From Bacteroidia bacterium (GTDB lineage: Bacteria; Bacteroidota; Bacteroidia; JANWVE01), in NCBI GenBank assembly GCA_025057675.1, contig JANWVE010000006.1, forward strand, positions 1 through 38,272: 38,272 bases of DNA. Direction: 5' to 3'. The position numbers were made by a program, and so were the translations under genes. Below the pieces are notes generated by a model. It was not told where the DNA came from and did not search any database. It was given only the letters and a program-made list of their open reading frames with translations. Below, one piece after another: positions 1 through 38,272 of the stretch. Position 1 is the stretch's first letter, and each line of letters starts with the position of its first letter.

Positions 1-1
1 C

Positions 2-910
2 AAACGGAGATACTTCTTTATTGGTTCGTGGATTTTTATTTCGTTAGGAATTATCTCTATGGCAGTAAGAGGTTTGAGCTATGGTGTAGATTTCAAAGGA
101 GGAAGAGAGTATTATGTACGATTCAACAAGCCCATTGAAACATCAGAAATTCGCAGTAAGCTTACGCAGCCCTTACAAAGTCCGCCCGAAGTAAAAACCT
201 ATGGTAGTGCTAATCAGGTCCTTATCCGTACAAACTACAAAGTAGATAAACGAGATGAAAAAACTGCCCAAGAAGTAGAAAATTTGGTTATTAACTCATT
301 GAAAAGCAGTTTTCCCAATACCGAACCGACTATTCTCTCCTCACAATTAGTGGGTCCCACTGTGGCAAGAGATATTACGTACAGTGCTTTCAAGTCTATT
401 TTCTTGTCTTTGATAGTAGTATTTACCTATTTGTTTATTCGTTTCCGTAGATGGACATTTAGCACAGGCGCAGTAATAGCTCTCGCTCATGATGTACTGA
501 TGATATTCTCCGTTTTCTCTCTTTTGAATGGTATTGTACCTTTCTCATTAGAGCTGGACCAAGCATTTATTGCAGCTGTACTGACCATTATGGGCTATTC
601 TATGAATGATACCGTAGTAGTATTTGATCGTATTCGCGAAAAACTGCGTAATAATCCGAATATAGACGAACGTACTAATATCAATCAGGCTATCAATGAA
701 ACGCTTAGCCGTACTTTGATGACTTCTATTTTAACCTTGATTGCAGTTATTGTACTGTTCTTTGCAGGTGAAACGTTACGTGGTTTTAATTTTGCTTTGT
801 TGATAGGTATTATTGTGGGTACGTATTCTTCTATTTTCATTGCTACTCCGATTGTATTAGATTTTGGTAAGAAAAAATCAGTTGTAGCAGAACCTGTAAA
901 ATCTAAGTAA
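2..910 (+). CDS. secDF: SecDF protein translocase, C-terminal (SecF) part, 5' truncated by window
   Basis: The reading frame is open from base 2 with no start, so the gene begins outside the window; the ATG at 59 lies inside a membrane segment and is not a credible start. The visible part is the SecF half: a first transmembrane segment (KRRYFFIGSWIF...), the SecF signature YGVDFKGG, a periplasmic stretch, the VGPTVARDI motif at the second membrane segment, and the conserved SMNDTVVVFDRIRE motif followed by two more hydrophobic helices. SecDF uses the proton gradient to help pull exported proteins across the inner membrane with SecYEG. In Bacteroidota SecD and SecF are usually one fused protein, which I assume here. 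It is followed within 25 bp by an intrinsic terminator, so it ends its transcription unit. Confidence 0.93.
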   Translation, partial: KRRYFFIGSWIFISLGIISMAVRGLSYGVDFKGGREYYVRFNKPIETSEIRSKLTQPLQSPPEVKTYGSANQVLIRTNYKVDKRDEKTAQEVENLVINSLKSSFPNTEPTILSSQLVGPTVARDITYSAFKSIFLSLIVVFTYLFIRFRRWTFSTGAVIALAHDVLMIFSVFSLLNGIVPFSLELDQAFIAAVLTIMGYSMNDTVVVFDRIREKLRNNPNIDERTNINQAINETLSRTLMTSILTLIAVIVLFFAGETLRGFNFALLIGIIVGTYSSIFIATPIVLDFGKKKSVVAEPVKSK

Positions 911-932
911 CAGCAGATAAAAGTAGTATTGC

Positions 933-970
933 AGTCCCTTGCTTATTTTTAAGTAGGGGACTATTTTTTT
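933..970 (+). terminator. Intrinsic terminator of secDF
   Basis: AGTCCCTTGCTTA (from 933) pairs with TAAGTAGGGGACT (to 962), giving about 12 base pairs with two G-U pairs and a T-rich loop, followed by ATTTTTTT at 963-970. It lies 22 bp after the secDF stop. The T-tract runs directly into the first GGG of the dispersed element at 971. Confidence 0.8.
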
Positions 971-1581
971 GGGCGTGTCCTTGTGGGCGTTTCGCTGGTG
1001 CTCATGCCCACAAGGTCGGCGTGCTGCGGGCTAACGGTGCTGCGTCCCACCCGCCCACCCCCTGGTTGAGGGGTTTAAGGCGTGGGCGAGGGGCTTTGCA
1101 CCGTGCTGACGCACGCCCTTCGCATGCCTCACGCAAGCAGCAAGTACACTAATCCCACCTATTCAAAGCTTAATCTTGTAAGTATCTGAAAATGAACACT
1201 AAATAAGATAAAAATATATTTTTACTTTTGTAAATACTTGAAAATCAATTCAAAATAAGGTAAAAATTGCGTATTGAAGGTTAAAAGGTTTTGTAAAGCC
1301 CATGCATTCAAGGTCTAACCTTGTAAATATTTGAAAATCAATATCAAAGAAGGTAAAGTAACAACATTTGAAACAAAGTAAAAAATTTTAATCTTGTAAG
1401 TGTTTGATAATCAATATCAAACAAGGTAAAGCAAGAATATGTCTAAAAACGAGGTAAAACATCCAAAGGGTGCTGCGTGAGGCATGCGGAGGGTGCGTCA
1501 GCAGTGCGGAGCGCAAGCGAAGCACCGAAGCGTCAGCGTAGCCCGCAGCACGCCGACCCGAGCGCAGCGAGGGACACGCCC
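971..1581 (+). repeat. Dispersed composite element, copy 1 (611 bp)
   Basis: Terminal inverted repeat GGGCGTGTCC / GGACACGCCC, preceded by T7 and followed by A5. The left arm is the long GC-rich form (type A, outer hairpin CCTTGTGGGC / GCCCACAAGG); the right arm is the short form (type B). The AT-rich core has four ~40-bp units and two half units around a centre containing GCCCATGCATTCAAGG. Strand is given by the CCTTGTAAGTA orientation of the core units. It lies between convergent genes. Confidence 0.9.
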
Positions 1582-1668
1582 AAAAATAAAAAAGTCAGCT
1601 GCCAATCATCTTTTTTGTTATGAATGAATAGAATACTACAAACAAAACATTGAGAGTCAGTAATTTTC

Positions 1669-2625
1669 TTATAGCGCAGCAGGTAAAATAGTGATTACAT
1701 TCGCTAATAAGAACAAAATGGTTAAGATGTAAAAAGTAATTTTGTCTATCTTTTTGGCTTTCTGCTCTTGATCTGTTTTCATGAGATACATAGAGTATAC
1801 AGAAATCAAAATATTGAGAAAGATAAATAAGAAAGCAATAGCATGTATTTTATCCACTAATGTAAAGTTTGGGCTTTCAGGTAAGATACTATCCACGATG
1901 TATTTGTTACCCACGGCAGCAAATAGCCCTCCTACGGGTAACCCAAAGCGAGGATCCGCTTCTGTGGCATCAATAAATAAGTTCACCATGGCAATAAAAA
2001 AAGCAATATAAACCCCCGTAAATAGCTTCAAAAATAAACCAAAGCTGTTTCTTTTCATTTGAATAATGACATCCACAGCAGGATATTTAGACTGTCCGTC
2101 AGGAAGTTCTGGGTTTCCATAAGTAGTTTCATAAACAATTGTTTTTGGCTCAATTTTGAAATCTTTAACTCGCCATCCTTCTACAATAATATCTTTTGCA
2201 AACTTACTGTTTTTAATGTCTGCGGTGAATACAACCTGTTGGCTTTCATGTTCTCCGTCCTCAATACGGATGTGTAATGTTTGTTCATCGAAAGGGAAGT
2301 TTTTAATAATCCAGGGTTGTTGCATTGTTACCTTGTAATTGATAGCTGCCCAATTATAGCCCTTTTTTTTCTCAATAGTACAACTTGAAACGTTAACAGA
2401 TTTATTTTTAGGAATTTCTATCAATTGAGTGATATTTTCTTGTGAAAATAATGAGTCATTTTTGTATAGCATCCATAGCCAAAAATCTGCGGTGTATTCT
2501 CTGTCTGTAAATTTGAAATCATACAAATTTTGGAGGTAGAAGCCAATTTTAACAGTGTCTTTGGGGTTCGCATGAAGGTAAATTAGCCCGAAGGCTGCAA
2601 AACAAAATACAAATACTTTTTTCAT
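1669..2625 (-). CDS. Pentameric ligand-gated ion channel (Cys-loop superfamily) homologue
   Basis: 318 aa. A signal peptide (residues 1-19) is followed by a beta-rich extracellular domain with the family's FPFDEQTLHIRIED stretch (110-123); the eukaryotic Cys-loop cysteines are absent, as in bacterial members such as GLIC and ELIC. Four hydrophobic helices follow at about 195-219, 226-248, 256-282 and 295-316. M2 runs DPRFGLPVGGLF...YIVDSILPES and is followed by FTLVDKI, matching the M2-M3 pattern of the family. The C-terminus after M4 is very short, as usual. Prokaryotic members form cation or anion channels gated by protons or small molecules; the ligand cannot be told here. The start is set by a TACCTTTG box 5 bp before the ATG. 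It is 17 bp downstream of the beta-helix gene but appears to have its own promoter. Confidence 0.8.
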   Translation of the reverse strand: MKKVFVFCFAAFGLIYLHANPKDTVKIGFYLQNLYDFKFTDREYTADFWLWMLYKNDSLFSQENITQLIEIPKNKSVNVSSCTIEKKKGYNWAAINYKVTMQQPWIIKNFPFDEQTLHIRIEDGEHESQQVVFTADIKNSKFAKDIIVEGWRVKDFKIEPKTIVYETTYGNPELPDGQSKYPAVDVIIQMKRNSFGLFLKLFTGVYIAFFIAMVNLFIDATEADPRFGLPVGGLFAAVGNKYIVDSILPESPNFTLVDKIHAIAFLFIFLNILISVYSMYLMKTDQEQKAKKIDKITFYILTILFLLANVITILPAAL

Positions 2626-2630
2626 ACTTA

Positions 2631-2659
2631 CAAAGGTATGAGTTATTGTTTAACTACAA
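2631..2659 (-). promoter_or_regulatory. Sigma-A type promoter of the ligand-gated channel gene
   Basis: On the minus strand TTG (2659-2657), 18 bp, TACCTTTG (2638-2631), then 5 bp to the ATG. The -33 element lies within the last codons of the upstream beta-helix gene. Matches the Bacteroidota TTTG-N19-TANNTTTG pattern and predicts an almost leaderless mRNA. Confidence 0.6.
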
Positions 2660-4406
2660 TGTGTGTTTTTTTCAAGTTGTTGTCAATAATAGATAAAAAG
2701 TAGATTCCTTGAGGTAGATGTTCTAGATTTAATTGTGCGATGCTAGAATGTTGTAGTAATACCCTGCCAGACACATCTAAAACAGCACATGTTTGAATTG
2801 GTTGAGAAAAGTAAACTGTTCCGTAAGTAGGATTAGGATAGATATGAGCTGCATGAAGAGGTGTTTGCGAACTATATGACGTAAGTAAAGAATTACATAC
2901 TGTTTTTGACCCTCCTGCAATGTATCTTTGCTTAGCAGGGTTTGTACCTGAGTTAAGTGGATTAGGAATTCCTATAGACCAGGTAACCCCAGGAATGTCC
3001 CAGTAATCAGGTTTTGAAGTGAGGTAATAGGTAGTATCTGTTAGTGTGCCTGTACCTGCGGGGATAATTGAGCCTTTTACATTATTACCATGAGAGAACA
3101 TATTTGTACCTGGGATAAAAAATAAACCCATACCTAGGCTTGTATTAGTCGTTTCATTTCCTACATAATTTTGATTTTCTTGTACAGGAGAAGTATCTTG
3201 AAGGAATCCATAAAGTTCTGCACGGTTACGGAAGAAAGTATTGTAAGGTCCAGCAATTCCCCAGTATCCATCTACAATCACGTTCTGTACAATATTACCC
3301 TCAAACAAATTGCAGAAAGGGTAGTGTCCATGTACGGATATGTCTCCAGTTGCATTATGAGGTATTTCAGAACGGTAGGGGTCTTTTGAGTAGTTATACC
3401 CAAAGACATTTCCATTTGAACCTTCTTTGACCATCATAGCATGCCGTAGATGCTCAAAAATGTTATTTTCTATCCTACAAGCAGTAGTATGTTTGAATAA
3501 AACTACACCGTAACCACGCGTGCCTACACCTGTGTAACTGAAAGCATGATGAATATAACAACCCTGCACGCTGATATGCGTACTAATTCCCATTCCAATA
3601 TGCGCTCCTATGGACATGCTACTCTCTACTCCTTTTACCCAGCATTGCTTAGCAATACTGAATGAGATGTTGAAAGATACACAAGTAGGAATGTTGCATG
3701 TATCTACCTTGTGAATACGCATACATTCTATTCCTACCTCTTTGCGCATTTTAACCTTACGCATTCTTGGATTTAAACTTAAATCAAAATCCATACGAAG
3801 CGGTTCATTTATGGTTATCTGACCGCCTGATATTGCTGTAATAGTGGCTAAATGACCCACTGACTCTTCTGACCAAAAAGTAGGATTGATATCCCAGGCA
3901 CCATTTTCTTGTTTAATTTCAATATCATCCCCTACTGAAAAGTGGGCAGAATTAGTTACAGTCAATGTAGTGCTGCCTTTGTTCAGTCCTCCCGTGATAG
4001 GTATTTCAACGGTATCAAGGAAACTTCCCCATATATTAAATCCGTTTTTTGTTGCTCCGTTAAAATCAAAGCGTAGTTGGGTAGAGTCTGATGAAACACC
4101 TCTGAAAATAACACTGTCTTTATCTACCATAATTTCGTTTTTAATCAAGTATGTTCCTGCAGGAAAGAATACCACACCTCTGTTTCCACTCAAAGAGTTC
4201 ATTGCACTAATGATTGCTGGGTAGTCATCCGTAACTCCATCGCCTGCTGCCCCGAAGGATTTTACATTAACGATGTTCACAGGATTGGGAATGGGGTGAG
4301 AGTATCCTGTATTTTGCCAATCTACTGTACGGAATGTAGGTATAACTTGGGCTACTACCCAGTATACTGAAACAAAATAAAATACCGTAGTTTGTAGAAG
4401 TTTCAT
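2643..4406 (-). CDS. Secreted right-handed beta-helix (pectate-lyase-like) protein with T9SS sorting domain
   Basis: 587 aa. An N-terminal signal peptide (to about residue 20) precedes the pectate-lyase superfamily entry motif VKSFGAAGDGVTDDYPAIISAM (about 49-70) with GVVFFPAGTYLI, typical of Pectate_lyase_3/GH55-like beta-helices. The middle contains repeated short beta-rungs (IENNIFEHLRHAM, NLFEGNIVQNV, FFRNRAELYG). The last about 75 residues are a type IX secretion C-terminal domain: HIYPNPTYGTVYF, then LNLEHLPQGIYFLSI and a basic end KTHIVVKQ. The protein is therefore expected to cross the outer membrane through the T9SS and be attached to or released from the cell surface. It may bind or cleave a polysaccharide; I see no motif that fixes the substrate. 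A TAGTTTTG box sits 4 bp before the ATG. Confidence 0.82.
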   Translation of the reverse strand: MKLLQTTVFYFVSVYWVVAQVIPTFRTVDWQNTGYSHPIPNPVNIVNVKSFGAAGDGVTDDYPAIISAMNSLSGNRGVVFFPAGTYLIKNEIMVDKDSVIFRGVSSDSTQLRFDFNGATKNGFNIWGSFLDTVEIPITGGLNKGSTTLTVTNSAHFSVGDDIEIKQENGAWDINPTFWSEESVGHLATITAISGGQITINEPLRMDFDLSLNPRMRKVKMRKEVGIECMRIHKVDTCNIPTCVSFNISFSIAKQCWVKGVESSMSIGAHIGMGISTHISVQGCYIHHAFSYTGVGTRGYGVVLFKHTTACRIENNIFEHLRHAMMVKEGSNGNVFGYNYSKDPYRSEIPHNATGDISVHGHYPFCNLFEGNIVQNVIVDGYWGIAGPYNTFFRNRAELYGFLQDTSPVQENQNYVGNETTNTSLGMGLFFIPGTNMFSHGNNVKGSIIPAGTGTLTDTTYYLTSKPDYWDIPGVTWSIGIPNPLNSGTNPAKQRYIAGGSKTVCNSLLTSYSSQTPLHAAHIYPNPTYGTVYFSQPIQTCAVLDVSGRVLLQHSSIAQLNLEHLPQGIYFLSIIDNNLKKTHIVVKQ

Positions 4407-4410
4407 AAAA

Positions 4411-4418
4411 CAAAACTA
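4411..4418 (-). promoter_or_regulatory. -7 promoter box of the beta-helix gene
   Basis: TAGTTTTG on the minus strand fits TANNTTTG and ends 4 bp before the ATG at 4406. No convincing -33 element is seen at the expected distance. Confidence 0.45.
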
Positions 4419-4449
4419 AATAAAATTTTTTAACTTGGCATGATTTTTT

Positions 4450-4457
4450 TATATTTG
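4450..4457 (+). promoter_or_regulatory. -7 promoter box of the PstS-like gene
   Basis: TATATTTG ends 10 bp before the ATG at 4468. The -33 element is not clear. Back-to-back with the divergent box at 4411-4418. Confidence 0.5.
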
Positions 4458-4467
4458 CATTAGTATT

Positions 4468-5310
4468 ATGCTCAATAACCGAATTTTATTTTTATCTCTT
4501 CTGTTAAGTTTTTATTTTTCAACTCTTTTTGGGCAAGATAGAACCATTATCACTATGAAAGGCTCGGATATGCTTAAAGACGATGTGATGCCCGCTTTAA
4601 TAGAAGCCTACAAGAAAAAAAATCCTAACGTAGAATTTGAAATTAAAGGAGGAGGTACTGCTGCAGGGCTAAGTGCTTTACTAAGACGCACCGTAGATGT
4701 ATGCTTAGCTACACGCCCTTTAAGAGAATCCGAGATAAAACATTTACATGATGCTGTGCCTACTGAGATACCTATTCTAATTGCCTGTATGTCTATATTC
4801 GTAAATAAAGACAACCCCGTTAATGAACTTTCATTAGACGATATTACCCGTATCTATTCAGGAGAGGCTAAAAGCTGGAAAGAATTCGGTGGAAAAGATG
4901 TACCTATTGTAGCTTATACCTTAGACCCTACTTATGGTACTTACACGTATTTTATAGAGGAAGTAATGGGAGGAGTTCCTTTTGGACCGCAAGCGATTGT
5001 GTTAAAAAACTCTTATCAAATGATAGACTCTACTATTAAGTATCCTGGCGGTATTGGTTTTGGAACAGAGTTTTATACGCGGGGTAAAAATGTTAAAACT
5101 GTTAAAGTACGCAGGCCTAATGAATATAAAGCTTATCTACCCACACCTATGAATGGACTAACAGGTAAATACCCTATTACTCGCAAGTTCAGATTTATTA
5201 CTTTAGAGCGTCCCACGGGGGTGATTAAGGATTTTATTGACTTTACCCTGAGTCCTGAGGGTCAAAAAATCATAGAGGAGCAGAAGTATTTTAAGGTAGA
5301 GTTTGAGTAA
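4468..5310 (+). CDS. PstS-like phosphate/oxyanion-binding periplasmic protein
   Basis: 280 aa. Signal peptide MLNNRILFLSLLLSFYFSTLFG (1-22) without a lipobox. The mature part begins ITMKGSDML, the PBP-like signature of phosphate-binding proteins, followed by EIKGGGTAAGLSALLRRTVDVCLATRPL (ligand-contacting GGGT and ATR segments) and later SLDDITRIYSGEAKSWKEFGG, a hallmark of the PstS family. YPGGIGFG and SPEGQKIIEEQ complete the fold. PstS normally delivers phosphate to the PstCAB ABC transporter; no pstC, pstA, pstB or phoU is adjacent, so this is an orphan binding protein. It could be a scavenging or sensing protein rather than a transporter subunit. Confidence 0.82.
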   Translation: MLNNRILFLSLLLSFYFSTLFGQDRTIITMKGSDMLKDDVMPALIEAYKKKNPNVEFEIKGGGTAAGLSALLRRTVDVCLATRPLRESEIKHLHDAVPTEIPILIACMSIFVNKDNPVNELSLDDITRIYSGEAKSWKEFGGKDVPIVAYTLDPTYGTYTYFIEEVMGGVPFGPQAIVLKNSYQMIDSTIKYPGGIGFGTEFYTRGKNVKTVKVRRPNEYKAYLPTPMNGLTGKYPITRKFRFITLERPTGVIKDFIDFTLSPEGQKIIEEQKYFKVEFE

Positions 5311-5346
5311 AGATAAAATGATATAAGAAATATTTTATGTTTTTTT

Positions 5347-5943
5347 GGGCGTGTCCTTGCCCACGTCTTGCTGCGCTCGTGTGGGCAAGGTCGGCGTGCT
5401 ACGGGCTGACGGTGCTGCGCCCCACCCCCTGGGCAAGAGTAAAATCGTGGGCAAGAGGCTGCGCACCAAGCCTGACGGCTTGCCCTCCGCATGCCTCACG
5501 CAAGCAGCAAGTATGCTAATCCCACTTATACAAACTTAATCTTGTAAGTATCTCAAAATGAACACTAAACAAGGTTAAAATGTATTTTGACATGGTAAAT
5601 CATTGAAAATCAATATAAAATAAAGTAAAACTTTTATATTCAGGGTTAAAGGGTTGGAAGTCCATGTATTCAAGGTTTAACCTTGTACATGCTTGAAAAT
5701 GAACACAAAACAAGATAAAACGAACGCATTTCAAACAAGGTAAAAAATTTTAATTTTGTAAGTATTTGATAATGAGCATCAAACAAGGTAAAGCAAACGT
5801 AGGTATACAAACAAGGTAAAGTATCAAAACGCTGCTGCGTGAGGCATGCGGAGGGTGCGTCAGCAGTGCGTAGCAGAGCGAAGCACCGAAGCGATAGCGC
5901 AGCCCGCAGCACGCCGACCCGAGCGCAGCGAAGGGACACGCCC
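5347..5943 (+). repeat. Dispersed composite element, copy 2 (597 bp)
   Basis: Left arm is type A with outer hairpin CCTTGCCCAC / GTGGGCAAGG, the compensatory alternative to copy 1. Right arm is type B. The core has the four-unit layout and a centre AAGTCCATGTATTCAAGG followed by TTTAACCTTG. It lies between the PstS-like gene and the convergent murC operon. Confidence 0.9.
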
Positions 5944-5972
5944 AAAAATTAAAAAAAATTGAGTCCCACTCA

Positions 5973-6548
5973 CTAAGAACAATCTATCTTTATATTGTTC
6001 AAGTGAGATACCCATGAGATAGACTCAAAAACCTGCTTAACTTGTCTAAAAAGATTTGCAGTTTCCTCCTCATTAGGATAAGATAAAATTTGTGTGTAAT
6101 CTTGAGTACGTATGTTAAGATGGGGATTATTCGCAAATACAAAAACCTGTTCAAGAAACAAAGATCCAAAAGCCTCTAATAATAGAGATAAAGGAATAAT
6201 ACTGCTCTCCCATACACACGTAAACACTATGGTAGTAGATAAAGTAAAACACTGTGTAATTTTCTGTTGATCAAAATAATAAGTGTTTTGATTTTGTTTT
6301 AGGATTCCCCACTGATGTAAGTGAAAAACAGTATTTGATACTAAATGTTCGCTTAAAAAGCCTGATATACGTTTAGCTTGAAAATGCTGCGCTTCTATGG
6401 AGGGTTCTTCTGTGTCTAAATATAAGATGAAATGAAATGTGTTTCGTGGGTGCTTTTGAAGGAACTTCGCAAAGTCGTTCATAAATACCGTATCCTGAGC
6501 TTGGACCCTACGAAGTATCCATAAGTATTTTTTTTCTTTTGTCATCAT
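5973..6548 (-). CDS. Unknown protein translationally coupled to murC
   Basis: 191 aa, function not recognised. The gene starts inside the end of murC: its ATG (6548-6546) overlaps the murC TGA, forming ATGA, so translation is probably coupled. A second in-frame ATG follows immediately. The sequence shows alternating hydrophobic and charged stretches (FHFILYLDTEEP, STTIVFTCVWE, PLSLLLEAFGSLFLEQVFVF) suggesting a soluble alpha/beta protein; no signal peptide or membrane helix is evident. In many bacteria murC is followed by other division and wall genes, so a role in cell-wall synthesis is conceivable but is guilt by association only. Confidence 0.65.
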   Translation of the reverse strand: MMTKEKKYLWILRRVQAQDTVFMNDFAKFLQKHPRNTFHFILYLDTEEPSIEAQHFQAKRISGFLSEHLVSNTVFHLHQWGILKQNQNTYYFDQQKITQCFTLSTTIVFTCVWESSIIPLSLLLEAFGSLFLEQVFVFANNPHLNIRTQDYTQILSYPNEEETANLFRQVKQVFESISWVSHLNNIKIDCS

Positions 6549-7933
6549 GCAGGTAAGTTTTTGTATCGCTGAATAACTTTTTGTGCGACTTTGTCTATAT
6601 CTCCTGCACCCATAATAACTACCACAGGATATGTTTTACTTTTAAGATAAATATAGCTGGGCGCATCTTCATAAGATATCAATTGTTTAGGTACGCTTTT
6701 TATTTCGTTGAATATCAAGTCAGATGTTATACCCTCAATAGGTTGTTCTCGGGCAGGGTAGATGGGTAAAAGTACTACTTTGTGCGCTAAGCTCAATGCT
6801 TCTGCAAACCCTTTGTAAAAATACTGTGTTCTTGAATAAAGGTGGGGCTGAAAAACTGCCATAATTTTACGGTTAGGATACATGCGTTTTACAGAGTCGA
6901 GGGTTTTTTTTATCTCTTCAGGGTGATGGGCGTAGTCATCAATAATAGTGCATTCAGGGTGGATATATACATCAAATCTTCTTTCCACTCCTTGATAAGA
7001 CAAAGCGGCTTCTTGAACCAGGTTCATGTCTAACCCGAGTATTTCAGCTAAGGTTATACCTGCCATAGCATTGATAAGATTATGCCAGCCGAATGCATTT
7101 AGCTTAAAATTTGAACGATGGTCTTCGCCGTGTTTGAGAATATCAAAAGTAAATTTACCATTTCTGTAAGTTATATTATCTGCGGTATAGTCTGCGGCGT
7201 CTTCTACTCCGTAGCTCACACGTGGTATTTTTTTGATAGAGGTTATTAGCTTTCTCAAATTTGGGTTATTTTCATAGTATAAAATTGCTCCTTCGGGGTT
7301 CGTTTTTTCTAAGAACTGCTTATATGCTTGTTGTACTTTCTCTTCTGTGCCGTAGATATCTAGGTGGTCAGGGTCTATGCTGGTTATTACACTAATGTAA
7401 GGATTAAGTTGTAAGAAAGAGCGGTCATATTCATCTGCTTCCACGATGAGCCATTCGCTATCACCTTGGATGTAGTTAGTACCGTAATTTTTAGAAATTC
7501 CGCCTAAAAATGCACTTGCACCTACTCCACAATGATTCAAGATATGAGTAATAATTGTTGCTGTGGAAGTCTTTCCGTGTGTGCCTGCAACGGCTATACA
7601 TTTATATTCTTTGGCTATAGCGCCTAATACTTCTGCTCTTTTATACAAAGGGGCTTGTTGTTCTATGAGATAGGCTAATTCCTCGTTTTCTTCGGGTTTT
7701 ACGGCAGGAGTGTAAATAAAAATATCTGTATCTGTGGTGAGGTGGTTGGTATTAACTTCATGATAAACTTTGATACCTTCTTTATTTAATTGTTGTGTTA
7801 AATTTGTTTCAGTTCGGTCGTAGCCTTCTACGGTTACTCCTTGTGCCTTGAAATAACGTGCAAGCGCACTCATACCAATTCCACCGATTCCTATAAAATA
7901 GGCTTTTTTAATGTTTTTTAAATCTATGTTCAT
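6545..7933 (-). CDS. murC: UDP-N-acetylmuramate--L-alanine ligase
   Basis: 462 aa from the chosen start. MurC adds the first amino acid (L-Ala) of the peptidoglycan stem to UDP-MurNAc using ATP in the cytoplasm. Visible features: the N-terminal UDP-binding Rossmann motif GIGGIGMSALA (15-25), the Mur-ligase ATP loop VAGTHGKTSTA (115-125), IVEADEYDRSF with the metal-coordinating Glu/Asp, DPDHLDIYG, the Mur_ligase_C segment GVERRFD and the motif DDYAHHPEEI. An ATG seven codons further upstream lies inside the TATTTTTG promoter box, so the start MNIDLKN at 7933 is chosen. The gene is first in a two-gene unit and is isolated from other dcw genes such as ftsQ, ftsA and ftsZ. Confidence 0.95.
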   Translation of the reverse strand: MNIDLKNIKKAYFIGIGGIGMSALARYFKAQGVTVEGYDRTETNLTQQLNKEGIKVYHEVNTNHLTTDTDIFIYTPAVKPEENEELAYLIEQQAPLYKRAEVLGAIAKEYKCIAVAGTHGKTSTATIITHILNHCGVGASAFLGGISKNYGTNYIQGDSEWLIVEADEYDRSFLQLNPYISVITSIDPDHLDIYGTEEKVQQAYKQFLEKTNPEGAILYYENNPNLRKLITSIKKIPRVSYGVEDAADYTADNITYRNGKFTFDILKHGEDHRSNFKLNAFGWHNLINAMAGITLAEILGLDMNLVQEAALSYQGVERRFDVYIHPECTIIDDYAHHPEEIKKTLDSVKRMYPNRKIMAVFQPHLYSRTQYFYKGFAEALSLAHKVVLLPIYPAREQPIEGITSDLIFNEIKSVPKQLISYEDAPSYIYLKSKTYPVVVIMGAGDIDKVAQKVIQRYKNLPA

Positions 7934-7940
7934 ATTGTCG

Positions 7941-7948
7941 CAAAAATA
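7941..7948 (-). promoter_or_regulatory. -7 promoter box of murC
   Basis: TATTTTTG on the minus strand, 7 bp before the murC ATG at 7933. It overlaps an upstream in-frame ATG and so decides the start codon. The -33 element is weak. Confidence 0.55.
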
Positions 7949-8031
7949 GAACATTTTTGATTGTTAATCTAACAGTATAGTGGATATTTTGTCTGGATAT
8001 AAAGTTTAATTTGATAGGATTTATTTTTTTG

Positions 8032-8600
8032 GGGCGTGTCCCTTCGCTGCGCTCGGGTCGGGCTACTGCGCACTGCGCGTTCGCTTCGGTGCTGCGCTTC
8101 GCTTCGCACTGCCTGACGGCATGCTTCGTATCCCTCACGCAGCGGTCTTTGGATGCTTTACATGATTTTTAGGTATATCTTTGCTTTACCTTGTTTCACT
8201 TTCATTATCAAATACTTACAAGGTTAAAATTTTTTACGTTGTTTTAACTCTGTTTATTTTATCTTGTTTTACATTGATTTTCAAACACGTATATTATTAA
8301 ATTTTGAATACATGTACTTTACACGCTATCTTAATCCTTATTAAATAAGCTTTACCTTATTTTGAATTGATTTTCAAGGATGTACAAGCTTAAAATGTGT
8401 TTTTATCTTGTCTAATATTCATTTTCGGGTACTTACAAGGTAAAAATTTCGATAGATAGGTTCAGCATACTTGTTGCGTTTTCTGCGTGAGGCATGCGGA
8501 GGGTGCGTGAGCAGTGCGCAGCACCGAAGCGATAGCGTAGCCCGCAGCACGCCGACCTTGTGGGCATGAGCGCCAGCGAAACGCCCACAAGGACACGCCC
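8032..8600 (-). repeat. Dispersed composite element, copy 3 (569 bp)
   Basis: Left arm is type C (GTCGGGCTACTGCGC..., ending GTATCCCTCACGCA). Right arm is a hybrid: type B interior with the outer hairpin CCTTGTGGGC / GCCCACAAGG. Core units are on the minus strand. It lies between the divergently transcribed murC and holB, leaving about 90 bp at each side for promoters. Confidence 0.88.
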
Positions 8601-8691
8601 AACATAATTTAATCTTATCTTTTCACTCCTCTAAAATAGATGATTTGTATTTTTGAAAAAATTTAATTCGTCAATTCTGATTTAGATAATC

Positions 8692-9822
8692 ATGACGCAA
8701 GTAATCGGGCAAGAATACTTACAAAGCCAACTTTTACGTGCTATACAACGTGGTACAATAGCACACGCTAATTTATTTTGGGGCAGTGCAGGTACAGGCA
8801 AATTAGCTATGGCACTTTGGATTGCGCAAACCCTCAATTGCTCTCACACTACACCCGAAGGAGCATGCCTAAAATGTCCCAGCTGCCAAAAAATATATCA
8901 TCTTATCCACCCTGACGTGTACTGGATACTACCCACATACAAAAATGAAACTGAAAAAAAACGAACCTCAGAAGATTTTGCTGATGAAATACGACAATTT
9001 TTACTCGAACATCATTTTTATCCTGCTTACGCACAATGGGTTGAAAAATTAGACGCCCACAACAAACAAACTGCAATAAACATAGAAGATATACGCCAGA
9101 TAAAGCAAAAAATGAGCTATGCGCCATTTGAAGGACATTACAAGATTGTCATTTTATGGCATGCCGAGAAAATGCGCCCCGAAGCAGCTAATGCTTTTCT
9201 CAAATTGTTAGAAGAACCTCCTCAAAATACAATATTTATTCTCACCGCTCCTACTCCTGAACAAGTGCTACCCACTATACAATCTCGATGCCAAAATGCT
9301 TTTTTTGCACCATTAAATCAAAAATCTATTGTAAATTATTTAATGCATACTCACAAAACTGATGAAAGTACTGCATATAAAGCTGCTTTTTTAGCTCAAG
9401 GTAATCTCAACGAAGCTTTACGCTTAATACATCAAGATACTCATACTTTTGATGACCTTGTCCAAAATTGGCTACGAGCGTGCTACTCTGTAAAGTACAA
9501 AGAAATGCAAGAAATCAGCGAAGTACTCTCCAAACTAAACCGTGAAACCCAAAAACATTTTTTAACTTACCTACTGCATATTCTACGAAATGCCCTTATT
9601 GCTCACTATGAGGCTCAAACTTTACTCTTTGTACCTGATAATATCAAAGAATTTACAACCAAGTTAGGTAAAACTCTGTCCATAGAAAGTTTTAATGCCT
9701 TATATCAAACCTTGAGTCAAGCTATGGAATATGTGAGCAGAAATGTTAACAGTAGAATTTTATACTTAACCTTGTCTATTCGTATCTCAAAGATAATGAG
9801 TCGTCAGCAAAAAGCACCTTAA
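8692..9822 (+). CDS. holB: DNA polymerase III delta' subunit (clamp loader)
   Basis: 376 aa. AAA+ clamp-loader protein that helps open and load the sliding clamp during replication. Walker A GSAGTGK at 31-37; a four-cysteine zinc site at C50, C59, C62 and C65; sensor/box VII region ending AEKMRPEAANAFLKLLEEPP; and the SRC motif in IQSRCQNAFFAPL. The acidic Walker B residues are replaced by ILWHAEK, consistent with the delta' lineage, which does not hydrolyse ATP, rather than DnaX. Length is normal. A TATTTTTG box lies at 8648-8655, 36 bp before the ATG, between copy 3 of the dispersed element and the gene. Confidence 0.88.
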   Translation: MTQVIGQEYLQSQLLRAIQRGTIAHANLFWGSAGTGKLAMALWIAQTLNCSHTTPEGACLKCPSCQKIYHLIHPDVYWILPTYKNETEKKRTSEDFADEIRQFLLEHHFYPAYAQWVEKLDAHNKQTAINIEDIRQIKQKMSYAPFEGHYKIVILWHAEKMRPEAANAFLKLLEEPPQNTIFILTAPTPEQVLPTIQSRCQNAFFAPLNQKSIVNYLMHTHKTDESTAYKAAFLAQGNLNEALRLIHQDTHTFDDLVQNWLRACYSVKYKEMQEISEVLSKLNRETQKHFLTYLLHILRNALIAHYEAQTLLFVPDNIKEFTTKLGKTLSIESFNALYQTLSQAMEYVSRNVNSRILYLTLSIRISKIMSRQQKAP

Positions 9823-9859
9823 CGACCTATTATGGAATTGTAGTGCATTTTATTCTCTT

Positions 9860-10461
9860 GGGCGTGTCCCTCGCTTTGCTCGGGTCGGCGTGCTACGGGC
9901 TGCGCTTCGCTTCGGTGCTACGCTGCGCTACGCACTGCTCACGCACCCTCCGCATGCCTCACGCAGCTGCTTTTGAATGTTTTATCTTGTCTTCATACAT
10001 ACATTTGCTTTATCTCGTTTAAGCTTGATTATTAAGTACTTATAAGGTTAAAAGTTTTTTACCTTGTTTTAACTGCGCCTGTTTTATCTTGTTTAGTATT
10101 GATTTTCAAGCATATACAAGGTTAAACCTTGAATACATGGACTTTATACGACTTTTTAACCCTGATTAAATAATCTTTACCTTGTTTTTTATTCATTTTC
10201 AAATGTTTACAAGGTTAGAACATATTTTTACTTTGCTTCATGTTCATTTTCAGATACTTGCAAGGTTAAATTTGAATAAGTGAGATTAGCTTACTGGTAT
10301 CGTTCTTTGCGTGAGGCATGCGGAGGGCGTGCGGTAGCACGGTGCGAAGCCCCTCGCACACGCTCGAACCCTTGCCCAGGGGGTGGGGCGTAGCACCGTC
10401 AGCCCGTAGCACGCCGACCTTGCCCACACGAGCGCAGCAAGACGTGGGCAAGGACACGCCC
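9860..10461 (-). repeat. Dispersed composite element, copy 4 (602 bp)
   Basis: Left arm type B, right arm type A with outer hairpin CCTTGCCCAC / GTGGGCAAGG. Core units run on the minus strand, with the centre palindrome CAAGGTTAAACCTTG followed by AATACATGGACTT. It fills most of the gap between holB and the DtxR-family gene, and an open frame through its right arm runs in phase into that gene but is not part of it. Confidence 0.9.
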
Positions 10462-10502
10462 AAAAAAACATCAAAAAATATCAACAACCTCAACTATTAT
10501 AC

Positions 10503-10533
10503 TTTGCCAAAATATGTATTTTTCATATATTTG
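10503..10533 (+). promoter_or_regulatory. Promoter of the DtxR-family gene
   Basis: TTTG (10503-10506), 19 bp, TATATTTG (10526-10533), a full match to the Bacteroidota sigma-A consensus, then 9 bp to the ATG at 10543. It begins 42 bp beyond the dispersed element and fixes the start of the gene. Confidence 0.75.
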
Positions 10534-10542
10534 AACCCCATA

Positions 10543-11199
10543 ATGCTCACAGCCACAGAGGAGAATTACCTTAAAGCCATTTACAAATGCGAAATGGCAC
10601 ACACCGTTGCGACTACTAATCAATTAGCCGAACTGCTACATACCACAGCGGCTTCCGTTACAGATATGCTTAAAAAACTCTGTGAGAAAAATCTTGTTAT
10701 CTACACTAAATATCAAGGTGCTTCTTTATCAGAAGAAGGTAAAAAAATTGCTTTACAAATCATTCGTAAGCATAGATTGTGGGAAGTCTTTTTAGTGGAA
10801 AAACTAGGCTACACTTGGGATACCGTCCACCCAATTGCTGAACAGTTAGAGCATATCCAGTCCGAAGATCTAGTAGACAAACTAGATAAGTTCCTCAACT
10901 ATCCCCAGTTTGACCCTCATGGCGACCCCATCCCTAACGCACAAGGTAAATTCATAGTACAACCCCAATGCCCACTCTCTCAACTTAAACCTAATGAAAA
11001 AGGAAGCTTTACAGGAGTGGCAAACCACAGCCCCGAATTTCTACGCTATTTGAATAAGATTAACCTTAAACTAGGCGATATATGCGAAGTTTATGAGGTC
11101 AATGAATTCGATAAATCTATCTTATTGCATGTAAACAGTACAAAATTATCTTTAAGTGAGGTTACCGCCAAAAATATATTAGTTTGCATATTAAAGTAA
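10543..11199 (+). CDS. DtxR/MntR-family metal-dependent transcriptional repressor
   Basis: 218 aa from the promoter-supported ATG; a longer frame upstream belongs to the repeat element. The N-terminal winged helix (TEENYLKAIYK, then TTAASVTDMLKKL as recognition helix) is followed by a dimerisation and metal-binding region: H77, E81, H96, E100, E103 and H104 align with the MntR/DtxR ligands. The N-terminal ligands are changed: N8 and K11 stand where B. subtilis MntR has D8 and E11, so the primary metal site is not of classical MntR type. A C-terminal FeoA/SH3-like domain begins about residue 145. It would repress iron or manganese uptake genes when metal is plentiful; mntH in this window is a plausible target, but no shared operator was identified. 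It overlaps the following SDR gene by one base. Confidence 0.88.
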   Translation: MLTATEENYLKAIYKCEMAHTVATTNQLAELLHTTAASVTDMLKKLCEKNLVIYTKYQGASLSEEGKKIALQIIRKHRLWEVFLVEKLGYTWDTVHPIAEQLEHIQSEDLVDKLDKFLNYPQFDPHGDPIPNAQGKFIVQPQCPLSQLKPNEKGSFTGVANHSPEFLRYLNKINLKLGDICEVYEVNEFDKSILLHVNSTKLSLSEVTAKNILVCILK

Positions 11200-11978
11200 T
11201 GAACAAAAACATTGTCATCTCAGGAATTACAAAAGGTATAGGGCTATCCATTGCAATGCGTTTTGTAGAAACAGGAAAATGGAACGCGTACGGCTTTGCT
11301 AAAAAATTACCCTTGTGGGACTATATCTCTCTACCCACCTGTCAATCTGTAATCCCTGAACCTTTACACAAAAGTTTTAGTAAAGAAATTCATTATGAAT
11401 TTGAAGCAAGTACAGGCTTATTTTGCCAAGATGAAATAGATGTTAGAGAAATAAATGAAATAGTTCAATTTGCAACTAAGTTGAAACAATTAGTGCAAAA
11501 AGCACCGTATTATTATCAAAAAACAGATGTTCTTGTCAATAATGTAGGAATATATCGGACAGGTTCATTATTCTCCGAACCTGATACCCAATGGCATGAA
11601 CTATTACAGGTCAATCTTAATGCTGCATATTATTTAACAAAATACTTGTATCCTACTTTTACAAAAGGTACACACATATTTAATATCTGCTCAATAGCTT
11701 CAAAAGAAATAGTTCAAGATGCACCCTCATACAGTATTACTAAAATGGCATTATATGGGTTGCATAAAGCTATGATGCAAGAACTTGAACCGTTAGGCGT
11801 TAAAGTAACAGCTATTTTACCTGGTGCTGTGCTTACAGACTCATGGCGAGATACCCCCATAGAAATACAAAACAAAATTATCCCCGCATCCGATATTGCT
11901 TCTTTAATTTGGGAAGCCTATCATTTAGCCCCTCAAAGTTCAGTAAAAGAAATAGAGGTTAAACCCTTGAATTTCTAA
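11199..11978 (+). CDS. Short-chain dehydrogenase/reductase
   Basis: 259 aa. The ATG overlaps the stop of the DtxR-family gene (TAATG), so the two are one operon. Classical SDR features are present: nucleotide-binding GITKGIG (9-15), the NNVG motif at about 114-117, and the catalytic triad S165, Y178 and K182 (YSITK). After the first strand-helix there is an unusually long insertion of about 45 residues (KKLPLWDYISLPTCQ...EFEASTGLF) before the DVRE segment that usually follows directly. It reduces or oxidises an unknown carbonyl/alcohol substrate with NAD(P). Its 3' end overlaps that of the convergent gene at 11975 by 4 bp. Confidence 0.85.
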   Translation: MNKNIVISGITKGIGLSIAMRFVETGKWNAYGFAKKLPLWDYISLPTCQSVIPEPLHKSFSKEIHYEFEASTGLFCQDEIDVREINEIVQFATKLKQLVQKAPYYYQKTDVLVNNVGIYRTGSLFSEPDTQWHELLQVNLNAAYYLTKYLYPTFTKGTHIFNICSIASKEIVQDAPSYSITKMALYGLHKAMMQELEPLGVKVTAILPGAVLTDSWRDTPIEIQNKIIPASDIASLIWEAYHLAPQSSVKEIEVKPLNF

Positions 11979-12385
11979 CATGAAAAAGACATTACATTTA
12001 ATATGTACTCTACTTGCTCGGGTATAGAGTAAGCAGCGCAGCTGTTTATACTACGAGTATAAGCTTGTAAGAGAACATTTTTACAAGAGAGTAAAATATA
12101 TACTCTTTCTTTAACTTTGTTGAGATAAGAAAGAATTTTGAGACAATTATTAGGTAATTTTTTTTGGTCAGGTTGTATTTCTATGTACACAAAGATTTGT
12201 TTTTTGTCAGATAAGGACTGTAAAATGAAATCCACATAAAAGTCATCAGAGTGGCTATCTGTATCAATATATTCTAAGGTTAAACCTTGATTTTGGAGCG
12301 CGCTGTAAATTGGATGAACAAAGTAAGTAGGAAATTCAGGGGTAGCGTCAATAATTAAAAGAGTTGCAGGATGTTCGCTTTTCAT
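11975..12385 (-). CDS. Unknown small protein
   Basis: 136 aa from the ATG at 12385; an ATG 26 codons upstream is possible but would run through the divergent gene's start. No family recognised. The sequence begins ATLLIIDATPEF and has further hydrophobic strands (DFYVDFILQSL, KQIFVYIEIQP, RVYILLSCKN), which suggests a small alpha/beta fold without membrane segments. The gene is divergent from the DUF1573 lipoprotein gene with only 13 bp between the two start codons, and convergent and overlapping with the SDR gene. A possible -7 box TAGATTTG on the minus strand (12413-12406) would lie inside the coding start of the divergent gene. Confidence 0.6.
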   Translation of the reverse strand: MKSEHPATLLIIDATPEFPTYFVHPIYSALQNQGLTLEYIDTDSHSDDFYVDFILQSLSDKKQIFVYIEIQPDQKKLPNNCLKILSYLNKVKERVYILLSCKNVLLQAYTRSINSCAAYSIPEQVEYILNVMSFSC

Positions 12386-12394
12386 ATACCTTTG
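12364..12394 (+). promoter_or_regulatory. Promoter of the DUF1573 lipoprotein gene
   Basis: TTG (12364-12366), 20 bp, TACCTTTG (12387-12394), then only 4 bp to the ATG at 12399. The -33 element lies within the first codons of the divergent gene, so the two transcription starts must interfere. Confidence 0.7.
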
Positions 12395-12398
12395 TAGT

Positions 12399-12806
12399 AT
12401 GAATACAAATCTAACATACTTTTTGTTCGTATTGATAGGAATGGTTTTACTTTCTGCGTGCAATCAAGGTAAAAAAAGTTTAGTTCAAGAGGGGAAAGCT
12501 GTATTAAAATTTCAAGAAACGCAATTTAATTTTGGCAATGTAAAAAATGGGGATACTGTACGGCATGTGTATAAGTTCAAAAACGAGGGTAAAGTACCGT
12601 TAATTATCAAAGATGCCAAAGTAGCTTGTGATTGTACCGTTCCTACATGGAGCAGAGAACCTATTCCCCCTGGTGCCGAGGGAGAAATAAAAGTAGAATT
12701 TCGCTCTAAGGATAAAGTTGGCACAGCTCGGAAGGAAATCAAAATATATGCTAACACAGAACCCGAAGTACAATCTATTTTTTTAATCGGTGAGGTATCG
12801 CAGTAG
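12399..12806 (+). CDS. DUF1573 family lipoprotein
   Basis: 135 aa. A signal peptide with lipobox LLSAC places the lipidated Cys at residue 21. The rest is a DUF1573 domain (Ig-like/ASH-type beta sandwich) with the typical FNFGNVKNGDTVRHVYKFKNEGKVPLIIKDAKVACDCTVP, PIPPGAEGEIKVEF and the closing strand with LIGEV. Such proteins are abundant in Bacteroidota and are exported; their function is unknown. The gene starts 4 bp after a TACCTTTG box, hence a leaderless mRNA. Confidence 0.88.
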   Translation: MNTNLTYFLFVLIGMVLLSACNQGKKSLVQEGKAVLKFQETQFNFGNVKNGDTVRHVYKFKNEGKVPLIIKDAKVACDCTVPTWSREPIPPGAEGEIKVEFRSKDKVGTARKEIKIYANTEPEVQSIFLIGEVSQ

Positions 12807-12876
12807 TGTTTTATAGTCTAAAAAATGGTTTTTACCTAGCATCATTAGTAATAAAAAGTTTAGATTTTAATTTTTG

Positions 12877-13472
12877 GGCGTGTCCCTCGCTGCGCTCGGG
12901 TCGGCGTGCTGCGGGCTGCGCTATCGCTTCGGTGCTGCGCACTGCTCACGCACCCTCCGCATGCCTCACGCAAGCTGCATTTTGACGTTTTACCTTGTTC
13001 TTATAAGTATCTTTGCTTTACTTTGTTTAGTCTTGATTATCAATTGATTACAAGGTTAAAAATTTTTACCTTGTTTGAAATGCTATTACTTTATTTCTTA
13101 CTCATTTTCAACCGTGTACAAGGTTAAACCTTGAATCTATGGACTTTTTACAGCCCCTTAACCCTGATTAAATGTGTTTTACTTTGTTTTTGGCTCATTT
13201 TCAAATGTTTACAAGGTTAAAGTATGTTTTTTTACTTTGTTTAGTGTTCATTTTCAGATACTTACAAGATTAAGATTTGAATAAGAGGATTTAGTCTAAT
13301 AGCTGCTTGCGTGAGGCATGCGGAGGGCAAGCCGTCAGGCTTGGTGCGAAGCCCCTCGCCCACACGTTCCCTCTTGCCCAAGGGGGTGGGCGGGTGGGGC
13401 GTAGCACCGTTAGCCCGTAGCACGCCGACCTTGCCCACATGAGCGCAGCGAGACGTGGGCAAGGACACGCCC
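12877..13472 (-). repeat. Dispersed composite element, copy 5 (596 bp)
   Basis: Left arm type B, right arm type A with outer hairpin CCTTGCCCAC / GTGGGCAAGG. Core on the minus strand with all four units. Lies between convergent genes; its right terminal repeat is only 26 bp from the stop of the PAS/His-box gene. Confidence 0.9.
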
Positions 13473-13498
13473 AAAAATTCATCTTCTCTCTCCCATAT

Positions 13499-14164
13499 CT
13501 ACTTTTTTCTATGCAAACTAGCCGCAATAGATATATTCCCTATAACTACATCCAACTCCTTTACCATTCTCTCCAAGTACTCTATAATCTGACGATTATC
13601 AGGATGAGTGAAATCTTCTTTGTTCAAAAGGCTCAATAAACCCAACATAGATGCCACTGGACGCCTAATTTCGTGTGCATTAAGCCATGCTATCTCTTCT
13701 AATTGTCTGTTCCGCTCTTGGATTGCTTTTATGAACTCAATCCTTTGGGTAATATCCTCGGCAATACCCAGTAACTTCACGGGTCTACCTAATGCGTCCC
13801 GCTCAAAAATCAAAGTTTTATTTTGTAACCATATTACTTTACCATCTTTCCTATACGCTCGGAAATCTATTTCAGATACCTCATGGTCCTGACCCCTCTT
13901 CACTTGGTTGAGATAATGCACGAACCGATAAAAATCTCCTGCAAAAAACAGTTCTTTTATTTTGTGTAAAGGCATATCTTGCATTTCCTGCTGTGTGTAA
14001 CCTATAATTTTCTCTGTCTCACGGGTAGTAAAATGTAAGTCAAGTGTAGAGGTGTCCAGAATGTATATCACAAGCGATATATTCTGATTGATTTTTTCTA
14101 GTAACTGATAGCGGTCAAGAATTTCTTGATACTTACGAGCAGGATCGAAATTTAGGCGTACCAT
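13499..14164 (-). CDS. PAS-domain protein with histidine-kinase H-box but no ATPase domain
   Basis: 221 aa. Residues about 25-150 form a PAS_3-type sensor fold (FTTRETEKIIGYTQQEM, DFRAYRKDGKVIWLQNKT, LGIAEDITQRI with the PAC end). A coiled linker (IQERNRQLEEIAW) leads to LNAHEIRRPVASMLGLLSLL, a HisKA-like H-box with candidate phospho-acceptor His, and a second helix YLERMVKELDVVIGNI. It then stops: the N, G1 and G2 boxes of the catalytic ATPase domain are missing. The gene ends 26 bp from a dispersed element, so truncation is possible, but from memory proteins of this exact PAS-plus-DHp shape are common in Bacteroidota, so it is probably a natural short form, perhaps phosphorylated by another kinase. 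Confidence 0.75.
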   Translation of the reverse strand: MVRLNFDPARKYQEILDRYQLLEKINQNISLVIYILDTSTLDLHFTTRETEKIIGYTQQEMQDMPLHKIKELFFAGDFYRFVHYLNQVKRGQDHEVSEIDFRAYRKDGKVIWLQNKTLIFERDALGRPVKLLGIAEDITQRIEFIKAIQERNRQLEEIAWLNAHEIRRPVASMLGLLSLLNKEDFTHPDNRQIIEYLERMVKELDVVIGNISIAASLHRKK

Positions 14165-14198
14165 TTTGTTAATTTACCGCAATTATCTCTTTTTTACA

Positions 14199-14233
14199 AA
14201 TAAAAATGACCTCGTTTTTAAGAAAACGAGGTC
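14199..14233 (-). terminator. Intrinsic terminator of the OsmC-family gene
   Basis: A perfect 11-bp stem, GACCTCGTTTT at 14208-14218 and AAAACGAGGTC at 14223-14233, with a 4-base loop. Read on the minus strand it is followed by ATTTTTATTT, and it lies 25 bp beyond the stop of the OsmC gene. It separates that gene from the PAS gene downstream. Confidence 0.85.
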
Positions 14234-14258
14234 AATAATGCGTTTAGTAGTTATAGAG

Positions 14259-14678
14259 TTAAACTAACTTCGCATCTAAGGTAATAGGTACGGTGAAAAG
14301 TTTTGAGATAATGCAATTAGCACGAGCATTTTCAGCGAGTTCCTGCAGCTTTTCATTAGTTAATCCGCTGGCTTTTACAGTAGTTTCTAAATGAATGCCC
14401 ACAACAGACCAGCCGCCATCATTTTTCATATCTAGTGTAGCTTTGGTTTGTACGCTTTCAGGGGTAATGCCTGTGTTGGTAATTCTTGCGGCTAGAGCCA
14501 TGCTGAAGCATCCTGCGTGGGCTGCGGCTACAAGCTCTTCTGGATTAGTTCCAATGCCCTCCTCAAAGCGAGAGGTAAAAGAATACTGTGTATTATTTAA
14601 TACGGTGGTAGGCGTAGAAATAGTGCCTTTACCTTCTTTTAATGTGCCGTTCCATACGGCTGAGGCATGTCTTTTCAT
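14259..14678 (-). CDS. OsmC/Ohr-family peroxidase
   Basis: 139 aa from MKRHASAVWNG; the longer open frame reaches into the neighbouring repeat element and is not coding. The family's two redox cysteines are present: C57 in AAAHAGCFSMALA and C122 in ARANCIISKLF, with the E of NPEELVAAA. TSRFEEGIGTNPEEL is the typical OsmC-type connection. Such thiol peroxidases reduce organic hydroperoxides in the cytoplasm. The spacing and motifs fit the OsmC branch better than Ohr. A TATTTTTG box on the minus strand (14699-14692) lies 13 bp before the ATG, and a strong terminator follows, so it is monocistronic. Confidence 0.87.
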   Translation of the reverse strand: MKRHASAVWNGTLKEGKGTISTPTTVLNNTQYSFTSRFEEGIGTNPEELVAAAHAGCFSMALAARITNTGITPESVQTKATLDMKNDGGWSVVGIHLETTVKASGLTNEKLQELAENARANCIISKLFTVPITLDAKLV

Positions 14679-14757
14679 GGTGCAAATAAAACAAAAATAA
14701 TCCTTTTTTAGTTTCATAAATTTTATTTGAAAGTGAGCGAGATTAGGATTTATCTTT

Positions 14758-15286
14758 GGGCGTGCCCCTCGCTGCGCTCGGGTCGGCGTGCTACGGGCTA
14801 ACGGTGCTGCGCCCCACCCGCCCACCCCTTGGCAAGAGCAAAAGTGTGGGCGAGGGGCTTCGCACCAAGCCTCACGGCTTGCCCTCCGCATGCCTCACGC
14901 AAGCCGCAAGTGTACTAATCCCACTTACTTAAAGCATAACCTTGTAAGTAATTCAAAATAAAATAAAAGCTGATTATTCAAGGTTAAAGGACTATAAAAA
15001 GTCTGTATATTCAAGGTTTAATCTTGTAAGTGCTTGAAAATAAGCAAAAAACAATATCAAATAACATCACCTCAAGCAAGATAAAAATTTTTAACCTTGT
15101 AGGTGCTTGATAATCAACATTAAACAAAGTAAAGCAGAGATATATACAAAAACAAGGTAAAACATCCAAATGCTGCTTGCGTGAGGGATACGGAGCATGC
15201 CGTTAGGCAGTGCGAAGCACAGCGTAGCACCGAAGCGAACGCGTAGTGCGCAGTAGCCCGACCCGAGCGCAGCGAGGGACACGCCC
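14758..15286 (+). repeat. Dispersed composite element, copy 6 (529 bp)
   Basis: Left arm type A, starting with the variant GGGCGTGCCCC and a CTCGC-type outer hairpin; right arm type C (GTGAGGGATACGGAGCATGC). The core is on the plus strand but lacks the second ~40-bp unit, which explains the shorter length. It lies 24 bp from the end of the GNAT gene. Confidence 0.88.
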
Positions 15287-15309
15287 AAAAATGAAATTAT
15301 TTTTCAGAC

Positions 15310-16146
15310 TTAATATAATACATCATATTCCATAAACCAGTCCGAGTGTCCAAAATAAATAGGTAAATCCTGCATAAAATCATGAGTGTAAATTAGTGTC
15401 TCAGGTTTTTTTGCAGGAATGGCAAGAATTTTATACATTACCTTGATAAGCGATACGTGCCTCTTATTGATTAAAAAGCGAACCCTCCGTCCATAATGCT
15501 GACCAACCTTGACTACCATAGAAAGATAAGCTGTATTTTGTGAACATTCCATTACTCGCAGCCCAAAAGCTTCCTTTTTTACAACCACAAGAATATCTTG
15601 TGCAACATCTTTAAGCACTTGATATAGGTTTTGATTAGAATAATAAAAGTCAAATTGATGAGTATTTTCCTTCCAAATAGATTGCGCCATCAAACGTTGA
15701 GCATCAGGTAAAGAAACGTACTCCAGAGCGTGTCTCTTTGGTAAAATTGGGGGGTAAGTACACGTATGTATGTGATAACCCACCTTAAAACCTGCGTTAA
15801 TCTCTGCTTTGAGAATATGACTATTTTTCACACCTATTCCCATAACATACTCTCCATAATAGATTAAAGCTTTCAAAAGTTGCGTAGCTATACCCTGTTT
15901 TCTGTGATGTATATCCACAACGGCATCTACTGCCCAATAAATAGTTTGATTATTTTCAAGCACAGCAGCTAATCCGCCAATAAAGCCCACAATTTTACGA
16001 TTGATTAAGGCAATAAGGAGAATGTTATTCGTACGCGTAAGATACTTGTGCTTAAACGTGTTCCAAGTAAAATTAGGTTCATCTTGTTGGATAAGTTTTA
16101 CAATAGCATAGTAGTCTTGACTTTGTGCAAGGGCTATTTTTACCAT
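15310..16146 (-). CDS. GNAT-family N-acetyltransferase with C-terminal extension
   Basis: 278 aa. The first about 130 residues are a GNAT fold: LIALINRKIVGFIGGLAAV (beta2-beta3), then VDAVVDIHHRKQGIATQLLKAL with the acetyl-CoA pyrophosphate-binding loop R82-K83-Q84-G85. GVKNSHILKAEINAGFKVGYHI is the strand-helix after it. The C-terminal about 140 residues contain further strands (DILVVVKKEAFGLRVMECS, AYLSMVVKVGQHYGRRVRFLIN) and may be a second, degenerate acetyltransferase-like half, seen in some twin-GNAT proteins. The acceptor substrate is unknown. The gene overlaps the preceding membrane-protein gene by 7 bp and is third in the der operon. Confidence 0.78.
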   Translation of the reverse strand: MVKIALAQSQDYYAIVKLIQQDEPNFTWNTFKHKYLTRTNNILLIALINRKIVGFIGGLAAVLENNQTIYWAVDAVVDIHHRKQGIATQLLKALIYYGEYVMGIGVKNSHILKAEINAGFKVGYHIHTCTYPPILPKRHALEYVSLPDAQRLMAQSIWKENTHQFDFYYSNQNLYQVLKDVAQDILVVVKKEAFGLRVMECSQNTAYLSMVVKVGQHYGRRVRFLINKRHVSLIKVMYKILAIPAKKPETLIYTHDFMQDLPIYFGHSDWFMEYDVLY

Positions 16147-16616
16147 TGTGGTTTAATGTGAGCAATAATAAAAACTAATACAGTTAGTAAAGTAGCTGCA
16201 TAGATAAAAATATCCATAAGTTTGTTAATTTTACCAATACGTTGGTGCATCTCTTCAGTAGGGATTTCACGGCGTTGTACTTTCATTTCATCAATTCTTT
16301 TAACGACCCCTACATCTATGCCCCAGGCATTTATACCAGCTATGAAAACTGCTAAGAATAAAAGCATTTTTACTATAAACCAATTAGGAATATACTTTGT
16401 ACCGACATAATTAGCAGTGATTAAAAGACCCATACCCGAGCCAAATATAAGCACCATACCAAAAATAGCTAATGGAGTAAATCTACGCTTAAAATACGCA
16501 CGATAACCCTCTGTAAGAAAGTCTTGCTTTTTGTAGCGTAGCAGCCAATAAGCGGATAGTCCTGCTATCCATATCCATATTGCAATATGATGTATAATTT
16601 TGAGCCACTCGTTCAT
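16140..16616 (-). CDS. Four-helix integral membrane protein, CopD/DUF2269-like
   Basis: 158 aa with four predicted transmembrane helices: about 5-25 (LKIIHHIAIWIWIAGLSAYWLL), 47-68 (FTPLAIFGMVLIFGSGMGLLI), 80-98 (WFIVKMLLFLAVFIAGINAW) and 134-153 (LMDIFIYAATLLTVLVFIIAH). Histidines at the start of helix 1 (IHH) and in the loop (EEMHQRIGKINKLMD) recall the CopD/HemJ-type haem- or copper-associated membrane proteins, but the PRL motif of HemJ is missing, so I do not call it protoporphyrinogen oxidase. Function unknown. It starts 7 bp after der and overlaps the GNAT gene, so the three are one operon. Confidence 0.6.
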   Translation of the reverse strand: MNEWLKIIHHIAIWIWIAGLSAYWLLRYKKQDFLTEGYRAYFKRRFTPLAIFGMVLIFGSGMGLLITANYVGTKYIPNWFIVKMLLFLAVFIAGINAWGIDVGVVKRIDEMKVQRREIPTEEMHQRIGKINKLMDIFIYAATLLTVLVFIIAHIKPQW

Positions 16617-16623
16617 ATTCTTA

Positions 16624-17952
16624 TTACTTTTGTTTGAAGGCTAAAACAAGCGTACAACCCCAGAATCCGTATTTCTCCCGAATTTTATTCTCTATGTATC
16701 TCTTGTATGACTCCTGTACATATTGAGGTAGATTACAAAAAAACAAAAAAGTAGGATTTTTTGCATCATGAACCTGGGTTACATATTTTATTTTGACGAA
16801 CTTTCCTTTTACTGAAGGAGGTGGATAATCTTCTGTAATTTCCTGTAAAAAATCATTGAGTTCGTGAGTAGGGATATGTTTTATTTGCTCTTGATAAACT
16901 TGGACGGCTGTTTCAAGTATTTTTAGAACGCGCTGCTTGGTAACTGCGGAGGTGTACAGAATAGGGATATGAGATAAAGGTAAAATTTTTTGTTCAATGT
17001 GTTTTGTATAGTGTAAGTGGGTATTTGCATTTTTTTCTGGATATAAGTCCCACTTATTGACAACGATTATTTTACCTTTTTTATTTTTATGAACAAGGTC
17101 AAGGATGTGCACATCTTGGGCTTCTAAGCCTTGTGTAGCATCTATAATCAGGGCGGCTACGTCGCATTCTTCAATGGCTTTTATAGTCCGCAATGTTGAG
17201 TAAAATTCTATATTTTCTTTTACTTTGGCTTTTTTACGAAGTCCTGCGGTATCTACTAAAATGACATCATAGCCAAAAGCAGTATAGTGTGTATCTATGC
17301 TATCTCGTGTAGTCCCTGCTATGGGCGTAACAATACTTCGGTTTTGTCCTATCAACGTATTGACTAATGAGGATTTACCTACATTAGGTCTGCCTACAAA
17401 GGCAATACGAGGAATTTCTTTTTCAGTGTTCTCGGTTTTTTTTTCGGGTAGAAGAGCAGTAATTCTGTCTAATAGTTCTCCTGTACCGCTTCCGCTAATA
17501 GCAGAAATATTAAATATTTCATCCGTGAGATTAAGTGTGTAGAACTCCGCTGCATCGGCTTGTAGATTGTAGTTATCCACTTTATTGGCTACTAATAGCA
17601 CTTTACGTTTTTGTTTGCGTACAATATCGGCAAAAAGTGAGTCTAATGGAGTTAAACCTTGTCTAGCATCTACCACAAAAAGTAAGATTTGTGCTTCTTG
17701 CATAGCAATTTCGACTTGTTCTGCTATAGCTTTTTCAAAAATATCTTCTGATTGCGGTACATATCCGCCTGTGTCTATTACAGTAAAGGTTTTTCCATTC
17801 CATTGAACAGTACCATAATGTCTATCTCGGGTCAGACCACTTACGTTATCTACGATAGCTTTTCGCTCTTCTATTAGTCGGTTGAATAGGGTAGATTTGC
17901 CCACGTTAGGTCTGCCTATAATAGCCACTACATTATTTTGACTATTTGACAT
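16624..17952 (-). CDS. der: Ribosome-assembly GTPase Der (EngA)
   Basis: 442 aa, normal length. Two GTPase domains in tandem, the hallmark of Der: G1 motifs GRPNVGKST near residue 13 and GRPNVGKSS near 188, each with DTGG/DTAG (G3) and NKVD/NKWD (G4) motifs, followed by the C-terminal KH-like domain (PPSVKGKFVKIKYVTQVH...REKYGFWGCTL). Der acts in 50S subunit maturation and is essential in most bacteria. A TAGCTTTG box lies 5 bp before the ATG. It is the first gene of a three-gene operon with the CopD-like and GNAT genes. Confidence 0.96.
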   Translation of the reverse strand: MSNSQNNVVAIIGRPNVGKSTLFNRLIEERKAIVDNVSGLTRDRHYGTVQWNGKTFTVIDTGGYVPQSEDIFEKAIAEQVEIAMQEAQILLFVVDARQGLTPLDSLFADIVRKQKRKVLLVANKVDNYNLQADAAEFYTLNLTDEIFNISAISGSGTGELLDRITALLPEKKTENTEKEIPRIAFVGRPNVGKSSLVNTLIGQNRSIVTPIAGTTRDSIDTHYTAFGYDVILVDTAGLRKKAKVKENIEFYSTLRTIKAIEECDVAALIIDATQGLEAQDVHILDLVHKNKKGKIIVVNKWDLYPEKNANTHLHYTKHIEQKILPLSHIPILYTSAVTKQRVLKILETAVQVYQEQIKHIPTHELNDFLQEITEDYPPPSVKGKFVKIKYVTQVHDAKNPTFLFFCNLPQYVQESYKRYIENKIREKYGFWGCTLVLAFKQK

Positions 17953-17957
17953 AGCTG

Positions 17958-17965
17958 CAAAGCTA
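17958..17965 (-). promoter_or_regulatory. -7 promoter box of der
   Basis: TAGCTTTG on the minus strand, 5 bp before the der ATG at 17952, again predicting a leaderless or near-leaderless transcript. The -33 element is unclear. Confidence 0.5.
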
Positions 17966-18025
17966 CAATTTTAACCTAAATTATGCTTATATTAGGATTG
18001 GGAAGTTTATTTTCAAAATTTAAGG

Positions 18026-18623
18026 TTGCGTGTCCCTTGCTGCGCTCGGGTCGGCGTGCTGCGGGCTGCGCTATCGCTTCGGTGCTGCGCACTGCTTACG
18101 CACCCTCCGCATGCCTCACGCAAGCTGCGTTTTGATGTTTTACCTTGTTTTTAGACGTATCTTTGCTTTACCTTGTTTGATATTGATTATCCAATATTTA
18201 CAAGGTTAAAATTTTTTACCTTGTTTGAATTGCGTCCGTTTTGTCTTGTTTTATGTTCATTTTCAAGCATGTATAAGGTTAAACCTTAAATAGATGGACT
18301 TCCAACCCTCTAACCCTGAATATAAAAGTTTTACTTTATTTTGTATTGATTTTCAATTATTTACCATGTCAAAATAGATTTTAACCTTGTTTAATGTTCA
18401 TTTTCAGGTACTTACAAGATTACATTTTGTATAAGTGGGATTAGTATACTTGCTGCGTGCGTGAGGCATGCGGAGGGCGTGCGTCAGCACGGTGCGAAGC
18501 CCCTCGCTCATACTCTTAAACCCCTTAACCAAGGGGGTGGGCGGGTGGGGCGCAGCACCGTTAGCCCGTAGCACGCCGACCTTGTGGGCATGAGCGCAGC
18601 GAAACGCCCACAAGGACACGCCC
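18026..18623 (-). repeat. Dispersed composite element, copy 7 (598 bp)
   Basis: Left terminus is degenerate (TTGCGTGTCC rather than GGGCGTGTCC) and lacks the usual T-run. Left arm type B, right arm type A with outer hairpin CCTTGTGGGC / GCCCACAAGG. Core on the minus strand with all four units. Lies between the start of der and the end of the LuxE-like gene. Confidence 0.88.
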
Positions 18624-18653
18624 AAAAAATAAACTAAACATTAGTACCTACTC

Positions 18654-19622
18654 TCATACATACATCAAGTTACACCCCCTTAACTCACTGTAATCTAACC
18701 TGCCTAATACCTCAAAAATACCACTTTCATGTACTCTACCAATATCTTGCGTTTGAATGAATGGACAAGAATATACATTCGCTGCATCAATAATGTTCAA
18801 AACACCATTGCTTTTTTGGCTCGTTACTGCAAAAGGGTCATTGATTTCTGTGGCATATACACGCATCCACGCGGGCGCATGAAAATGCATACTATCATAC
18901 GAATAAGCTTGGCTGAGTAGTTCTGTCATACCGTATTCTGCGTAAATGGTCTGTATCTGGAACCGTTGTTTTAAGAATTGGTGTAACTCTTCACGCACCC
19001 ATTCTTTTCTTCGCCCTTTCATGCCCCCTGTTTCCATAACTATTGTAGAGGAAGGCAAAGCAATAGGATACTTCACAGCAAAATCTAATAAAGCAAAAGC
19101 CACTCCGATTAAAAAAATACTCTCCTGACGATGAATAGCTTTTTCTATGCTGTTTTTCAAACCTTCAAAGTCATGAATAAAAAAACCACTGTGCTGCGTA
19201 CCACATTGCTCTATCAAATACTTCATCATGTAAACTAACGAGGCACGAGGACGCTCTAAATATCCAGGTAAAAGACATAAAAACGTGTATTTTTCAGCCG
19301 TGAAGAAACTTCTAAAATGTTTGATTATACTTCGGTGATAGTATTCAAGGTCAATAACGTAATGTTTGGAGGGAGTAGATTGTGTAGTAGAGCTGCTTTC
19401 AAAATGCAAAACAGGCTTAAATGTAGGAATATGCACTGCACATTTTCTAAACAAAGTAATCGGTAAGGTCGGAATTTGAGTATAATGCTGGGGGTTAGTA
19501 TTATATTTGATGAGTTTGAGGTAGTGAGCATATACAGGATTATATTTTTTATGAAAGTGAAATAGTTCTATAAAGTATGTATTCCAATCTGCGGAATTTT
19601 GCCAAAAAGGAGAAAACAGCAT
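18654..19622 (-). CDS. LuxE-family acyl-protein synthetase
   Basis: 322 aa, a LuxE/phenylacetate-CoA-ligase-like adenylating enzyme. Visible motifs are IPTLPITLFRK (family opening), HFESSSTTQSTPSKH (the Ser/Thr-rich ATP phosphate loop), METGGMKGRRKEW near residue 200, and AEYGMTELLSQAY, the adenylate-forming A5-like YGMTE motif. QTQDIGRVHESGIFEVLGRLDYSELRGCNLMYV resembles the C-terminal DxGR and GRxD motifs. LuxE activates fatty acids as acyl-AMP and transfers them to a protein; in Bacteroidota the homologues sit outside lux operons and their partner is unknown. A promoter with a 38-bp leader precedes it, unlike its neighbours. Confidence 0.8.
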   Translation of the reverse strand: MLFSPFWQNSADWNTYFIELFHFHKKYNPVYAHYLKLIKYNTNPQHYTQIPTLPITLFRKCAVHIPTFKPVLHFESSSTTQSTPSKHYVIDLEYYHRSIIKHFRSFFTAEKYTFLCLLPGYLERPRASLVYMMKYLIEQCGTQHSGFFIHDFEGLKNSIEKAIHRQESIFLIGVAFALLDFAVKYPIALPSSTIVMETGGMKGRRKEWVREELHQFLKQRFQIQTIYAEYGMTELLSQAYSYDSMHFHAPAWMRVYATEINDPFAVTSQKSNGVLNIIDAANVYSCPFIQTQDIGRVHESGIFEVLGRLDYSELRGCNLMYV

Positions 19623-19663
19623 ATAGTAAAATCACCACAATATCACATTCTGACCTCTTTTTG

Positions 19664-19694
19664 CAAAAATAATAGAACGGTAGGTTTCGCACAA
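19664..19694 (-). promoter_or_regulatory. Promoter of the LuxE-like gene
   Basis: On the minus strand TTG (19694-19692), 20 bp, TATTTTTG (19671-19664). The ATG is 41 bp downstream, so unlike most genes here it has a real leader. A perfect 8-bp inverted repeat abuts the -33 side. Confidence 0.6.
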
Positions 19695-19697
19695 TTC

Positions 19698-19717
19698 ATA
19701 TCCTATATTTAGGATAT
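19698..19717. promoter_or_regulatory. Inverted repeat upstream of the LuxE-like promoter
   Basis: ATATCCTA and TAGGATAT form a perfect 8-bp inverted repeat with 4 bp between, ending 3 bp from the predicted -33 element. Possible operator or activator site; weak as a terminator. Confidence 0.35.
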
Positions 19718-19766
19718 TTTTTCCTTACATAAAAAGTTATTTTCAAAGGTTAAGTTTTAATTTTTT

Positions 19767-20246
19767 GGGCGTGTCCTTGTGGGCGTTTCGCTTCGCTCAT
19801 GCCCACAAGGTCGGCGTGCTACGGGCTGCGCTATCGCTTCGGTGCTGCGCTAACGCTCCGCACTGCTGACGCACCCTCCGCATGCCTCACGCACGTAGCA
19901 AGTACACTAATCTCACCTAATCAAAACTTAACCTTGTAAGTATCTGAAAATCAGCTTTAAACAGGGTAAAAACAGATTTTAACCTTGTAAATTCTTGAAA
20001 ATCAATTGAAAACAAAGTAAAAAAGCAGCAATCGAAATAAGATAAAAAAGCTTAACCTTGTAAGTATTTGATAATCAAGATTAAGCAAGGTAAAGCAAAA
20101 ATATGTATAAAGAACATGTAGAACCTCAAAATATCGCTTGCGTGAGGGATACGGAGCATGCTGTTAGGCAGTGCGGAGCGCAGCGTAGCACCGAGCATTA
20201 GCGTAGTGCGCAGTAGCCCGACCCGAGCGCAGCGAGGGACACGCCC
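19767..20246 (+). repeat. Dispersed composite element, copy 8 (480 bp, shortest full copy)
   Basis: Left arm is a hybrid (outer hairpin CCTTGTGGGC / GCCCACAAGG with type B interior). Right arm is type C. The core retains units 1, 2 and 4 but has lost the centre and unit 3. Its right terminus runs CCCTTTT rather than CCCAAAA. Confidence 0.87.
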
Positions 20247-20292
20247 TTTTATACTTTTTTATGATATACCTGCACTTATTTCTCTTATTTGC

Positions 20293-21444
20293 TTATGCAG
20301 CAGTCTTTCTCTTCCTTCTAAACAAAAAGTACAATAACACGGAAATAGCAATTAAACTAATAGATAAAATTGGACGATAATAAAACCAAGCAATAGCAAT
20401 AACAATAAAACTGATACCTCCACCTATTACAAATGAAAATATACCCACTCCTGCTTGTAAGATATTTCCGAGAAAGGGTACTACATCTGCTACTACCACC
20501 AAAGGTTTGAATACTAAACCTATCCCAAACATAACTAAGAAAGAACCCACAACACGCAATATCCAAGTTAAAGTTTTGTTACCTTGTATAGCAGCCTGAA
20601 ACATCTGCTCTGCAGTGTGAATGCCCATTTTAATCATCTCTATTTGAGGACCCGTCTTAGGTTGGTAGGGTTCAAAAGAGCTACCCCTCTGAACCGCTAC
20701 AATACTTACTGTTTGCGGTTTAAGAATGCTGTATGAGACGCGTATATCACCTATTTCATCCTCTTTGGACTTTTTATTTTTTTTAATATAAATATACCCT
20801 TCCGTAACATTAAGATTTTCATGTTTTGCATTTTTTATCCATTCGTTAGATAAGTTCACTTTTTCAAAGTTACTTAAACCCTTTTTCAAATTTTCGGAGA
20901 GTACAAAATCTCCTACTTTTATTTTATCTACGTAGAAAGTTTGTGAAATACATGCCCATTGAGATTCTGAGGGGTTGTCATATCCTTTTTTTTTGAAATT
21001 ATCTGATTTGATGGGTATCTCTGACCATGTTTTTTTATACTCATAAGTAGTAACTGTCTCCTGTGAACCGCCTAAGTTTTTCTTTGTCTCGGACCGGGTC
21101 TCTTCCTTCCATTGGAACATCTCTACTTTACGTTGTAAAGCAATAGTATTAGACAGTTGATAATCTAAAAAATTCTCTTTTAGCTCGCCCTCTGCACTTA
21201 ACTCTCCTGTTAAGTGTATTAGTTTACCGTCATTTTTAGGATCTACCTTTGAACTATTAAGAGAAATAACAACGCCCTTTCCTTCTTTCAGCCCTTTGTA
21301 GGTTTTTACGGCTCTACCTTCGTTCCAAAAAAGTAGCATAATCCCTGCGATACTCAAAATAAAGCCAAAAGAAACCCCTTTTATTGAACCCATTAAACGG
21401 CTACCCCAGGACTCACGGGTAGCTTCTGTAAAGTTGTCGCTCAT
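20293..21444 (-). CDS. TMEM43-family membrane protein
   Basis: 383 aa from MSDNFTEATRESWGSR; an ATG six codons upstream lies across the promoter box. The opening ESWGSRLMGSIKGVSFGFILSIAGIMLLFWNEGRAVKT is the family signature: a first membrane helix ending in WNEGRAV. A large extracytoplasmic domain follows (about 45-285) and then three or four C-terminal helices (TLTWILRVVGSFLVMFGIGLVF, FLGNILQAGVGIFSFVIGGG, ISFIVIAIAWFYYRPILSISLIAISVLLYFLF). Human TMEM43 (LUMA) is an inner nuclear membrane protein; bacterial members are of unknown function. A TATATTTG box ends 4 bp before the ATG. Confidence 0.8.
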   Translation of the reverse strand: MSDNFTEATRESWGSRLMGSIKGVSFGFILSIAGIMLLFWNEGRAVKTYKGLKEGKGVVISLNSSKVDPKNDGKLIHLTGELSAEGELKENFLDYQLSNTIALQRKVEMFQWKEETRSETKKNLGGSQETVTTYEYKKTWSEIPIKSDNFKKKGYDNPSESQWACISQTFYVDKIKVGDFVLSENLKKGLSNFEKVNLSNEWIKNAKHENLNVTEGYIYIKKNKKSKEDEIGDIRVSYSILKPQTVSIVAVQRGSSFEPYQPKTGPQIEMIKMGIHTAEQMFQAAIQGNKTLTWILRVVGSFLVMFGIGLVFKPLVVVADVVPFLGNILQAGVGIFSFVIGGGISFIVIAIAWFYYRPILSISLIAISVLLYFLFRRKRKTAA

Positions 21445-21448
21445 AAGA

Positions 21449-21456
21449 CAAATATA
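21449..21456 (-). promoter_or_regulatory. -7 promoter box of the TMEM43-family gene
   Basis: TATATTTG on the minus strand, 4 bp before the ATG at 21444; it decides between two possible starts. A TTG lies 16 bp upstream, shorter than ideal. Confidence 0.55.
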
Positions 21457-21618
21457 CACCAAAGAAATAGGACAAAAAATTTTATTTAGGTGAAATTTAA
21501 TGAGTACGCTTGTATGATTTGTAAAAACATTGTTTAGTTAAGTAAATGGGGGGATATTTTTATGTTTCGGTTACAGGAGAAGAATAGATGGTATTCAAAG
21601 TTGTTTTTTAATTTTTTT

Positions 21619-22199
21619 GGGCGTGTCCCTCGCTGCGCTCGGGTCGGCGTGCTACGGGCTAACGGTGCTGCGCCCCACCCCCGGGCAAGAGTAAAAGAGT
21701 GGGCGAGGGGCTTCGCACCCAGCCTGACGGCTTGCCCTTCGCATGCCTCACGCACGCAGCAAGTACACTAATCTCACTTAATCAAAACTTAGCCTTGTAA
21801 GTATCTGAAAATGAGCTTTAAACAGGATAAAAACAGATTTTAACCTTGTAAATTCTTGAAAATCAATTGAAAATAAGGTAAAGCATAGGTGTTCAAGGTT
21901 AAGAAGTATAGAAAGTCCATATATTCAAGATTTAACCTTGTATATGTTTGAAAATCAATGTAAAACAAAGTAAAAAAAGCAGCAATTAAAACAAGGTAAA
22001 AAAGCTTAACCTTGTAAGTATTTGATAATCAAGATTAAACAAGGTAAAGCAAAAGTATATATACAAACAAGGTAAGGTATCAAAACGCTGCTGCGTGAGG
22101 CATGCGGAGGGTGCGTGAGCAGTGCGTAGCGCAAGCGAAGCACCGAAGCGATAGCCTAGCCCGTAGCACGCCGACCCGAGCGCAGCGAGGGACACGCCC
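21619..22199 (+). repeat. Dispersed composite element, copy 9 (581 bp)
   Basis: Left arm type A with a CTCGC-type outer hairpin, right arm type B. The core is a clear example of the full layout: units 1 and 2, a centre with AAGTCCATATATTCAAG, unit 3, half unit, unit 4 (TTGATAATCAA) and half unit. Lies between divergent genes. Confidence 0.9.
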
Positions 22200-22253
22200 A
22201 AAAAAATAACTTCAATACTTAAAAAAAACAGGTCAACTTTTTATATTTAACTT

Positions 22254-25205
22254 ATGAAATCCTTTGTTTATTTTATCCTTACTCACTTTGTCCTTTTCTC
22301 ATTTAGTCAAAGTTGGAAGAACGCATACGACAGCTGCCTTAAATACCAACAATACCAAAAATTCAAAAAGTCCATAGAATGGGGTGATAAAGCATTAGAA
22401 CTATATGATAAACAAGTTGTAACAAAAGACACTAATTACAGTAACATATTAAATACACAAGTAGAAAACTGTTATTATTCAGGACTTTATGCAAAGGGTG
22501 AGTACTATGCTAAAAAAGATAGTGCATGGACAGTGCAAAACCACAACATGAGATATTCTAACTCTTGCAATAACTTGGGATTACTATACAAAGAACAGGG
22601 TAAGTATAATCAAGCAGAAAATTTATTAAAAATCGCCCGAGAAATTACTGCCAAATTAGTAGGGGTTCAAAGTTTAGATTACGCAAGTTCATGCAATAAT
22701 TTAGCTTCCTTATATGAGGAGGAGGGTAAATATCCTGAAGCAGAACCTTTATACATAGAAGCTAAGAACATTCGTGAAAAAATGTTAGGAAAATCCCATC
22801 CTGATTACATGAACTCTTGTAATAATTTAGCGACCTTATACTATCATACGGGAAGATACTACCAAGCAGAGTTATTATTAAAAGAGACACGATCTGTCCG
22901 TGCCGAGGTCTTAGGAAAAGAGCATATAGATTATGCAAACTCATGCAATAACTTAGCTGCATTGTACCGTTCTCAGGGTAGATACCACGAAGCAGAGCTT
23001 TTGTACAAAGAAGTAAAAGAGGTTTATGTCAAAGTATTAGGTAAAGAGAGTCCTGATTATGCTAGATTGTGTAATAATTTGGCTTTTTTGTATGAAGATC
23101 AAGGTAAGTATTTAGAGTCGGAACCATTGTATAAAGAAGCAAAAGAAATTTATGCAGAAATACTTGGTAAAACTCATGTTGAATACGCTAGGACCTGTCT
23201 GAATTTAGCTTCTATTTATACATACCAGGATAAATATACGGAAGCCGAAGAATTATATATGGAAGCAAAAGACGTTTATCTTAAAGCATTAGGGGAGTTA
23301 CATCCCGAATATGCTAATTGTTGCAATAATTTAGCCTTATTATTTTATGAGCAAGGTAGATATTCTGAAGCGGAGATCTTATACTCAAAGGTAAAGCAAA
23401 CGTACATTAAAACAATAGGAAAGAGTCACCCTTGGTATGCTACACTTTGTATTAACTTAGGTCATTTGTACTCTCTCCAAAATAGATACACAGAAGCAGA
23501 AGCCCATTATACAGAAGCCAAAGATATACGTGAGCAGATATTAGGAAAGATGCATCCTGAGTATGCCGCCTGCTGCAATAATTTGGCTAAATTGTACTTA
23601 CTCCAAAACGAGTACAATAAATCTAATGTGCTATTCAAAGAGTCTCTACAAATTAAGTTTAATGAAATTCAAAATAATTTTAGAATTCTTTCTCAATACG
23701 AAAAGGAAAAATACATTCAAGCAAACATAAGTAAGTATTTTAACAGTTTTCAATTTTTTGTGTTAAAAGCACACACTCAAATACCCTCTATCACAGGGGA
23801 TAGCTATAATCTTGCAGTTAAAGAAAAGGGCTTAATTTTTCAAAGCATGGAAAAAATTAAAAATCGTATTCTCAATAGTCAAGATGAAGCACTCAAAAGA
23901 CTATATATAGAGTGGAAACTGGCTACTGATAAATATGCTAAAACACAAACCCTTACTATTACACAAAGAAAAGAAAAGAGAATTAACTTAGATAGCCTCG
24001 AGAATTATATCAACGAATTAGAAAAGCGACTTGCATTCAAAAGCGAAGATTTTGCTAATACGTTTATCCCCAAGGTAGTTACATGGGAAGATATTCAAAA
24101 AAGACTTAAAAAGAACCAAGCTGCTATTGAAATAGTCAAGGTTACTCATAGGCAGAGAATTAAAAGTAAAGATAGTATTTTGTACATGGCTTTAATTATC
24201 AAAAAGAATAGTCAATTCCCAGAGGTAGTAGTACTATCCAATGGGAACGAATTAGAAAGTCAATATCTTACTAATTACAGGCGTGTGATTGCCGCTAAAT
24301 TACAAGATAATCAAAGCTATAACGCTTTTTGGAAGCCTATATCAGACCGCCTTAAAAATATAAAAACAGTCTATTTATCCCCAGATGGAGTGTATCACCA
24401 GATTAACATATCTACCTTGTACAATCCTATGGCGAAAAAGTATGTGCTTGATGAAATTCAAGTAATTAACGTAACTAATACCAGAGATATTTTGAATGAA
24501 CGCAGTTACACTACCAAAAACAACTATTTAATTGGCAATCCCAAGTTTGACTTACAAATGAATGTGGAAAAAGATAATGAAAAGTCTAAGCAAGAGCGTA
24601 CATTTGAGGAGTTAACTCAATTAGAGGGAGCGGAAAAAGAGGTAAAGCAAATCTCCTCACTCTTGGCTAATACTACGACTGTGATAGGTTCAGCTGCTAC
24701 AGAGGAGTACATCAAATCCATTAAAAATCCCCGTATTTTACACATTGCAACACATGGATATTTTAAGAAAGAGCAGTATCAAAGTTCTACGCAGGCTATG
24801 TTGAATGCAGGACTTTTATTTGCAGGGGTGGTAGACTATGATAGAATGGAAATCCGCCCTTTAGAAAAAGAAGATGGTAAATTGACCGCTTTTGAGGTAA
24901 TGAATATGGAGTTAGATAGTACAGAATTAGTAGTGTTAAGTGCGTGTGAAACAGGATTAGGTCTGGCAAGCAAAGAAGGAGTATATGGTTTACAACGGGC
25001 GTTTAAGGTAGCAGGAGTGCAGAGTATTATTATGAGTTTATGGAAAGTGAATGACGAAGCTACGCAGATGCTTATGACTCAATTTTACGAAAATTGGCAG
25101 AGAAAAGGTATGAACAAACGTGAAGCATTTCAGACCGCACAGAAACAAATCCGTAAGCAGTATAAAGAACCATATTACTGGGGTGCTTTTGTGATGATTG
25201 AATGA
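22254..25205 (+). CDS. TPR-CHAT protein (caspase-like protease domain)
   Basis: 983 aa. A signal-peptide-like N-terminus (MKSFVYFILTHFVLFSFSQ) suggests export. Nine consecutive 42-residue kinesin-light-chain-type TPRs span about residues 99-477 (each ...SCNNLA.LY..QGKY.EAE.LY.EAK...LGK.HP.YA). A helical linker follows, and then a CHAT domain in the last about 330 residues with the clan CD protease dyad: H834 in HIATHGYF and C898 in LSACETGLG, plus GVYGLQRAFKVAGVQSIIMSLWKVND. The protein could be a proteolytic effector switched by binding to the TPR array; the substrate is unknown. A near-consensus TATATTTA lies 4 bp before the ATG. In Craspase a TPR-CHAT partner is cytoplasmic and next to gRAMP, which is not present here. 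Confidence 0.9.
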   Translation: MKSFVYFILTHFVLFSFSQSWKNAYDSCLKYQQYQKFKKSIEWGDKALELYDKQVVTKDTNYSNILNTQVENCYYSGLYAKGEYYAKKDSAWTVQNHNMRYSNSCNNLGLLYKEQGKYNQAENLLKIAREITAKLVGVQSLDYASSCNNLASLYEEEGKYPEAEPLYIEAKNIREKMLGKSHPDYMNSCNNLATLYYHTGRYYQAELLLKETRSVRAEVLGKEHIDYANSCNNLAALYRSQGRYHEAELLYKEVKEVYVKVLGKESPDYARLCNNLAFLYEDQGKYLESEPLYKEAKEIYAEILGKTHVEYARTCLNLASIYTYQDKYTEAEELYMEAKDVYLKALGELHPEYANCCNNLALLFYEQGRYSEAEILYSKVKQTYIKTIGKSHPWYATLCINLGHLYSLQNRYTEAEAHYTEAKDIREQILGKMHPEYAACCNNLAKLYLLQNEYNKSNVLFKESLQIKFNEIQNNFRILSQYEKEKYIQANISKYFNSFQFFVLKAHTQIPSITGDSYNLAVKEKGLIFQSMEKIKNRILNSQDEALKRLYIEWKLATDKYAKTQTLTITQRKEKRINLDSLENYINELEKRLAFKSEDFANTFIPKVVTWEDIQKRLKKNQAAIEIVKVTHRQRIKSKDSILYMALIIKKNSQFPEVVVLSNGNELESQYLTNYRRVIAAKLQDNQSYNAFWKPISDRLKNIKTVYLSPDGVYHQINISTLYNPMAKKYVLDEIQVINVTNTRDILNERSYTTKNNYLIGNPKFDLQMNVEKDNEKSKQERTFEELTQLEGAEKEVKQISSLLANTTTVIGSAATEEYIKSIKNPRILHIATHGYFKKEQYQSSTQAMLNAGLLFAGVVDYDRMEIRPLEKEDGKLTAFEVMNMELDSTELVVLSACETGLGLASKEGVYGLQRAFKVAGVQSIIMSLWKVNDEATQMLMTQFYENWQRKGMNKREAFQTAQKQIRKQYKEPYYWGAFVMIE

Positions 25206-25218
25206 GGTTTATTTTCAT

Positions 25219-25269
25219 GGGTGTGTACTTGTGGATGCTTCGCTTTGCTCAACCTACAAGGGCACGCCC
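25219..25269. repeat. Miniature derivative of the dispersed element (51 bp)
   Basis: GGGTGTGTAC...GGGCACGCCC encloses TTGTGGATGCTTCGCTTTGCTCAACCTACAA. This equals the outermost hairpin of a type A arm closed directly by the opposite terminal repeat, with no inner arm or core. It lies between the convergent TPR-CHAT and amidohydrolase genes and is followed by AAAA like the full copies. Confidence 0.75.
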
Positions 25270-25303
25270 AAAATAAAAACCTATACCCCTGCAAATAGAA
25301 TAT

Positions 25304-26497
25304 CTACTGCACTGATAAACATTTTATAGTAATATACGCCATCAACCCTACCCCTATTTGTAAAGCTTGTTCGTCAATATCAAAAGTAGGTGTGTGTAAA
25401 TTTGAAATAATTCCTTTTTGCTCATTCCGAGTACCTAAACGATAAAAACAACCTGGTATTTGATGCGTGTAATATGCAAAATCCTCTGCAGCCATCCACA
25501 AATCTAAATCTATCACGTTTTCTTTGCCTAAGTATTCAATAGCGTATTCTTTAACGTTATTTGTAAGTGCTTCATGATTGTAAAGCACGGGGTAGCCTTT
25601 AACAATGTTAAATTCACACTTTGCACCCATAGCTTGAGCCATACCTTCTGCCATGCTCTTCATTTTTTGATGTGCTTCCGCACGCCATTTCTCATCCATA
25701 GTTCGGAACGTACCTTCCATATACACTTGATTAGGAATGACGTTCGTTGCCCCATTAGCGATTACTTTTCCAAACGTAAGCACAGAAGGAATGGTAGGTG
25801 GAGCATTTCGGCTAACAATCTGCTGTAAAGCCACAATAATATGCGATGCTATCAATACAGGGTCAATACATTGGTGGGGCTGCGCACCGTGTCCGCCTTT
25901 ACCTTGTATGGTTACATAAATTTCATCTGCGGAAGCCATATATTTTCCTGCCCTAAACCCGACTTTTCCCGTTTCAATCAAGGGCATTACATGCTGTCCG
26001 ATGATAGCCTGTGGTTTTGGATTTTCTAACACGCCTTCTTGTATCATCAAAGAAGCACCGCCAGGAATTTTCTCCTCCGCAGGTTGAAAAATCAATTTTA
26101 CAGTGCCTTCAAATTCAGTTTTGAGTTTATTTAGGATGGCAGCCACACTAAGTAAATTAGCCGTATGAGCATCATGTCCGCATGCGTGCATCACACCTAC
26201 ATTTTGCGATGTATATTCGGTTTGATTAGCTTCTGTAATGGGTAGAGCGTCCATATCTGCGCGTAAAGCAATCACTTTTTGAGTAGGGTTTTTACCCTGA
26301 ATGTAAGCCACTATGCCATATCCTCCTACATTCGCTTGAAAAGGAATATTCTGTGCTTGTAGTTTTTGTTGCACAAAAGTTGATGTGTTTTTTTCTTGAA
26401 AAGAAAGTTCAGGATGAGCATGCAGATACCGCCTATTTTGTATAGTTTCGGTGAGCAGCTCTTCTGCTAAATATTGAATTTTTTGTCTAATATCCAT
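25304..26497 (-). CDS. M20-family amidohydrolase
   Basis: 397 aa. Metallo-hydrolase of the M20D group, which hydrolyses N-acyl amino acids, hippurate or indole-acetyl-amino-acid conjugates. The metal-site motifs are in order: the invariant RADMDALPI (79-87), HACGHDAHT (104-112) and QPAEEKIPGGA (138-148) with the catalytic Glu pair E141/E142. Then come IGQHVMP, the lid-domain opening GKGGHGAQPHQCIDP and the C-terminal HTPTFDIDE ligand. No signal peptide, so it should be cytoplasmic. The substrate cannot be fixed from sequence. It is divergent from murA with 65 bp between starts; a near-consensus TATTTTTA lies upstream. Confidence 0.88.
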   Translation of the reverse strand: MDIRQKIQYLAEELLTETIQNRRYLHAHPELSFQEKNTSTFVQQKLQAQNIPFQANVGGYGIVAYIQGKNPTQKVIALRADMDALPITEANQTEYTSQNVGVMHACGHDAHTANLLSVAAILNKLKTEFEGTVKLIFQPAEEKIPGGASLMIQEGVLENPKPQAIIGQHVMPLIETGKVGFRAGKYMASADEIYVTIQGKGGHGAQPHQCIDPVLIASHIIVALQQIVSRNAPPTIPSVLTFGKVIANGATNVIPNQVYMEGTFRTMDEKWRAEAHQKMKSMAEGMAQAMGAKCEFNIVKGYPVLYNHEALTNNVKEYAIEYLGKENVIDLDLWMAAEDFAYYTHQIPGCFYRLGTRNEQKGIISNLHTPTFDIDEQALQIGVGLMAYITIKCLSVQ

Positions 26498-26562
26498 ATT
26501 AAAACAAGGTAAAAATACACATAAAGTTGCATACAGTTAAAAAAGTGTTGTACTTTTATTTC

Positions 26563-27879
26563 ATGTTTGCATTTGAAGTATTGGGTAACACGAGATTAAA
26601 AGGAGAGATACAGCCACAAGGCGCAAAAAATGAAGCATTACAAGTGTTATGCGCGGTTTTACTTACCCAAGAACCTGTAACCATACACAATGTTCCGCAA
26701 ATTAGAGATGTGTTAAAATTGATAGAATTATTGAGTTTAATGGGAGTAGAGGTTAAAAAAATAGGGTCGCATAGTTATACATTTCAGGCGAGAGAAGTGG
26801 ATTTAGAGTACTTAGGTACAAAAGATTATGCAAAAAAGACACAAGAACTACGAGGTTCAATCATGTTAATCGGACCGCTTTTAGCAAGGTTTGGGAGAGG
26901 TTTTATTCCCCGACCTGGGGGCGATAAAATTGGGCGTAGGCGTTTAGATACGCACTTTTTAGGCTTTCAGAAATTAGGAGCTGTTTTCAATTATGATTAC
27001 GGTCAAGATGTTTATACTATTGAAGCCAATCAATTAAAAGGAACGTACATACTTTTAGATGAAGCCTCTGTTACAGGTACAGCGAATATTATCATGGCTG
27101 CGGTATTAGCACAAAGTAAAACGACTATTTACAATGCCGCTTGCGAACCCTATATTCAGCAATTATGCCAAATGCTCAATCGTATGGGGGCTAAAATTAC
27201 GGGGATTGGTAGTAACTTGTTGCATATTGAAGGCGTGAGTGGATTAGGAGGTACTACGCATACTTTGTTATCGGATATGATTGAGATAGGTAGTTTTATG
27301 GGAATGGCAGCTATGACCCAAAGTGAACTGACCATTAAAAACGCAAATGTAGCTCACTTGGGTCAGATTCCGAATGTATTTGAGCGTTTAGGTGTTCAAA
27401 TGGAGATACGTAAAGATGATATTTATATTCCTGCCCAAGAAGTCTGCGAAATAGATACTTTTATTGATGGCTCTATTTTGACAATTTCCGATGCCCCTTG
27501 GCCTGGTTTTACACCCGATTTATTGAGCATTGTTTTGGTATTAGCCACACAATGTAAAGGGACAGTATTGATACATCAAAAAATGTTTGAAAGCAGGTTA
27601 TTTTTTGTAGATAAGTTGATAGACATGGGGGCGCAGATTATTCTTTGCGACCCACACAGGGCAACTGTAATAGGTTTAGGACGACAAGCACAGTTAAGAG
27701 GAATTTCTATGACCAGCCCTGATATTCGTGCAGGTGTAGCCTTATTGATTGCGGCTATGTCTGCAAAGGGAAAAAGTACGATTTTTAACGTTGACCAAAT
27801 AGACCGTGGTTATGAACGCATAGATGAACGTTTAAATGCCTTGGGGGCACAAATTAAACGTTTTGAAGTGCTAAATTGA
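26563..27879 (+). CDS. murA: UDP-N-acetylglucosamine 1-carboxyvinyltransferase, Asp-type active site
   Basis: 438 aa from MFAFEVLG. MurA transfers enolpyruvate from PEP to UDP-GlcNAc, the first committed step of peptidoglycan synthesis. The N-terminus has the catalytic GAKNEAL motif (K22, N23). The loop that in E. coli carries the fosfomycin-reactive Cys115 reads RPGGDKIGRRRLDTH here, with D121 in place of Cys. The same Cys-to-Asp change is known to make MurA of Mycobacterium and Chlamydia insensitive to fosfomycin, so intrinsic resistance at the target is expected. The GYERID motif near the end supports the assignment. A TACTTTTA near-match lies 5 bp before the ATG. The stop codon is 6 bp from a dispersed element. 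An upstream TTG would lengthen the protein by 12 residues but is unlikely. Confidence 0.95.
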   Translation: MFAFEVLGNTRLKGEIQPQGAKNEALQVLCAVLLTQEPVTIHNVPQIRDVLKLIELLSLMGVEVKKIGSHSYTFQAREVDLEYLGTKDYAKKTQELRGSIMLIGPLLARFGRGFIPRPGGDKIGRRRLDTHFLGFQKLGAVFNYDYGQDVYTIEANQLKGTYILLDEASVTGTANIIMAAVLAQSKTTIYNAACEPYIQQLCQMLNRMGAKITGIGSNLLHIEGVSGLGGTTHTLLSDMIEIGSFMGMAAMTQSELTIKNANVAHLGQIPNVFERLGVQMEIRKDDIYIPAQEVCEIDTFIDGSILTISDAPWPGFTPDLLSIVLVLATQCKGTVLIHQKMFESRLFFVDKLIDMGAQIILCDPHRATVIGLGRQAQLRGISMTSPDIRAGVALLIAAMSAKGKSTIFNVDQIDRGYERIDERLNALGAQIKRFEVLN

Positions 27880-27885
27880 TTTTTT

Positions 27886-28511
27886 GGGCGTGTCCTTGTG
27901 GGCGTTTCGCTGCGCTCATGCCCACAAGGTCGGCGTGCTGCGGGCTACGCTTTCGCTTCGGTGCTGCGCTTCGCTACGCACTGGGCTAACGCCCACCCTC
28001 CGCATGCCTCACGCAAACAGCAAGTAGACTAAGATCACTTACATAAAACTTAATCTTGCAAGTGTCTCAAAATAAATGCTAAACAAGATGAAAATATATT
28101 TTTACCTTGCCAATCCTTGAAAATCAATTCAAAATAAAGTAAAAGTTGATTATTCAGGGTAAAAGAGATACAAAAAGTCCATATATTCAAAGTTTAATCT
28201 TGTAAGTAATCGAAAATGAATACAAAACAAGATACATCCATCGCGGTTAAAAAAAGTAAAAAATTTTAATATTGTAAATGTTTGATAATCAACATAAAAC
28301 AGGGTAAATCAAACGCATGTATGTAAATCAGGTAAAACATCCTAAGGCTGCTGCGTGAGGCATGCGGAGGGCGTGCGTCAGCACGGTGCAAAGCCCCCGT
28401 ACACGCTTTCACTCTTGCCCAAGGGGCGGGTGGGTGGGCGTAGCACCGTTAGCCCGCAGCACGCCGACCTTGCCCACACAAGCGCAGCGAGACGTGGGCA
28501 AGGACACGCCC
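27886..28511 (+). repeat. Dispersed composite element, copy 10 (626 bp, longest)
   Basis: Left arm is a hybrid (outer hairpin CCTTGTGGGC / GCCCACAAGG, type B interior extended by CTGGGCTAACGCCC). Right arm is type A with CCTTGCCCAC / GTGGGCAAGG. It is the only copy whose long arm lies on the downstream side of the core, so its arms look exchanged. It begins 6 bp after the murA stop and ends 7 bp before the stop of the convergent Rieske gene. Confidence 0.9.
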
Positions 28512-28518
28512 AAAAAAC

Positions 28519-29601
28519 CTATTCGTTCATAAATCTTGCTATCAATCGATGAAAATGATGCGTACCTTGCTCCCTCCTCGGAGAATATCTTCCCCCTTTG
28601 TATAAACGAGAAACTACACCCTTTTGAACTTGCACTACTACGGCTTCATCCTCACGCTCTACACGGTCTAAATCTGAACCTGCACCCTGGCTAAGCTTAG
28701 GGGCATCATAAACATAAGGCAAAAATACTACCTTAGTCAAAGTAGGCGTAATCGGTTTAACAACATTGATAGAAAGCCCCCAAGGATAAAAATTAAACAT
28801 TAAATTCGGAAATACCCAATAATAATAAGCAGCTATCTTCTTTCCGTAATCCACTGAATCAGGGGGTAAATCAAAACACTCTTCTCCGTCTTTGGCTATA
28901 CCTAACTGCAAATTGCTGTATTCGTAAATCTCCGTAGTATAACTGCCGTAGTCTAAAACTTCACTTAACGTAGAATGCACATAGGGAATGTGAAAACCCT
29001 CTAAATAATTCTCGCAATACAAAGCCCAGTGTGCTTTGACTAAATACTCTCTTTTGCGAGAAGGTTCAAGATAAAAGTTATTCAAAGGTAACCAAGATAA
29101 ACGTTTTTGCATCTCTCCCAAAAAATGTTCTATGGGTGCAGCGGGGTTAATACTGACAAAAAGCAGCTTAGCCCAAACATAAAAATTAAGTTTCATAAGG
29201 TTATCCTGTTCTGAGGGAAAGTTTTTTACCCCTTCAAACTCAGGCATAGAGAGCATTCTACCTGTCAAGTCAAAGCGCCTTCCGTGATATTTACAGCGCA
29301 ATTGTCGTAGAGAACCACAACCTTCTACTAATCTGTTACCTCTATGCGTACATACGTTTGCTAAGCAATGTAAGGTATCTTGACTATCTCGTGTAAAAAG
29401 TAAAGGTTCATCTAAAAAGCCCTCTAACAAGGTAAAGGGTAGTACCTGTTCAGCCGTGCTAATGTTATCAGTATCATCTACGAACTGCCATGTACGCGCA
29501 AAAATTTTTTCTTTGGAACGTTCAAACTCTTCCGTACTACGATAAAAGTGAGTATCCAAGGTACAAGCTTGGGTAATGTCTGCATCTACGAAGTATTTCA
29601 T
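28519..29601 (-). CDS. Rieske 2Fe-2S aromatic-ring-hydroxylating-type oxygenase, alpha subunit
   Basis: 360 aa. The N-terminal Rieske domain has C84-T-H86, 16 residues, C103-K-Y-H106, exactly the spacing of the 2Fe-2S centre in ring-hydroxylating dioxygenase alpha subunits. The catalytic domain carries ENYLEGFHIPYVHS with H204 and H209 as mononuclear-iron ligands; the acidic third ligand probably lies in the EDEAVVVQVQKG segment near the C-terminus, and HFHRL follows. No reductase, ferredoxin or beta subunit is adjacent, so electrons come from elsewhere. The substrate may be aromatic or a quaternary amine (GbcA/choline-monooxygenase-like group); I cannot decide. The 3' end lies 7 bp from a dispersed element. 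Confidence 0.87.
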   Translation of the reverse strand: MKYFVDADITQACTLDTHFYRSTEEFERSKEKIFARTWQFVDDTDNISTAEQVLPFTLLEGFLDEPLLFTRDSQDTLHCLANVCTHRGNRLVEGCGSLRQLRCKYHGRRFDLTGRMLSMPEFEGVKNFPSEQDNLMKLNFYVWAKLLFVSINPAAPIEHFLGEMQKRLSWLPLNNFYLEPSRKREYLVKAHWALYCENYLEGFHIPYVHSTLSEVLDYGSYTTEIYEYSNLQLGIAKDGEECFDLPPDSVDYGKKIAAYYYWVFPNLMFNFYPWGLSINVVKPITPTLTKVVFLPYVYDAPKLSQGAGSDLDRVEREDEAVVVQVQKGVVSRLYKGGRYSPRREQGTHHFHRLIARFMNE

Positions 29602-29746
29602 TAGGTCGCAAAATATAAAAAATAAGCTGCCTTATATAAAAACCTGTACAAAAAAAGACTTATAGGTTAAGTTTCAAAGGAATGTATTTAAGTTAATTGT
29701 TCAAGTTTGTTTTTATTAAGCGGATGAGTTTTAATTATTTTTTTGA

Positions 29747-29795
29747 GTGCGTCTTGTGGGTATGATTGCAGCGAAACGCTCATAAGGACACACTC
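29747..29795. repeat. Miniature derivative of the dispersed element (49 bp)
   Basis: T6 then GAGTGCGTC...GGACACACTC then A5. It equals the outermost right-end hairpin of a type A arm (TTGTGGG...GCAGCGAAACG...ATAAGG) closed by a terminal repeat. It sits in the 264-bp gap between the divergent Rieske and ftsL genes; the rest of that gap (29602-29746) shows nothing recognisable. Confidence 0.72.
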
Positions 29796-29831
29796 AAAAA
29801 TAAACCTGCAAGGATTATTTTGATTTTTGTA

Positions 29832-29861
29832 TTGCATTTTATGCCTTTTCTTTTATCTTTG
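29832..29861 (+). promoter_or_regulatory. Promoter of ftsL
   Basis: TTG (29832-29834), 19 bp, TATCTTTG (29854-29861), then 4 bp to the ATG at 29866. Predicts transcription starting at or within a few bases of the start codon. Confidence 0.72.
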
Positions 29862-29865
29862 CGAT

Positions 29866-30219
29866 ATGCCAAACAAACCTATCAACAGAATTATCAAAAA
29901 TGAGGTCAAGTTAGAACCCGAAATTATTGACGAGAAAAAAGTACAGTATCCTTCTTTTGATAGTTATGTCAAATTTATTGTATTTTTGATGCTCTTAGGA
30001 ATACTTTACATTGCATATACTAACCGAGCAGAAAATACACGTAGAAAAATTCACAAGTATCAACAAGATCTTAAAGAACTCAAATGGCGTTATGCTGAGT
30101 CCCATGCAAAGTTAATGAAACATACTCAACAAGCCCATATAGCACAAAAAGCAGATACACTTGGGCTAAAAATGTTACAAACTCCTCCTACTCAAATCGT
30201 TGTACAGATAAAGAAATGA
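29866..30219 (+). CDS. ftsL: FtsL-like cell-division protein
   Basis: 117 aa from MPNKPINRIIKNE. Bitopic membrane protein: cytoplasmic N-terminus of about 34 residues, one transmembrane helix (about 35-51, VKFIVFLMLLGILYIAY), then a coiled coil (NRAENTRRKIHKYQQDLKELKWRYAESHAKL) and the conserved tail ADTLGLKMLQTPPTQI, which resembles the Bacteroidota FtsL-like family. FtsL forms a complex with FtsB/DivIC and FtsQ and activates FtsW-FtsI septal synthesis. The usual neighbours rsmH and ftsI are absent, so this is a dispersed dcw gene. A longer frame upstream is rejected because it runs through the promoter. Confidence 0.75.
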   Translation: MPNKPINRIIKNEVKLEPEIIDEKKVQYPSFDSYVKFIVFLMLLGILYIAYTNRAENTRRKIHKYQQDLKELKWRYAESHAKLMKHTQQAHIAQKADTLGLKMLQTPPTQIVVQIKK

Positions 30220-30232
30220 AATAAAAATAAAC

Positions 30233-31342
30233 ATGCCATACTGGACTTTATTTTTTGCTTTATTGTGTTCCTATCAAACTATCCTCTCTGCGGAGGTAGC
30301 ATACATCGTAACATGGCGCCTAAATCTGGAGGTTGAAGCACAAAAAAATAAATTTTCCTTGATAGAAATATCTGAATACTTGCATCAGCAAACTCAACTT
30401 ACGAAAAGCTGTTTTTACGCAGATAGTCTATTTAAGCATAAGGTAAACTTACAAATTTTATCACAGCACTTGTACGAAAAAAATCAATCCATAGCGGGTT
30501 ATAAGATACTTTACATCAGCGAGCTATGGCGATTTACACAGGCAGGCATACGCAGCAATGTACTCTCCTTCGTGTATGAAAATCCCAATCTACCCCCTGA
30601 TGACCCTTACAAAAATCTGTATGTATCATCTAAGTTCATTCCTACCATGCTCAGAGAAATTAAATTATCGGGGTACTATCAGGGTAGAGCCTCTATTCCT
30701 CTCGGAGAGTGGATTAAAAAACATGATTTTGAATATACTATACTAAAAAGTAGTCCTTCTTTACCTGGCGGTGCTTATGTGTTCGTATACGAGCAAAGTA
30801 TTGATGAGCAATACCCTAAAAAAACTCAAATACTGTTTGACTTCTTCCCTCAGAAAAATATAATTTTTGGGCATACGTACGTCAGGGATAAAACCATTGA
30901 AGAGAACTTCATGTATACTCCTCAATACAAAAATGAAAGTCAAAATCAAAAATTTAGGGATTTACTTCTGACTTTTATGCAGAGAAACAAACTCTTAAAG
31001 CATGATGAAAATATTGAAGATATGCTCCAAAGCCCTGCTAATTTTGTTTTTTACTTTGATGCCTTAGTTGATGTCAAAGGTTTAGAGTGGATTAGTTTGC
31101 GTGTATATCTTACTGCGGGGAAAAGTCCAGCAAGTTCTTATATTCAGTGTGCTTTTTTATCACAAAATAAGATAAAATCCTTGGATAATTTTCTTAAACG
31201 CAGCACAGGTTTAGGATTAAGTGAGTATTTTTTACAGGATAAAGTGGATTTTTTAGTATCCTACATCAATAACAGTTTTGCTAACAATGCAGAAGACGGA
31301 TTGGTGTTAAAGAATTATTTATTAGAAATACGTAGTAGATGA
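30233..31342 (+). CDS. Unknown exported protein
   Basis: 369 aa, family not recognised. Signal peptide MPYWTLFFALLCSYQTILSA (1-20). The remainder looks like a soluble mixed alpha/beta protein with no repeats or lipobox and two Cys in the first 60-110 residues and near 305. It starts 13 bp after the stop of ftsL, so it is probably co-transcribed, but a division role is only suggested by that position. The 3' end lies 27 bp before a dispersed element. Confidence 0.7.
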   Translation: MPYWTLFFALLCSYQTILSAEVAYIVTWRLNLEVEAQKNKFSLIEISEYLHQQTQLTKSCFYADSLFKHKVNLQILSQHLYEKNQSIAGYKILYISELWRFTQAGIRSNVLSFVYENPNLPPDDPYKNLYVSSKFIPTMLREIKLSGYYQGRASIPLGEWIKKHDFEYTILKSSPSLPGGAYVFVYEQSIDEQYPKKTQILFDFFPQKNIIFGHTYVRDKTIEENFMYTPQYKNESQNQKFRDLLLTFMQRNKLLKHDENIEDMLQSPANFVFYFDALVDVKGLEWISLRVYLTAGKSPASSYIQCAFLSQNKIKSLDNFLKRSTGLGLSEYFLQDKVDFLVSYINNSFANNAEDGLVLKNYLLEIRSR

Positions 31343-31369
31343 AGGTTGTGAGATTAGTAGTTATTTTTT

Positions 31370-31964
31370 GGGCGTGTCCCTCGCTGCGCTCGGGTCGGCG
31401 TGCTGCGGGCTGCGCTATCGCTTCGGTGCTGCGCTAACGCTCCGCACTGCTCACGCACCCTCCGCATGCCTCACGCAGCAGCTTTTTGACGTTTTGCCTT
31501 ATTTTTATACCTATTCTTGCTTTACCTTGTTTAATGTTGACTATCAAATACTTGCAAGGTTAAAATTTTTTACCTTGTTTTTAGTAGGTTTATTTTACCT
31601 TATTTTATATTGATTTTCAAGTACCTACAAGATTAAACCCTGAATACATGGACTTCTTACTGCACTTTAACCCCGAACAATCAGATCTTACTTTATTCTC
31701 AATTGACTTTTAATGAGTTACAAGGTTAAATTTTGTTTTTACCTTGTTTAAGACTCATTTTCAAACATTTACAAGACTCAGTCTTGAATAAGTGAGATTA
31801 GTTTGCTTGCTGCTTGCGTGAGGCATGCGGAGGGCAAGCCGTCAGGCTTGGTGCGAAGCCCCACGCTTTCGCTCTTGCCCAGGGGGTGGGGCGCAGCACC
31901 GTCAGCCCGTAGCACGCCGACCTTGTGGGCATGAGCAAAGCGAAACGCCCACAAGGACACGCCC
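31370..31964 (-). repeat. Dispersed composite element, copy 11 (595 bp)
   Basis: Left arm type B (slightly extended by CTAACGCTCC), right arm type A with outer hairpin CCTTGTGGGC / GCCCACAAGG. Core on the minus strand with all four units and centre AATACATGGACTTC. Lies between convergent genes. Confidence 0.9.
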
Positions 31965-32047
31965 AAAAAACTAATCCTAACAATTAACCATAAATTGTGT
32001 TACATCAGTCTGTTTTTCAAAAAGCAACATAAACTCAATACTAATGC

Positions 32048-33346
32048 CTAAAAAAATACTCGAAATAATAACCATGCATTTAGCCCGATAATTATGCCTG
32101 CTACCACAATAGATAAAACTTGAATTGTCTTTGAGTTTTTGAAGCTCCCCATGTATTTTTCAGAGGAGGTGAATTGTATCAGCGGGATAATCGCAAAAGG
32201 TAACTGCATAGATAGCACTACTTGACTAAGTATAAGCAAATCTTTACTTCCTTTTTCTCCTTTCAATATGACCATGATAATAGCAGGTACAATAGCTAAG
32301 GCTCGGGTAATTAAGCGGCGCTGCCATTTTTTTAGTCGTAAATTTAGAAATCCTTCCATTACAATTTGTCCTGCCAGAGTACCTGTGTAAGTAGAACTTT
32401 GTCCTGAGAAAAATAACGCCATAGCAAAGGCAGCAGCTGCAGCACCGCCCAAAGTTCTGTTGAGCATTACATGGGCTTGGGTCAATTCATCTACTACTGT
32501 ACCTTGTTTGTAAAATACGGTTGCAGCTACAATTAAAATAGATGCATTGATGAATAAAGATGCATTCAAAGATAACACTGTGTCTATAACGTTAAATTTG
32601 ATAGCTTCCTTTATGCTTTTTGCGTTTTTCGTGATACTGCGAGTTTGTACTAAACTAGAATGTAAATACAAATTATGGGGCATGACCGTAGCGCCTAATA
32701 TCCCAATAGCAACGTACAGTGCTTCTTTACTTAGTTTTGAAGGGACAAATCCCGATGCAATCTCTGTTACATTCGGTTTAGCAAGGTAAAGTTCAATAAC
32801 AAAGCAAGAGAATATACTTAAAACTAACACTGTGATAACAGCTTCCAAAACTCTAATTCCCCAATTTTGCAGTAAAAGTAAGAGCAGTACATCCAAAGAT
32901 GTAACTATTACAGCGGTAAGCAAATCTAATCCGAATAGTAACTTTAAGCCTAAGGCACACCCTAATACCTCTGCCAAATCACAAGCTATAATCGCTATTT
33001 CGCACAAGATCCACAACATCAAAGACACAGGTTTGGCATAGTAGTCTCTACAAGCTTGGGCAAGGTCTTTTTGAGCCACTATGCCTAATTTTATGGTTAG
33101 ACTTTGCAATAAAATAGCCATTAAATTTGAAAGTAGCATAATCCACAGGAGTTGGTAGCCAAATTTCGATCCGCCTTCAATTCCTGTAGCCCAGTTTCCA
33201 GGGTCCATGTAGCCGATACTGACCAGTATTCCAGGCCCCATAAAAGCAAACATTTTTCTCAAAAAACCTGCTTTTTGAGTACTTACTGTGCTATTAAACT
33301 CTGACAGAGAGAGATACGTACTTACAGCCGAAGGTTTTTGCCACAT
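32048..33346 (-). CDS. mntH: Nramp-family Mn2+/Fe2+ transporter
   Basis: 432 aa, about eleven membrane helices. Proton-coupled divalent-metal importer of the inner membrane. The metal-site residues are all present: DPGN at 48-51 in helix 1 and M222-P-H-N in helix 6 (ATVMPHNLYLHS), where the Met selects Mn/Fe over Mg/Ca. The N-terminal LSLSEFNSTVSTQ before the first helix fits the Bacteroidota branch. The start is followed by MWQKP; TTATTTTG directly before it is one base off the promoter consensus. The DtxR/MntR-family regulator at 10543 could control it, but the genes are 22 kb apart and no operator was found. Confidence 0.92.
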   Translation of the reverse strand: MWQKPSAVSTYLSLSEFNSTVSTQKAGFLRKMFAFMGPGILVSIGYMDPGNWATGIEGGSKFGYQLLWIMLLSNLMAILLQSLTIKLGIVAQKDLAQACRDYYAKPVSLMLWILCEIAIIACDLAEVLGCALGLKLLFGLDLLTAVIVTSLDVLLLLLLQNWGIRVLEAVITVLVLSIFSCFVIELYLAKPNVTEIASGFVPSKLSKEALYVAIGILGATVMPHNLYLHSSLVQTRSITKNAKSIKEAIKFNVIDTVLSLNASLFINASILIVAATVFYKQGTVVDELTQAHVMLNRTLGGAAAAAFAMALFFSGQSSTYTGTLAGQIVMEGFLNLRLKKWQRRLITRALAIVPAIIMVILKGEKGSKDLLILSQVVLSMQLPFAIIPLIQFTSSEKYMGSFKNSKTIQVLSIVVAGIIIGLNAWLLFRVFF

Positions 33347-33422
33347 ACAAAATAAATTTTCGGCAAATCTAAAAAATAATTTTTATTTATCCAAAAAGGA
33401 ATGTTTTATTTAATTTTTTTTT

Positions 33423-34019
33423 GGGCGTGCCCTTGTGGGCGTTTCGCTTTGCTCATGCCCACAAGGTCGGCGTGCTACGGGCTAACGGTGCTACGCCCAC
33501 TCCCGGGCAAGGGTTTGAGTGTGTGAGGGGGCTTCGCACCAAGCCTAACGGCTTGCCCTCCGCATGCCTCACGCAAGCTTCCAATGAACTAACTCCACTT
33601 GTTCAAACCTTGATCTTGTAAGTACCTGAAAGTGAATACTAAACAAGATTAAAATATACTTTAACCTTGTAAATTATTGAAAATCAATTGAAAATAAGGT
33701 AAAAATTGCATATTCAAGGTTAAAATGTTTTGTAGAGTTCATGTGTTTAAGGTTTTACTTTGTAAGTATTTGAAAATCAATAAAAAAGATGAAATGAATA
33801 CAATTAAAACAAGCTAAAAAAATTTAATCTTGTAAATACTTGATAATCAATATCAAACAAGATAAAACAAGTAGATGCATGAAAATAAGGTAAAACATCC
33901 AAAAGCTGCTTGCGTGAGGGATACGGAGCATGCTGTTAGGCAGTGCGGAGCGTAGCGCAGCACCGAGCGTTAGCGTAGTGCGGAGTAGCCCGACCCGAGC
34001 ATCAGCGAGGGACACGCCC
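33423..34019 (+). repeat. Dispersed composite element, copy 12 (597 bp)
   Basis: Left arm type A with outer hairpin CCTTGTGGGC / GCCCACAAGG and variant terminus GGGCGTGCCC; right arm type C. Core on the plus strand, with centre GTTCATGTGTTTAAGG and unit 4 carrying TTGATAATCAA. Lies between divergent mntH and the PD40/OmpA gene. Confidence 0.9.
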
Positions 34020-34129
34020 CAAGCAAAAACATAAAAAATCACTTTTACCGTATATTTGCTCACAAAGGTGAGTGTAGAAAAACTACAACTTTTTTTGATA
34101 AAGTTTAGACTTAGAAATGAAATATACAT

Positions 34130-34137
34130 TATCTTTG
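34130..34137 (+). promoter_or_regulatory. -7 promoter box of the PD40/OmpA gene
   Basis: TATCTTTG, 33 bp before the chosen ATG at 34171. The -33 element is weak. A leader of about 30 bases contains an out-of-frame ATG at 34155 with an 8-codon frame. Confidence 0.5.
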
Positions 34138-34170
34138 CGAGAACTTTTACTCAAATGAACTCCATTGAGT

Positions 34171-35757
34171 ATGCTGCATAAATGTTTATACGGACTATGG
34201 GTGGTCTTTTTTATGTGGGTATCCTACCCTAACTTCTTACCAAAACAAGATAAAATCCAAAAGTATGATTTATTACAAGATAGAGCACTCATACCTCTTG
34301 ATATTCAGGACGTTATTATAGTAGAGCATGTCTCTGAACTATGTTCTTTCTATGATGACTACGAAACCACATTTAGAGATGATAACTCCATTTTATTTAC
34401 CTCTACTAGGCCCGGTGGCATGGGTGGAGAGGATATATGGTCTTCTAAAAGAGACCCCTCTACAGGTAAATGGAGCGAGCCTAAAAATGTATCTGCTTTT
34501 AATACCAGAGAAAATGAAGGAAGTCCTTTTGTAAGTCCCGATGGAACTAAAGTTTATCTTGCTCGCGATGCAGGTAAAGATAAAATGTGCGATATATTTG
34601 TCAGTGAGATATCTGGTGGGAAGCCGACTACACCTAAACCATTAGCAGGCAGCATCAACTCTAATGCTTGGGACGCCCATCCCTCCGTATCTCCTGATGG
34701 GCGATACTTAGTATTTACCTCGTTGCGCAGTGGTGGCATAGGACAACACGATATTTATATTTGCGAAAGACAGGGAGATACATGGGGAACACCTAAAAAT
34801 ATAGGCAACATCATCAATACACCCTTTTCTGAGATATCCCCTTTTATCACACAAGATGGTGGCAGTTATGTACTTTATTTTAGTTCAAATGGTCAGAAGA
34901 GAGCAGATGCATACGATATTTATCGTTCTTTTCTTATAGGCTCAGAATGGTCTCCCCCTGAGAAGCTACAATTTCCTGTTAATACCGAAGCAGACGAAAA
35001 ATACTTTTGTATTACACCCAGCGGCGAGTATGGCTATTTTTCCTCTAACCGCAGAGGAGTTGCGGGAACAAAAGATAGTAAGGGGGCTCACGACATATAT
35101 CGCGTCAAGATGAGCTACCTCAAAAAAGACAAAATGGTTAGCGTAGTAGGACAGGTATCTGACGCAACATCTAACGCGGGCATTAACGCCAAAATTACTA
35201 TCACTGATATTACCAAAAATGCCATCAATCAAGTAATTTCTGCAGACGCATCAGGGCGATTTAAGTCTAATCTTCCTGTGGGACGTACTTACACTATTCA
35301 GGTATCCAAAGATGGATACATTTTTACCACAGATAACTTTACCATCCCAGATAATGCTAATGACTTTACTATCCCTACCGTCAAGCTAAACAAAAAAGCC
35401 GCAGGAGCAAAAGGAGTACTGAAAAACATTATATTCATGGACGCCAGAAGCAATCAGATCAATGTTAAAGCATCTCAAAAAGAGTTAGATTTTCTAGTTA
35501 ACTTGCTACTAGATAACCCTGACTTAAAGGTTAAAATTATAGGACACGTATCTAATGATATGTCCACAGATTTAGCAAATAAGTTATCTTACGAACGAGC
35601 TGCAGCAGTGGTTAATTATTTAGTCAGAAATAATGTAAATATTTCTAGACTAAAAGCCGAAGGAATGGGCTTCAAGCAGCCTATTGCCGATAACAACACT
35701 CCTGAAGGTAGAAAAGCTAATCAACGTATTGAGTTTGTGATTGTTAGTGAGGAGTAG
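34171..35757 (+). CDS. PD40 beta-propeller / OmpA-like outer-membrane-associated protein
   Basis: 528 aa from the ATG; a TTG two codons upstream is an alternative. A short signal-type N-terminus is followed by several PD40/WD40-like repeats (FRDDNSILFTSTRPGGMGGEDIW, VSPDGTKVYLA, VSPDGRYLVFTSLRSGGIGQHDIY, ITPSGEYGYFSSNRRG; about 70-315). Next is a carboxypeptidase-regulatory-like domain (VSVVGQVSDATSNAGINAKITI..., about 325-400), and last an OmpA peptidoglycan-binding domain (about 415-528: LDFLVNLLLDNPDLKVKIIGHVSND, SYERAAAVVNYLV, MGFKQPIADNNTPEGRKANQRIEF). This order matches the PorE-type proteins of the type IX secretion system except that the N-terminal TPRs and lipobox are missing. It probably tethers the outer membrane or a secretion complex to peptidoglycan. 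Confidence 0.85.
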   Translation: MLHKCLYGLWVVFFMWVSYPNFLPKQDKIQKYDLLQDRALIPLDIQDVIIVEHVSELCSFYDDYETTFRDDNSILFTSTRPGGMGGEDIWSSKRDPSTGKWSEPKNVSAFNTRENEGSPFVSPDGTKVYLARDAGKDKMCDIFVSEISGGKPTTPKPLAGSINSNAWDAHPSVSPDGRYLVFTSLRSGGIGQHDIYICERQGDTWGTPKNIGNIINTPFSEISPFITQDGGSYVLYFSSNGQKRADAYDIYRSFLIGSEWSPPEKLQFPVNTEADEKYFCITPSGEYGYFSSNRRGVAGTKDSKGAHDIYRVKMSYLKKDKMVSVVGQVSDATSNAGINAKITITDITKNAINQVISADASGRFKSNLPVGRTYTIQVSKDGYIFTTDNFTIPDNANDFTIPTVKLNKKAAGAKGVLKNIIFMDARSNQINVKASQKELDFLVNLLLDNPDLKVKIIGHVSNDMSTDLANKLSYERAAAVVNYLVRNNVNISRLKAEGMGFKQPIADNNTPEGRKANQRIEFVIVSEE

Positions 35758-35780
35758 CTTTTTATATCCGAACTTCTGCT

Positions 35781-35816
35781 CTCTGGCGTGTCCCTTCGCT
35801 GCGACCAGAGTACGCC
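35781..35816. repeat. Degenerate miniature derivative of the dispersed element
   Basis: GGCGTGTCCCTTCGCTGCGA...GTACGCC followed by A6; the inner CTCTGG and CCAGAG also pair. It resembles the outer hairpin of a type B arm closed by a terminal repeat, and lies in the 110-bp gap between the PD40/OmpA and TonB-receptor genes. Confidence 0.55.
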
Positions 35817-35867
35817 AAAAAATAGATTCTAAACCCAACTTTTACATAACTTTACATAAAATTCCTA

Positions 35868-37778
35868 ATGCGAATTAACCCACTATTACTCTGGGTACTA
35901 CTTCTACCTCACTACATGCTTTTATCACAGCAAGATACAGCATGGACAACCTCTCCTATCATTATCATTGATACCTCTTATCAAAAATATGAAGGCACTA
36001 CTACCACCCTATTTGCTGATAGCTTGGGTAACTATCAAAACAATGGGCTACAACTACAAGATGCACTCATACACCTTAACAGCGTGTACATTCGTAGCTA
36101 CGGTTCTCACAGCGGAATTAAAACTTTCTCTCTGCGAGGCTTAGCTTCCAACCAAACAAATGTAGTAATAGCTGGCATACCTCTACAATCTGCACAACAA
36201 GGCAGCTTTAACTTAGCCAATTTCTCATTAGATGATTTTGAACAAATATCCGTTTCGCAAGGTAGCAGTGATATCCATTCTAATACTTTATCGGGAAACA
36301 TAGAACTCAATTTTACCCGCCCAACTTACAAGGTAAAATGTAAGTTAGGCTTAGGAAGTTTTGAAAACTACTTTGGTCATATTTCTGTTCCGCTTAAAAA
36401 GCAAAAAAATAATTTCTCTAAAATCCAACTACGGTACGAACAAGCCCGAGATAACTATCCTTTTGTATATCAAAATCAAACCTTCTACCGAGAGAATGCG
36501 CAATTTAGGCAATATCAAGCCAATGCAGTTTGGGTCAGAGAACATAAAAAATGGACTTTTACCATTTATTCAAAAGCTTATACGAATGATAATGGCGTAC
36601 CTGATGCAATTGTTCATAATCACCTTAGTTCTACACAAAAAAAATTACAAGAACAAGATACTTGGACAATGTTCAAGATCAAAAAGGTTGACAAAAAAGG
36701 ATTTCAAGAAATTGGGGCAAGTTATCATTTTAATCATTTGGGGTATTTAACCCCGTTAGTACGTTTCAAGTATGTTAATCATGACCTTTTACTGCAATAT
36801 CAAGCTGGTTATTTGTACAAGCGTCATTATGTTAAAATGCATGTACAAGGTTTGTATGCGCATCTTGAAGGAGATAATTTAAGTATTCGTTTGCAAAGGA
36901 TACCTTTTGTGTATCGTAGTCAAGTGAATGGGGCTGTAAGCCATGCTTATACGTGGCAAAAAGACCGAGCGACTTTGTACTGTGCCACATTTCAAACGGC
37001 GTACAGAATAAATTTTATTTCAGATTTTAGTCCTATGCACAATGTTTCTTGCTATGCAAATTTGTTTTTGTACAAAAAACAATACTTGTATGCCAATTTA
37101 AGCTATACGGCTCGCATTCCATCGTTTAATGAAATGTATTACTTCGGCTATGGAAACCCTGATATTTTACCTGAACGTACTCAAAACATGCAGATAGGTT
37201 ATAGTGGAAGTATTGATAAATTAAGACAGGTATTGTACAAAGCTGAACTTTTTTATCATATCATTCATGATAAAATTGTGAGTATTCCCCAAAATCCCGT
37301 GATATGGAGTACTTATTCCATAGGTAAGGTTATCAGTAAGGGTTTTGAGGTGGATGTACAATATCAACCGCATAAGAGTATGGTTATACACTATGGGTAT
37401 ACGCGCACGGATGCCCGAGATGCTTTAACTAAATCTTTATTACCGTATACCCCTGTGGAAATGATTAAATTACAAGCACAATATCAATTTTTTAAGGTAT
37501 TTACCGTACAAGGTGCGTATCAGTATAATGGATATAGGTTTAGCAGCGTTCAAAATGACAGGAGTAGTTATTTAGAGCCTTATCACATTTTAGACTTTAA
37601 TATAACTTACCGTATGCGTTACTGCGGACAAGGAATTCAGGTTAGGATAGACATCAATAATTTGCTCAATGTGCAGTATGAGGTAATTAAGGGGTATGTT
37701 ATGCCTCGTAGGTCTTATGTTTTGAGTTTTTTATGGGCGTGTCCCTCGCTGCGCTCGGGTCGGCGTGCTACTGGCTGA
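35868..37778 (+). CDS. TonB-dependent outer-membrane receptor with element-derived C-terminus
   Basis: 636 aa. Signal peptide MRINPLLLWVLLLPHYMLLSQ. A plug domain follows (about 40-150: LQLQDALIHLNSVYIRSYGSHSGIKTFSLRGLASNQTNVVIAGIPLQ, DDFEQISVSQGSSDI) and then a 22-strand-type barrel with many alternating aromatic strands, including the conserved late IPSFNEMYYFGYGNPDILPERTQNMQIGY. There is no carboxypeptidase-like N-terminal domain and no SusD partner, so it is probably a vitamin, siderophore or metal receptor of BtuB-like type. The frame continues past the last strand (RRSYVLSFLW) into the dispersed element at 37735, which supplies the final 14 residues and the TGA. This replaces the usual C-terminal aromatic end. 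Confidence 0.85.
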   Translation: MRINPLLLWVLLLPHYMLLSQQDTAWTTSPIIIIDTSYQKYEGTTTTLFADSLGNYQNNGLQLQDALIHLNSVYIRSYGSHSGIKTFSLRGLASNQTNVVIAGIPLQSAQQGSFNLANFSLDDFEQISVSQGSSDIHSNTLSGNIELNFTRPTYKVKCKLGLGSFENYFGHISVPLKKQKNNFSKIQLRYEQARDNYPFVYQNQTFYRENAQFRQYQANAVWVREHKKWTFTIYSKAYTNDNGVPDAIVHNHLSSTQKKLQEQDTWTMFKIKKVDKKGFQEIGASYHFNHLGYLTPLVRFKYVNHDLLLQYQAGYLYKRHYVKMHVQGLYAHLEGDNLSIRLQRIPFVYRSQVNGAVSHAYTWQKDRATLYCATFQTAYRINFISDFSPMHNVSCYANLFLYKKQYLYANLSYTARIPSFNEMYYFGYGNPDILPERTQNMQIGYSGSIDKLRQVLYKAELFYHIIHDKIVSIPQNPVIWSTYSIGKVISKGFEVDVQYQPHKSMVIHYGYTRTDARDALTKSLLPYTPVEMIKLQAQYQFFKVFTVQGAYQYNGYRFSSVQNDRSSYLEPYHILDFNITYRMRYCGQGIQVRIDINNLLNVQYEVIKGYVMPRRSYVLSFLWACPSLRSGRRATG

Positions 37779-38040
37779 CGGTGCTGCGCCCCGCCCGCTC
37801 ACCCCTTGGGCAAGAGTTTGAGTGTGGGCGAGGGGCTTCACACCGTGCTGACGCACGCCCTTCGCATGCCTCACGCAACCAGCTATTAAGCTAAACCCAC
37901 CTATTCAAAATGTAATCTTGTAAGTACTTGACTATCAAAATTAAACAAGCTAATAAATGTCCTTTAACCTTGTAAATTATTGAAAATGAACACTAAACAA
38001 GGTAAAAGTAGGGTAGTTCAGGGTAAAATGTTGTGGCAGT
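37735..38040 (+). repeat. Dispersed composite element, copy 13, interrupted at the CRISPR array
   Basis: Left arm type A with a CTCGC-type outer hairpin; its first 44 bp are read as the end of the TonB-receptor gene. The core has unit 1, unit 2 and the first part of the centre (GGGTAAAATGTTGTGGCAG, comparable to the centre of copy 12). It then stops where CRISPR repeat 1 begins; units 3-4 and the downstream arm are not in the window. Confidence 0.82.
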
Positions 38041-38272
38041 TTTGTAAATACCGAGGAATCTCGGTATTTTTGTACAGCATTTACAACCCCGTTCGCAGAC
38101 ATCTTTGTGAACTTCCCGTTGTAAATACCGAGGAATCTCGGTATTTTTGTACAGCATTTACAACACTGTGACGGGTGACGATAATGTCAAACCTGGTTGT
38201 AAATACCGAGGAATCTCGGTATTTTTGTACAGCATTTACAACCAAAACTACTGCCAATCAAACCTTTAATGA
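38041..38272 (+). CRISPR. CRISPR array, first three repeats (probable type II-C), continues beyond the window
   Basis: Three 47-bp repeats at 38041-38087, 38118-38164 and 38196-38242, identical except that the first base of repeat 1 is T instead of G. Spacers are 30, 31 and at least 30 bp (38088-38117, 38165-38195, 38243-38272, the last cut by the window end). Repeat ends are perfect inverted repeats GTTGTAAAT / ATTTACAAC. An internal perfect 10-bp stem AAATACCGAG / CTCGGTATTT has a 4-base loop. Positions 2-4 (TTG) and 25-32 (TATTTTTG) form a promoter. A 47-bp repeat with ~30-bp spacers is typical of type II-C in Bacteroidota; no cas gene or tracrRNA is in the window, so the type is an inference. 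Strand is from the promoter. Confidence 0.93.

Follow-up and report, generated by a model that had tools for sequence, protein, structure and literature searches.

Repeats of a type II-C-derived CRISPR array in a Bacteroidia genome probably each carry a Bacteroidota sigma-A promoter

We analysed a contig of 38,272 nucleotides from a Bacteroidia bacterium (hereafter the window) that stops inside a CRISPR array. What the window shows is probably the end, distal to the leader, of an array that derives from a type II-C system and has a Bacteroidota sigma-A promoter (TTG, 20 bp and TATTTTTG) in each of its repeats; we give this joint reading, based on the sequence, a probability of about 0.74. The promoter consensus is found in every repeat, on the strand that gives the crRNA and directed at the leader, which is the arrangement of a repeat-embedded promoter of the II-C type.

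The window holds three repeats of 47 bp on the forward strand, at 38041..38087, 38118..38164 and 38196..38242. They are separated by spacers of 30 nt (38088..38117) and 31 nt (38165..38195), all on the same strand, and a third spacer (38243..38272) is either truncated or terminated where the contig stops; the remaining array and its leader lie outside the assembled contig. Repeat 1 is the leader-distal terminal copy, at the oldest end as judged by the position of the leader, and its first base is changed from G to T. To its left lies the leader-distal flank (37879..38040). The locus has the hallmarks of a CRISPR array, i.e. repeats of constant length and spacers of 27-31 nt that are all different within their own genome. 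The same repeat is found on contigs C2, C14, C24, C119, C293, C303 (the window) and C309 of this genome, its 3' part recurs at the ends of contigs C5, C84 and C294, and 42 close copies are spread over several contigs. The spacers gave no convincing match to phages or plasmids, spacers 1, 2 and 3 of the window had no exact match in IMG/VR (five spacer patterns were tried in total), and none of the viral contigs searched carries the repeat. Spacers of the arrays on C14 and C24 (loci L020 and L021) overlap in sequence (ATGTTTTTACTCGCTTT and ATGTTTTTGCTTGCTTT), which suggests a common target gene in two related viruses; when the two were joined into one pattern, IMG/VR gave no exact match.

In all three repeats, TTG at repeat positions 2-4 is followed after 20 bp by TATTTTTG at positions 25-32, exactly as the sequence-only reading had described, and the changed first base of repeat 1 turns TTG into TTTG. 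The -33 element TTG lies at 38042..38044, 38119-38121 and 38197-38199, and the -7 element, which fits TAnnTTTG, at 38065..38072, 38142-38149 and 38220-38227, all on the forward strand. Element sequences and their 20-bp spacing agree with the sigma-A consensus of Bacteroidota, which combines TAnnTTTG at -7 with TTTG or TTG near -33 (PMC7366714). The opposite strand of the repeat has no match to the strict two-part motif. This strict pattern occurs at 16 sites in the 38-kb window, three of which are the repeats, against 5.0 in shuffled sequences; from the shuffle rate, we estimate that the chance of a strict match in one 47-bp repeat on a given strand is well under 1%. The suggestion that neighbouring genes use the same pattern holds for a few genes only: four strict sites are found no more than 200 bp upstream of a start, and an identical -7 element is found upstream of one gene (site at 19694, reverse strand). 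A single motif match is modest evidence, and it is the comparison across the class that carries the weight.

For this comparison, we fetched 60 type II Cas1 loci from Bacteroidia, 45 of which yielded a repeat consensus, and scored 36 long repeats, including two from the genus of the window, for the strict motif TTG-N17..22-TAnnTTTG. The motif is present on the crRNA strand in 17 of the 36 long II-C repeats and on the other strand in none (0/36), against a mean of 0.30 and a maximum of 3 in shuffles. Once near-identical repeats are removed, 12 of 27 have it (shuffle mean 0.18, maximum 3), and shuffling only positions 19 to the end of these distinct repeats still gives a mean of just 0.35 (maximum 3). 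Only about half of the long repeats thus have the strict form, as do 0 of 11 short ones. The usual -7 element in the class is TATCTTTG, at positions 23-31 and 15-17 bp before the repeat end; it is also found upstream of cas9 in a sister genome. Column information across the long repeats climbs again over the CTTTG of this element. Clear anti-repeats located upstream of cas9 end at repeat positions 16-28, mostly 21-24. Because most of them stop short of the -7 element or just where it begins, pairing with the tracrRNA does not explain it.

Within the genus, TAnnTTTG is retained (as TATTTTTG or TAATTTTG) by all 11 repeat variants, although the central part is entirely different in two families of repeats. 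The motif is present in the three window repeats and in every group of copies of the hairpin arrays (described below) of the same genome. In one array of the sister genome G001 (contig C202), TTG is lost in two of six repeats. The decay of terminal repeats is uneven, with mismatch rates of 0.37 at positions 1-15, 0.06 at 22-32 and 0.02 beyond. Typically, the first 10-20 bases are lost and the rest is usually kept; TAnnTTTG is intact in 12 of 15 terminal repeats. Many decayed copies have kept the -7 element and lost the -33 element, and the latter may matter little. We considered this decay as proof of a promoter and rejected it as such, since the bases downstream of the promoter are kept too. 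It fits a retained promoter, as argued by others for terminal repeats (PMC12080349), and counts as consistent evidence only.

The direction of the putative promoter can be read from the other arrays of the genome. An AT-rich leader starting with AGATACTGTTGTTAAATGCTG follows the last repeat, in the forward sense of the window, on seven contigs, and the first, leader-distal repeats are degenerate on C293 and C309. With the leader 3' of the last repeat and decay at the other end, the promoter is directed at the leader, an arrangement known from II-C arrays (PMC12080349, PMC8092290). The crRNA strand is set by the anti-repeats of two tracrRNAs, and it is the promoter strand. One of these belongs to the sister genome G002, where cas9, type II cas1 and cas2 are followed by the leader and one repeat with the same ends; this tracrRNA, encoded on the other strand upstream of cas9, pairs with repeat positions 1-23. 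The other, a homologue, belongs to the genome of the window and lies at the end of contig C188, where cas9 is present with its first 68 codons. In both tracrRNAs seen in the genus, TATATTTG stands just before the anti-repeat. Transcription of the array from the opposite strand, which had been named as one of two observations that would speak against promoters in the repeats, is made unlikely by the anti-repeat strand in the sister genomes. The proposal of a Bacteroidota-type promoter in each repeat thus gains from its lying on the strand that would give a functional crRNA, from its pointing leaderward and from the lack of another recognisable promoter in the flanks and leaders of its own genome; it needs correction in that the array is not a standard Cas9 array and in that repeat promoters are not new for Bacteroidota.

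As to the check proposed, of locating cas9, cas1, cas2 and tracrRNA nearby, no cas genes adjoin the window array; the tracrRNA and the cas9 start lie elsewhere, on C188. The operon typical of II-C, with cas9, cas1 and cas2 but neither csn2 nor cas4, is present in G002. Searches of the own genome (assembly 91% complete) with cas1 and cas9 models found neither gene. An absence of cas genes, suggested by negative results with Cas9, Cas1 and HNH models, was rejected when the tracrRNA of the sister genome, used as a query, retrieved the tracrRNA and cas9 start at the contig end. Some other cas loci encountered in the search deserve mention. G002 has a second Cas1 that is not of type II (contig C145), which means that the genus has a further CRISPR system. 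At a contig end in G001 (locus L043, contig C255), the place directly after cas1, at which cas2 is expected, is taken by a dispersed inverted-repeat element. A short contig in a genome labelled as Bacteroidia (locus L134, G083 C28) has a Neisseria-like repeat of 36-37 bp that ends in CTACAATC, together with a distant type II Cas1; it is either a contamination or a transfer.

The array is not an ordinary II-C Cas9 array: its repeat does not pair with the tracrRNA of its own genome, and it lacks adjacent cas genes; it is better described as derived from II-C. In place of the segment that pairs with the tracrRNA, the repeat holds an internal palindrome, AAATACCGAG-GAAT-CTCGGTATTT (38046..38069 in repeat 1, forward strand), which forms a hairpin of 10 bp: at positions 10-24, the tracrRNA-pairing stretch, there is instead one arm of a perfect hairpin with its loop and the return strand. 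The window repeat folds at -17.4 kcal/mol (z -6.28), against an average of -5.8 (sd 2.9) for 35 other long II-C repeats. Co-folding with its own tracrRNA brings a gain of -1.3 kcal/mol, compared with -25 to -26 kcal/mol for the Cas9-type repeats of G001 and G002, i.e. the window repeat lacks the pairing to tracrRNA that is expected in type II-C. Repeats in the genus fall into two families that share their ends and their promoter and have related leaders: the Cas9 family, whose repeats pair with the tracrRNA, and the hairpin family, whose repeats do not. G001 holds both, with Cas9-type arrays that have five leaders and one hairpin array. There are at least seven hairpin arrays in the genome of the window, located among housekeeping genes, and the genes beside them include no effector and are ordinary (RNase R-like, YicC-like, semialdehyde dehydrogenase, ABC transporter and others). 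The Cas13a model NF038188, the one Cas13 family covered by this test, had no match in the three genomes of the genus. The repeat hairpin was also considered as an intrinsic terminator; a terminator scan called none there, although it extended the stem into the T run. In a broader view of the genus, each of the three genomes has several separate arrays; the repeat variants are specific to each array, the leader is shared, and most of the arrays lie among housekeeping genes (contigs C2, C5, C14, C24, C84, C293 and C294 in G000; C27, C81, C128, C153 and C173 in G001; C22, C71 and C111 in G002).

A promoter in the repeats is the most probable of several ways to account for these patterns. Integrases read motifs in CRISPR repeats, and TAnnTTTG could have been conserved as a sequence ruler for spacer integration by Cas1-Cas2, resembling a promoter in looks only. 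The ends and the length of the repeat are indeed conserved along with the motif. Yet the sequence of the motif and its spacing from TTG (18-20 bp) match the sigma-A promoter of the phylum, on one strand only, and about half of the long repeats in the class do without the strict form although their loci have Cas1. We regard an integration ruler as unlikely. Even less probable, in our assessment, is that a promoter outside the array yields a single long precursor, as in most CRISPR types, and that the repeat motif is idle. Two leaders of Cas9-type arrays in G001 (C128 and C173) do carry the strict motif pointing into the array. However, TAnnTTTG is absent from the seven leaders of the own genome, scanned toward the array, and from the array strand of the 250 nt before repeat 1 in the left flank of the window. 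Furthermore, transcription from leader to array would give antisense crRNAs, judged by the anti-repeat strand of the tracrRNA, and RNA reads of Flavobacterium columnare go toward the leader (PMC8092290).

A different concern is that the hairpin-type arrays, including that of the window, could be functionless relics, in which case the promoter would be irrelevant here. This is doubtful, but it weighs more than the two previous alternatives. The window repeat has lost its pairing with the resident tracrRNA, no effector adjoins the arrays, and a search for a second anti-repeat, allowing up to 3 mismatches in 21 bases, found none. Against this, at least seven leaders stand next to perfect leader-proximal repeats and unique spacers, suggesting recent acquisition, and the three repeat variants of the own genome all retain the promoter and the hairpin (with one G-C to G-U change and one loop change). 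The functional counterpart would be a second class of arrays that split from the Cas9 arrays, keeping the leader, the repeat ends and the promoter of II-C while the pairing segment became a hairpin. Each repeat would start one crRNA and its hairpin would define the 3' end of the previous one, yielding ready-made crRNAs without tracrRNA pairing or RNase III, for use by another effector or by Cas9 in an unusual way. We put this forward tentatively, as a rather improbable idea. A further idea, that the arrays travel inside an element resembling a MITE, was weakened by the number of arms of that element, which occur paired about 12 times in the window alone. Since paired arms are so frequent, an intergenic array would often lie inside an element.

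Returning to sigma-A promoters in the repeats, the strong sequence evidence leads us to propose that sigma-A binds each repeat. Transcription would start some 5-8 bases after the -7 element, around repeat position 37-40 (38077-38080 in repeat 1). The predicted transcript would begin with about 8-11 repeat bases, continue through the spacer into the 5' part of the repeat that follows, and run leaderward, as follows from the leader position and the anti-repeat strand. The crRNAs would thus be made one by one. Those with Cas9-type repeats would be matured by the tracrRNA, whereas in the hairpin family the 3' end of the crRNA may be set by the hairpin, or another effector may read it. Because the leader and the repeat ends are shared, the hairpin arrays most likely gained their spacers through the II-C Cas1-Cas2 acting in trans.

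In Neisseria meningitidis, the -10 element lies at the 3' end of a repeat of 36 bp. The present arrays resemble those of N. meningitidis and Campylobacter jejuni in having a promoter in each repeat, the leader and new spacers at the far end and a degenerate first repeat, but the class and position of the promoter differ: here the -7 element occupies 23-32 and leaves 15-17 bp of repeat downstream. Repeat promoters, together with a leader and new spacers at the far end and a degenerate first repeat, have been described as a general feature of II-C (PMC12080349). Among Bacteroidota, a repeat promoter was proposed in F. columnare from the -33 TTG and eight RNA-seq reads that run toward the leader (PMC8092290), and one was also proposed for Flavobacterium psychrophilum (PMC10309648). 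In Riemerella, by another prediction method, the authors found no promoter in the repeats (PMC5006608). In the open-licence literature, one paper on II-C arrays uses TAnnTTTG for the promoter of cas9. The two Flavobacterium systems share with ours the phylum, repeats of 46-47 bp, TTG about 33 bp before the spacer, leaderward transcription (proposed or seen) and the cas9-cas1-cas2 operon, found here in a sister genome. They differ in that their papers name TTG only, whereas we find the -7 TAnnTTTG too, across the class, and in that the window repeat is of the hairpin form and does not pair with the resident tracrRNA. Hence, repeat promoters in Bacteroidota are not new; what is added here is the complete two-part element and its conservation across the class.

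The hairpin array family is a more open question than the promoter. The closest likeness is the VI-B array of F. columnare, which is served in trans by the II-C Cas1-Cas2 (PMC8092290): in both cases one genome has two array families with shared leader and repeat features, one of which has a self-folding repeat and lacks its own cas1-cas2. The differences are that here the Cas13a model is without a match, several arrays are dispersed and the promoter is kept, whereas VI-B repeats are reportedly promoterless. The family offers a testable case, since the promoter, leader and ends of II-C were kept while the match to the tracrRNA was lost, pointing to a hidden effector or a new mode of guiding Cas9. 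Use of the motif would make a large share of the II-C arrays of Bacteroidota independent of a leader promoter, with every spacer, old or new, expressed from its own start. This would also fix the crRNA strand and hence the side of the PAM; some annotations (e.g. that of Riemerella) assume a leader promoter.

Two other features of the window are worth describing. The left arm of a dispersed GC-rich inverted-repeat element (37728..37878, forward strand) lies before the array flank and is not part of the promoter. These elements have inverted arms of about 120-170 bp with the outer end GGGCGTGTCC and a short AT-rich interior. Their paired arms (e.g. 981-1592, 5340-5948, 8019-8590, 27896-28517 and 33433-34022) place them in nearly all intergenic regions of the window, and they are found throughout the genus at roughly one per 3 kb, so abundant that they would make up a considerable part of the genome. 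Finally, the region 22254-25205 encodes a large protein that combines tetratricopeptide repeats with a CHAT protease domain.
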